Assembly: GCA_023265175.1 (NCBI GenBank)
Contig: JAHFUI010000013.1
Location: forward strand, 1-47,447
From: Acidobacteriota bacterium
Lineage (GTDB): Bacteria; Acidobacteriota; Vicinamibacteria; Vicinamibacterales; CAVVIG01
Direction: 5' to 3'
Length of the DNA stretch: 47,447 nt
Part shown: in pieces, positions 1-47,447 of the stretch
Numbering within the stretch: position 1 is the stretch's first letter
Layout of the letters: the number at the start of each line of letters is the position of its first letter
Notes under the pieces: generated by a model
Told to the model about the DNA's origin: nothing
Databases searched by the model: none
Seen by the model: only the letters and a program-made list of their open reading frames with translations
Program-made: the position numbers and the translations under genes

Positions 1-5
1 GTGGG

Positions 6-107
6 GCCGGGCGATTTTCGGCTGCGACTTCATCGCTCGTCCTCGACGTAGCGCTGCGGCTACGCCGTCGTCCTCGCTCTTCGTCTCGCTCGAAAATCGC
101 CTCGGCC
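6..107. repeat. long palindromic intergenic repeat
   Basis: The outer arms gcgattttcg (11-20) and cgaaaatcgc (91-100) are exact inverted copies, extended outward by ggccg and cggcc. The interior holds a second inverted pair, gtagc and gctac, around position 55. The whole stretch could fold into one long stem. It contains no convincing gene. It looks like a REP-type extragenic element directly next to another repeat at 137-295. Confidence 0.6.
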
Positions 108-136
108 AGATGGTCACTTTATTCCTTGCCGGTCCC

Positions 137-295
137 TAACCCGTGGTGAAAGTCTGGCGTCGCACCGAGACGGGCGAGGCGCCTCGCTCCCAAGGCGCGA
201 CGACCGAGAATACCGGGAGTATTTGACGGAGGAGCAACGCAGCCAGCGGGGATGCATCGCTCGTCGAATGCAGCCAGACTTTCACCACAGGCTGC
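137..295 (-). repeat. MITE-like element, copy A
   Basis: The left end contains ccgtggtgaaagtctggc and the right end its inverse, gccagactttcaccac, giving terminal inverted repeats. The interior, from the 'accgagacgggcgaggc' block to the 'gatgcatcgctcg' block, recurs in reverse complement inside the element at 44052-44296. The reading frame across it (119-310, minus) is repeated in the other copy and is best read as a by-product of the repeat. No transposase is encoded. The copies differ mainly by internal hairpin segments, as expected for a non-autonomous element. Confidence 0.75.
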
Positions 296-377
296 TAAAC
301 CGCGTTCCACCAGACGGCCGCCTGTGTGGTCGTTGAGCGGCCGCTGGTGAACGCTGGACTGTTGATATGGCTGTCAC

Positions 378-417
378 TTGCTGGGGCACCGGCGATGTGA
401 TTACAATGTAGTCACAT
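378..417 (+). promoter_or_regulatory. mazEF promoter and operator overlapping the start codon
   Basis: A 23-bp near-perfect palindrome lies at 395-417 (ATGTGA, TACA, centre, TGTA, TCACAT, with one mismatched pair). The mazE ATG at 416 is inside its right arm. TTGCTG at 378-383 and TACAAT at 402-407, 18 bp apart, fit a -35/-10 pair. Transcription would then start at or just before the ATG, so the mRNA is probably leaderless. Autorepression by the MazE-MazF complex at such a palindrome is the usual arrangement for this family. Confidence 0.6.
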
Positions 418-673
418 GATTGCCAAGACGCGAATCGTTCAGATCGGGAATTCGAGAGGTATCCGTGTTCCCAAGGTGCTCCTCGATCGTGCGCACCTGC
501 CGGACGAGGTCGAGCTCCAGGCTGAAAGCGGTCGGCTGATCGTCCGTGCCGCTCGGGGTCCCCGGGCGGGTTGGGCCGACGCGGCCAAAGCGATGCACGC
601 TCGCGGCGACGATCAACTTCTGGATGGGGCGGCGGCGAGCCGGTTTGACGAAAAGGAGTGGCAGTGGCGGTAG
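416..673 (+). CDS. mazE: AbrB/MazE-type antitoxin
   Basis: This 85-residue protein has an N-terminal swapped-hairpin AbrB/MazE DNA-binding domain: the segment around residues 5-25 (QIGNSRGIRVPKVLL) carries the family's 'GNSxGIRIPK' signature. The C-terminal half is acidic and Trp-containing, typical of the toxin-wrapping tail of MazE antitoxins. It starts inside its own palindromic operator and overlaps the downstream toxin gene by about 10 bases, implying translational coupling. It should neutralise the toxin and autoregulate the pair. MazE of a chromosomal type II system is the best call; the symbol is family-level. Confidence 0.85.
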   Translation: MIAKTRIVQIGNSRGIRVPKVLLDRAHLPDEVELQAESGRLIVRAARGPRAGWADAAKAMHARGDDQLLDGAAASRFDEKEWQWR

Positions 674-1002
674 CGCAGTCGCCGATCGCGCGCGGCGATG
701 TGCATCTCGTCCGCCTCGACCCCACGTTGGGTAGTGAAATCCGGAAGACGCGCCCGTGCGTGGTCATCTCACCGGACGAGCTCAACCAGCACCTGCGCAC
801 CGTCATCGTCGCACCCATGACCACGGGCGGGCACGCGTATCCGTGGCGAGTGGCCTGCCGCTTCCAGAATCGTTCGGGGTTCGTGGTCCTCGATCAACTC
901 CGAACGGTCGACAGTGAGCGCCTCGTCAAGCGCTTGGGCCGCCTGTCATCCGGGACGACGACAGAGGTATTGGAAACACTGCAGGAAATGTTCACGGAAT
1001 GA
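664..1002 (+). CDS. mazF: PemK/MazF-type endoribonuclease toxin
   Basis: The protein is of the PemK/MazF family, about 112 residues. It shows the expected fold landmarks: an N-terminal 'IARGDVHLVRLDPTLGSEI' strand-loop, then 'RPCVVIS' and 'VIVAPMTT', and a C-terminal 'VLDQLRTVDSERL' helix region. MazF toxins cleave mRNA at short sequences when the labile antitoxin is lost. Two GTG starts are possible, at 658 and 664. The AGGAG at 654-658 is spaced properly only for 664, so I chose that. The stop overlaps the start of the following methyltransferase gene (ATGA at 999-1002), suggesting all three genes are co-transcribed. Confidence 0.85.
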   Translation: MAVAQSPIARGDVHLVRLDPTLGSEIRKTRPCVVISPDELNQHLRTVIVAPMTTGGHAYPWRVACRFQNRSGFVVLDQLRTVDSERLVKRLGRLSSGTTTEVLETLQEMFTE

Positions 1003-1787
1003 GCAGGCCAAGTACCTACATTCACGGCACGGAACCGAGCGAGCAGGAGAGACTGGCGGGCTTGAACCGGCTCTCGAATCGGGCGTTCGTCGAGTTCTTG
1101 CGCGTACCCTCCGGCTCGCAGGTTCTCGAAGTTGGAAGCGGACTGGGGCTTCTTGCCGTTGACGTGGCTTCCGCCGCCGTGGGCGTCCAAGTTGTCGGAC
1201 TTGAGCAAGCCGCTACCCAGATTGCGGCGGCGGCGCCTCATCCCGGCGTCCGGTATGTTCAGGGAGATGCCCACCGCCTAGAATTTGGCGACGGTACGTT
1301 CGACCTCGCGTATGCACGCTATCTTCTCGAACACGTGACAGACCCGGCGACGGTACTGAGAGAGATGAAGCGAGTCGTGCGCCAGGACGGTCGCGTCGTG
1401 GCCTGTGAGAACGACATCAGCCTGCTCCGAGTGGACCCTCCATGTGCGGCGTTCGACAGCGTGTGGAAGGCTTTTCAGGAGCATCAGCAGCGTCTGGGCG
1501 GTGACAGTCGGATTGGTCGACGGCTGTATCGGCTATTCCGCGACGCAGGGTTCTCGCGGATCGAGTTATCGGTTCAGCCCGAGGTTCATTGGCACGGGTC
1601 AGCCGGTTTTGCAGGCTGGATCCAGAACCTCGCCGGGAATATCGAGAGTGCCCGACATGGACTACTCGATTCTCGGTTATGCACCCAGCGGCAGATTGAC
1701 GACTCGCTCGCCGAACTCGCCAGCCTTGTTCAGAACAGCGACGCCAGCTCGTGTTTCGTCTGGAATCGGGCGGTCGCTTCACGGTAA
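999..1787 (+). CDS. class I SAM-dependent methyltransferase
   Basis: This is a 262-residue methyltransferase of the UbiE/Methyltransf_11 type. Motif I, 'VLEVGSGLGLLAVDVA', is at residues 42-57 and binds S-adenosylmethionine. The acidic residue of motif II follows in 'VVGLEQ', and 'VQGDAHRLEFGDGTFDLAYA' corresponds to motifs III-IV. The C-terminal third is family-variable and gives no clue to the substrate. The gene overlaps the MazF stop by four bases, an unusual third partner for a toxin-antitoxin pair. Whether it modifies a small molecule or a macromolecule cannot be read from sequence. Confidence 0.8.
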   Translation: MSRPSTYIHGTEPSEQERLAGLNRLSNRAFVEFLRVPSGSQVLEVGSGLGLLAVDVASAAVGVQVVGLEQAATQIAAAAPHPGVRYVQGDAHRLEFGDGTFDLAYARYLLEHVTDPATVLREMKRVVRQDGRVVACENDISLLRVDPPCAAFDSVWKAFQEHQQRLGGDSRIGRRLYRLFRDAGFSRIELSVQPEVHWHGSAGFAGWIQNLAGNIESARHGLLDSRLCTQRQIDDSLAELASLVQNSDASSCFVWNRAVASR

Positions 1788-1826
1788 TAATATGTGCGGA
1801 CCGCATCTCTTCAGGGAGACTGAACG

Positions 1827-3578
1827 ATGCCTCTTCGCTCGTCGAAACTGACCCCTCTTGTTTGCACGCCCTTGCTGGTTGCCTCGGCGATGGTGTTTGC
1901 CGCGGACTACTCGCTCACCGTCAACAAAGACCGCCTCGTCAACGCCATGAACGAGCCACAGAACTGGCTCCTGATGAACGGCGACTACGGCTCGACCCGG
2001 TACTCCAAGCTCACGCAGATCAATCGGGACACCGTCAAGAACCTGCGTATGGTGTGGGCGCTCGCGCTGGGCGGCATGCAGGACGTGGGACAGAACGGTC
2101 CTGAGAACGAAGTCAATCCGCTGATCGACAACGGCTTCATGTACACGAGCGACGGCTGGGGCACGGTCTACAAGATCGACATTCGCAATCCCGGCAGGGG
2201 CTCGTTCGTGTGGACCGCCGATCCCGGCGTGAAGCATGAAGGCAACGCCCCGCGCACGCGCGGCATCGCGCTCTGGGAAGACATGGTGATCGCGAACCTG
2301 CCCGACGGCCGCGTCATCGCCATCAATCGCGACAACGGCGATCTCGTGTGGGACAAGAAAATCGCCGCCAAGACCGAATTCGGCAGTCAGGAGAAATTCC
2401 TCACGGCGCCGCTGGTGGCTGAAGGCAAGGTCATCATCCAGAACGGCGCCGGCGACGCCGGCACGCGCGGCTGGGTTGCCGCGCTTGACGTCAAGACCGG
2501 CAACGAGCTGTGGCGCTGGTACGTCGTGCCGAAGCCGGGCGACCCGGGCAGCGAAACCTGGAGGGACGACCACAACGCCTGGAAGACCGGCGGCGGCGGC
2601 ATCTGGCAGACCGGATCCTACGATCCGGCCACCAAGCTCTACATCGTCGGCACGGGCAACCCGTATCCGATCTACGACCCGCAGTTCCGGCCTGGCGACA
2701 ATCTCTACACGAATTCGGCCGTGGCGCTCGACGTCGAGACCGGCAAGCTCGCCTGGCATTTCCAGTACACGCCGAACGACTCGTGGGATTTCGACGAGGT
2801 TGGCGTCCACATGCTGTACGACACCACGATCGATGGCGTGAGGCGCAAGGTCGTCGGCCACTACGGGCGCAACGGGTTCTTTTATTCCCTCGATCGGACC
2901 AACGGCAAATTCATCAAGGCCGAAAAGTACGTGAACGATCTGAACTGGACCAAAGGCATCGACCCGAAAACCGGCAGGCCGGTCGAATACAGTCCAAAGT
3001 TCGAGGTGCAGCTCTACAATCCAGAGGCGCGCGCGCTGCGCGGCGACGGCCAGAAACGCACCTGCCCGACCTGGCACGGAGGCGTTGCCCATCAGCCGCT
3101 TGCGTTCAACCCCGTGAAGAACATCGCCTACGGCGTCGGCACTGAAGGCTGCTTCACGCAGAACGGGGCCGCGGTCGGGGTCCTTTCGAAAGACGGTGGG
3201 GTCGATCCGAAAACCAGCCAGCCGCGCAAGTACAGCAGCGATCTGTATTACGGCGCGCTCACGGCGTTTGATGCCGTCAACCACAAGGTCATCGCGAAGG
3301 CCGTTACGGACATCGAGATTCGATCGGGCGCGACCGATACGGCCGGCGGCCTGGTGTTCACGGCCTTGCAGGATGGCTGGGTCGTCGCCTACAACGACGA
3401 GACGCTCGAGGAACTCTGGCGCTTCAACGTCGGCACGCCGCTCAAGGGCTCGCCGGTCACCTATGCGATCGGACCCAAGCAGTTTCTCGCGGTGCAGACC
3501 AGCGGCCGCCACCTGCATCCGGTGAACTGGGACAAACTGCAGAACTCGAGCTATCTCTTCGTGTTCGCGCTGAATTGA
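1827..3578 (+). CDS. PQQ-dependent dehydrogenase (quinoprotein), lanthanide-type signature
   Basis: The 583-residue protein has a signal peptide (about residues 1-25) and an eight-bladed quinoprotein propeller with repeated 'DxxTGxxxW' tryptophan-docking motifs. The segment 'GTGNPYPIYDPQ' matches the metal-ligand Asn region of methanol/alcohol dehydrogenases. 'DSWDFDEV' contains the catalytic Asp at residue 321 and a second Asp two residues later (323). In this family that second Asp marks lanthanide-dependent enzymes (XoxF, ExaF/PedH), whereas calcium enzymes have Ala or Ser there. There is no CxxCH, so electrons must leave through a separate cytochrome c; one is encoded at 5664-6203 on the other strand. 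No adjacent-cysteine disulphide motif was seen. The substrate is undetermined: 583 residues fits XoxF-like or short alcohol dehydrogenases. An intergenic hairpin repeat begins at its stop codon. Confidence 0.85.
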   Translation: MPLRSSKLTPLVCTPLLVASAMVFAADYSLTVNKDRLVNAMNEPQNWLLMNGDYGSTRYSKLTQINRDTVKNLRMVWALALGGMQDVGQNGPENEVNPLIDNGFMYTSDGWGTVYKIDIRNPGRGSFVWTADPGVKHEGNAPRTRGIALWEDMVIANLPDGRVIAINRDNGDLVWDKKIAAKTEFGSQEKFLTAPLVAEGKVIIQNGAGDAGTRGWVAALDVKTGNELWRWYVVPKPGDPGSETWRDDHNAWKTGGGGIWQTGSYDPATKLYIVGTGNPYPIYDPQFRPGDNLYTNSAVALDVETGKLAWHFQYTPNDSWDFDEVGVHMLYDTTIDGVRRKVVGHYGRNGFFYSLDRTNGKFIKAEKYVNDLNWTKGIDPKTGRPVEYSPKFEVQLYNPEARALRGDGQKRTCPTWHGGVAHQPLAFNPVKNIAYGVGTEGCFTQNGAAVGVLSKDGGVDPKTSQPRKYSSDLYYGALTAFDAVNHKVIAKAVTDIEIRSGATDTAGGLVFTALQDGWVVAYNDETLEELWRFNVGTPLKGSPVTYAIGPKQFLAVQTSGRHLHPVNWDKLQNSSYLFVFALN

Positions 3579-3608
3579 AGGCCGGTCCGGCTAAAGCCGG
3601 ACACTACC
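3576..3608. repeat. hairpin repeat abutting the PQQ dehydrogenase stop
   Basis: GTCCGGC (3585-3591) and GCCGGAC (3596-3602) form a perfect 7-bp stem with a TAAA loop. The unit begins at the TGA of the dehydrogenase gene. Read as protein this repeat gives KAGPAKAGHY, a string I recall at spurious protein N-termini in acidobacterial annotations; that is from memory, not a search. It may also act as a weak terminator, although no T-run follows. Confidence 0.55.
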
Positions 3609-3637
3609 GGGAGAGCCGCTCACCGATCGCGAAAGGT

Positions 3638-3664
3638 GCCTCCTCGGAGATTCTCCAAGGAGGC
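3638..3664 (+). promoter_or_regulatory. strong hairpin in the 5' leader of the NHL gene
   Basis: GCCTCCT (3638-3644) pairs with AGGAGGC (3658-3664), and GGAG pairs with CTCC inside, leaving a three-base loop. The hairpin ends five bases before the ribosome binding site GGAGG (3670-3674) of the gene at 3680. It could affect translation or be part of a repeat. Its function is unknown. Confidence 0.4.
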
Positions 3665-3679
3665 GTTCTGGAGGCCACG

Positions 3680-4855
3680 ATGAAACGCCGCAATGCCGCT
3701 TATGCCCTGGTGCTGACCGCGTGTGCCGGCTCACTCTACGTAGGCCACACAGAGTCGATCATCGCCGCGCAAGGCCGCGCCGGCGTCCAGGCGCCGATCT
3801 TCGAAGTGGATCCGCTGTGGCCCAAGCCGCTGCCGAATCACTGGGTCCTCGGATCGACGATCGGTTTGTCAACCGACGCCGGGGATCACGTCTGGATCAT
3901 TCACCGTCCGCAGACCGTCGAGGACAACTTCAAAGCCGCCACCTTCACACCGCCGATCGGCGCGTGCTGTACGCCGGCCCCTCCGGTTCTGGAATTCGAT
4001 CAGGCCGGGAACCTGATCGGCCATTGGGGCGGTCCTGGCCAGGGCTACGAATGGCCGGAATCGAATCACGGGATCACCGTCGACCACAAAGGCAATGTGT
4101 GGATTGGCGGGAACGGAGACAAGGACACACACGTCCTGAAGTTCAGCCCGAGCGGAAAGTTCCTTCTGCAGATCGGTCATCAGGGCAGGCACGGCGGAAG
4201 CAACGACGTCGAGAACTTGTGGAGGGCCGCGAAGATCTTCGTCGATCCCGCGGCGAACGAAGCCTACATTGCCGACGGTTACGGGAACCGCCGCGTCATC
4301 GTCTTCGATGCGGACACCGGGAAGTACAAACGCCATTGGGGCGCGTACGGCAACAAGCCCGACGATGCGCCGGTTGGCGCGTACGATCCTGCGGCGCCGC
4401 CGTCGAAGCAATTCAACACCGTGCACTGCGCCAACGTCTCGAAGGACGGGTTCGTCTACGTCTGCGATCGCGTGAACGATCGCGTGCAGGTATTTCGAAG
4501 AGACGGAACGTTTGTGAAGGAAGGCTTCTTCGACACGAAGACCCTTCGGTCCGGCTCGGTGTGGGACATGACGTTTTCACGAGACCCGCAGGAAACCTAC
4601 ATCTACATCGCCGACGGGGTGAACGAGAAGGTGCGCATCGTCCTGCGCAGCACGCTCGAGGTCCTTACCAGCTTCGGCGATGGGGGACGGCAGCCCGGCC
4701 AGTTCTTCGGCGTCCACAACATCACGACCGACTCGAAGGGGAACATCTACACGACCGAGACGTACAACGGCGCGCGCGTCCAGCGCTTCCTCTACAAAGG
4801 TCTGGGGTCGGTTGCGAAAGCCGAACAAGGCGTGCCGTGGCCGCGGACGCGGTAA
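3680..4855 (+). CDS. secreted NHL-repeat beta-propeller protein
   Basis: The protein has 391 residues. The start at 3680 is chosen because GGAGG precedes it by five bases and a signal peptide follows at once; an in-frame extension to 3575 would read through the upstream hairpin repeat. Repeated units such as 'GITVDHKGNVWIGG', 'GFVYVCDRVNDRVQVF' and 'NIYTTETYNGARVQRF' are NHL propeller blades, as in peptidyl-alpha-hydroxyglycine lyase-like proteins. A 'CCTPAPP' segment near residue 95 has adjacent cysteines. It follows the PQQ dehydrogenase on the same strand and precedes a cupin, so a periplasmic accessory role is plausible. No catalytic assignment is possible. Confidence 0.75.
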   Translation: MKRRNAAYALVLTACAGSLYVGHTESIIAAQGRAGVQAPIFEVDPLWPKPLPNHWVLGSTIGLSTDAGDHVWIIHRPQTVEDNFKAATFTPPIGACCTPAPPVLEFDQAGNLIGHWGGPGQGYEWPESNHGITVDHKGNVWIGGNGDKDTHVLKFSPSGKFLLQIGHQGRHGGSNDVENLWRAAKIFVDPAANEAYIADGYGNRRVIVFDADTGKYKRHWGAYGNKPDDAPVGAYDPAAPPSKQFNTVHCANVSKDGFVYVCDRVNDRVQVFRRDGTFVKEGFFDTKTLRSGSVWDMTFSRDPQETYIYIADGVNEKVRIVLRSTLEVLTSFGDGGRQPGQFFGVHNITTDSKGNIYTTETYNGARVQRFLYKGLGSVAKAEQGVPWPRTR

Positions 4856-4902
4856 CACGCGTTGCAAAATCGAGAAGTGTCAACACGAGTCGGGAGGTCG
4901 GC

Positions 4903-5502
4903 ATGAGAAAAATTGTGTTGGGATTGCTGGCGGCAGGCTGCGCGGTTGCTGCGCTGATCGCGCAAGGGGACAACCCGCAACCGACCTGCAAGATGTGTCC
5001 AGGGACATATATCCCGGTCGATGAGCTTCAGGCGTATGCCAGGAAAGCCATCGCCGAGAAACTGACCGATCAACAAGTGCGAGATGTTGAGATTGGCAAG
5101 GCCCACATCGGCATTGGCATGGTCTATCGCGGGAAACTCGATGCCCCGGCGCCGGATTCAGTCGCCGAACATGACCTGGTCAGTGAGGTCTATCACGTGA
5201 TCGAGGGGTCGGCCACGCTGGTCCTGGGTCCGGATCTCGTCGGCATGAAACGGCGTCCCGCAGATCTGGAGACCGTCCGTTTGTTCAACGGGCCGGGGAA
5301 CAATTCATCGTCGATTCGGAATGGCGTGGCCCACCAGATCAAGACTGGAGACGTCGTGGTCATTCCGGCGGGCACAGGGCATCTGTTCACGAAGATCGAC
5401 GATCACATTACTTACCTGATGATTCGCATCGATCCCGACAAGGTCACCCCGCTCAAGGACGAAGCGGCGTCAAGGGCGTATCTGGAGAAGCCCGCGCGCT
5501 AA
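4903..5502 (+). CDS. secreted cupin-domain protein
   Basis: This 199-residue protein starts at 4903 behind GGGAGG. It opens with a hydrophobic signal segment whose 'LAAGC' could be a lipobox, so it may be a lipoprotein. The cupin core is visible as 'EVYHVIEGSATLVLGP' (residues about 94-109) and 'GDVVVIPAGTGHLF', with the His residues expected for metal binding. A 'CKMCP' pair lies just after the signal segment. It is probably co-transcribed with the NHL protein. Cupins of this kind bind metals or small acids; the activity is unknown. Confidence 0.7.
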   Translation: MRKIVLGLLAAGCAVAALIAQGDNPQPTCKMCPGTYIPVDELQAYARKAIAEKLTDQQVRDVEIGKAHIGIGMVYRGKLDAPAPDSVAEHDLVSEVYHVIEGSATLVLGPDLVGMKRRPADLETVRLFNGPGNNSSSIRNGVAHQIKTGDVVVIPAGTGHLFTKIDDHITYLMIRIDPDKVTPLKDEAASRAYLEKPAR

Positions 5503-5529
5503 CGCGATTTTCCGTCGTGCGTAGCAGCA

Positions 5530-5623
5530 CTGAGGCACCACAAAGGACACCAAGGACACGAAGGACACGAAGGTAAGGCCATCTAAGTTTCCTTTGTGTC
5601 CATCGTGTCCTCAGTGGTTCCTC
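5530..5623. repeat. intergenic repeat with tandem 9-mers and inverted halves
   Basis: Three tandem copies of aaggacac(c/g) lie at 5543-5569. The right half (5591-5623) contains the partial inverse, ctttgtgtccatcgtgtcc. The two halves could pair into a long imperfect stem. It sits between the convergent cupin and cytochrome genes and could serve as a bidirectional terminator, although no clear T-run is present. Confidence 0.6.
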
Positions 5624-5663
5624 GGCGGCCGGAACGAAACGAGCTGCGCGCCTGAAATACGCG

Positions 5664-6203
5664 CTAGTTCGGGAACTCACTGCAGGCCTCGACGTCCGAT
5701 CCCCAGTACTCGATGCACGTGGCGCGATCCATCGGACCTTTCCCGATGACCTTGGCAAACAGGAAGTCGACGAGCAGCTCGATCTCTCGCGGCTGGAGCG
5801 TCGCCGGCGGATCGGGCAGCTGCAGGCCGAGCCGTTTCAGGTCGGCCTGCTTCATGTCGTAGCACCGCCCGTCGCTGTAGGCGAGCCGATCGAACGCCGG
5901 CATCCCTTTGCCCGGCCGTCCACATTTGATTGCCGTAATCAGCGCGTCGCGGTTGAGCCGCGTCGTGCGAAGGTTCGCGCCGTCCGGCATCTGGCTGTCC
6001 ATCTTGCGACCGTCAGCCGCCCAGCCATGACACGCCTGACAGTCGCCCTTCTGCCGGTAGATCCGCATCCCTTCGGCGACGTTCTCCGCGTCGGGTGTCT
6101 GCACCGCCGCGCCTGACGGAACGCGCATCGGTCCAACAATCGCCACGCACAGCGCGACGGCCAGCAGCCAACCGAAGCGTCCGGAGTTTCCGCGTCTGTT
6201 CAA
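5664..6203 (-). CDS. monoheme cytochrome c, secreted
   Basis: The protein has 179 residues when started at the TTG at 6203, which has a perfect AGGAGG five bases upstream; an ATG-like extension to 6251 has no such site. A signal anchor (residues about 10-31) is followed by a single heme motif, CQACH. 'MPAFDRLAY' probably supplies the distal Met ligand. The C-terminal part has extra cysteines (KCGRP, RCYD, TCIEY, EACSE). This cytochrome type accompanies PQQ dehydrogenases and may accept electrons from the enzyme at 1827-3578, although it lies on the opposite strand. Confidence 0.8.
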   Translation of the reverse strand: MNRRGNSGRFGWLLAVALCVAIVGPMRVPSGAAVQTPDAENVAEGMRIYRQKGDCQACHGWAADGRKMDSQMPDGANLRTTRLNRDALITAIKCGRPGKGMPAFDRLAYSDGRCYDMKQADLKRLGLQLPDPPATLQPREIELLVDFLFAKVIGKGPMDRATCIEYWGSDVEACSEFPN

Positions 6204-6251
6204 CTCGTCCTCCTGCCGGCAAGCCTCCAAGGCGGAAAGCGCGATCACCAT

Positions 6252-6283
6252 GATGTCACACGATAGTTGATGTCAAGATGTCA
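6252..6283. promoter_or_regulatory. triple GATGTCA direct repeat, putative operator
   Basis: GATGTCA occurs at 6252-6258, 6269-6275 and 6277-6283 in the divergent interval between the cytochrome c gene and the ftr gene. Spacings of 17 and 8 bp could place regulator subunits along one helix face. The rest of 6284-6470 shows no gene. Confidence 0.35.
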
Positions 6284-6470
6284 CGCGCGTCCCCAGCCCC
6301 GTCTTGAACGCGTGTCATCCGCAGACGGTGTCCCGGCGGCCTCCGCGGCAGCATCTCGGGGCGGATTCACGACCCGCGTTCCCATCGTTCGGAACCAGTC
6401 CGCGGTGTGGTGCGCTACACTGCGTCTTCAATCAGAGGTGCCCGCAGGGTGGACGAGACAGGGAGGAGCC

Positions 6471-6506
6471 ATGAAAGGGACGTTCGCGTTGGGGCATGAT
6501 CGATGA
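6471..6506 (+). other. possible 11-codon leader ORF before ftr
   Basis: ATG at 6471 is preceded by a very strong GGGAGGAG and reads MKGTFALGHDR before TGA at 6504-6506. It ends 25 bases before the preferred ftr start. It may be a translated leader, or the strong site may be left over from a longer gene. No amino-acid bias suggests attenuation. Confidence 0.3.
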
Positions 6507-6531
6507 GGACGGCGTGGCCGGTGGAGTGAGC

Positions 6532-7431
6532 ATGGTCCGGCGGGGCGTGAGGATTCTCGACACGTTTGCCGAGGCGTTCGACATGCGCGCCGCGCGCGTC
6601 GTGATCACAGCCCAATCGCCGGTCTGGGCGCGGACGGCGGCGCAGTCCATGACCGGCTTTGCCACCTCAGTCATCGGGTGCAAAGTCGAAGCGGGCATCG
6701 AGGCCGATCTCCTTCCCCAGGAGACGCCCGACGGGCGGCCGGGCGTGAGCGTGCTGGTGTTTGGCTTCAACGTCGAGGGACTCGGCGGCCGGCTGGTCGA
6801 CAGAGTGGGCCAGACGGTGCTCACCTGTCCGACCACGGCCTGCTTCGACGGTTTGCCTCAGGCGGCCGATCGAGTCGTCGTCGGCGGACAGCTGCGCCAT
6901 TTCGGCGACCAGTTTCAATCGAGCAAATTCCTGGACGGTCAGCGGTACTGGCGGATCCCGGTGATGGAAGGCGAGTTCCTGGTGCAGGAAGCGTTCGGGA
7001 TCCAAAAGGCCATCGGCGGCGGCAACTTCCTGATCCTGGCCAAGGATCAGGACGCCGCGCTCACGGCGGCGGAAGCGGCGGTCGAGGCCATGCGCCGGCT
7101 GCGCGGCGTCGTGCTGCCGTTTCCCGGCGGGATCGTGCGCGCCGGGAGCAAGGTGGGCGCGAAGCACTACAAGAAGATGATTGCCTCCACCAACGACGCG
7201 TACTGTCCGACGCTGCGCGGGCGGTCCGGCGTCGCCAGCGACCTGCCCGAGGACGTCAACTCCGTGCTCGAGATCGTCGTGGACGGCCTGGATCGTCCGG
7301 CAATCGAGCGCGCGCTGCGCGCCGGCATCGAGGCCGCCTGCCGTCCTGGTGTCGTCGAGATCTCGGCGGGTAACTACGGCGGCAAGCTCGGAAAACACCA
7401 CTTCCGGCTGCATGAATTGGTGAATTCGTGA
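6532..7431 (+). CDS. ftr: formylmethanofuran--tetrahydromethanopterin formyltransferase
   Basis: Ftr (FhcD in bacteria) moves the formyl group between formylmethanofuran and tetrahydromethanopterin in C1 metabolism. The product has 299 residues, close to the usual 297. The ATG at 6532 is chosen over 6496 because GGAG precedes it by five bases and the N-terminus then aligns with the family ('DTFAEAF' at residues 10-16). Other diagnostic segments are 'QTVLTCPTTACFD', 'AIGGGNFLILAKDQDAAL', 'LPFPGGIVRAGSKVGAKHYK' and 'NDAYCPTLRG'. The partner genes fhcA, fhcB and fhcC and other H4MPT genes are not in this window, so the gene is isolated here. It sits near the PQQ dehydrogenase, which fits formaldehyde or C1 oxidation but does not prove it. 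Confidence 0.93.
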   Translation: MVRRGVRILDTFAEAFDMRAARVVITAQSPVWARTAAQSMTGFATSVIGCKVEAGIEADLLPQETPDGRPGVSVLVFGFNVEGLGGRLVDRVGQTVLTCPTTACFDGLPQAADRVVVGGQLRHFGDQFQSSKFLDGQRYWRIPVMEGEFLVQEAFGIQKAIGGGNFLILAKDQDAALTAAEAAVEAMRRLRGVVLPFPGGIVRAGSKVGAKHYKKMIASTNDAYCPTLRGRSGVASDLPEDVNSVLEIVVDGLDRPAIERALRAGIEAACRPGVVEISAGNYGGKLGKHHFRLHELVNS

Positions 7432-7486
7432 GGACGGGGCGGGTGACGATCCATAATCACATCAATCCGCACGCTTTCTCCGCCAC

Positions 7487-8806
7487 ATGACTGCTCGACT
7501 CGTTCGGAAGCTCGCCGTTATGCTGGCGCCCCTGTTGGCCTCCAGCGCGGTCGCGGCGCAGTCCCGCGAGGGTCCACTTCCGCCCACCGTGTACGCGGCC
7601 GACGTCGACAGCATCATCCATCCGGTCTCCGCGGAGTACATGATCGAGACGATCGACCGGGCCGATCGCGCCGGCGCGATGCTCGTGATCTTCACGCTCC
7701 GGACGCCAGGCGGCCTGGTCGAGTCCACGCGCGACATCATCACGCACATGCTGGCCGCCAGGACGCCGGTCGCGATCTTCATCGGGCCGTCGGGTGCTCG
7801 CGCCGCGTCGGCCGGCTTCCTCCTCACGATCGCCGCTGACGTGGCCGCGATGGCGCCGGGCACACATATGGGCGCGGCGCATCCCGTGGCCGGTGCCGGC
7901 GAGAAGATGGACGAGACGATGGCGAAAAAAACCGCGGCGGACGTGGCGGCGTACGCCCGCACCCTCGCGAACAAGCGTCATCGGAACGTCACGCTTGCGG
8001 AGGAGGCCGTGAACAACAGCCGCGCCTTCACCGAAGAGGAGGCGCTCAACGCCTTGCCGCCGCTGATCGATCTCGTGGCCCCTGACGTCTCCGGGCTGCT
8101 GCGAGCACTTGATGGCCGCAGCGTCACGCGGTTCGACGGCACGACAATCCGCTTGAAGACCGCCAACGCACGCGTCATCCCCATCGAGATGAACCTGCGG
8201 CAGCGCCTGCTCAGTGCCATCGCTCATCCCAACGTTGCCTACATTCTCCTGACTCTCGGCACGCTCGGGCTGACGATCGAGTTGTGGAGCCCGGGCGCGG
8301 TGCTGCCGGGCGTCGCGGGAGGACTGTGCCTGTTGCTGGCGTTTTTCGCCTTCCAGATCCTTCCGGTGAACTACGCGGGCCTGTTGTTGATCCTGTTCGG
8401 TTTGCTGCTCCTGGTGCTTGAAGTCAAGGTCCCCAGCTACGGGCTGCTCACGGTCGGCGGGCTCGCGAGCCTCATCTTCGGTTCGATGATTCTGACGAGT
8501 TCCGCCGAGCCGGAGCTGCAATTGAGCCTCCGGCTCGTGCTGCCGATTGTGTTCGGGCTGGCCGGAATCGCCGTCTTTCTCGTACGGCTGGCTGTCGCCT
8601 CGCAGCGGCGCCTCCCGATCGCTGGCGTCGCGAGCATGATCGATGAGGTCGGACACGCGTTGACGGCCATCGAGCCGGGAGGAACCGGGCGCGTCGCGAC
8701 GCACGGCGAGATCTGGAACGCGATCGCCCAAGAACCCGTCGCCCAAGGCGATCGTGTCCGCGTCACGAGCGTTGACGGCCTGACGCTGACTGTCCGCAAG
8801 GAATGA
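7487..8806 (+). CDS. NfeD-family membrane serine protease (ClpP class)
   Basis: The protein has 439 residues: a signal peptide, a ClpP-like protease domain (about 30-215), four or more membrane segments (about 245-385) and a C-terminal OB-fold NfeD domain. The nucleophile is Ser108 in 'RAASAGF', and a Lys about 40 residues later (147 or 148) fits the Ser-Lys dyad of archaeal 1510-N proteases. This is the long STOPP/NfeD1b form. The next gene is a slipin seven to ten bases downstream, the standard partner cleaved or organised by such proteases in membrane quality control. Confidence 0.9.
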   Translation: MTARLVRKLAVMLAPLLASSAVAAQSREGPLPPTVYAADVDSIIHPVSAEYMIETIDRADRAGAMLVIFTLRTPGGLVESTRDIITHMLAARTPVAIFIGPSGARAASAGFLLTIAADVAAMAPGTHMGAAHPVAGAGEKMDETMAKKTAADVAAYARTLANKRHRNVTLAEEAVNNSRAFTEEEALNALPPLIDLVAPDVSGLLRALDGRSVTRFDGTTIRLKTANARVIPIEMNLRQRLLSAIAHPNVAYILLTLGTLGLTIELWSPGAVLPGVAGGLCLLLAFFAFQILPVNYAGLLLILFGLLLLVLEVKVPSYGLLTVGGLASLIFGSMILTSSAEPELQLSLRLVLPIVFGLAGIAVFLVRLAVASQRRLPIAGVASMIDEVGHALTAIEPGGTGRVATHGEIWNAIAQEPVAQGDRVRVTSVDGLTLTVRKE

Positions 8807-8815
8807 GGTGCCGTG

Positions 8816-9595
8816 ATGGTGATTTCCGAGATTTCCCCGCTCCTGATCCTCGTGCTGATCCTGGCGGTCTATCTGATCGCGTCAATCAAGATCCTGGCCG
8901 AGTACGAGCGGGGTGTCATCTTCCGCTTGGGGAAGGTGCTGCCAGAGCCCAAAGGGCCCGGCGTGATCCTGGTGTTCGTACCCATCGACCGCATGGTGCG
9001 CGTCAGTTTGCGAACGGTCGCCCTCGAGGTGCCGCCTCAGGATGTCATCACCCGCGACAACGTGTCCGTGAAAGTGAGCGCGGTCCTCTACTCTCGGGTC
9101 GTTGATCCCCGGCGAGCCATCGTGGAGGTGGAGAACTACCGATACGCGACGTCGCAGCTGGCGCAGACGACGCTCAGGAGCGTGCTCGGCCAGGCGCAAC
9201 TCGATGACCTGCTGGCCGAGCGCGATCGCCTGAATCAGCAGCTGCAGCAGATCCTCGATCAGCACGCCGAGCCGTGGGGCATCAAAGTGTCGGCCGTCGA
9301 AGTGAAGCACGTCGATCTACCAGCCGACATGCAGCGATCGATGGCCCGCCAGGCTGAAGCCGAGCGGGAGAAACGGGCGAAGATTATTCACGCCGAAGGC
9401 GAGCTGGAAGCCTCGGCCAAGCTGGCCCAGGCCGCCGCCGTCATCGCCTCGCAGCCGCTGAGCATCACGTTGCGCTACCTGCAGACCCTCACGGAAATCG
9501 CGGCCGAGAAGAACTCGACGATCGTCTTTCCGCTGCCGATCGAGCTTTTGGAGCTGCTCAAGGCCGCCGTGCGGAGCACTCCGGACGCGCGATAG
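8816..9595 (+). CDS. slipin (SPFH/band-7 stomatin-like protein)
   Basis: The product has 259 residues. ATG 8816 is preferred to GTG 8813 because GAGGTG lies at a workable distance only for the ATG. One N-terminal membrane segment (residues 6-24) is followed by the SPFH domain with slipin signatures: '[14 protein letters not shown]', '[20 protein letters not shown]' and '[19 protein letters not shown]'. A charged coiled-coil '[18 protein letters not shown]' leads to the C-terminus. It forms an operon with the NfeD protease and probably assembles into membrane microdomain oligomers. Confidence 0.92.
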
Positions 9596-9767
9596 GTCCG
9601 CCTGATGAAGGATCTGATCGCCCAAGACAGGAAGACTCGGCTCTTCCTCGTGAGCAGCCTCGCGCCCGCGACCGCCGGCATCAGCGCATCGCTTCGGGCG
9701 AACACCGCGAGCGACCTGCAGCGGATCTTTTTCGATCCCGTCGACAAGGCGCATTCGGCGCGGATGA

Positions 9768-9974
9768 TTGCTGCACCTGAAGGACCGGAAGAAGAATCAG
9801 GGCGACAATACCGTCTGGGGCCAGGGTGAGACGCCGATCCGCGACGTGCTGCAGTTACTGAAGCGCGAGCGGTGGCCGATTCCCGCCTATATCGAGTACG
9901 AGTATCGAGGCGAAGGGACACCAGTGGACGAGGCGAAGAAGTGCTACGCGTACGCGAAGCAGGCGCTCGCGTGA
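9768..9974 (+). pseudogene. C-terminal remnant of a sugar phosphate isomerase/epimerase
   Basis: The 68-codon stretch reads '[19 protein letters not shown]' and then '[12 protein letters not shown]', the last beta-alpha units of a xylose isomerase-like TIM barrel. Full-length members have about 280-300 residues, so more than three quarters is missing. A stop codon lies in frame immediately upstream. The preceding 9596-9767 shows no recognisable start of the same family; an open frame there (9605-9829) resembles nothing I know. Confidence 0.65.
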
Positions 9975-10086
9975 GCCTGCCGCGCGCGTGCTGACTTCAG
10001 CCGTCGCCTACGCGCGCCAGCGCGACAGGGCAAATCCGACCTTGAAGGAGCCGGGCCGGACCCGGTAGAATCGTGAGGCGCAGTAT

Positions 10087-10103
10087 TTTCCGATAATCGG
10101 AAA
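10087..10103. promoter_or_regulatory. 17-bp perfect palindrome upstream of the phosphatase gene
   Basis: TTTCCGAT, a central A, and ATCGGAAA form an exact palindrome about 100 bases before the preferred start at 10205. It is AT-rich against a GC-rich background and looks like a protein-binding site. The bound factor is unknown. Confidence 0.45.
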
Positions 10104-10204
10104 GCTTGTCCATCGAGAAAAAGCGCTCGAAGGCAGATTCAACTCCCAGGCGGGAAATCACGTCGAAGGGTCAGTTCTTCACGGCCCCAGAAAGCGAGGA
10201 GCAC

Positions 10205-10807
10205 GTGTTTGGTAACAGTTCGCGGTCGCCGGTGGCGCATCGTTACGCCCAAGATGACTTTCTCGATCCGGTGTTCAGGCGATCACTTGTTGTCATCGCT
10301 CTCATCGGCTGTGGTGTCCTGGGGCTCGTGGCGCACGCGCAGGTCACGAAGGAAACGGTGCCCGGCATCACCAATTTCGCTCGCGTCGAATCGACCGTCG
10401 CGTGTGCCGGCGCGACGACCCCCGCGGCGCTGACGGAAGTGAAGCGGCTCGGTTATGCGTCGGTGATCAACCTGCGGCAGGCGAGCGAGCCAGGGGCCGA
10501 CATCGACGCCGAATCGGCGGCGGCAAAGGCCGTGGGGTTGAATTTCGTCCACCTCCCCTTCAACGCGGCGTCGCCGGATCCGATGCTGGTCGAGCGGTTT
10601 CTGAAGGCGGTGACCGACCGCGGCAACCAGCCCGCGTTCATCCACTGTGCGAGCGGGAATCGCGCGGCCGCGCTGTGGCTGATCAAGCGTGTCGACGTGG
10701 ACGGATGGGACGTCGAGCGTGCGTCGGCCGAGGCCGCCGCCCTGGGCCTCACCAGTTCCGCGCTCAAGACGTTCGCGCTCGAGTACATTCAGGCCCACAA
10801 GAAGTGA
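10205..10807 (+). CDS. tyrosine-phosphatase-like protein, HCxSGxR type
   Basis: With the GTG start at 10205 (AGGAG four bases upstream) the product has 200 residues. A TTG start at 10106 would add 33 poorly conserved residues. A membrane segment or signal peptide ('SLVVIALIGCGVLGLVAHA') places the rest outside the cytoplasm. The domain resembles the DUF442/PTP-like group: 'GYASVINLRQASEPGADI' and the active loop 'FIHCASGNRAAALW' with Cys and Arg five residues apart. Such proteins may hydrolyse phosphate esters or bind sulfur species; the substrate is unknown. Confidence 0.75.
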   Translation: MFGNSSRSPVAHRYAQDDFLDPVFRRSLVVIALIGCGVLGLVAHAQVTKETVPGITNFARVESTVACAGATTPAALTEVKRLGYASVINLRQASEPGADIDAESAAAKAVGLNFVHLPFNAASPDPMLVERFLKAVTDRGNQPAFIHCASGNRAAALWLIKRVDVDGWDVERASAEAAALGLTSSALKTFALEYIQAHKK

Positions 10808-10840
10808 ACCGGTCGCAATCAGGATCGATTGCCAGACACG

Positions 10841-10861
10841 ATGTGTTACACTGTAACACAT
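10841..10861 (+). promoter_or_regulatory. perfect operator palindrome overlapping the antitoxin start
   Basis: ATGTGTTACA, central C, TGTAACACAT is a perfect 21-bp palindrome, and the antitoxin ATG (10860) lies in its last bases. TACACT at 10847-10852 would place the transcription start at or near the ATG, implying a leaderless mRNA. The design is the same as the mazEF operator at 395-417, including the ATGTG/CACAT arms. Confidence 0.65.
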
Positions 10862-11078
10862 GAAAGGGACCCTAACGATCCGCATTGAAAAGGACCTTGA
10901 GCGCGTTCTCGACCGCCTGTGCAAGCAAACGGGCCAAAGCCGTAGCGAGATCGTGCGAGATGCGCTGCGCCGCGAGCTCTCCCTGCGCCGCTTCGAGGAT
11001 CTCCGCCGCCGAGTGCTGCCTTTCGCCGAGGCCAGAGGCTATCTGACCGATGAGGACATCGCGCGGACCGTGTCGTGA
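10860..11078 (+). CDS. ribbon-helix-helix antitoxin (CopG/VapB-like)
   Basis: The 72-residue protein begins with the ribbon strand 'MKGTLTIRIEKDLERVLD', followed by the helix-turn-helix of the CopG/RHH fold ('CKQTGQSRSEIVRDALRREL'). Its C-terminal tail ('VLPFAEARGYLTDEDIART') is the likely toxin-binding part. It overlaps the PIN toxin by four bases (GTGA at 11075-11078) and has a perfect palindrome over its start codon. Confidence 0.85.
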   Translation: MKGTLTIRIEKDLERVLDRLCKQTGQSRSEIVRDALRRELSLRRFEDLRRRVLPFAEARGYLTDEDIARTVS

Positions 11079-11476
11079 GGGTATTCCTCGACACCAATGT
11101 GCTCGTCGCCGCTTTCGCCACTCGCGGACTGTGCGCCGATGTGATGCGGGTCGTCCTCGCTGAGCACCAACTGATTACAGGCGAAGTCGTACTCGCTGAA
11201 CTCCGCGCCGTGCTCATCCATCGCATCAAATTGCCCCGAGCCACAGTGGAGGACATCGTGGCGTTGCTGCGAGATCAAGAAGTCGTGCCGAAACCGAGTA
11301 AGCCTTCCGAAGTGCCAATCCGAGATCCGGATGACCGCTGGATTCTTGCGTCAGCGACGGCTGGACGAGCCGATGTCCTGGTCACAGGCGACCGAGATCT
11401 TCTCGACGTCGCAAGTAAGGCTCCGTTGCCGATTCTTGCCCCACGAGGATTCTGGGATCTGCTGAGCAAGCCCTGA
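11075..11476 (+). CDS. PIN-domain ribonuclease toxin
   Basis: This 133-residue protein of the 'putative toxin component, PIN family' (COG1569-like) begins at GTG 11075. The acidic residues of the PIN active site are visible: Asp6 in 'FLDTNVLVAAF', 'GEVVLAELRAVL', and 'DPDDRWILASATAGRADVLVTGD' followed by 'RDLL'. Such toxins cut RNA in a metal-dependent way and are held inactive by the upstream RHH protein. It forms the second toxin-antitoxin pair in the window. Confidence 0.87.
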   Translation: MRVFLDTNVLVAAFATRGLCADVMRVVLAEHQLITGEVVLAELRAVLIHRIKLPRATVEDIVALLRDQEVVPKPSKPSEVPIRDPDDRWILASATAGRADVLVTGDRDLLDVASKAPLPILAPRGFWDLLSKP

Positions 11477-11556
11477 TCAGTTCGCAGGAATTCATTGCTG
11501 ATCTTTGTCCGGCTAGACGCCTTGCCGTTCAGGCGCGGCCAGTTCTTGGCCGTCGC

Positions 11557-12417
11557 CTAGTCGGCGGTCGGATGCTCGACATGGTCGATGACGAGCACGT
11601 CAACCGGCTCTTTCGTCGATTCGAGCTTCAGCCCGAGTTGCTCCTCCAGGGCCGTGAATAGCGAGGGTGCGTTGGAGTCGACCGGTGGCAACGGCGCGCC
11701 GTGATTGTCCGCCGTCGTGTCGGGCGTCCACGTCAAATCCACGTCAAACGTGCCAGTCAGACCCGTGCGGTCGAGAACAATTCGATTGATGCCGGGTATG
11801 AGCCGGGCGAGGCCGCTGACGATGTTGGTCATCGTCGCGCCGGTGGCGGTCAGGCTGCCGGGACCAACTCTACCGCCGCATGTTCGATGGTCCGCCGGCG
11901 CTGGATCGAGCGGCCTCGTGCGATCGCCCGCCGTGGCTCGAGCGGCGCAATCAACGGTCCTGCGCCGCAGCCCAGGCCCGAGCGTGCCGTCGCGCCGCGC
12001 CAGAACCAGCGCGAACACGGGCAGATCTTTCGTCTCAAGATGCGTTTGCAGTTGAAACCGCTCCTCGATTAAGTTGCGGAGTATCGTGAGCACCGGCGAG
12101 GCAAACGTGCCTCGCGCGGAATCGGGCGTTCCGGGAGCCGTGGCCACGACATCGAAGCGATCGGAATCGAGCCACTTCGGGCCGCCGGATATCTGGTAGT
12201 CCGGAAGCGGCTGCTCCGACATGCCGTATGCGGTGCTGATCAGCGCTTTCAACGTGACGCCACGAGCGGTGAACCGACGGCCCTGAAATGCCGACAGGGT
12301 TTCAAGGTCAGACGTGTTCGGCTTGACGGATGCCACGTCGAAACGCGGGCTCTGCGTCTGGGCCGACAACGCCACTCCGGCAGAAACCACGGCGACCGCC
12401 AAGAGCAAGCTTTTCAT
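11557..12417 (-). CDS. TIGR03435/DUF3738 soil-associated secreted protein
   Basis: The product has 286 residues with a start at 12417 behind GGGGAGG, giving a clean signal peptide (MKSLLLAVAVVSAGVALSAQ). The family's hallmark ends are both present: 'PRFDVASVKPN' after the signal peptide and 'VDVLVIDHVEHPTAD' at the C-terminus, with 'LDRTGLTGTFDVDLTW' between. These proteins are greatly expanded in Acidobacteria and have no known function. In relatives they often follow BlaR1-like or sigma-factor genes, but neither is beside this copy. Confidence 0.9.
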   Translation of the reverse strand: MKSLLLAVAVVSAGVALSAQTQSPRFDVASVKPNTSDLETLSAFQGRRFTARGVTLKALISTAYGMSEQPLPDYQISGGPKWLDSDRFDVVATAPGTPDSARGTFASPVLTILRNLIEERFQLQTHLETKDLPVFALVLARRDGTLGPGLRRRTVDCAARATAGDRTRPLDPAPADHRTCGGRVGPGSLTATGATMTNIVSGLARLIPGINRIVLDRTGLTGTFDVDLTWTPDTTADNHGAPLPPVDSNAPSLFTALEEQLGLKLESTKEPVDVLVIDHVEHPTAD

Positions 12418-12855
12418 CTTCACCTCCCCTTTTTCGCTCACCTCCACTCTGACGCTCGTCCCGTGCGCTCGGCCTTTGCTTTCTGAGGCGCCTCCGTCTC
12501 GCTGTCACAGCTTTTCGAAATCGACCAACGGTCTGATCCGTCAGCGTCTGACTGACGTTGGACTTGTGGACCAGCCGCGCGCGCTTGGGCTGGAGGCTGG
12601 ACGGGGCAGAGCGAGGAATTACGCTTGATTCTGCTTTGACAGCGTAACGAATAGTCGACGGCGAAGCCGCGCGTCAACATGGCCGGATTGCACCGTCGTG
12701 TACACGCGCAATCTGCAGAATCGAAAGGGATTCTAGCAGGAATCTCGCCCATCCCCGATTGGGTTACGCGCGAAGGCGATCACCGAACCTGCGCCAAACG
12801 GCAGATCCGCCTTGATCTCAAGCGCGTCGGGCCGAGGTGACGACTGATGGTGTCG
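12418..12855. other. 438-base interval without a recognisable gene
   Basis: This interval lies upstream of the TIGR03435 gene and downstream of the HAD-ATPase gene. Short open frames exist on both strands but show no signal peptide, known domain or good ribosome site. A small inverted pair, gtcagcgtctgactgac, lies near 12540. Promoter elements for the minus-strand TIGR03435 gene should be here, but I could not define them. Confidence 0.5.
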
Positions 12856-14598
12856 TCATGTCCCGGTTTCCACGGCTGTCTGATACCTCGCGCGAATCGC
12901 CTGTCCGATGGCATCCGCGACGTCGCGCGGGTCGTCCGATTCCACGCGGGTCTCGACCTCGTGAATGTGCGCGGCGAGCGGGCGATCGCGGAACACGCCC
13001 TCGATCCAGCGGGAGAAATCGTGCCGCCGGAGGTGGCCCGCCAGCCGATCGGCGGGCAGCGCCGCTAGGAGTCCGGTGAATTCCTTCAACGTGCGGACCC
13101 GCGCACCCGGTCGCCCGTCGCCCGTGAAGACGAACGCCTGCGACTCGAGGACCGGCATATCGAGGTACTTCGTGCGGTGCCGCACGTGCGCCGTCAGCCG
13201 GGGCGCCAACTGGAACCGACGCACCTGGCCATGCGCCTCTTCGGTGCCCGGCAGCAGTGCGGCTTCGGTCGTCTGGAGATTGCGAAACAGGTCGGGCGAC
13301 ACGCCGGCGCACGGCTGAGGCCGGCACATCGCCAAGAGCGTCTTCGTTTCCTCGGGATCGGTCTCACGCGTCACCATCACGACGGCGTCCGGGGTCGCGC
13401 GAACGGGAGCCGGCAGGCTCGAGATGCGGTAGGTCACGAAGATGTACCCCGCCAGCTCGAGATCGATGAGGTGGGAGACATCGGGGCCGCTGAGAAAATA
13501 GTGCGCTTCGTCGAGCAGGATCTTGTGCGGCAGCCCGGTGTTGCGCCGCAGGGTCACGAGCAACGGGAGCAACGTGCGCAGGTATTCACGCTTCTCGCGG
13601 TGCGCAATTTTCGACAGATCGACGATGACGGTCACATCCGGGTGGCGCAGCGCACGCACCAGCTCGCGTGCGTGGGGCGCCGGATCGTCGCCTCCGAGTG
13701 TGATGACACCCGGCAGCGCTTCGAGCGATCGATAGTCACCTTCGGGGTCGATGATGCACAGGCAATAGCCTTGAAGAATCGATTGTTCGCAGAGCAGGCC
13801 CGCCAGCCACGACTTGCCGGTGCCAGGCTCTCCGGCGATGAGGATCGTCCGCCCTCGAACAGCCAGGCTGACCTCGTCTCCGTTGTGTTGGCGACCGAGC
13901 ATGAGGCGTCGCCGGCCCATCTGGCCGGCCGACAGACGCGGCTGCTGGGACACCCGCTGGATATAGTCGGCCACCGCGCTCGGGCCTGTGCCGGCGATCA
14001 CCTCGTCGGCGACGGCGCGTAACGCGGCGCTGCCCCATCCCACCGCCACGCCGACTTCGCAGGCGTCGAGCAGATCGTGATCGTTTTCCGCGTCGCCGAC
14101 CCCGACCGTGTTGTGGATCGAAACCCTGAGGGCGAGAAGCGCCTGTCGCAATCCCGTGGATTTTCCAATGGACTGCGGCAACACCATCAAGCGGCCACGA
14201 TTGAACGCGAGGATGAGCGGCTGCTCGAGCGACCGGATCACCTCGAGAATCGGGCCGGCCCACTGCGCATCGGCCTCCACGACCGACTCGCCGGCCGCGA
14301 AAGGGATGCCGCGTCGCTGAAGCTCCTGGAGGAAGGCCGGACTGGGCACGTGTCCAATGACGACGTGCCGCCCGCTCGCTGGAAACTCGAGCACGGCGCC
14401 ATTCTCGGCCACGATGACGTCAAAGCAGGTCAAGTCTCCAGCGACCTGATGGAGATCGGGCAACCGACGTCCAGTAACCAGAATGACCACGATCCCGCGC
14501 CGCCGCGCCTCGCCGACCGCATCGCGTACAGCCGGATCGAACACGCCGTCCACGGCGATGGTGCCGTCGTAGTCGAGCGCAAGGGCAGAGAATTTCAT
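12856..14598 (-). CDS. HAD phosphatase fused to a HerA/DUF87-like ATPase
   Basis: The protein has 580 residues when started at the ATG at 14598; an open extension to 16032 is only ligA antisense. Residues 1-220 are a Cof/SPP-type HAD hydrolase: motif I 'LDYDGTI' (Asp9, Asp11), motif II 'LVTGRR', and motif IV 'GDAENDHDLLD'. Residues about 235-480 form a P-loop ATPase of the HerA/VirB4-like class: Walker A 'GEPGTGKS' with Lys262, Walker B 'ILLDEAHYF' with Asp363 and Glu364. The C-terminal 100 residues ('FVFTGDGRPGARVRTLKEF', 'HLRRHDFSRWIEGVFRD') resemble DUF5752. A nucleotide- or sugar-phosphate phosphatase joined to a putative DNA-pumping motor is odd. It is divergent from ligA, with a palindromic repeat between them. 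Confidence 0.8.
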   Translation of the reverse strand: MKFSALALDYDGTIAVDGVFDPAVRDAVGEARRRGIVVILVTGRRLPDLHQVAGDLTCFDVIVAENGAVLEFPASGRHVVIGHVPSPAFLQELQRRGIPFAAGESVVEADAQWAGPILEVIRSLEQPLILAFNRGRLMVLPQSIGKSTGLRQALLALRVSIHNTVGVGDAENDHDLLDACEVGVAVGWGSAALRAVADEVIAGTGPSAVADYIQRVSQQPRLSAGQMGRRRLMLGRQHNGDEVSLAVRGRTILIAGEPGTGKSWLAGLLCEQSILQGYCLCIIDPEGDYRSLEALPGVITLGGDDPAPHARELVRALRHPDVTVIVDLSKIAHREKREYLRTLLPLLVTLRRNTGLPHKILLDEAHYFLSGPDVSHLIDLELAGYIFVTYRISSLPAPVRATPDAVVMVTRETDPEETKTLLAMCRPQPCAGVSPDLFRNLQTTEAALLPGTEEAHGQVRRFQLAPRLTAHVRHRTKYLDMPVLESQAFVFTGDGRPGARVRTLKEFTGLLAALPADRLAGHLRRHDFSRWIEGVFRDRPLAAHIHEVETRVESDDPRDVADAIGQAIRARYQTAVETGT

Positions 14599-14639
14599 CG
14601 CATTCGGGTTTCCAGCACGACCGCCGGTTTTCCGGCAAC

Positions 14640-14775
14640 CTAAGAGCCCTCCGAGTAATACCGAACGGGCTCTTACTAGGTGCGCAACGCGCGCTCCATG
14701 CTTCGAAATCCTGGCCGTTTTTACCGGCGAAGCCGGCCTACCAGGAGCGTGCTCCGATTTGGCGAGCACGCTTCC
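14640..14775 (+). repeat. composite palindromic element, copy 1
   Basis: It has a left hairpin 'aagagccct...gggctctt' (14642-14674 region), a central block 'ttaccggcgaagccggccta' (14721-14740) and a right hairpin 'aggagcgtgctc...gagcacgctt' (14743-14773). The same three-part layout is seen at 19561-19707 and, inverted, inside ligA at 16004-16143. It fills most of the divergent gap between the HAD-ATPase and ligA genes. Confidence 0.75.
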
Positions 14776-14805
14776 ATCTGGCTGGTATTGCAATTGCCTT
14801 GCTAG

Positions 14806-16962
<2,157 letters not shown>

Positions 16963-17050
16963 CAGAGCGCGGTTCCCGCGGAGCACGGAGTGGGGGCGTT
17001 GGGGCCCCACGCAGTGCGGAGCGGGAAACCGGGGGAGGGACCCCGGAGTA

Positions 17051-18826
17051 ATGATGGAGAACATCCAAATCGCGAAGACGTTCGAAGAGGTGGCGGATCT
17101 CCTCGAGATTCAAGGCGCGAATCCGTTCAGAGTGCGTGCCTATCGGAACGCTGCGCGCACGATTGGCACGCTCGGCACGCCGGTCGAGACGATCCTGAAG
17201 AACGACGGGCATGCCCTCGAAGAGCTGCCGGGCATCGGGGCTGATCTCGCGGGAAAGATTGGCAGAATGTGCCGGACGGGCGAGCTTCCGTTGCTCACAC
17301 AGCTCACACACAAGACGCCTGAAAGCCTTGTTGCGATGTTGCGCATTCCCGGTGTGGGGCCCAAGCGTGCCAATCTCATCTTCAAGAAGCTGGGCGTGAA
17401 AACGCTCGCACAGCTCGAGAAAGCCGCGCGGGCCGGCCGACTCTCGGAACTGCGCGGCATGGGCAAGGCGCTCGAGCAGACCATTCTGCGCGGCATCGAT
17501 CAGGACAAGGCGCATGTGGCCCGGGTGCCGTTGGCCGACGCTGAGGCGTACGTACGTCCGCTCGTGGAGAGGCTGCGGGCGACGCCAGGCGTCGAGCAGT
17601 TGGACGTCGCCGGGAGCTTTCGGCGGCGATCCGAGACGGTCGGCGATGTCGACATCCTCGTGGCGTCCAGCCATGCGCCGGTGGTCGCCGCAGCCTTCCT
17701 CGGTTACCCCGACGTCAAACAGGTGCTCGCGCGAGGCGACACGAAGTGCTCGGTCGTCCTTCGCTCGGGGCTCCAGGTCGATCTGCGGATTGTTCCGGGA
17801 TCGTCCTATGGTTCAGCGCTCCACTATTTCACCGGGTCGAAGCCCCACAACATCGCGATCCGGCTGCTCGGCGTCAAGCGACACCTGAAGATCAACGAGT
17901 ACGGCATCTTCCGCGGCACGCGGCAGATCGGGGGTCGCACCGAAGCGGAGGTCTTCAAAGCGGTCGGTCTGCCGTGGATTCCGCCGGAGCTGCGCGAGAA
18001 CCGCGGCGAGATCGAGTCCGCCCGAGCGGGGCGGCTTCCACGCCTCGTCGAGCTCACGGACATCCGTGGCGACCTCCAGATGCATACGGACGCGACGGAT
18101 GGGAAGAACACGCTCGCTGAGATGGTCGCTGCGTGCGAGGCCCGTGGCTGCGAGTACATCGCGATCACCGATCACACGAAAGCCGTCCGTGTGGCGGGTG
18201 GCCTGACCAAGGCGGGCTTCCACAACCAGTCACGGGCCATCGATGCGCTTCGGAAACGGATATCGAAGCCGGTCGTGCTCAAAGGCGCCGAGGTCGACAT
18301 CCTCGACGATGGGTCGCTCGATTTGGATGATGAAACGCTTGCAGCGTTCGACGTCGTGATCGTCTCCGTGCATTCACGATTCAACATGTCGAAGGCCGAG
18401 ATGACGCGTCGCATCGTGCGCGCGCTGCAGCATCCGCGGGTGCACATCCTCGGCCATCCCACGGGGCGCCTCATCGGCAAGCGCGAGCCCTATCCCGTCG
18501 ACATGGCGGACGTCATCAAGGCCGCCCGCGATTACGGCGTCCTGCTCGAAATCAACGCGCAGCCGGATCGGCTCGATCTGAACGATCTCCACATCCAGAT
18601 GGCCCGGCAGGCCGGCGTGAAGCTCGTCATCAGCACGGACGCGCATCGCATCCAGGAGCTCGATTGTATCCGGTACGGGGTCGACCAGGCCCGGCGCGGG
18701 TGGTGCGAGGCCGCGGACGTCGCGAACACCTATCGCGTGGCGGCGTTTCGGAAGTTGATTGAGAAGCGATCAGAGCGCAATAGTCGTAGTGCGGGGCTTC
18801 AACCCCGCCGTGTCGAGCAGGCCTGA
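17051..18826 (+). CDS. polX: DNA polymerase X family with PHP domain
   Basis: The product has 591 residues (590 if the second ATG at 17054 is used). An N-terminal HhH/8-kDa region (about 1-130: 'GANPFRVRAYRNAARTI', 'LPGIGADLAGKIG') precedes the polymerase domain, with catalytic acids in 'VGDVDILVAS' and 'LQVDLRIVP'. A C-terminal PHP phosphoesterase domain begins at 'MHTD' (His345) and keeps its metal motifs 'ITDH', 'VSVHSRF' and 'STDAH', so 3'-5' exonuclease activity is expected. PolX enzymes fill gaps in base-excision repair. The last ~13 residues (RSAGLQPRRVEQA) are encoded by a palindromic repeat and the stop codon lies in that repeat's hairpin loop. It is adjacent to ligA, a sensible repair pair. 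Confidence 0.93.
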   Translation: MMENIQIAKTFEEVADLLEIQGANPFRVRAYRNAARTIGTLGTPVETILKNDGHALEELPGIGADLAGKIGRMCRTGELPLLTQLTHKTPESLVAMLRIPGVGPKRANLIFKKLGVKTLAQLEKAARAGRLSELRGMGKALEQTILRGIDQDKAHVARVPLADAEAYVRPLVERLRATPGVEQLDVAGSFRRRSETVGDVDILVASSHAPVVAAAFLGYPDVKQVLARGDTKCSVVLRSGLQVDLRIVPGSSYGSALHYFTGSKPHNIAIRLLGVKRHLKINEYGIFRGTRQIGGRTEAEVFKAVGLPWIPPELRENRGEIESARAGRLPRLVELTDIRGDLQMHTDATDGKNTLAEMVAACEARGCEYIAITDHTKAVRVAGGLTKAGFHNQSRAIDALRKRISKPVVLKGAEVDILDDGSLDLDDETLAAFDVVIVSVHSRFNMSKAEMTRRIVRALQHPRVHILGHPTGRLIGKREPYPVDMADVIKAARDYGVLLEINAQPDRLDLNDLHIQMARQAGVKLVISTDAHRIQELDCIRYGVDQARRGWCEAADVANTYRVAAFRKLIEKRSERNSRSAGLQPRRVEQA

Positions 18827-18839
18827 AGGCCTGCTCGAC
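18791..18839. repeat. double hairpin repeat forming the 3' end of polX
   Basis: The first hairpin is gcgggg-cttcaa-ccccgc (18791-18808). The second has a perfect 12-bp stem, gtcgagcaggcc with ggcctgctcgac (18812-18839), around a TGAA loop that contains the polX stop codon TGA (18824-18826). No T-run follows, so it is more like a REP element than a classical terminator. Confidence 0.75.
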
Positions 18840-18879
18840 ATGTGGGCGCCGAGGCGGCACGAACGCGGGAGGTATCACC

Positions 18880-19563
18880 ATGGCTCCAGAAGGTGAAATG
18901 AAGCGTAAGACAACGCCGGTGCAGGTACCGGTTGGTGAAGCGCGGCTACACGGCGACCTTGGGATACCGCCACAGGCGCACGGGATCGTCTTGTTCGCAC
19001 ACGGCAGCGGGAGCAGCCGCCATAGCCCGCGGAACCAGTACGTCGCACGCGCGCTCGAGCGTCGTGACCTGGCGACGTTGCTGATCGATCTGCTGACGCC
19101 GGAGGAAGAGTCCGTTGATGACCGCACGGCACAGCACCGATTCGATATCCCCATGCTCGCCGGCCGGCTCGTGACGATCGTCGACTGGCTGCGACGTCGC
19201 AAGGAGACCGCGTCACTGCCGATCGGGCTGTTCGGCGCGAGCACCGGCGGTGGTGCGGCCCTGATGGCCGCGGCGGATCGGCCGCACGAGATAGCGGCCG
19301 TCGTGTCCCGTGGAGGACGCCCCGATCTCGCCGGTCTGTCGCTGGCGAAGGTGACCACGCCGACGCTGCTGATCGTGGGCGGGCTCGATACGCCGGTGAT
19401 TCAGATGAACCGCGACGCGATGAAGCAGATGCGCGGCGAGGTCATACTCGAGATCGTACCGGGCGCGACGCATCTGTTCGAGGAGCCCGGGACGCTCGAA
19501 CGCGTGGCGGAGCTCGCGGGCAACTGGTTCGCTCGCTGCCTGCACGGTCCTGTAGTCTTCTAG
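18880..19563 (+). CDS. alpha/beta hydrolase, dienelactone-hydrolase-like
   Basis: This 227-residue protein begins at ATG 18880, seven bases after GGGAGG. The oxyanion region is 'VLFAHGSGSSRHSPRN', the nucleophile elbow is 'GASTGGGAAL' with Ser at its centre, the acid is likely in 'GGLDTPVI', and the catalytic His is in 'GATHLFEEPG'. The protein type is common beside phosphoribosyltransferase and UspA genes in stress clusters. Its UAG stop (19561-19563) is the first triplet of a palindromic element, so the native C-terminus may have been altered. The substrate is unknown. Confidence 0.85.
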   Translation: MAPEGEMKRKTTPVQVPVGEARLHGDLGIPPQAHGIVLFAHGSGSSRHSPRNQYVARALERRDLATLLIDLLTPEEESVDDRTAQHRFDIPMLAGRLVTIVDWLRRRKETASLPIGLFGASTGGGAALMAAADRPHEIAAVVSRGGRPDLAGLSLAKVTTPTLLIVGGLDTPVIQMNRDAMKQMRGEVILEIVPGATHLFEEPGTLERVAELAGNWFARCLHGPVVF

Positions 19564-19707
19564 GAGCCCGTCCGAGTAACGACCAAAACGGGCTCCTAGT
19601 AGGCGGGCTGCGCGCGCGTTGCTCAAAATCATTGGCGTTCTTGCCGGCGAAGCCGGCCTACTAGCCCGGGCTAGGAGCGTGTTAGGGTTTCTCAGACACG
19701 CTCCTAG
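19561..19707 (+). repeat. composite palindromic element, copy 3
   Basis: The left hairpin 'taggagcccg...cgggctccta' starts at 19561, the central block 'ttgccggcgaagccggccta' is near 19650, and the right hairpin is 'ctaggagcgtg...cacgctcctag' (19671-19707). It begins exactly with the stop codon of the upstream hydrolase gene and ends 24 bases before the next start codon. It is the most complete copy of the family in this window. Confidence 0.8.
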
Positions 19708-19731
19708 CCGCGACGCGTTGAGGTCGTGACA

Positions 19732-20637
19732 ATGGACATCAAGTGCATTCTGTGCCCCACCGATTTCTCGGACGCGTCGACGCACGCGATCGATCAAGCG
19801 GTCGTCATCGCCGGCTGGTACAAGGCGCGCATCACGGCGCTCCACGTGTCCAGTCCGATCTTTCCGGCAGTGCCCGGCCTGGCGACGTCAAGCGGCGAAT
19901 CGGTTGACGAGACGGAAATAGAGCGCCTCCGCAAGCAAACCGCCGCGCGGTTTGGTGCCGCGACCGCGGCCGGCATTGGCCTGGACATCCTGGTCGACGT
20001 GGGACAACCGGCGAGCCGCATCCTCGACCGTGCCGCCAATCTTCCCGCCGACCTGATCGTGATGGGCACCCACGGGACCAGCGGCTTCGAGCACCTCGTG
20101 CTCGGATCCACGACCGAGAAAGTGCTGCGGAAAGCGACCTGTCCGGTGCTCACAGTCCCGCCGCGCGCACACGCGACCTCGCAGCTGCCGTTCAAGCGAC
20201 TGCTGTGCGCCGTGGACTTCTCGGACTCGTCGCTCGCGGCGCTGCAGTACGCCTTCTCGCTGGCACAGGAGTCCGACGCCGCGCTGACCATCCTGCACGT
20301 GCTCGAGTGGCCATGGGAGGAGCCGCCACCGCCGCGGCTGGAGGAGCTGCCGTTCGAGCAAGGATTCGCGTTGACTGAATACCGCCGGTACTGCGAGAAG
20401 AGCGCCACGGCGCGGCTCGAGTCGCTCGTACCCGCTTCGGTAGGTGCCACGCCCGTCACACGACTCAGGAATGGAAAGCCATACGTCCAGATCCTGCACG
20501 TCGCCGCCGAAGAGCGCAGCGATCTCATCATCATCGGCGTGCGCGGCCGCAACCCGCTGGACGTGACCCTATTCGGATCGACGACGAACCAGGTCGTGCG
20601 TCGGGCGGCATGTCCGGTGCTTACGTTGCGGCGATAG
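19732..20637 (+). CDS. tandem universal stress protein (UspA x2), first
   Basis: The 301-residue protein has two Usp domains: residues about 1-145 and 152-301. Domain 1 begins 'IKCILCPTDFSDASTHAID', and domain 2 begins 'FKRLLCAVDFSDSSLAALQ'. Both carry the ATP-binding pattern G-2x-G-9x-G(S/T): 'GTHGTSGFEHLVLGST' and 'GVRGRNPLDVTLFGST'. ATG 19732 is chosen over GTG 19726 for spacing and for alignment with the paralogues. It is followed four bases later by a second tandem Usp gene. Confidence 0.92.
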   Translation: MDIKCILCPTDFSDASTHAIDQAVVIAGWYKARITALHVSSPIFPAVPGLATSSGESVDETEIERLRKQTAARFGAATAAGIGLDILVDVGQPASRILDRAANLPADLIVMGTHGTSGFEHLVLGSTTEKVLRKATCPVLTVPPRAHATSQLPFKRLLCAVDFSDSSLAALQYAFSLAQESDAALTILHVLEWPWEEPPPPRLEELPFEQGFALTEYRRYCEKSATARLESLVPASVGATPVTRLRNGKPYVQILHVAAEERSDLIIIGVRGRNPLDVTLFGSTTNQVVRRAACPVLTLRR

Positions 20638-20641
20638 GCGA

Positions 20642-21526
20642 ATGACGACATTCACACACATTCTCTGCCCGATCGATTTCTCGAAGGAGTCTCGTCACGC
20701 ACTCGGCTGCGCGATCGCGCTCGGGCGCCGCTCCAAATGCTCCATCACAGGACTGCATGTGTATCCGGTCACTGTCTTTCCCGGCGTATCCGGTTATCCG
20801 ACGCTCATGCCAGGCTCACCGGATGTCGACTCGCTTCAGGGCGACCTCCGCGCGTTTCTTGCGCCGGCCAAAGCCGCAGGGATCGTTGTCGAGGCGCTCG
20901 TGGAAGGTGGGGACCCGGCCCGGAAGATCGTCGAGCGTGCGCACGCGCTGCCGGCGGATCTCGTCGTGATGGGCACGCACGGCCTGAGCGGATTCGAACG
21001 CTTCGCGCTGGGGTCCGTGACGGAGAAAGTGTTGCGTCGGGCCGCGCCTCCCGTCCTGACGGTACCGCCGTCGGCCCCGTGGGCCGCTGACGTGCCGTTC
21101 AAGAGGTTCCTCTGCGCGGTGGATTTCTCCCCCTCATCGCTTGCGGGCCTGCGACTCGCGGTCTCGTTGGCGAGGGACGCCGGCGCACGCCTGGTGATCG
21201 TTCACGTGCTGGAGGCGCTGCCGGACGAGCGCGCCGTCATTGCGCAGCCGCTCAGCGTGGCCGAGTACTGGCGTGAACGTGAGAGCGACGCGCGTCGCCA
21301 GCTCGAGGCGCTCGTGCCCGCTGACCTGGCAGCGCCGGCCGAGACGCTGCTGGGACACGGTAAGCCGTATGTGGAAATCCTGGCGGCTGCGACCGAGGGC
21401 CACTCGGATCTCATCGTCCTCGGGATTCATGCGCGAAGCGCGCTCGATGTCGCGATTCTTGGGTCGACGACGAATCAGGTCGTGCGACGGGCGTCGTGCC
21501 CGGTCCTGACGGTGCGCCTAATATAG
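20642..21526 (+). CDS. tandem universal stress protein (UspA x2), second
   Basis: The 294-residue paralogue of the preceding gene has the same two-domain plan: 'FTHILCPIDFSKESRHAL' and 'FKRFLCAVDFSPSSLAGLR'. The nucleotide-binding loops are 'GTHGLSGFERFALGSV' and 'GIHARSALDVAILGST'; in the second, the middle Gly of the pattern is replaced (HARS), so that site may bind ATP less well. It lies four bases downstream of the first Usp gene and shares its transcript. Confidence 0.92.
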   Translation: MTTFTHILCPIDFSKESRHALGCAIALGRRSKCSITGLHVYPVTVFPGVSGYPTLMPGSPDVDSLQGDLRAFLAPAKAAGIVVEALVEGGDPARKIVERAHALPADLVVMGTHGLSGFERFALGSVTEKVLRRAAPPVLTVPPSAPWAADVPFKRFLCAVDFSPSSLAGLRLAVSLARDAGARLVIVHVLEALPDERAVIAQPLSVAEYWRERESDARRQLEALVPADLAAPAETLLGHGKPYVEILAAATEGHSDLIVLGIHARSALDVAILGSTTNQVVRRASCPVLTVRLI

Positions 21527-21548
21527 TTGAGCTTGACGGAGGTGAGTG

Positions 21549-21962
21549 ATGTTGAAGCATGTGATCCTTGCGATATCGACCGGTCTTGCCGTTGTTGCTC
21601 TCTCGTACAGTGGGTTCGTGGATGTCGGACCGAATGTCCGACTGCTCGCGGCGGTCGGGTCTCAACAGACGCAGTCGCCAACGCCATCGTCGCCGGGCGG
21701 TCAGTCGCCGCAAGCCGACATGGCCGAGATGATGAAGATGCACCAGCAGATGATGGCGGAGATGAAAGCGGCGGACGTGAAGCTCGACGCGCTCGTCAAG
21801 GACATGAATGCCGCTACGGGCGAGGCGAAGATCTCCGCTGTTGCGCAAGTCGTGAATGAGCTCGTGCGTCAGCAGAAGACGATGCACGAACACATGGGGA
21901 CGATGGATCAGCAGATGATGATGCAAATGATGATGGGTGGCAGGGGAATGATGAAGAAGTGA
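21549..21962 (+). CDS. small secreted methionine-rich protein
   Basis: ATG 21549 (after GGAGG at six bases) gives 137 residues. A signal peptide (about 1-36) is followed by a Pro/Ser/Gln linker and a helical region packed with Met and His: 'MAEMMKMHQQMMAEMKAA', 'MHEHMGTMDQQMMMQMMMGG'. Met/His clusters of this type in periplasmic proteins commonly bind copper(I) or silver. It follows the two Usp genes at short distance, so it may be part of the same stress operon. The family is not recognised. Confidence 0.7.
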   Translation: MLKHVILAISTGLAVVALSYSGFVDVGPNVRLLAAVGSQQTQSPTPSSPGGQSPQADMAEMMKMHQQMMAEMKAADVKLDALVKDMNAATGEAKISAVAQVVNELVRQQKTMHEHMGTMDQQMMMQMMMGGRGMMKK

Positions 21963-22012
21963 GGACTGAGGGGCTCAAGACGCCGTCAAAATGAAGGCGG
22001 TTCCCAGCGACG

Positions 22013-24742
22013 TCACGCGATTCGGCGCTGCTTGTTGAGTCGATCGAACGCGATCAGGGCGATAGCAAACGGCACGGGCACGAGCCACACGATCAACGGA
22101 ATCGCCGCCGTTGCGAAGAAGGCATTTCCAAAGGGCGTGTAATCGATTGCCGCGATGAGCACGAGCTCGACGGCAATGCCCGTGACGATGAGGCGATTCT
22201 GCAGCAAACCGCGAAGTGAGGCTGGCAGGAGCTCGCTGCGGCAGGCGAACGCGTTGGCCACCTGCGCGATCACAATGGCCGTCAAACATGCGGTCGTTGA
22301 TTGGCGGTACAACACGGTCGACGTGGCGAGCGGTGTGCCCCACCGCCAGCCGGCACGGGCGAGCACGAAGGCATAGGTGGTCATCGCGGCGGCCGCTTCG
22401 ATCCCGCCAAACAGGAGATAGGCGCGCGCCAGCAGCCGGGCGTCGATGATTCCGCGGGTCGCCGATCGCGGAGCTCGCGACATCACGTCGGCCTCGGGAG
22501 GCTCAGCGCCGAGGCCGAGTCCGGGCAGCATGTCCGTGCCAAGGTCCACGGCCAGCACTTGCATGATGGTGAGCGGCAGTGGAATACGCAGCAGCACGAA
22601 GGCCAAATACGGCACCAGCTCCGGGATGTTGGACGTGAGGACGTAGGTTGTGAACTTTCGAATGTTATCGAAGACGCCGCGTCCCTCTTCGATCGCCGCG
22701 ACGATACTCGCGAAGTTGTCGTCGAGCAGCACGACGTCGGCCGCTTCGCGCGCGACGTCCGTGCCACTGATGCCCATGGCCACGCCGATGTCGGCGGCCT
22801 TGAGGGCCGGAGCGTCGTTGACGCCGTCGCCCGTGACGGCCACGATCGCGCCGGCCTGTTGAAACGCCCGCACGATCCGCAGCTTCTGCTCGGCCGAGAC
22901 CCGCGCGAACACCAGCTCGGGCTCCTCGAGCATGAACCGGAGTTGCGCCGCCGACAGGCGCTCGATGTCGTGCCCGGTCACGACCCTCGGCCGCTCACCG
23001 TTCGCGAGACCAACAGCGCGGGCGACCGCGAGACCGGTCTGCGGATGATCGCCCGTCACCATCACGACTTTGATCCCGGCTTCACGGCATCGTGCGATCG
23101 CGGACGGGACTTCGGGCCGCGGGGGATCGTGCAGGCCCACAAGTCCGGCGAACGTGAGCGCTTCTTCCAAACGCTCGCGCTCCGGGACCGTGGTCAGACG
23201 TCGATAGGCGAACGCCAATACCCGCAGTCCCTCAGACGCCATCGTCGCCTCCGCATCGAGGACCGTCCGGCGCAACGGATCGGTCAGCGCCGCGACGGCG
23301 TCCTCGACTTCATATGTGGCGCAGTTGGGGAGGATGGCTTCGAGCGCGCCTTTGACAAACAACACAAATCCTTTACCGTCGGTGTGGAGCGTCGCCATAC
23401 GTCTGCGGTCTGGACTGAACGGGACGATGTCGACGCGCACGCGCTCGCGGATGTCGGGCAGCGCGGCGTGCGCCATCTCGACCAGTGCGACCTCCATCGG
23501 ATCGCCTCTCCATGACCGGGGTTCCCGACGCGCGTTTCCCAGCGCGTTGGGGTGGCGTGGTGGTCCCTCGACGCCATCGTTCGCTCGCACGGTGTGGCAC
23601 AGCGCCGAGGCTTCGAGGAGCCGCGGATGTGTGGCCGCGAGCTCCGTTCGGCTCTTGATCTCCGACACGGGAACGAACTCGTTGAGCACGAAGATCTGTT
23701 GCGCGACCATCCGGTTCTGGGTCAGCGTGCCGGTCTTGTCCGTGCAGATCACCGTCGCCGACCCGAGCGTTTGTACGGCCGGGAGATGTCGGGTGAGTGT
23801 CTGTCGCGCGGCCATGCGCTGGGCAGCCATGGCCATCGACAACGTCAGCGTTGGCAGCAGGCCTTCCGGGACGTTGGCGACGATGACGCCGATTGCAAAC
23901 ACGAAGTTGTCCCAGAACGGCAACCCTACAAAGCGGCCAACCACGAACAGCGCAAGACCGAGCACGATGGAAAGCACGGCGATGAGCCGGCTGAGGCGCG
24001 TGATTTCGTGCTGAATTGGCGCGACCGTTTCCGGCGCGGTTTGCGTGAGATGGGCAATCCGGCCGAACTCGGTGCGCATGCCGGTGGCGACGACGATGCC
24101 GACTGCCTGACCCGCGACCATCGACGTGCCGGCGAGCACCATGTTGCGCCGTTGTGCGGGAGCGTCGTCCGGCGAGTTGGGATCGGCCTCGGCGACGCGG
24201 GCCTGGGGCAGCGACTCGCCCGTGAGCGTCGCGTTGTCCACCTTGACGTCGAAGGCTTCGATCAACCGGCAATCGGCGGGTACGTGATCCCCTTCCGCCA
24301 GCTCAATCACATCACCAGGCACAAGGTCTGCGCTCGGGAGATCCCGCAAGCGGTCATCGCGGCGCACGCGGACGGATTGAGGGAGGAGTCGCTGCAGCGC
24401 AGCGATCGCTTTGTGCGCACGCCGCTCCTGCCAGAACGAAAACACGCCGTTGATGAGGATGACTGCGACAATCGCCTCGGCAAGCGCGCGCATCCCGGAC
24501 CCCGGACTGCGGTGTTCCGCGAGGAGCGCCAATGCGGCCGCCGCCCAGAGGATGAGCGCGAACAGGTGCGTGAGCTGTGCGAGGAGTTGAAAGATCGCTG
24601 GACGCCGTCGAGTCCGGATCAGCCGGTTGGGGCCAAACTCGCGTTGGCGTGCCTCCGCCTCGCCGCTCGTCAGCCCATTCACGCCAGAACGGAGGCTGGC
24701 GAGCGCCTCGGCGGCGCTCAACTGGTGAATAGCACCCGTCAT
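22013..24742 (-). CDS. P-type cation ATPase, Na+/K+-ATPase-like (P2C type)
   Basis: The product has 909 residues from the ATG at 24742. The N-terminal cation-ATPase domain ('AEALASLRSGVNGLTSGEA') is followed by membrane helices, the actuator 'LTGESLP', 'VANVPEGLLPTLTLSMAMAA' in M4, the phosphorylation motif 'CTDKTGTLT' (Asp335), 'TGDGVNDAPALKAADIGVAM', and 'AVDLGTDMLPGLGLGAEPPE' in M6. The NVPEGLL and DLGTDM-P segments are characteristic of the Na+/K+-ATPase branch rather than SERCA-type pumps. No beta subunit is nearby. It is divergent from a Usp gene. Transport of Na+, K+ or H+ is likely, but the ion is not proven. Confidence 0.9.
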   Translation of the reverse strand: MTGAIHQLSAAEALASLRSGVNGLTSGEAEARQREFGPNRLIRTRRRPAIFQLLAQLTHLFALILWAAAALALLAEHRSPGSGMRALAEAIVAVILINGVFSFWQERRAHKAIAALQRLLPQSVRVRRDDRLRDLPSADLVPGDVIELAEGDHVPADCRLIEAFDVKVDNATLTGESLPQARVAEADPNSPDDAPAQRRNMVLAGTSMVAGQAVGIVVATGMRTEFGRIAHLTQTAPETVAPIQHEITRLSRLIAVLSIVLGLALFVVGRFVGLPFWDNFVFAIGVIVANVPEGLLPTLTLSMAMAAQRMAARQTLTRHLPAVQTLGSATVICTDKTGTLTQNRMVAQQIFVLNEFVPVSEIKSRTELAATHPRLLEASALCHTVRANDGVEGPPRHPNALGNARREPRSWRGDPMEVALVEMAHAALPDIRERVRVDIVPFSPDRRRMATLHTDGKGFVLFVKGALEAILPNCATYEVEDAVAALTDPLRRTVLDAEATMASEGLRVLAFAYRRLTTVPERERLEEALTFAGLVGLHDPPRPEVPSAIARCREAGIKVVMVTGDHPQTGLAVARAVGLANGERPRVVTGHDIERLSAAQLRFMLEEPELVFARVSAEQKLRIVRAFQQAGAIVAVTGDGVNDAPALKAADIGVAMGISGTDVAREAADVVLLDDNFASIVAAIEEGRGVFDNIRKFTTYVLTSNIPELVPYLAFVLLRIPLPLTIMQVLAVDLGTDMLPGLGLGAEPPEADVMSRAPRSATRGIIDARLLARAYLLFGGIEAAAAMTTYAFVLARAGWRWGTPLATSTVLYRQSTTACLTAIVIAQVANAFACRSELLPASLRGLLQNRLIVTGIAVELVLIAAIDYTPFGNAFFATAAIPLIVWLVPVPFAIALIAFDRLNKQRRIA

Positions 24743-24957
24743 TGCGCCTGGAGTGATAAGTACCGCAACCCGAGTGCCAGGTCCGCACGCCGGCAAGGCG
24801 ACAGAACCATGCGCCGGACCTCCGGGATCGCGGCGCCACATGCCGTGACTTCGGCAGCCGGTGGGCTTTGGGCCTCATAGAGCTGCGTTTGGAATGGAGG
24901 ATTCAGCATGACGGCGAAATGAGCAAGGCAATTGCAGGTTGGGGTGCGGAGGTACGC

Positions 24958-25863
24958 ATGCTCGAAATTCAACGCATCCTTTGTCCCATCGACTTTTCGG
25001 ACGCGTCGCGGCATGCGCTCGCACACGCTGTCACCATTGGCCAGTGGTACGGGTCTCACATCACCGCGCTGCACGTGGGCGACCCGATGATCGTGCTCAC
25101 AGTGACCCCGCCTGTCCTGTTCGCCGAAGCCTCTGATGGCGTGCTGGCTGGCAAGACGAGTCGGCTGGAACTTGAGGATCACGTGGGCGAGTGGCTGGCA
25201 CCGGCGAAGAGCGCTGGACTTCAGACCGACGTCATCATTGACGAAGGCAACCCTGCGGCGCGCATTCTCGAACGTGCAGCGTCACTCCCCGCAAATCTGA
25301 TTGTGATGGGCACGCATGGCCGAGGCGGCTTCGAGCGGCTCGTACTCGGCTCGGCCGCCGAGAAGGTGCTCCGCAAGGCGACGTGTCCGGTGATGACCGT
25401 CCCGCCACCGACGGCTGGGACGTCGAAGCTCCCGTTCGCACATCTGCTGTGCCCAGTGGATTTTTCCGATTCGTCGATTGCGGCGCTGCGATTTGCGTTC
25501 TCGCTGGCACAGGAGTCGAACGCGCGCCTCACGCTCCTGCACGTCTTCGAGTGGCCGTCTGACGAAGCGTCGGCCAGACGCGTGCTCGAGACGTCGGAGT
25601 TTCACCGACGGTGGGAAGTGGAGACCAGACAGCAACTCGAGGCGCTGATTCCGGACGACGTCAGAAACTGGTGCACGCCCGAGCCGAAGCTGGCGTTTGG
25701 TAAGGCCTATCAGCAGATTCTGAGCGTTGCTGCGAGCGAGCATGTCGATCTGATCGTCGCTGGTGTACAGGGACGCAACGCGCTCGATCTGATGCTCTTC
25801 GGATCGACAACGAATCAGGTGGTCAGGCAGGCAGTCTGCCCCGTGCTGACGCTGAGGAGCTGA
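24958..25863 (+). CDS. tandem universal stress protein (UspA x2), third
   Basis: The 301-residue tandem Usp begins at ATG 24958, five bases after GGAGG. Domain 1 is 'IQRILCPIDFSDASRHAL' with 'GTHGRGGFERLVLGSA'; domain 2 is 'FAHLLCPVDFSDSSIAALR' with 'GVQGRNALDLMLFGST'. It is closely similar to the proteins at 19732 and 20642, so the three are recent paralogues. It is transcribed away from the P-type ATPase gene across a 215-base gap in which no other gene was found. Confidence 0.92.
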   Translation: MLEIQRILCPIDFSDASRHALAHAVTIGQWYGSHITALHVGDPMIVLTVTPPVLFAEASDGVLAGKTSRLELEDHVGEWLAPAKSAGLQTDVIIDEGNPAARILERAASLPANLIVMGTHGRGGFERLVLGSAAEKVLRKATCPVMTVPPPTAGTSKLPFAHLLCPVDFSDSSIAALRFAFSLAQESNARLTLLHVFEWPSDEASARRVLETSEFHRRWEVETRQQLEALIPDDVRNWCTPEPKLAFGKAYQQILSVAASEHVDLIVAGVQGRNALDLMLFGSTTNQVVRQAVCPVLTLRS

Positions 25864-26019
25864 CGGCGACGTTCGCCGCCGGCGCATGTTCGCTCTCCGC
25901 TTCTCGCCCGCGGACAAGGGTCGTGCCGTTGAGATTCGCGACGAACCGATCGGCATACAGACGCGCCGTCGGGGCGCGTCAGGCGCCAGCTTGTGGCGAC
26001 CGATAGGCGCGAGAGACGT

Positions 26020-26385
26020 TCACGCTGGTAGGGTGTTCCTGCGACGGCCTTTACCCGTCGGGCTCAGCCGCATGTGCTTCGCGACACGACGTGAGCCACC
26101 CCGCCGGCGCCTGATAGTGATTTGCACTTCGCTGTCCAATGCGGCTGCGATCTTCACGAGCGTTCGTAATTCGAGATTGCGCGCCCGGCCAGCTTCGATC
26201 CGGGCAATCACGGGTTGGCTGACACCGACCATTAGGGCTAACTTGCGTTGAGAGATCCCGCGGTGCTCGCGGAGCGCAACGAGGTCTTGCTCGAGCCGGA
26301 GTCTGACAAGCTCGGCGTCGACCCGTTCGGCGAGCCTCGCGTCCTTCGCCAATTCCTCGTCAATCCAACGCATCACGCGGCTCAT
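26020..26385 (-). CDS. XRE-family antitoxin (HigA-like)
   Basis: The 121-residue protein has a central helix-turn-helix of the Cro/C1 type: 'ALREHRGISQRKLALMVGVS' and 'IARIEAGRARNLELRTLVKI'. The last ~25 residues are very basic and may be poorly conserved. Its start overlaps the stop of the toxin gene by four bases (26382-26385), with toxin first and antitoxin second, as is typical of HigBA systems. It is the third toxin-antitoxin pair in the window. Confidence 0.85.
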   Translation of the reverse strand: MSRVMRWIDEELAKDARLAERVDAELVRLRLEQDLVALREHRGISQRKLALMVGVSQPVIARIEAGRARNLELRTLVKIAAALDSEVQITIRRRRGGSRRVAKHMRLSPTGKGRRRNTLPA

Positions 26386-26714
26386 GAAATCGCCTCCTTC
26401 CGCAGGCGTCGTAACCGTTCGAGCTCTCGTGCGGGAATGTCCCCGCGCTTCTTGATCAAGCCGTCGAGCAGCACGATGACGCGACCTGGCTTGAACGTGT
26501 AGAAGATACGCACTCCCGATGTCCGACCGCGGAGCTCGAACAGCCCGTCGCCGAGTGCCTTCGAGACCGGCTCGCGCAAGGTGTTGCCGCGCTCTGCGGT
26601 GAGCCTCAGCACCGCGATCGCCTCGGTCTTTGCGTCGCCGGTGGGCCCTTGCAGAAACGCCAAGACGGGTACGGCGCCGCTCGGCAGCGCGTACTCGGTG
26701 ACGGTCCAGGCCAT
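26382..26714 (-). CDS. RelE/HigB-type toxin (phage Gp49/DUF891 family)
   Basis: The 110-residue protein matches the Gp49-like HigB group: an N-terminal 'PVLAFLQGPTGDAKTEAIAV', 'REPVSKALGDGLFELR' and 'GVRIFYTFKPGRVIVLLDG', ending with 'LIKKRGDIPARELERLRRL'. These are ribosome-dependent mRNA nucleases. It precedes its antitoxin on the minus strand. An inverted repeat ten bases upstream of its ATG (26724-26743) is the likely operator. Confidence 0.87.
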   Translation of the reverse strand: MAWTVTEYALPSGAVPVLAFLQGPTGDAKTEAIAVLRLTAERGNTLREPVSKALGDGLFELRGRTSGVRIFYTFKPGRVIVLLDGLIKKRGDIPARELERLRRLRKEAIS

Positions 26715-26723
26715 CGAGGATTA

Positions 26724-26743
26724 CGATAGCATTTAAGCTATCG
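26724..26743 (-). promoter_or_regulatory. higBA operator palindrome
   Basis: CGATAGC, six AT-rich bases, and GCTATCG form an inverted repeat directly before the toxin start codon at 26714. The AT-rich centre could hold the -10 element. Autoregulation by the XRE antitoxin at such a site is usual. Confidence 0.55.
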
Positions 26744-26869
26744 AGACGTCCACCAAGGAAGCACTTGGTGGTAGCGTTTCAGACGTCGCGATTGCTCCAG
26801 TGCCGGGCCGCGTCGACGATCTGGCGCGTGCGGCTGGGACGGACTAATGTTTGCTGAGGGGGGCACTCC

Positions 26870-27049
26870 ATGAGTCACTTTCGTCGGATTGTTTGCGCTT
26901 CGGACTTCTCGATCGCGTTGCGTCGAGCGTTCATGACGGCCGTGATGATGGCGAAGGCCAACCGCGCGGCACTGACGATTGCCCACGTCATCGCGCCGAT
27001 CGGGGCGCTGGTTCCCGAGCAGTACATCGACTCCTCCACGTTGGGTTAG
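26870..27049 (+). pseudogene. truncated universal stress protein
   Basis: ATG 26870 opens a frame reading 'MSHFRRIVCASDFSIALRRA' and 'ALTIAHVIAPIGALVPEQYI', the first strand, helix and second strand of a Usp domain, then stops after 59 residues. An intact domain has about 145 residues and contains the Gly-rich ATP loop, which is missing here. The break lies about 95 bases before the inverted-repeat unit at 27144, so the rest of the gene may have been lost when that unit arrived. Confidence 0.7.
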
Positions 27050-27143
27050 TGAAATTTTCCCAACATACGGAAAAAGTCCCCGCCCATACTAGGCGGCCGC
27101 TCCGCGGTCGCAGGTAAGTGGCCGACGTCGGCTTTAGAAGATG

Positions 27144-27304
27144 TCTAGCGAGGCTGTGCCTCCTTCAGACGAACGAGAAACATGACGGTCCCGGCGCCGC
27201 CTCGCGAGTTCCACCTTTATCACAGCCCCGCTACGCGGGGGCTAGCCGTCTTGACCGAAAAACTTGACTCGTTTGGTGCAAGTTTTGAGAGTCAAGACGG
27301 CTAG
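27144..27304 (+). repeat. left 161-bp arm of the long inverted repeat
   Basis: From tctagcgaggctg to aagacggctag. Its inner 63 bases (27242-27304) form their own hairpin: ctagccgtcttgac pairs with gtcaagacggctag, and aaaacttg with caagtttt inside. A second hairpin, cccgctacgcggg, lies just outside it. The first, 27050-27143, stretch before the arm contains no gene. Confidence 0.85.
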
Positions 27305-27449
27305 GCACGGCGATTGCTCAGGTGCAGCGCGGCGACCGCCAGCCACGCTGTCGTTTCTTCCACGCATTACGGTGCGCGACCTGAGGTGACCGAAGACATC
27401 GGCCGATGACGGCCGGCCCGCCTCGCACCTGCTTTGGAGAGGAATTGCC

Positions 27450-28355
27450 ATGACCATTACCACGCTGGTCCCGACAGATGCGGTCGTCGTCGGCCGCAGC
27501 GCACGCATGCGCGCCGTCTTCGAATTCTTGCGCGTCATCCGGGATAGCGAGAGCACTGTCCTCATCACCGGTGAAAGCGGCACGGGGAAGGAAGTAACGG
27601 CGCGACTGCTCCATGACACGAGCCGCCGGAAGCACCGCGCGTTTGTCGCCGTGAGTTGTGCGCTCTTCTCCGAGACGCTGATCGAATCAGAGCTTTTCGG
27701 CCACGAGCGCGGCGCCTTTACGGGTGCCGTTAGAGATCGACCCGGCCGGTTCGAGCTGGCTGACGGCGGCACCCTGTTCCTCGACGACATCGACGACGTG
27801 CCGCTGTCGATGCAAGTGAAGCTGCTGCGCGTCCTGCAGAACCGGACGATCGAGCGACTTGGCGGCGCGCGCACGGTGCCGGTGAACGTGCGCATTATCG
27901 CCGGTACAAAGCACGACCTGAAGCGGATGGTATCGGATGGCACGCTTCGCGAGGACTTGTACTACCGCCTCAATGTTCTGCCGATCGGGCTGCCACCGCT
28001 GCGCGAGCGTCGTGAGGACATTCCGTTGCTGATGGATCACTTTCTCGAGCGGTACTTCCGGCGCCGGGGCGAGGACGTGCCGGCTGTTTCAGAGGGTGTC
28101 AAGCAGGCCTTCATGCGCTATGGGTGGCCGGGAAACGTGCGCGAGCTCGAGAACGCCTGCGAGCGAATCGCGCAGACCTGCACATGCGGCACCCTTCGTG
28201 CCGGCTGTGTGGCTGCCGGCGTGTTGCTCCGCGCCAGCTCGGAACCGCTGGAGGTCGCTGTTCCACTTGCCGTTCCGCATCGCGACGGCCTTCTGCGCCT
28301 CACGGCGGCGATCGCGAAGGCGGCGCCGACGACGGTCGAAGTGAAAGCAGCCTGA
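27450..28355 (+). CDS. stand-alone sigma-54 activator AAA+ protein (NtrC/PspF-like)
   Basis: The 301-residue protein is essentially one AAA+ domain of bacterial enhancer-binding proteins: Walker A 'GESGTGKE' (Lys47), the sigma-54-contacting loop 'GAFTGA' at 88-93, the Walker B region 'GGTLFLDDID', the arginine-bearing 'LREDLYYRLNVLP', and 'WPGNVRELEN'. It lacks an N-terminal receiver domain and the C-terminal Fis-type HTH; the last ~60 residues resemble no DNA-binding motif. The Walker B acidic pair is Asp112-Asp113 where the family normally has Asp-Glu, which may slow ATP hydrolysis. The start at 27450 has GGAGAGG upstream. It sits inside long inverted repeats, close to a histidine kinase and not far from a receiver-only protein. 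Confidence 0.88.
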   Translation: MTITTLVPTDAVVVGRSARMRAVFEFLRVIRDSESTVLITGESGTGKEVTARLLHDTSRRKHRAFVAVSCALFSETLIESELFGHERGAFTGAVRDRPGRFELADGGTLFLDDIDDVPLSMQVKLLRVLQNRTIERLGGARTVPVNVRIIAGTKHDLKRMVSDGTLREDLYYRLNVLPIGLPPLRERREDIPLLMDHFLERYFRRRGEDVPAVSEGVKQAFMRYGWPGNVRELENACERIAQTCTCGTLRAGCVAAGVLLRASSEPLEVAVPLAVPHRDGLLRLTAAIAKAAPTTVEVKAA

Positions 28356-28361
28356 CCGCCG

Positions 28362-28521
28362 CTAGCCGTCTTGACTCTCAAAACTTGCACCAAACGAGTC
28401 AAGTTTTTCGGTCAAGACGGCTAGCCCCCGCGCAGCGGGGCTGTGATAAAGGTGGAACTCGCGAGGCGGCGCCGGGACGTCATGTTTCTCGTTGGTCTGA
28501 AGGAGGCGCAGCCTCGCTAGA
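28362..28521 (-). repeat. right 160-bp arm of the long inverted repeat
   Basis: This is the reverse complement of 27144-27304. It begins seven bases after the AAA+ stop codon, and its first 63 bases form the same ctagccgtcttgac hairpin. Because of that hairpin and its A/T stretch it could also end transcription of the AAA+ gene. Confidence 0.85.
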
Positions 28522-28589
28522 TTCTTGAGCGGCGGCATGGGCGGGAGCTCATGACGGGCGACAGATTGAGACGACGAGATCTGGAAGGT

Positions 28590-30380
28590 TCAAACAGCCT
28601 CGGGACGCCCGAGGGCAGCAGGGTTGCCGATTTCCGAGCGGGCGAGCGGAAGATTCACAACGACAGTGGTACCAACACCAGGCGTGCTCAGTATCGTGAT
28701 CGATCCGCCATGCTGCTCGACGGCCCGTTTCGTAATCGAAAGACCGAGTCCCGTTCCGCGATGCTTCGTGGTGAAGAATGGCTCGAAGATCTTCTCGCGC
28801 GCATCAGGCGGGATGCCCGGGCCGGTGTCGGCGATGGAGATGCGGCATGTGTCTTCGGCCCTCTCGATGGCAATGCGTATGTTGCCTGCGCCCTTGATCG
28901 CCTGGGCGGCATTGGTGAGCAGATTGAGGAAGGCGCGCTCCATCAGACGTTGATCGATCTCGACGCTGACGTCGGATCCGTCGAATTCAATCGCGATCTG
29001 CGAGAACTGCGGGTCACGGTTCAACAAGTCCACGAGGCGCTGGAACATTGGTACGAGTGCGGCACGGTTCACCTCGGGTGGCTTGGGTCGAGAGAACACG
29101 AGCAGATCGTCCACAAATTGATTCAACGAGTCGAGGCGAACGATGACGTCCTTCAGGACGCCTTGATCGCGGCTGTCGACCAGCAATCTGGCTCCGATCA
29201 CTTCAAGAACCCCGCGGATGCCGGCCAACGGATTGCGAACCTCGTGGGCCACGACCGAAGCCATCTGACCGAGGCGCGCCAGCTCTGCTCGTTCGCGAAG
29301 CTGGGCCTCGATTCGCTTTCGTTCCGTCAAGTCGTGCACGACGCCGGTGAAGGTGTGTTCGCCGTCGACGCTCATCTCGCTCACCGCGAGGGCGACCGGC
29401 ACGGTGCTGCCATCCTTCCGAAGCCCGACGACTTCTCGTCCAACGCCGATGATGCGCTTTTCGCCGGCGGCCAGGTACCGAGCGAGGTAGCCGCCGTGGC
29501 GCTCGCGATCCGGGCTGGGCATGAGCATCGACACGTTCCGGCCCACCACCTCATCGGCCCTGTACCCGAAGAGCCGTTCGACTGCGGGGTTCACGAGCTG
29601 AATAATTCCGCGGACGTCGATGACCACGATAGCGTCCACCAAGGTTTCGAGGATGGCGCGAATGCGCGCATCGTGAAGGCGTGCCGCCTGCTCGGCTTGC
29701 CGTTGCCCGGTGACATCCCGGGCGATCGTCGAGGCGCCGACGATTCGTCCGGCTGAATCTCTTACAGGTGAGACGCTGAGCGAGACGTCGATGCGTTGGC
29801 CGTCCTTCCGTACGCGCACACTCTCCATGTGCTCAATCCGTTCACCACGTTCGATGGCTGCGAGAATCGTTGAGCGCTCGTCCGCCCGGTCAGGCGGGAT
29901 GAGCAGCGCAATCGACTGACCGCGCGCTTCGCTGGCCGTGTAGCCGTACATGCGCTCGGCGCCTGGACTCCAGCTCGTGATCGTGCCCTTGAGCGTCCTG
30001 CCGATGATGGCGTCTTCACTGGATTCGACAATGGCTGCCAGACGCGCCGAGTGCTGACCAGTCTGTTTGACGCGAGCGACCATGAACGCCGTCGTCCAGA
30101 GCGCGACCATCGCGAAGATGCGGTTCATAACGCCAACCGACCAGTCACCGCCGCCGGGGGACAGGAACAGCGCGGCCACGGTCAAACCCGTACAACCGGC
30201 GGCCGCGATGAAGGTGTCGCGATTGTGGAGCTGCCAGAGGCTCAGCAGAAGCGGAAGCATGTACAGAACGGGAATGTTGACGCCAAGCGGGTACTGCAGA
30301 TCGACTACGAAGATCAGCGCTGCGAGGATCGCACTCGCGATCGAAATCGATGCGTGCAGCGTACAGGCGCCCCGTTTCAT
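28590..30380 (-). CDS. PAS-domain sensor histidine kinase
   Basis: The product has 596 residues from the ATG at 30380; a TTG four codons earlier is also possible. Three or four N-terminal membrane helices (residues about 8-100) are followed by two PAS domains: 'IVESSEDAIIGRTLKGTITS' and 'ILETLVDAIVVIDVRGIIQL'. The H-box 'VVAHEVRNPL' carries the phospho-acceptor His379. The ATPase domain shows N 'NLLTNAAQAI', G1 'ADTGPGIPPDA', F 'FEPFFTTKHRGTG' and G2 'GLGLSI'. This NtrB-like kinase class usually pairs with NtrC-type regulators. Here the AAA+ protein lies next door, convergent, and the receiver is a separate gene at 34961. Confidence 0.92.
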   Translation of the reverse strand: MKRGACTLHASISIASAILAALIFVVDLQYPLGVNIPVLYMLPLLLSLWQLHNRDTFIAAAGCTGLTVAALFLSPGGGDWSVGVMNRIFAMVALWTTAFMVARVKQTGQHSARLAAIVESSEDAIIGRTLKGTITSWSPGAERMYGYTASEARGQSIALLIPPDRADERSTILAAIERGERIEHMESVRVRKDGQRIDVSLSVSPVRDSAGRIVGASTIARDVTGQRQAEQAARLHDARIRAILETLVDAIVVIDVRGIIQLVNPAVERLFGYRADEVVGRNVSMLMPSPDRERHGGYLARYLAAGEKRIIGVGREVVGLRKDGSTVPVALAVSEMSVDGEHTFTGVVHDLTERKRIEAQLRERAELARLGQMASVVAHEVRNPLAGIRGVLEVIGARLLVDSRDQGVLKDVIVRLDSLNQFVDDLLVFSRPKPPEVNRAALVPMFQRLVDLLNRDPQFSQIAIEFDGSDVSVEIDQRLMERAFLNLLTNAAQAIKGAGNIRIAIERAEDTCRISIADTGPGIPPDAREKIFEPFFTTKHRGTGLGLSITKRAVEQHGGSITILSTPGVGTTVVVNLPLARSEIGNPAALGRPEAV

Positions 30381-30392
30381 CGACGTTCGCAA

Positions 30393-30695
30393 CTATGGAG
30401 TCGTCATGCTCTCGTTCGCGACGATATTCCCGAGATCGTCGCGGATTTGGAAATTCACCGTCCGACCGTCGGACAGTTTCAGCAGGAGTTGCGCGCTTCG
30501 GCCGGAGAGCTCGAGCAGATCGACCTTGTCGGCAGCCGTGACGCGACCCTCGATGTGCTGCACGCCGGCGACGGCCCGATCCGCGCCTTCGTCGTACTGC
30601 TGATACACGTTGAGGTTGTAGTGAACGGTCCCCAAGCGTCGGCCATCCTCGTAGAGCTCGCCGATGCCGGTGGGTTGATCGATCAAGCGCATCAT
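30393..30695 (-). CDS. small conserved-looking protein of unknown function
   Basis: This 100-residue frame lies directly upstream of the histidine kinase on the same strand, with 10 to 15 bases between them. The composition is normal for a soluble beta-rich protein ('IGELYEDGRRLGTVHYNLNV', 'AQLLLKLSDGRTVNFQIRDD'), with no signal peptide or metal motif. Two adjacent ATG codons could start it. I do not recognise the family; its position suggests a role with the kinase. Confidence 0.6.
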   Translation of the reverse strand: MMRLIDQPTGIGELYEDGRRLGTVHYNLNVYQQYDEGADRAVAGVQHIEGRVTAADKVDLLELSGRSAQLLLKLSDGRTVNFQIRDDLGNIVANESMTTP

Positions 30696-30879
30696 CCAGC
30701 AACATCCTAGACGATTTCATCGATGAACAGACCTCAACCGTGAGGCTCGAGCCACCCTTCCATCAATTCAGCCGGCTAACACGGGCAGCAGCGTGCGAGG
30801 CAGCGCATTTGCAGTCCTCAGCGACTGGTTGTCCTTCGCCATCAAGAAGCGCCGGAAGTGGCGTTTGATTCGGGGTTTG

Positions 30880-30895
30880 TGCCGGTAAACCGGCA
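30880..30895. promoter_or_regulatory. TGCCGG-N4-CCGGCA palindrome upstream of the CBS gene
   Basis: TGCCGG, TAAA, CCGGCA forms a perfect 6-bp-arm palindrome 44 bases before the CBS-protein ATG. The same arms with a different AAA-containing centre occur before the GroEL gene at 38640-38655, which suggests a shared operator. No other gene-like feature was found in 30696-30939. Confidence 0.4.
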
Positions 30896-30939
30896 GCGGT
30901 TCTGCGAGAACCCGGCAACCTCTCGCGAGAGGAGCGGTT

Positions 30940-31392
30940 ATGAGAGTGTTTGAGGTAATGACCGAAGGCGTTCAAACCGTGCCACCGACGATGCCGGCCG
31001 CTGACGCATGGGAGTTGATGCGTCGCAAGCGGATTCACCATCTGGTCGTGACGGAAGGATCAGAGGTGATCGGCATCTTGTCGGATCGCGACACGGGAAG
31101 TCGTGTCGGTCCCAAAGTTCGAGCGGACCATACTGTTGCCGACTTCATGACGAGGCATGTGGTGACGGTGGGTCCGACCGACACGATGCGAACCGTGGCG
31201 AATCTGATGCGTGGCAGGACCATCGGCTGCGTGCCTGTCATCGAAGGTGAACGCCTGGTGGGCATCGTGTCCGTTTCGGACCTGTTGCAACTGCTCGGCC
31301 GGGGCATTGACCGGCCCTTGAAGAAGTCGCGGCCAATGGCGACTCACCGCGTGCCGCACCGCAAGAGCCGTCGCGGTGCTGGCGTTTGGTAG
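30940..31392 (+). CDS. CBS-domain protein
   Basis: The 150-residue protein contains a pair of CBS motifs: 'MTEGVQTVPPTMPAADAWEL' through 'IGILSDRD', and 'FMTRHVVTVGPTDTMRTVAN' through 'LVGIVSVSDLLQLL'. The tail is basic ('HRVPHRKSRRGAGVW'). Such two-CBS proteins sense adenine nucleotides. It begins after AGAGGAG and is followed 19 bases later by the acyl-CoA synthetase/acetyltransferase gene, so the two are probably one transcript and energy charge may be the linking theme. Confidence 0.9.
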   Translation: MRVFEVMTEGVQTVPPTMPAADAWELMRRKRIHHLVVTEGSEVIGILSDRDTGSRVGPKVRADHTVADFMTRHVVTVGPTDTMRTVANLMRGRTIGCVPVIEGERLVGIVSVSDLLQLLGRGIDRPLKKSRPMATHRVPHRKSRRGAGVW

Positions 31393-31411
31393 CTGACCGT
31401 CAAGGCCTGAA

Positions 31412-34189
31412 ATGCGTCCTGTCGCCCCTTCCTTGCCTGCCCTTGACGACGTGGGCGCACCTCAGATTGTGCTGCGGGACGGGTCCGTCGCGAGTGTACG
31501 CCCTGCGACCGGGGCCGACGTTGACGCCATGCGACAGTTCTTTCGAGACCTGTCGCCAGAAGCCCGCTACCGCCGATTCTTGTCGGCCGGCGATCCTCCC
31601 GATGCGGTCATCACGCGTTTGAGCGACTCAACCAATCCGGCGCAAAGCCTGACGTTGATCGTTCAGCGCTCGGTCGGCGGCAACATCCGGGTCATCGCCG
31701 CCGCGTCCTACTTTGCGTTGAGCGCCGACACGGCCGAGGCCGCGTTCGCGGTCGCCGACCAATTTCAGGGCAAGGGTCTTGGCACGGCGTTGCTCGAACG
31801 GCTCGCCGTTGCAGCTGCAGGGATGGGGATTCGCCGTTTTCAGGCGACGACGCTTGCTGGCAATGCGCGGATGCTGGAGGTATTCCGCGATTCGGGATTC
31901 GAGATTCGATCGAAATCGGCGGGCGGGAACGTTGACGTCCAGCTCTCGTTGGTCCCGTCGGTGACGAGTGTGTCCGTCGAGGAAGAGCGGAATCGGCGTG
32001 CGACTGCCGCATCGCTTCGTCCGCTGCTCGAGCCACGGGCTGTCGCCGTGATCGGGGCATCGCGCGATCGATCGCGTATCGGTCGCCGAGTGCTGGACGC
32101 ACTGGTGTCGGCCGGCTTCAAAGGACCAATCTACCCCGTGAACCCGCATGTGGCTGACATCGCCGGACTGACGGCATACGCATCCGCACGCGATCTGCCG
32201 GCAGACGTCGATCTGGCCATCGTCGCCGTTCCCGCGTTAACAGCACTGAGCGTTGTCGACGATTGCGCGGCGGCCGGCATCAAGTCGCTCGTGGTAATCA
32301 CGGCGGGCTTTGCCGAAGCGGGCGTTGACGGTCGCGCGTTACAGGAACAACTCACGGACAGAGTGCGCAGCTACGGCATGCGAATGGTCGGCCCCAACTG
32401 CATGGGGCTTCTGAATGCGAATCCGTTGGTCCGTCTGAATGCGTCGTTTTCGCCGATCTTCCCGCCGAGCGGACACATCGGTCTGCTCTCGCAAAGCGGC
32501 GCCCTCGGGCTCGCGATTCTCGAGCTGGCGACCGAACGGCGCCTGGGGTTGTCGACGTTCGTCAGCGTCGGCAACAAGGCAGATGTGTCGGGGAACGATC
32601 TCCTGCAGTACTGGGAAAGCGATCCGTCAACTCACGTCGTCCTGCTTTATCTGGAGTCGTTCGGTAATCCGCGGCGCTTTGCGCGCCTCGCGCGGCGGAT
32701 TGGAAGACGAAAGCCGATCGTCGCGGTGAAATCCGGCCGCACGCGTGCCGGCTCGCGCGCCGCCAGCAGCCACACGGCGGCGCTCGCGGCCAGCGATGTC
32801 GCCGTCGACGCACTGTTCCACCAGGCCGGGGTCATTCGCGCCGACACGCTCGATGAAATGTTCGACATTGCGGCGTGCCTGGAGACGCAGCCGCTCCCCG
32901 GCGGGCGGCGCGTCGGGGTCGTGACGAACGCCGGGGGGCCGGGCATTCTCGCGGCCGATGCCTGTGAAGCTGCAGGCCTCACGCTGGCGACCCTTTCAGC
33001 CGAGACGCGCGCGCGATTGACCGCGTGCCTGCCGGCCATGGCCAGTTGTGGCAACCCCATCGACATGATCGCGTCGGCGGACACCGAGCAATACCGGCGG
33101 ACGATCGAAACGATCCTGACCGCTTCCGAGATCGATTCACTCATCGTCATCTTCACGCCGGTTGATGTGGCACGCGGCGGCGAGATTCTACAGGCCATTC
33201 GAGACGGCGTGGCGGCCGGGCGGCGCGCAGGCGCGGTTGCGAAGCCGGTGCTCGCCTGCGTGATGGCGGAGCCCGGCCGCCCAATTCCGATTGAGATCGG
33301 TGACGAGCGAGTTCCTGCGTACGGCTTTCCCGAAAACGCGGCGCGCGCGCTCGGAAAAGTCACCGCGTACGCAGAGTGGCGTGCTCAGACACCGGGACTC
33401 CTATGGGGATTCGACGACCTTCACGTGGACGACGCTCGACACGTGTGCCGTGAGGCCCTCGGCCGGCAAGGAGGAAACGGCTGGTTGACCGACGAAGAGG
33501 TGCACCGGGTCCTCAGCGCCTTTGGCTTACCGGTTGCGGTCGGCGCGGTGGCACACAGTGCAGATGAAGCCGCGGCGTTTGCCGCAGTGATGGGCTTTCC
33601 CGTCGTCGCGAAACTGAGCTCGCCGCGTGTGCAGCACAAGTCCGACATCGGGGCCGTGCGACTGAATTTGACCGACGGGCCGGCGGTCCGCGACGCGTTT
33701 GGTGAGATCGTCAAGACCGCTCGCGGCGTCGCCCCGACAGAGGCGGCCGATGGCGTCCTGATTCAGCCCATGATCGCCGGTGGCGTCGAAACCATGATGG
33801 GCATTGCTCAGGACCCGCTGTTTGGCCCGCTGATCGCGTTTGGGCTGGGCGGCATCCACGTGGAAATCCTTGGCGACGTTCGCTTTCGGATCGCGCCGTT
33901 GACGGATCGGGATGTCGACGAGCTGCTCCACGAAATCAAGGGCTTCCCCCTTCTGCAGGGATATCGCGGGCGCCCGGCGGCCGATCTGGAAGCGCTGCGT
34001 GAGCTGCTCTTGCGTCTCTCGCGCCTCGCCGACGAAGTGCCCGAGATTGCGGAGCTCGATCTCAATCCAGTGATCGCGTTGGCGCCTGGCCACGGCTGCC
34101 GCATCGTCGACGCGCGGATTCGCGTGAAGCCGACGAGTCGGATGACCGGCGCGGTGGATTCCTCAGGTTGCGTCACCGCAAGCAGATAG
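31412..34189 (+). CDS. GNAT acetyltransferase fused to ADP-forming acyl-CoA synthetase
   Basis: The 925-residue fusion starts with a GNAT domain (about 20-180; acetyl-CoA loop 'VADQFQGKGLGTALLERL'). A CoA-binding Rossmann domain follows ('PRAVAVIGASRDRSRIGRRV'), then the CoA-ligase alpha part, with the probable phospho-His454 in 'SSHTAALAAS' and 'GVVTNAGGPGILAADACE'. An ATP-grasp domain (about 690-900; 'GFPVVAKLSSPRVQHKSDIG') closes it. Proteins with these modules (PatZ/Pat type, domain order varying) acetylate lysines, often shutting down acetyl-CoA synthetase. Lysine acetylation control or acyl-CoA turnover under stress is the likely role. The synthetase half appears intact; in many PatZ-type enzymes it has lost activity. 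Confidence 0.9.
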   Translation: MRPVAPSLPALDDVGAPQIVLRDGSVASVRPATGADVDAMRQFFRDLSPEARYRRFLSAGDPPDAVITRLSDSTNPAQSLTLIVQRSVGGNIRVIAAASYFALSADTAEAAFAVADQFQGKGLGTALLERLAVAAAGMGIRRFQATTLAGNARMLEVFRDSGFEIRSKSAGGNVDVQLSLVPSVTSVSVEEERNRRATAASLRPLLEPRAVAVIGASRDRSRIGRRVLDALVSAGFKGPIYPVNPHVADIAGLTAYASARDLPADVDLAIVAVPALTALSVVDDCAAAGIKSLVVITAGFAEAGVDGRALQEQLTDRVRSYGMRMVGPNCMGLLNANPLVRLNASFSPIFPPSGHIGLLSQSGALGLAILELATERRLGLSTFVSVGNKADVSGNDLLQYWESDPSTHVVLLYLESFGNPRRFARLARRIGRRKPIVAVKSGRTRAGSRAASSHTAALAASDVAVDALFHQAGVIRADTLDEMFDIAACLETQPLPGGRRVGVVTNAGGPGILAADACEAAGLTLATLSAETRARLTACLPAMASCGNPIDMIASADTEQYRRTIETILTASEIDSLIVIFTPVDVARGGEILQAIRDGVAAGRRAGAVAKPVLACVMAEPGRPIPIEIGDERVPAYGFPENAARALGKVTAYAEWRAQTPGLLWGFDDLHVDDARHVCREALGRQGGNGWLTDEEVHRVLSAFGLPVAVGAVAHSADEAAAFAAVMGFPVVAKLSSPRVQHKSDIGAVRLNLTDGPAVRDAFGEIVKTARGVAPTEAADGVLIQPMIAGGVETMMGIAQDPLFGPLIAFGLGGIHVEILGDVRFRIAPLTDRDVDELLHEIKGFPLLQGYRGRPAADLEALRELLLRLSRLADEVPEIAELDLNPVIALAPGHGCRIVDARIRVKPTSRMTGAVDSSGCVTASR

Positions 34190-34326
34190 GTCCGCGGCAA
34201 CAAGCTGGCAGTTAGGAAGTGCGGGCGACCAAGGCGTGGGGGGAGGTTATCGATCTCGCGCAAATCCTGAACGAGTGGCGCGGCCGCGTCTGACGTGGCG
34301 CGACAGTCCGTTCGCAGTACCAACTA

Positions 34327-34761
34327 CTAAGTGGCTTGCGAGGGCGCCGGCTCGCGCGCACCCTCGAGTGCCGCAAGGGCACGCCGCAGACGTTGATCGG
34401 CCTCGGTGGCCACAGCCTGCAAATCAGGATTCTCGCCCACGAGTCCGAGCGCGGCCAACGGGGCCATGGCGGCCACGACACTCCCTTTGGCGCTCGTCTC
34501 GTACACGACGACATTGCATGGGAGGAGCAGGCCGATCTCGAGCTCCGCGTGAAGGGCACGGTCGGCGAGAGGAGGGTTGCACGCACCCAGGATCACGTAC
34601 TTGCGAAACTCTCGGCCGAGCTTCTTTCGAAGCGTCTCTTGCACGTCAATGGTCGTGAGCACGCCAAAACCTTCGGCTTTAAGCGCGTCGATCGTCTGCT
34701 GAACGGCGGCGTCGTAGGGGATTGGGACGTCGATTCGCAGCCCGTATGCGGTCTGTTCCAT
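34327..34761 (-). CDS. DUF302 family protein
   Basis: The ATG at 34761 gives 144 residues; the open frame continues upstream without support. The DUF302 core is clear: 'YDAAVQQTIDALKAEGFGVL', 'IDVQETLRKKLGREFRKYVI', 'GACNPPLADRALHAELEIGL' and 'LLPCNVVVYE', including the Cys of 'LGACNPP'. The fold resembles small heme or ligand binders, but function is unknown. It points toward the acyl-CoA synthetase gene; the 137 bases between them hold no gene. Confidence 0.85.
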   Translation of the reverse strand: MEQTAYGLRIDVPIPYDAAVQQTIDALKAEGFGVLTTIDVQETLRKKLGREFRKYVILGACNPPLADRALHAELEIGLLLPCNVVVYETSAKGSVVAAMAPLAALGLVGENPDLQAVATEADQRLRRALAALEGAREPAPSQAT

Positions 34762-34835
34762 GGTGTGTTGCCTCCGCGCGCCTGACAGATTTGGCGCTGC
34801 GAGATGGGTTATCCATGACGCGTGCCGCCCTAGAT

Positions 34836-34870
34836 CCCGTGGTGAAAGTTGCGACGGCATTCGGGGCCCC
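34836..34870 (+). repeat. partial MITE-like end, solo
   Basis: The string cccgtggtgaaagt, followed a few bases later by cattcggggcccc, matches the left end of the element at 44052-44296. No opposite end is nearby, so this is a fragment. The rest of 34871-34960 is the leader of the response-regulator gene. Confidence 0.55.
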
Positions 34871-34960
34871 GCCTGCGTTCGGGCGTGAATCTTGCGAGAA
34901 CGAAATGTCGCATCCAGGACGGCTCTGGGCCGCTTAAGCGGAGTGTGAGATTTCACCCAC

Positions 34961-35353
34961 ATGCAGGAAAAGTCCCCATCACTTCGAGTGCTTGTCGTCG
35001 ACGATGAGCCGCTGATTCGGTGGTGCCTCACAGAAACACTCGCCAGCGCCGGCCACGTGGTCGTCGAAGCCGGAGATGCCGAAACGGCGGTTCGGACACT
35101 GACTGAGAGTCCGGAGCCCGTCGACGTCGTGCTACTTGATTACCACCTTCCCGATTCGAGCAGTCTCGCGTTGCTCTCGACCATCAGACGGCTTGCGCCC
35201 CGCTCCCAAGTGATCTTGATGACGGCGTACGGGTCTCCCGAAGTCACCAAGGGAGCACTGGAACTTGGCGCCTATCGTGTGGTGAACAAGCCATTCGAGA
35301 TGCGCGATGCGACGGCCTTGGTCGCGCAGGCGCACAGCGCGCGTCCTCAGTAA
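34961..35353 (+). CDS. single-domain response regulator (CheY-like receiver)
   Basis: The 130-residue receiver has the acidic pair Asp14-Asp15, the phospho-acceptor Asp60 in 'VVLLDYHLPD', Thr88 and Lys110 ('VVNKPFE'). There is no output domain. Its sequence is of the NtrC receiver type, so a receiver lacking AAA+ here and an AAA+ lacking a receiver at 27450 look like complementary halves. It probably takes phosphate from a kinase such as the one at 28590-30380. Confidence 0.92.
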   Translation: MQEKSPSLRVLVVDDEPLIRWCLTETLASAGHVVVEAGDAETAVRTLTESPEPVDVVLLDYHLPDSSSLALLSTIRRLAPRSQVILMTAYGSPEVTKGALELGAYRVVNKPFEMRDATALVAQAHSARPQ

Positions 35354-35520
35354 GCCGTGGGCGAGCGGATTGGCGTCGGACGCGTGCGCGTGGTGCGAGA
35401 TGCGCCGCCATCGCAACTGCCGTGCGCGTCGCGGCGGCCGAGGCGAAGGCCGGCCGGCCATTGGCGGCTGTCAGATAGCTAAGGCCCCGTCTGCGAATAA
35501 CTGTACCACTCTGGCCGCCG

Positions 35521-38052
35521 ATGCGCCGTCCTCCCCAACTGCCGGACTCGGAGCTCGGGGCTTACTGGGCGCTTGACGCCGAGGAGATCGTGCGTCAGCT
35601 CCGCTCGACGGCTGAAGGACTCTCTTCCGCCGAAGCGGCCCGGCGCCTCCGCGACTACGGGCCGAATGAACTTCAGGACCATCGACCGCTGTCGAGAGTG
35701 GGCGTGCTGCTCAGGCAGCTCCGCAGTCCGTTGCTGCTGCTCCTCATCTTTGCCGCGGCCGCTTCGGCCCTCTCGGGCGAGTGGCTCGATTCGGCCATCG
35801 TTCTGACCATCGTCGTTGCGACCGTGGGCATCGGGTACTCCCGGGAGTACAGCGCGCAGGCCGCTGCCGCGGCGTTGCGCGCGCGTGTGCGGGTGCGGGC
35901 CAACGTGCTCCGAGACGGGCATCCAGAGCTGGTGCCGATGGAACATGTGGTGCCAGGAGACGTCGTGCTGCTGTCGGCCGGCAGTCTCGTCCCGGCGGAC
36001 AGCGTCGTGCTCGACGCGACGGACTGCTTCGTCAGCGAAGCGGTGTTGACCGGCGAAAGCTTTCCCGTTGAGAAAAGAGCTGGCATCGCTCCGGTGTCCG
36101 CCGGTCTCGCCAAGCGCAGGAATTGCGTCTGTCTCGGCACGAACGTTCGCAGCGGCACGGCGCGCTGCCTCGTCGTCAAGACCGGAGCGGCAACGGAGTT
36201 CGGGGCCATCGCGCATCGCCTCACGCTGCGGCCACCCGAGACGGAGTTCGACCGCGGCATCCGCCACTTCGGGTATTTGCTCACGAGCGCGATGCTGATG
36301 ATCGTGCTCCTGGTCTTCGTCGCCCATATCTTCCGCGGGCGGCCACCTGTCGACACGCTGCTCTTCTCCGTCGCGCTTGCTGTGGGGCTCAGCCCGGAGC
36401 TGCTGCCGGCCATTCTCAGCGTCAACCTGGCCAGAGGCGCCCAGATGATGGCCCGCCACGGCGTGCTGGTACGGCGTCTGAACGCGATCGAGAACCTGGG
36501 GAGCGTGGACATCCTCTGCACCGATAAGACGGGCACACTCACTGAGGGCGTCGTTCAGGTGGAAGGCGCATACGACGCCTCCGGCGCACCTTCAAGCGAG
36601 GTGCTGGATCTCGGAAGCTGCAATGCGGCGCTCGAGACCGGTGTCGCCAGCCCGCTCGACGAGGCAATCCTGAAGGCCCGAACCCCGGATCTCGGCCGTG
36701 TCCGCAAGGTTGCCGAGATTCCGTTCGACTTCGTCCGCAAGCGGGTCACCGTCGTGGTTCACGATCCGGAGGGGGTGCGCCTCATCACGAAGGGCGCCTT
36801 CCACCATGTACTCGAAGTCTGCACGCGATCCGCCGATGGCACCGCCCTCAATCGCACACTGTCGGCTCAACTCGAGCAGCGCTATGAGGAGTGGAGCCGT
36901 CACGGTATTCGAGTGCTGGCCATCGCGGCTGGACACATCGATGAGAAGCCCGCGTACAGTCGCGAAGACGAGCGCAACCTGGCCTTCATGGGGTTCTTGA
37001 CGTTCCTCGATCGTCCGAAAGAAAGCGTGTCCGAGGCACTTGCGGGCCTCGCGGAATTGGGCGTCTCCGTCAAGGTCATTACAGGCGACAACGGTCTCGT
37101 CGCGCAGCACATCGCGACGCTCGTCGGCATGCGCGCGGATCGCGTACTCACCGGGCGCGAGCTCGACGAGCTCAATGACGAGGCGCTGTGGCACGCGGCC
37201 GAGAAGATCGACCTATTCGTCGAGGTGGATCCGAATCAGAAGGAACGGATCATCCTGTCGCTGAAGAAGATGGGCCACGTCGTCGGCTTCCTGGGGGACG
37301 GGGTCAACGACGCGCCGGCCATGCACGCGGCCGACACGAGCCTCTCGGTGGAGCAGGCGGTGGACGTGGCGCGAGAAGCGGCCGATTTTGTGCTGCTGGA
37401 GCGCAGCTTGGACGTGATCCGGCGCGGCATCGAGGAAGGTCGCAAGACGTTTGCGAACACGCTCAAGTACGTGCTGATCACCACGAGCGCCAATCTGGGG
37501 AACATGGTCAGCATGGCGGCCGCCTCGCTGTTCCTGCCGTTTCTGCCGCTCACGGCAGGACAAATCCTGCTCAATAACTTCCTGTCCGATGTGCCGGCCG
37601 TTGGGCTGGCCGACGACAGCGTGGATACAGAGCTCGTGGATCGCCCGCGCCGCTGGAACATCGGGTTCATCGGTCGCTACATGTTGGAGTTCGGCATGTT
37701 GAGCTCCATCTTCGACTTCCTCACGTTTGGCGTGCTCCTTGGCATTTTTCGCGCAGACACAGCCACGTTCCGTACGAGCTGGTTCGTCGAGTCCCTGCTC
37801 ACCGAGCTCGTCATCGCACTGGTGGTGCGCACGAGACGACCGTTCTTTCGGAGTCGGCCGGGCACGGTGCTCCTGGTCTCAACGGCAAGCCTCATCGTGC
37901 TGGCGTTCGCGATCCCGTATGTGCCCTTTGCGAGCGTGTTCGGCTTCGTTCGGCTTCCAGGGACGCTGCTCGTTGCCATATTCGCAATCACCGCGCTCTA
38001 CGTCGCCGCAACGGAGCTCCAGAAGAAATGGTTCTATCGGAACGCTGCATAG
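35521..38052 (+). CDS. mgtA: MgtA-type P-type magnesium ATPase (P3B)
   Basis: The 843-residue pump has the N-terminal cation-ATPase domain, M1-M2 around 60-110, actuator 'LTGESFPVEK', the MgtA-type M4 'VGLSPELLPAILSVNLARGA', phosphorylation motif 'CTDKTGTLTEG' (Asp335), 'GFLGDGVNDAPAMHAADTSL' and 'NNFLSDVPAVGLADDSVD' in M6. The SPELLP version of M4 and the NNFLSD segment separate it from Ca2+ or Na+ pumps and point to Mg2+ import. No regulatory mgt leader was recognised in 35354-35520, and no clear ribosome site precedes the ATG. The symbol is family-level. Confidence 0.9.
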   Translation: MRRPPQLPDSELGAYWALDAEEIVRQLRSTAEGLSSAEAARRLRDYGPNELQDHRPLSRVGVLLRQLRSPLLLLLIFAAAASALSGEWLDSAIVLTIVVATVGIGYSREYSAQAAAAALRARVRVRANVLRDGHPELVPMEHVVPGDVVLLSAGSLVPADSVVLDATDCFVSEAVLTGESFPVEKRAGIAPVSAGLAKRRNCVCLGTNVRSGTARCLVVKTGAATEFGAIAHRLTLRPPETEFDRGIRHFGYLLTSAMLMIVLLVFVAHIFRGRPPVDTLLFSVALAVGLSPELLPAILSVNLARGAQMMARHGVLVRRLNAIENLGSVDILCTDKTGTLTEGVVQVEGAYDASGAPSSEVLDLGSCNAALETGVASPLDEAILKARTPDLGRVRKVAEIPFDFVRKRVTVVVHDPEGVRLITKGAFHHVLEVCTRSADGTALNRTLSAQLEQRYEEWSRHGIRVLAIAAGHIDEKPAYSREDERNLAFMGFLTFLDRPKESVSEALAGLAELGVSVKVITGDNGLVAQHIATLVGMRADRVLTGRELDELNDEALWHAAEKIDLFVEVDPNQKERIILSLKKMGHVVGFLGDGVNDAPAMHAADTSLSVEQAVDVAREAADFVLLERSLDVIRRGIEEGRKTFANTLKYVLITTSANLGNMVSMAAASLFLPFLPLTAGQILLNNFLSDVPAVGLADDSVDTELVDRPRRWNIGFIGRYMLEFGMLSSIFDFLTFGVLLGIFRADTATFRTSWFVESLLTELVIALVVRTRRPFFRSRPGTVLLVSTASLIVLAFAIPYVPFASVFGFVRLPGTLLVAIFAITALYVAATELQKKWFYRNAA

Positions 38053-38117
38053 GGACTCCTTCGAAAAATAGGCGATTGCTGCCGCCGGCAGAGATGTCGT
38101 GACGTCTGCCCGTGCGG

Positions 38118-38495
38118 TCATCGGGGCGCGATGCCGTCCACGGTTTCCGGCAACACAACAGCGCGGAATCGAAGAATCGTCGTCGTACCGTCGGCCGATT
38201 CGATCGCGAGGGCGGCATCGGCGCCCTCATCGGTGCGCTCGATGTAGACACGCGTCACCCCGTGAATCGTGTGGGTGATGTGTACGGAGGCCGCCCGTGC
38301 CGCCGAAATCGAGATCGTGCCGTCGTGATCAATGCGGTCGGCCGAAACGCCGAGCAGCGGTAGATCGTTGATTTCCAGTTGAGCGCCAATCGCGGGACCC
38401 AGGACGTCGAGGGAAATGAGCCAGCCCTCGTGAATCGCCGTGAATTCGTCAAGCGTCCGGGTCCACTCGTGGCGGGGAATTTCAGCGGTTCGCAT
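38118..38495 (-). CDS. DUF5335-like protein
   Basis: The 125-residue protein has the features I associate with DUF5335: 'WTRTLDEFTAIHEGWLISLD' near the N-terminus and 'INDLPLLGVSADRIDHDGTI' in the middle, then beta strands ('HTIHGVTRVYIERTDEGADA'). These small proteins are found in stress clusters and have no known function. It converges on the mgtA gene and faces away from groEL. An AGGAAGG lies just upstream of its ATG. Confidence 0.65.
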   Translation of the reverse strand: MRTAEIPRHEWTRTLDEFTAIHEGWLISLDVLGPAIGAQLEINDLPLLGVSADRIDHDGTISISAARAASVHITHTIHGVTRVYIERTDEGADAALAIESADGTTTILRFRAVVLPETVDGIAPR

Positions 38496-38638
38496 GGCGG
38501 CCTTCCTCCTCGGCTTTCCGGCCCGAAACGTTCGCCAGTCATATCAAAAGTGACGCAAATGCAATACCGCCGGCCCAGCAGCGAGAAGCGCCCGTTCTGA
38601 GCAGGCTATTTGCAGTCTAATTCAAGTGGCAGGGTGGC

Positions 38639-38656
38639 GTGCCGGAAATCCGGCAC
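38639..38656. promoter_or_regulatory. GTGCCGG-N4-CCGGCAC palindrome upstream of groEL
   Basis: GTGCCGG, AAAT, CCGGCAC is a perfect 7-bp-arm palindrome, 35 bases before the GTG start at 38692. It shares its TGCCGG/CCGGCA arms with the site at 30880-30895 before the CBS gene. It is not a CIRCE element. It could be an operator or a short hairpin in the leader. Confidence 0.45.
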
Positions 38657-38691
38657 TTCAACGTGAACGAAACGCTGGACGGAGGTCTGCA

Positions 38692-40311
38692 GTGCCCCAT
38701 AAACGCTTGCTCGTGCAGTCCGCGGCGCGCGAAAAAATCCTGCACGGTGCGTTGGCGCTCGCCGATGCCCTGCGTGTGACGCTCGGCCCAAAATCGAAGT
38801 GCGTCCTCATCGGGAAGAAATGGGGCCGTCCCATCGTCTGCAACGATGGTGTGACGATCGCCAAGGAGTTCGAGCTCCCGGATCCTGAAGAGAATCTGGG
38901 CGCGCAAGTTATTCGACAGGCGGCCGAGCGGACTGGCGACCTCGTTGGCGACGGGACCACGACATCCACGCTTCTGGCGGCGGCGATCTTCGCCGAAGGC
39001 GTGAGAAATATCGCGGCTGGCGCCAGTGCCGTCGACCTGAAGCGCGGCCTCGATCGCGCGCTTCACGCGGTCGTTGGGCGACTGAAGGAGCTGTCGCGCC
39101 CCGTGGCCGACCACAAACAGCGGGTGCAAGTCGCGACGATCTCGGCCCACAACGAGGCCAGCATCGGCGAGACCGTCGCCGATGCGCTCGAGCGGGTCGG
39201 AGCGGAGGGCACCACGTCAGTGGAGGAAGCCAAGGGGACCGAGACGATGGTGGAAGTGGTCGAGGGCATGCGGCTCGACCGCGGCTACCTGTCGCCATAC
39301 TTCATTACGGACGCCGAGAAAATGAAGGCCGTTCTCGAGGAACCCGTCATCGTTCTGCACGAGAAGAAGATCAGCACGATGACCGATCTGCTGCCGCTGC
39401 TCGAGCAGATTGCGAAGAGCGGGAAAGCGTTGCTCGTGGTGGCTGACGACATTGAGGGCGACGCGCTAGCCACGCTGGTCGTCAACAAAGTGCGGGGGGT
39501 GCTGCCCTGTGTCGCCGTGAAGGCGCCAGGCTACGGTGATCGACGCCGCGCGACGCTCGAAGATATGGCGATTCTCACCGGCGGGCGTCTCATCGCCGAG
39601 GAGCTCGGCATCAAGCTCGCCAACGTGACGCTCACCGATCTCGGTCAGGCCAAGCGCGTCGTGGTGGACAAGGAGTCCACCACGATTGTGGGCGGCGCGG
39701 GCACGAAGGACGCCATCAACGGACGCGCGAATGAAATCCGCACGCAGATCAAGGCCGCCACCTCCGACTACGACCGCGAAAAGCTCGAGGAGCGGCTTGC
39801 GAAGCTGACCGGCGGCGTTGCGGTCATCCGCGTGGGCGCGCCATCGGAAGCCGAGTTGAAGAACCGCAGGGAGGCGTTCGAGGACGCCATCAGTGCGACG
39901 AAGGCGGCGATGGCGGAGGGGATTGTGCCCGGCGGTGGGCTCGCGCTGCTGCGAGCGATTGACAGCGTCGAGCAGGAGGCGTCCGCCTGCACCGGCGATG
40001 AGCGGACCGGCGCGCTGATGCTCAAGCGCGCGCTGGAGGCGCCGACGCGCCAGATTGCGGAGAACTCCGGCGTCGACGGCGGGGTGGTCGTGGATCGCAT
40101 GCGGACTGGGACTGGCGCGTACGGGTTCGACGCGGGTCGTGGCTGTTATGTCGATCTCATCGATGCGGGCATCATCGATCCAACCAAGGTCGTACGGATC
40201 GCGCTCGAGAACGCGGTCTCGGTGGCCGGCGTGCTGCTGTTGACCGAGGCGACGTTGACTGACGTGCCCGAGCCCAAAGCAGAGACGCCAGAACCAGCGG
40301 AGATCGGTTAA
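38692..40311 (+). CDS. groEL: divergent GroEL-type chaperonin
   Basis: The GTG start at 38692 (GGAGG six bases upstream) gives 539 residues. The ATPase landmarks are kept: '[17 protein letters not shown]', 'DGVTIAKE', '[11 protein letters not shown]', '[20 protein letters not shown]' and '[11 protein letters not shown]'. Differences from housekeeping GroEL include Ser-Lys-Cys where GPKGRNV is usual and a C-terminus ending 'PEPAEIG' instead of the Gly-Gly-Met tail. No groES gene is adjacent. It is likely a secondary, stress-associated chaperonin paralogue. Confidence 0.9.
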
Positions 40312-40345
40312 ACGCGTGTGAGTGAATGACGCGTGCCGAACGTCA

Positions 40346-40786
40346 TCACGGCTTCTGGGTTTTTTTCCGGCTCAGTGATTGACAATACGCGACGAGATAA
40401 TCGATCTCCTGCCGGCTCAGACTGCGCCCCCACGGCGGTGACAGCGGCGAACGGCCGACCGCCGCGCTGCCCTGTGTGATCACCTTTTCGAGGAGCGTGG
40501 CGTCCAGAATGCTCTTCGAGGCCGTCATGTCGGGCGGCGGCGGACTCAGATTGGACGCGTTCTGGCCGTCGCCTCGTGCCTCATCGCCGTGACACGTCGC
40601 GCAGTAATGCAGGAACAGATGTTTGCCCTGGCTCTCGACGTACGACAAGTCGCCCTGGCGCTCTTCCGCGCGAATCGCGTCGAGCATGGGGTCGCCGGGC
40701 TGCGATGGCGGGCCGGTTCGGCACGCGACCGAAGTGGTGAGCGCCAGCGCCATGATGGCCGCCGCTCGCGATGCCCGCGCTCTCAT
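40346..40786 (-). CDS. lipoprotein monoheme cytochrome c
   Basis: The ATG at 40786, seven bases after GGAGGAG, gives 146 residues; the longer open frame is unsupported. The hydrophobic leader ends in 'LTTSVAC', a plausible lipobox, so the protein may be tethered to the membrane. One heme motif, CATCHGD, is present, with a candidate Met ligand in 'PPPDMTAS'. It overlaps the octaheme cytochrome stop by four bases (ATGA), so it is the last gene of the respiratory operon and may be its mobile electron acceptor. Confidence 0.88.
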   Translation of the reverse strand: MRARASRAAAIMALALTTSVACRTGPPSQPGDPMLDAIRAEERQGDLSYVESQGKHLFLHYCATCHGDEARGDGQNASNLSPPPPDMTASKSILDATLLEKVITQGSAAVGRSPLSPPWGRSLSRQEIDYLVAYCQSLSRKKTQKP

Positions 40787-42789
40787 CGTGCATCTCCTCC
40801 GCGCGCCTTGGCAGCATCCCTGCGCCCGAGGCTGCTCAGGTAGGCTGTGAGCGCCCGCACGTCCGTGCTCGACAGCCCGTAATCGGGCTGAAGCGTGTCC
40901 GGCTTGTATCTCTGCGGAGTCGAGAGCCACGCCGCTATCCATCCCGCCTTCAACCGGGCGCCACTCGCCGAGAGCTCGGGCCCGACGTAACCGCCTTTCG
41001 TCCCGAGTTGATGGCACGCCTCACATCCCAGTTGCCCGTACAGTTCCTCGCCACGACGCGTTTCTGCAGCCGTAAAGTTGGTGTCGTACTGCTCGATGCT
41101 GTCGTCAAGAAACACTGTCGAAAAGTAGTCGGCGATCGATGTGGCTTCCTCAGGCAACATGTGGAAGACGGGCATACGGGCCTCGACGCTGACGCGCACG
41201 GCTCCTGGATTGAGCAGGTACTTCGCGACGTAATCGTGCTGGAGCTGGCTGCCAATCCGATCCAGCGGCACGGTGGACAAATCGCCGCCGAATCCCCCGA
41301 CGCTGTGACAACTGAGACACCGATATCGGGTGACCAGCTCACCGAACTTGCCGCCCGGCCGGTACGGCACCGGCGCCGGACGCCGTAGCACGTAGGACGC
41401 CGGCAGATCGGTTTTCCGAATGCTCGCCAGCGCGAGGGCAATCTTCGCGGCGTCGGCGGGCGTGAAGCCGTATGTCGGCATCGAGGAGGGCTGGCCCAGC
41501 GTGTCGGGCAACAGCACTTTCAGAAAGATGTAGTTATCGGTGGTATGCCGGACGATGTTGCTGCCGTACGGCAACTCGTCGGGATCCCGATCGGCGATGC
41601 CCGCCAGGCTCGGACCAATGCGGCCGGTATCTTTGGTCCCCGCGAGCTGGTGGCAGCTCGCGCAGCCGCGGCGTTCGAACACGGCGTGTCCCGCCGCCAA
41701 GAGCCGGGCGTCCTGGTACGTCGCCGGTGTCGGCTCGGGTCCGGCGCCGGCGGAACTGTATTCTTCGTACAGGAACGCTGTGAGATCCCGCAGTTGATCG
41801 TCGGTAAGGCGATACCGCAACATCGGGGTGTCGGGCTGAACACGATGCGGATCCTTCAGGTAGCTGAACAACCAGGGGCGCCGCACCTTGTCTCCGATCC
41901 GTGTCAGCTCCGGTCCCATCGTCCCGCCGCGGCCGTTGACGGCGTGGCAACTGACGCATCGGAGCTCGCCGAACAAGGCGCGGCCATTCGCTGTGTCGGC
42001 TTTCTTCCAGTCGACGCCGGTGTTGTCGAGGGGCGCTTGGGCTCGTTGTGAGAGCAAGAACCCTTGCAGGTTGGCGATTTCATCAGGGGAGAGCCGGAAC
42101 TTGCCCATCCTCGACTGCGGGAGATAACTTTTCGGATCGCCCAACCACACCGACAACCATCCGGGCCGAACTTTGTACCCGATGCTGTCGAGCGCCGGCC
42201 CTCTGAACGTCAGCCCTTCGAAGCCGGGAATGTCGTGGCAACTGAAACAGCCCCACTCGATGATCAGCCGTCGGCCTTCGGCCAGGCGCGGCGCATCGGG
42301 CGGATCGAGCGCGCGGTGGCAGGCGCCGCAGTTCGCTTCGATGGTCTCGAGTGGCCGCATCGGCCGCGACACGAACGGCTGCGGCTGATGCGCCGCGTTG
42401 GCATAATCGGTCGCCTGCCCCTGGCCGTCGTGGCACGCCGTGCAGCCGAATCGATCGGTTGGATGCGTCGACAGCCAGGTGCCCGGATGCGCTGCGAACG
42501 GCCGGGGCGCGCCCGTGAACGCTGGATCGTCGATGCCGAGATGGCACGTCCCGCAGCGGTCGACCCGCCCGAGATCGGGCAGCCAGATCTGGCGGAGCCC
42601 GGCGACACTGACCGACTGGGCGAGCTGGTGCGGATTCTTGACGGTCGTTTCGAGCCGCCGAAAGCGCGCCTGCGTTGTCCTCCATTCCGCCGTCCCTTCG
42701 TGAAACAGCACCCACGAGAAGATCAGCAGGAACGCGAGGCCGAGGCCCGCAAACACGAGGTGCAGCCGGGGCGGCGCGATGGTCTTCAC
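40783..42789 (-). CDS. membrane-anchored octaheme cytochrome c
   Basis: The GTG at 42789 overlaps the cytochrome b stop (GTGA) and gives 668 residues; GTG 42795 is an alternative. One membrane anchor ('[19 protein letters not shown]') is followed by eight CxxCH motifs: CGTCH, CTACH, CGACH, CFSCH, CVSCH, CASCH, CLSCH and CEACH. Several lie in repeated mono-heme units with 'LTAFLYE'-like ends, suggesting internal duplication. Its place after cytochrome b implies that it replaces cytochrome c1 in a bc-type complex and carries electrons across several hemes. Confidence 0.9.
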
Positions 42790-44039
42790 TTCCACGGCCA
42801 CACCCACGCCCAGTTCGGTCCACGAAACAGCGTGCCGATGATGGTCAGGCCGGCGAAGATCACCGCCAGCGTGGTGAAGACGGCGTTGGCGACCCGCCGT
42901 TCTGGGGCGAACCACTGGCCGGCGCCTGCCTTGCCGCGGTCGAAGTAGGGCACGACCAGCAACGCCAGCACGAGCAGCGTGGGGACGATCACGCCACCCA
43001 CCAACGCCGAGTAGTGTACGAGCTCCTGCAGCCCGAGGAAATACCAGGGCGCCTTCGCCGGGTTCGGTGTGCGCGTCGGATCCGCCATCTCTTCGAGCGG
43101 AGCCATGAACACCAACGACACGACGTGGAGGGCGACGCTCACCGCCAGGGCGACCAGCAGTTCGCGATACAGAAGCTGCGGCCACGCAAACACGTCATCG
43201 TTGGGGTCGCGCGCCTCGACTGACGTTCGCGGGCGTTTGCTGAGCGCCATCAGCCCGTAGGTCTTCGTCGACGGCGGAAAGACGCCGGCCACTTCCTCTG
43301 CTGCCGGCGCGTGGACTTCCGCTCCACTCAGCCCGTCCTTCCGCACACGCCACACGTGCAGGGAGATGAGCAACAGCATCGCAAGCGGCAGCATTACACA
43401 GTGCAGCACGTAGAAACGCAGCAACGTCATCGGGCCAATCACGTGACCGCCCAGCAACAGGAACTTCACTTGATCGCCGACGACCGGCGCGTACGCCGCG
43501 ATGTTGGTGCCGACGGTGATGGCCCAGAACGCGAGCTGATCCCACGGCAGCAGATATCCGGTGAACGACAAGCCCAGCGTCAGAAGCAACAGCAGGACGC
43601 CGACGACCCAATTGAACTCGCGTGGCGGCTTGTACGAGCCGGTCCAGAACACCCGGCACATGTGCAGGAAGACGACCATGACCATGGCGTGGGCCGACCA
43701 GCGATGCATGTTGCGCAGCACAATGCCGAAGGTGACGACGAACTGCAGGTCTTTCATGCTCCTGTACGCTTCGGGCGGATACGGCACGTAGTAGAGCATC
43801 AGCGCCAGCCCGGTCACGGAGAGGACCACGAACAGGACTCCCGCGATGAGCCCCAGCGCACACGTGTAGGCCGGCTTGAGCACGTGGCGGCTGACCCGCG
43901 CCGGATGGATGTGCAGGAACAGGCTCGAGATCATCGCTGCGGCGCGGTCCTTGTCCGTCGCGGGCCAGCCGACGCGGGAGACAGAGCGGCGCACAGCGCC
44001 GGACCATGTCAACGTGCGGTTCCACAACGTCTGGCTCAC
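42786..44039 (-). CDS. cytochrome b (fused b6/subunit IV type)
   Basis: The GTG at 44039 (GGAG six bases upstream) gives 417 residues. Heme-ligand His pairs are seen in '[20 protein letters not shown]' and '[20 protein letters not shown]'. '[20 protein letters not shown]' is the classic cytochrome b helix C segment. The C-terminal part corresponds to subunit IV. The quinol-site motif that is usually PEWY reads APWY here ('[18 protein letters not shown]'), so the conserved Glu is absent. A MITE-like element separates the gene from its Rieske partner. Confidence 0.93.
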
Positions 44040-44051
44040 ATCACACTCCAC

Positions 44052-44296
44052 TTAACAGCCCGTGGTGAAAGTCTGGCAGCATTCGGGGCCCCTCAACGCG
44101 GCAGCCGCGTTGGGGACCCCGTTCGACGGGCGATGCATCCCCGCTGGCTGCGTTGCTCCTCCGTCAAATACTCCCGGTATTCTCCGTCGTCGCGCTTTGC
44201 CAGCCGGGGTTCCCGGCGCGGCAGCCGCGCTGGGGTGGTCGACGGGGCGCCTCGCCCGTCTCGGTGCGACGCCAGACTTTCACCACGGGCTGTTAA
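44052..44296. repeat. 245-bp MITE-like element, TTAA-ended, copy B
   Basis: The terminal 26 bases are perfect inverted repeats, from TTAACAGCCCGTGG at 44052 to CCACGGGCTGTTAA ending at 44296. The core matches 137-295 in reverse complement, with two extra GC-rich hairpin segments (about 44075-44125 and 44200-44245). It fills nearly the whole gap between the Rieske and cytochrome b genes; its right TTAA contains the Rieske stop codon. It encodes no transposase, so movement would need an enzyme from elsewhere. Confidence 0.8.
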
Positions 44297-44787
44297 GCGC
44301 GGAGGCGAAACTCTGGGTTCACGGGCTGATCCAGGTCGACCACGAGCTGTGCGTGCGGCGAGAGGCTGAGCGCGTACCACGCCAGCGCCTTGGTGGCCGG
44401 TCCTTGGACGACCTGACCGTTCTCGTCGAACTGACTTCCGTGACAGGGGCACTCGAACCCGGGTCCGCCGCGTTTCACATTGCAACCGAGGTGCGTGCAC
44501 ACCGACGAGATGGAGTAGAAGCCGTCGGCCCCATTGAACACGTACAGTCGCCGGTCGGGCAGGAAGGTCACGGCGCCTGGCGGGAAAACCGTCGGCGGCC
44601 CGATGCCGAACCGGCGCGATGGCTCGTACAGCACGTTCGGCACCAGGAACCGAACGGTGGCTGCGAGGAAGCCCGCGGTCGCTGCGCCGATGCCGATGCA
44701 CCCGATGACGAACATGCTGCGCCGCACGCGATCGGGGCGTTCCGGTTTCTCGGCCACGCTCCCAGGCGGAACGCGATCGTTCGTCAT
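44293..44787 (-). CDS. Rieske 2Fe-2S subunit of a quinol oxidoreductase
   Basis: The 164-residue protein has an N-terminal membrane helix with a twin-Arg-like start ('RRSMFVIGCIGIGAATAGF'). The cluster motifs are 'CTHLGC' and 'CPCHGS', with the two Cys and two His ligands and the disulphide Cys in place. It belongs to a bc-type quinol oxidoreductase with the cytochrome b downstream. Its stop codon falls in the end of an inserted palindromic element. Its start overlaps the upstream oxidoreductase gene by four bases. Confidence 0.93.
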   Translation of the reverse strand: MTNDRVPPGSVAEKPERPDRVRRSMFVIGCIGIGAATAGFLAATVRFLVPNVLYEPSRRFGIGPPTVFPPGAVTFLPDRRLYVFNGADGFYSISSVCTHLGCNVKRGGPGFECPCHGSQFDENGQVVQGPATKALAWYALSLSPHAQLVVDLDQPVNPEFRLRA

Positions 44788-46694
44788 GCCCGCCCCTCGT
44801 CCATTGATTCGTGATACAACCCGAGCGCGGTCTGCGGCGACTCGTCGATTTCAAGGGCTTCCATCGTGATGGCTCCCGTGGGACATCGTTCGGCGCACAG
44901 CCCGCACCGAATGCACCGCGCTTCGTCTTTGACGATGGCGGCCACGTCGGTTCCGGCGCCGATGGCCTCACGCACGGCGTCGATCGCCGCCGATGGGCGC
45001 AGGCGTGACGCCGGCACGAGCGCGAGGCAGGCTTCGGGACAGATCTCAACGCACCCGCTGCAGAGGATGCAGCGCTCCGAGTCGAAAATCGTCTCGACGT
45101 TGCACCACAGGCAGCGCGACCCCTCCAGGCGCGCCTGTTCCTCGCTGTAGCCCACCTCCACTTCGCGAAAGCCGGTGCGCCGCGTGACCGGCAAGGTCGG
45201 AACGGTCTGGCGTGGGATCCGATCGTATCGATCGCCCGCGCGGTTCAATGCGATGGGCCGGAACCGCGCGTGTGCGCGGGGCACGGTCCCGCCGCCGAGC
45301 GATTCATGAATCGCGAGCGCCGCGCGCTTGCCGTCGGCCTCCGCCTCGATCACGATGCGCGGCCCGAACGCCAGATCGCCGCCGCAGAACACCCCCTGCA
45401 TCGTCGTGGCGAGCGTGCGGGCGCTGACGGCCACCAAACCGCGCGGAGTGATCTCAATCTCGGAATCCGCCGCCAGACAGCTCGTGTCCGGCTGCTGGCC
45501 CACGGCCAGGATGATCGTGTCGGCGTCGACACGCCGCTCGGTGTTCGGCGTGAACGACGGATTGAAACGACCGTTCGCGTCGACGAGCGCCGCCACGTCG
45601 AGCGTCTCCAGTCCAACGACCCGTCCCTCCCGGCCGAGGATCGCTTTCGGGCCCACGCCCGGCAGAAGCGTGATGCCCTCTTCCTCGGCTTCGCGCACCT
45701 CGTCGGGATGTGCCGGCATCTGCGCGCGCGATTCGAGCGAGACCAGTTGCACGTGCCGTGCGCCGAGGCGCAGGGCTGTTCGCGCAGCGTCGATGAACGC
45801 ATTGTCGTAGCCCCACGTCTGCAGCAACTGCTCGGCGCCTCCGGACAATTCGGGGCGTTCTTCTGCAGCCGCGTACCGGAGGGCCGTCCGCGCAACGTCG
45901 ATGGCGACATTACCGCCGCCGATGACGATCACGCGCTCGCCAAGCGCGACCCGGTAGCCCAGGTTCGCGTTCAGCAGAAAGTCGACGCCGTTGATGACGC
46001 CGTCGAGATCGTGGCCGGGAATATTCAGGTCGCGGCCGCGCGACGCGCCGAGGGCGAGAAAGACCGCGGCGTACCCGTTGCGGCGCAGATCGCCGACCGT
46101 GAAGTCGCGGCCGAGCCGCCACTCCAACTTCAGCTCCACACCGAGCGACAGGATTTGATCGACCTCGGCGCGAATCAGATCGCGCGACAGCCGGTACTCG
46201 GGCACGCCCTGATAGAGCATGCCGCCGACGACCGGCGCGGCGTCGAACAGCGTGACGCGGTAGCCAACGAGCGCCAGATCGTGCGCGCAACTCAGTCCGG
46301 CCGGACCGGCGCCGATGACGGCGACGCGGGCGGCACCGCCCGCGCCCGTGACGGCCAGCTGCAGCGGCGTCAACGGCGCCGGTTGGGCGCTCAGCGTGTT
46401 TTCGACGCCGTGCCGCTCGGTCAGCGTCCGCTTGAGCGCGCGAATCGAGATGGGCTGATCGATGACGCCGCGGCGACACTTCAACTCGCAGGGATGCGCG
46501 CAGATGCGACCGCAGATCGATGCGAGCGGGTTCGGGGCGCGGGCAATCCGATATCCGCGCGCGGTATCCCCTTCGGCGACGGCGCGAACGTACCCGCCGG
46601 CGTTGGTGCGCACCGGGCAGGCGGTGCGGCAGGGAAGCAGATTGAGGAAGTACTGGAAGTCGGGAACGACCGCCGAGTACTCTCGCGCCGCCAT
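44784..46694 (-). CDS. FAD-dependent NAD(P) oxidoreductase with Fe-S domains
   Basis: The 636-residue protein resembles the glutamate synthase small subunit/dihydropyrimidine dehydrogenase class. The N-terminal domain has cluster cysteines ('CRTACPVRTNAGGYV', 'CGRICAHPCELKCRRG'). A FAD-binding Rossmann site 'VAVIGAGPAGLSCAHDLAL' and an NAD(P) site 'VIVIGGGNVAIDVARTAL' follow. A C-terminal two-cluster ferredoxin domain contains 'CILCSGCVEICPEAC' and 'CIRCGLCAERCPTG'. As first membrane-complex gene before the Rieske subunit, it could feed NAD(P)H or ferredoxin electrons to the cytochrome b module. That coupling is inferred from the operon only. Confidence 0.88.
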   Translation of the reverse strand: MAAREYSAVVPDFQYFLNLLPCRTACPVRTNAGGYVRAVAEGDTARGYRIARAPNPLASICGRICAHPCELKCRRGVIDQPISIRALKRTLTERHGVENTLSAQPAPLTPLQLAVTGAGGAARVAVIGAGPAGLSCAHDLALVGYRVTLFDAAPVVGGMLYQGVPEYRLSRDLIRAEVDQILSLGVELKLEWRLGRDFTVGDLRRNGYAAVFLALGASRGRDLNIPGHDLDGVINGVDFLLNANLGYRVALGERVIVIGGGNVAIDVARTALRYAAAEERPELSGGAEQLLQTWGYDNAFIDAARTALRLGARHVQLVSLESRAQMPAHPDEVREAEEEGITLLPGVGPKAILGREGRVVGLETLDVAALVDANGRFNPSFTPNTERRVDADTIILAVGQQPDTSCLAADSEIEITPRGLVAVSARTLATTMQGVFCGGDLAFGPRIVIEAEADGKRAALAIHESLGGGTVPRAHARFRPIALNRAGDRYDRIPRQTVPTLPVTRRTGFREVEVGYSEEQARLEGSRCLWCNVETIFDSERCILCSGCVEICPEACLALVPASRLRPSAAIDAVREAIGAGTDVAAIVKDEARCIRCGLCAERCPTGAITMEALEIDESPQTALGLYHESMDEGRA

Positions 46695-46709
46695 AATGTA
46701 ACCGCGCGC

Positions 46710-47321
46710 TCAACGCGCGAGCACGAGATCGACAGTTGCCGGCTTACCGGCGTCGACCGTCACGGCCTTGGGTTGAGCCTTCGCTTTCGCGTGCCACACA
46801 GCGAGCTGGTAGCTTCCCGGCGGCACATTCTCGATGTCGTAGCGGCCGTCTTTGTTGGTCACAGCAAAGAACGGGTTCTGCAGCACGACGACGTACCCTT
46901 CCATCTCGGGGTGGACGCGACAGAGCTGCGTGTAGACGCACGGCGGTTTCGCGCACTTGCTGAACACGTAATCTTTGGTCTGCCCCTGGGGCCACGTCCC
47001 GAGGTTGTACTTCTCGTTGTCGGGCGAGAACACGTTGTGCGGCGTCGGATCGCTGTTCAGAAACTTCACCGTCGTCCCCGCGAGGATTGGGAGGACGCGC
47101 GGGATGAACTGGTACAGCTTCTGATCCATCTCGACTGGTTTGGCCGACGGTGCGAAGGTTCCCGGTGCCTGCTGCACGTAAACCACCGCGTCGGCGTTCG
47201 ATGCGAGGCCTGTGACTTTGACAGTGCCCGAGATGCTGCTACCGGCGCCGCCGAGCGGCCCCGAATGAGCGACGAAGACGGCGACGATGATAGAACCGAT
47301 GAAAGCCGAATGCCGGGCCAT
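46710..47321 (-). CDS. secreted cupredoxin (plastocyanin-like) with carboxypeptidase-regulatory-like tail
   Basis: The ATG at 47321, six bases after AAGGAG, gives 203 residues with a signal peptide (about 1-26). The type 1 copper set is complete: His95 in 'TPHNVF', then Cys134, His137 and Met140 in 'LCRVHPEM'. The last ~50 residues ('AVTNKDGRYDIENVPPGSYQ') resemble a carboxypeptidase-regulatory-like beta sandwich. It lies 15 bases upstream of the oxidoreductase gene and is a good candidate for the soluble electron carrier of this operon. Confidence 0.87.
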   Translation of the reverse strand: MARHSAFIGSIIVAVFVAHSGPLGGAGSSISGTVKVTGLASNADAVVYVQQAPGTFAPSAKPVEMDQKLYQFIPRVLPILAGTTVKFLNSDPTPHNVFSPDNEKYNLGTWPQGQTKDYVFSKCAKPPCVYTQLCRVHPEMEGYVVVLQNPFFAVTNKDGRYDIENVPPGSYQLAVWHAKAKAQPKAVTVDAGKPATVDLVLAR

Positions 47322-47447
47322 GAGCAGCTCCTTGTGCGCCGGGCTAAACCGGCGAGGTGTAGTGAATGAAAGAGTCATACGGTGAAGGCCTAGCGAGCCA
47401 CACCGACCCCGAGTCATGCGGAGCGGCCCGAGAGGACCGCGTCGAAG
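47322..47447. other. upstream region of the respiratory operon, window end
   Basis: This region precedes the first gene of the minus-strand operon and should hold its promoter. An open frame runs through it, but the AAGGAG-backed ATG at 47321 is the supported start. No palindrome or second gene was seen before the window ends. Confidence 0.4.

Follow-up and report, generated by a model that had tools for sequence, protein, structure and literature searches.

A selenocysteine-containing FmdB has been described before, in a planctomycete: strain P2 (Rhodopirellula) encodes a Sec-containing FmdB within an fmdD-fmdB-fmdA-fmdC operon, and a Lake Washington fosmid carries an operon of the same order (PMC4807772). 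In FwdB, the metal is bound by the sulfur or selenium of a Cys/Sec ligand residue (PMC11656701). FwdB uses either Sec or Cys, whereas FhcB, which is devoid of the metal cofactor, serves as a scaffold (PMC10100899); bacterial FwdB proteins are known as well and have been attributed to transfer from Archaea (PMC10100899). An earlier survey recorded fwdD in Archaea, Synergistetes, Firmicutes and NC10, with Acidobacteria unmentioned (PMC5020050), and we found no report of a Sec-type formylmethanofuran dehydrogenase (FMDH) in Acidobacteria in the open-licence literature.

The window, i.e. the whole stretch of DNA that was analysed, is an entire contig of 47,447 b (C203) from a 4.92-Mb MAG (labelled G000; 308 contigs, 96.8% complete, contamination estimate 3.67%). 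The closest kin of its host are Acidobacteria group 6 MAGs, in line with the probable acidobacterium proposed by an earlier, sequence-only reading of this DNA; several of these kin would come from the Angelo grassland project (PMC6784897), judging by their similar sample names. The gene under study and its presumed key residue are located as follows:

6532..7431, + strand: ftr/fhcD, formylmethanofuran--tetrahydromethanopterin formyltransferase, 299 aa, with TIGR03119, FTR and FTR_C matches
7270..7272, + strand: codon of Glu247 of Ftr, aligned to Glu245 of Methanopyrus kandleri Ftr (1ftr alignment)

The open reading frame spans 6496-7431 (+) and ends on a TGA stop, with ATG 6532 as the likely start and the in-frame ATG 6496 as the alternative. 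Its product scores 430.8 bits against the TIGR03119 one_C_fhcD profile (cut-off 292.6) and 435 bits against NF002554 across its full length; both lobes, Pfam FTR and FTR_C, are matched over their full length, and the protein aligns end to end with PDB entries 6s6y_D, 1ftr, 1m5s and 1m5h, Methylorubrum FhcD (6s6y_D) being the nearest solved structure. The gene had been described as a full-length, motif-complete Ftr/FhcD, which these matches confirm. Glu247, invariant across the family alignment, is the counterpart of Glu245 of the M. kandleri enzyme, which we take to be the proposed catalytic residue, and the structural alignment gives no sign of active-site loss. As ftr is present in a single copy in the whole 4.92-Mb assembly, we rejected the possibility that the window harbors a redundant copy. 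Among 40 genomes (the MAG of the window and its relatives), ftr was found in 4 others, all from the same family, and a phylum-wide draw contained it in 17 of 396 genomes. In the tree, Ftr of G000 groups with those of the relatives G010, G023, G057 and G197; a horizontal import by this organism alone is thus unsupported. Two peculiarities of other Ftr sequences were observed in passing. The G010 protein (L015/L020, contig C265) lacks ~34 internal residues relative to aligned relatives and gives two HMMER matches, which could be due to an assembly collapse or to a damaged gene, and G050 and G088 (family f28; L195, L196) each encode a second, highly divergent Ftr that the tree places far from the remaining Ftrs.

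The flanking genes of ftr that were tested on C203 include no recognisable fhc partner and no further gene of the H4MPT or methanofuran pathways, as had been noted before. Other features of the window include a PemK/MazF-type toxin with a small partner ORF upstream (416-1002), a Gp49/HTH pair resembling a toxin-antitoxin system (26020-26714), a 561-aa Cpn60/GroEL-family protein (38626-40311), possibly an additional, divergent chaperonin, in the vicinity of P-type ATPases, universal-stress-like ORFs and a GNAT-acyl-CoA ligase, and, at the contig end, a Rieske protein adjoining a GltD-like FAD/4Fe-4S oxidoreductase (44293-46694, - strand), a possible redox module.

Partner genes are found on other contigs of the same MAG, fwdD-fwdB-fwdA-fwdC on C137, in a cluster without ftr/fhcD, and fae-mtdB on C90. 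The C1 oxidation pathway is therefore scattered over C203, C137 and C90, as the sequence-only reading had envisaged; the word orphan that it used, in the sense of an enzyme without partners, does not hold, and no complete fhc operon with its own fhcD was found elsewhere. FwdA scores 688 bits (TIGR03121), FwdB 496 bits with its in-frame UGA read through (TIGR03129) and FwdC 259 bits (TIGR03122), and the first gene of the cluster is:

C137, 11835-11524: FwdD-like, Molydop_binding 43.7 bits (cut-off 26.8), NF042908 77.7 bits, below the cut-off of 175

In relatives, the C1 genes are gathered in one or few clusters. G057 and G197 have a contiguous ftr-fwdD-fwdB(UGA)-fwdA-fwdC, G012 and AA50 have fwdA-fwdC-ftr-mfnD, followed in AA50 by mfnF, and G010 has fae-mtdB, two genes, then fwdD-fwdB; in G023 and JABFSA01, ftr is separate from the fwd genes. 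Given this varying order, the separation of ftr from its partners has occurred on more than one occasion, and the window is one instance. Another arrangement, in L057 (~13 kb), reads fwdA-fwdC-ftr-mfnD-mfnF-tRNA-Sec-selA-selB-selD(with UGA)-mch-rimK-like; note that its contig is titled Acidimicrobiia and that its Ftr falls in the acidobacterial clade, close to that of the window. No FwdF/FwdG or other dedicated electron-transfer subunit was recognised beside the fwd genes at the loci read.

We consider it probable that the gene of the window is the sole Ftr/FhcD of a dispersed H4MPT/methanofuran pathway, whose partner is a UGA-selenocysteine FMDH encoded on the other contig; most likely, formyl groups carried by H4MPT are passed by Ftr to a dehydrogenase that depends on selenocysteine and produces CO2. 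In such a pathway, Fae would bind formaldehyde to H4MPT, MtdB would oxidise the H4MPT-bound C1 unit, and Mch (mch was not found in G000) would open the ring to give formyl-H4MPT, from which Ftr would transfer the formyl group to methanofuran. FwdA would then release formate from formyl-methanofuran by hydrolysis, within an internal cavity, and FwdBD, assuming that the subunits assemble into a complex, would convert this formate to CO2, the electrons leaving through the FeS cluster of FwdB to a presumed acceptor. The steps after Ftr would thus be FMDH chemistry, which follows from homology with the archaeal FMDH, and the fact that fae and mtdB are present suggests an oxidative direction.

This proposal has to be weighed against the condition of the pathway in G000. 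Although fae, mtdB and ftr are present, the full intact fae-mtdB-mch-ftr-mptG set was not encountered: mch, present in 3 of the 4 ftr-bearing relatives, was not found in G000 with two HMMs, nor were its rimK-like neighbour and an mfnF of the family type in this 96.8% complete MAG. The beta-RFAP synthase gene mptG is needed for H4MPT synthesis, and G000 has only frame-broken C-terminal fragments of it, mid-contig and with no Ns around:

C252 (L051), 3248-3932: mptG fragment 1, residues ~136-174 and 174-338, in different frames
C252 (L051), 5756-6037: mptG fragment 2, second broken C-terminal copy

The fragments share ~78-80% protein identity with an intact relative and 87% DNA identity with each other, and are the remnants of a pathway gene in decay, perhaps after a tandem duplication. 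For methanofuran synthesis, the only genes found lie on C14, which encodes MfnB and a fused MfnF-MfnE protein; the fusion of MfnF to an MfnE-like kinase (L050, 2656-4605, - strand) is convergent with mfnB. Because C14 has the most atypical composition of the contigs compared, its genes may be foreign to the host organism, and we held them back as proof of methanofuran synthesis in G000.

The C1 pathway of this MAG may accordingly be incomplete or decaying, even though sister genomes have most of its components. In a tentative second reading, possible though short of probable, the selenocysteine FMDH is ancestral and mch and H4MPT synthesis (mptG) were lately lost, so that Ftr, Fwd and Fae are remnants and the UGA may have turned into a plain stop. 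The two mptG remnants, the genes not found and the displacement of ftr from a clustered context speak for such a relic. However, dN/dS against relatives (0.11-0.18 for Ftr, 0.11-0.17 for FwdB) is like that of the intact relatives and the sole internal stop of fwdB is the shared UGA, so any pathway loss would be recent. Moreover, as mfnD-mfnF-sel-mch-rimK form one contiguous block in L057, most of the missing genes could be accounted for by one fragment that escaped assembly. The missing genes would reflect either such an assembly gap together with a recent break of mptG, or genuine decay.

A canonical Fhc complex, in which Ftr and FhcABC hydrolyse the formyl group to formate and FhcB is a mere scaffold, could be envisaged since the closest solved relative of Ftr is Methylorubrum FhcD and since this type exists in some acidobacteria, including the class-mate L187 (G249), which, like L189/L190/L194, has a degenerate hydrolytic-type FhcB whose ligand site is occupied by Ser, Val, Gly or Glu. 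We nevertheless regard it as improbable. The reading frame of FwdB on C137 is broken once, by the TGA in SHTSL[TGA]HGPT, a codon that corresponds in the alignment to Cys118 of the tungsten enzyme of M. wolfei (5t5i) and, in 9sfi (NTASVXHGPS), to a residue given as X, presumably selenocysteine. Best PDB matches of FwdB are the archaeal FMDH B subunits 9sfi, 8rja and 5t5i, with E-values of ~1e-110 to 1e-105, whereas the bacterial FhcB 6s6y_B gives only 5e-13, ~90 orders of magnitude weaker. G000 FwdB has the four N-terminal 4Fe4S cysteines and a His aligned with His290, and instead of FhcB-type features (no metal ligand, no FwdD), the genome shows the ligand-site UGA and FwdD. The same association is seen across the loci compared, both FwdB and degenerate FhcB kinds being present in the phylum: fwdD, the four FeS cysteines and His290 accompany a Sec/Cys ligand in all 10 loci having one, while no fwdD was found at the 19 loci with a different residue at this site of the B subunit (degenerate FhcB). 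With FwdD, the FeS cysteines and a UGA exactly where the Cys/Sec ligand of tungsten/molybdenum lies, the partner complex is, as judged from its genes, an archaeal-type formylmethanofuran dehydrogenase rather than the hydrolytic Fhc known from methylotrophic proteobacteria.

That the Fwd genes of C137 belong to a different organism than the window, through a binning artefact, might be suspected from the contamination estimate and from the outlying composition of C14, but is unlikely: the compositions of C137 and C90 lie within the sampled range (89th and 35th percentile, respectively), and FwdB of G000 groups with those of G010, G023, G057 and G197, the same relatives as for Ftr.

We then considered how the UGA of fwdB is read. 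Taken alone, it makes fwdB a gene with an internal stop, and neither selA/B/D nor tRNA-Sec was found in the 1.44 of 4.92 Mb of G000 that were sampled (29%); weak matches at L231 and L200 (SelB query) and L283 (SelD query), with 26-30% identity, were rejected as being apparently other GTPases or AIR-synthase-like proteins. A nonsense mutation or sequencing error leaving a dead complex is nonetheless very improbable, since TGA occupies the identical fwdB codon in six acidobacterial loci (G000, G010, G023, G050, G057 and G197) from at least three families, at the archaeal Cys/Sec site, and since the low gene-wide dN/dS is accompanied by codon-level constraint past the UGA. Cys is found at this position in three more acidobacteria and in a Hadesarchaeon, and in the FwdB/FhcB tree the UGA sequences, all six, cluster in a single supported clade (100/100). 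A genome-wide reassignment of UGA was rejected, TGA being the commonest ordinary stop in G000 (381 of 738 likely genes, ftr included).

Downstream of the UGA, at 18 nt, all six loci (6/6) can form a SECIS-like hairpin of 7 bp with an AGUU loop; two of the seven pairs vary and pairing is kept in both, and in the three Cys homologues the hairpin is not the predicted fold. Against a SECIS role, its folding energy is only mildly better than that of shuffled sequences (z of -0.5 to -1.8), no Rfam SECIS family matches the region, and the hairpin overlaps conserved coding sequence. Over the 14 codons past the UGA, synonymous identity reaches 0.85 compared with 0.63 gene-wide, ranking 2 among 431 overlapping windows. 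A complete selenocysteine locus (tRNA-Sec, selA, selB, selD) lies between methanofuran-synthesis genes and mch in L057 (5313-9786), where SelD has its own in-frame UGA at an ASG[UGA]AAK motif; the fwdB of L057 is off the contig, UGA-fwdB and sel genes having so far never been met in one genome. We infer from these sequence patterns that the UGA of G000 fwdB would be read as selenocysteine, a ligand of tungsten or molybdenum.

A PQQ dehydrogenase with a lanthanide signature had also been pointed out near ftr:

1827-3578: PQQ dehydrogenase, about 3 kb from ftr

The signature is real, with an extra lanthanide-type Asp in TPNDSWDFDEV, as in the XoxF lanthanide methanol dehydrogenase. Unlike XoxF, the protein scores below the NCBIfam methanol/ethanol-family cut-off (419.6 against 480 bits), lacks the vicinal Cys-Cys pair and is unlinked to ftr in relatives, so that it does not qualify as XoxF. 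That Ftr works with this enzyme, or is reused in another formyl transfer, is hardly credible despite the ~3 kb distance and the lanthanide-type Asp, given that PQQ genes abound in G000 (46 matching stretches, 7 above the cut-off), that the PQQ, NHL, cupin and cytochrome genes of the window are absent from every acidobacterial ftr locus examined, and that the partner set exists elsewhere. We rejected a functional link as weak, and the closeness of the two genes is probably a coincidence.

If the selenocysteine reading of fwdB is correct, C1 oxidation in abundant uncultured soil Acidobacteria needs selenium together with tungsten or molybdenum; CO2 would be released instead of free formate, and the low-potential electrons of formyl-methanofuran could be conserved. 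We are evenly divided on the broader proposal that soil Acidobacteria oxidise formaldehyde carbon straight to CO2 via a selenocysteine-dependent archaeal-type FMDH and that in some the sel genes travel with the C1 cluster, so that the trait may be kept mainly for FMDH. As annotation pipelines split fwdB at the UGA, the pathway may be counted in MAG surveys as missing or as plain Fhc. Since one subunit occurs with selenocysteine, with cysteine and without a ligand, Acidobacteria offer a natural series from redox enzyme to scaffold.

Like planctomycete P2, G000 has a bacterial FMDH gene set with subunit D first and Sec (UGA in G000) in FmdB; P2 belongs to a different phylum and reportedly retains a Sec as well as a Cys form, whereas G000 has one FwdB on the contigs read, and, unlike the P2 operon, the acidobacterial relative L057 has sel genes inside its C1 cluster. 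The archaeal tungsten FwdABCD (5t5i, 9sfi) shares the FwdA amidohydrolase, the FeS cysteines and Cys/Sec site of FwdB, FwdC and FwdD, but in G000 no FwdF/FwdG is recognised nearby and the bacterial host has Fae/MtdB, suggesting the oxidative direction. FhcD of the Methylorubrum FhcABCD complex (6s6y) is homologous to the Ftr of the window over its full length; the FhcB of this complex is without W/Mo (PMC10100899) and FwdD is absent from it, whereas the G000 counterparts are of the dehydrogenase type.
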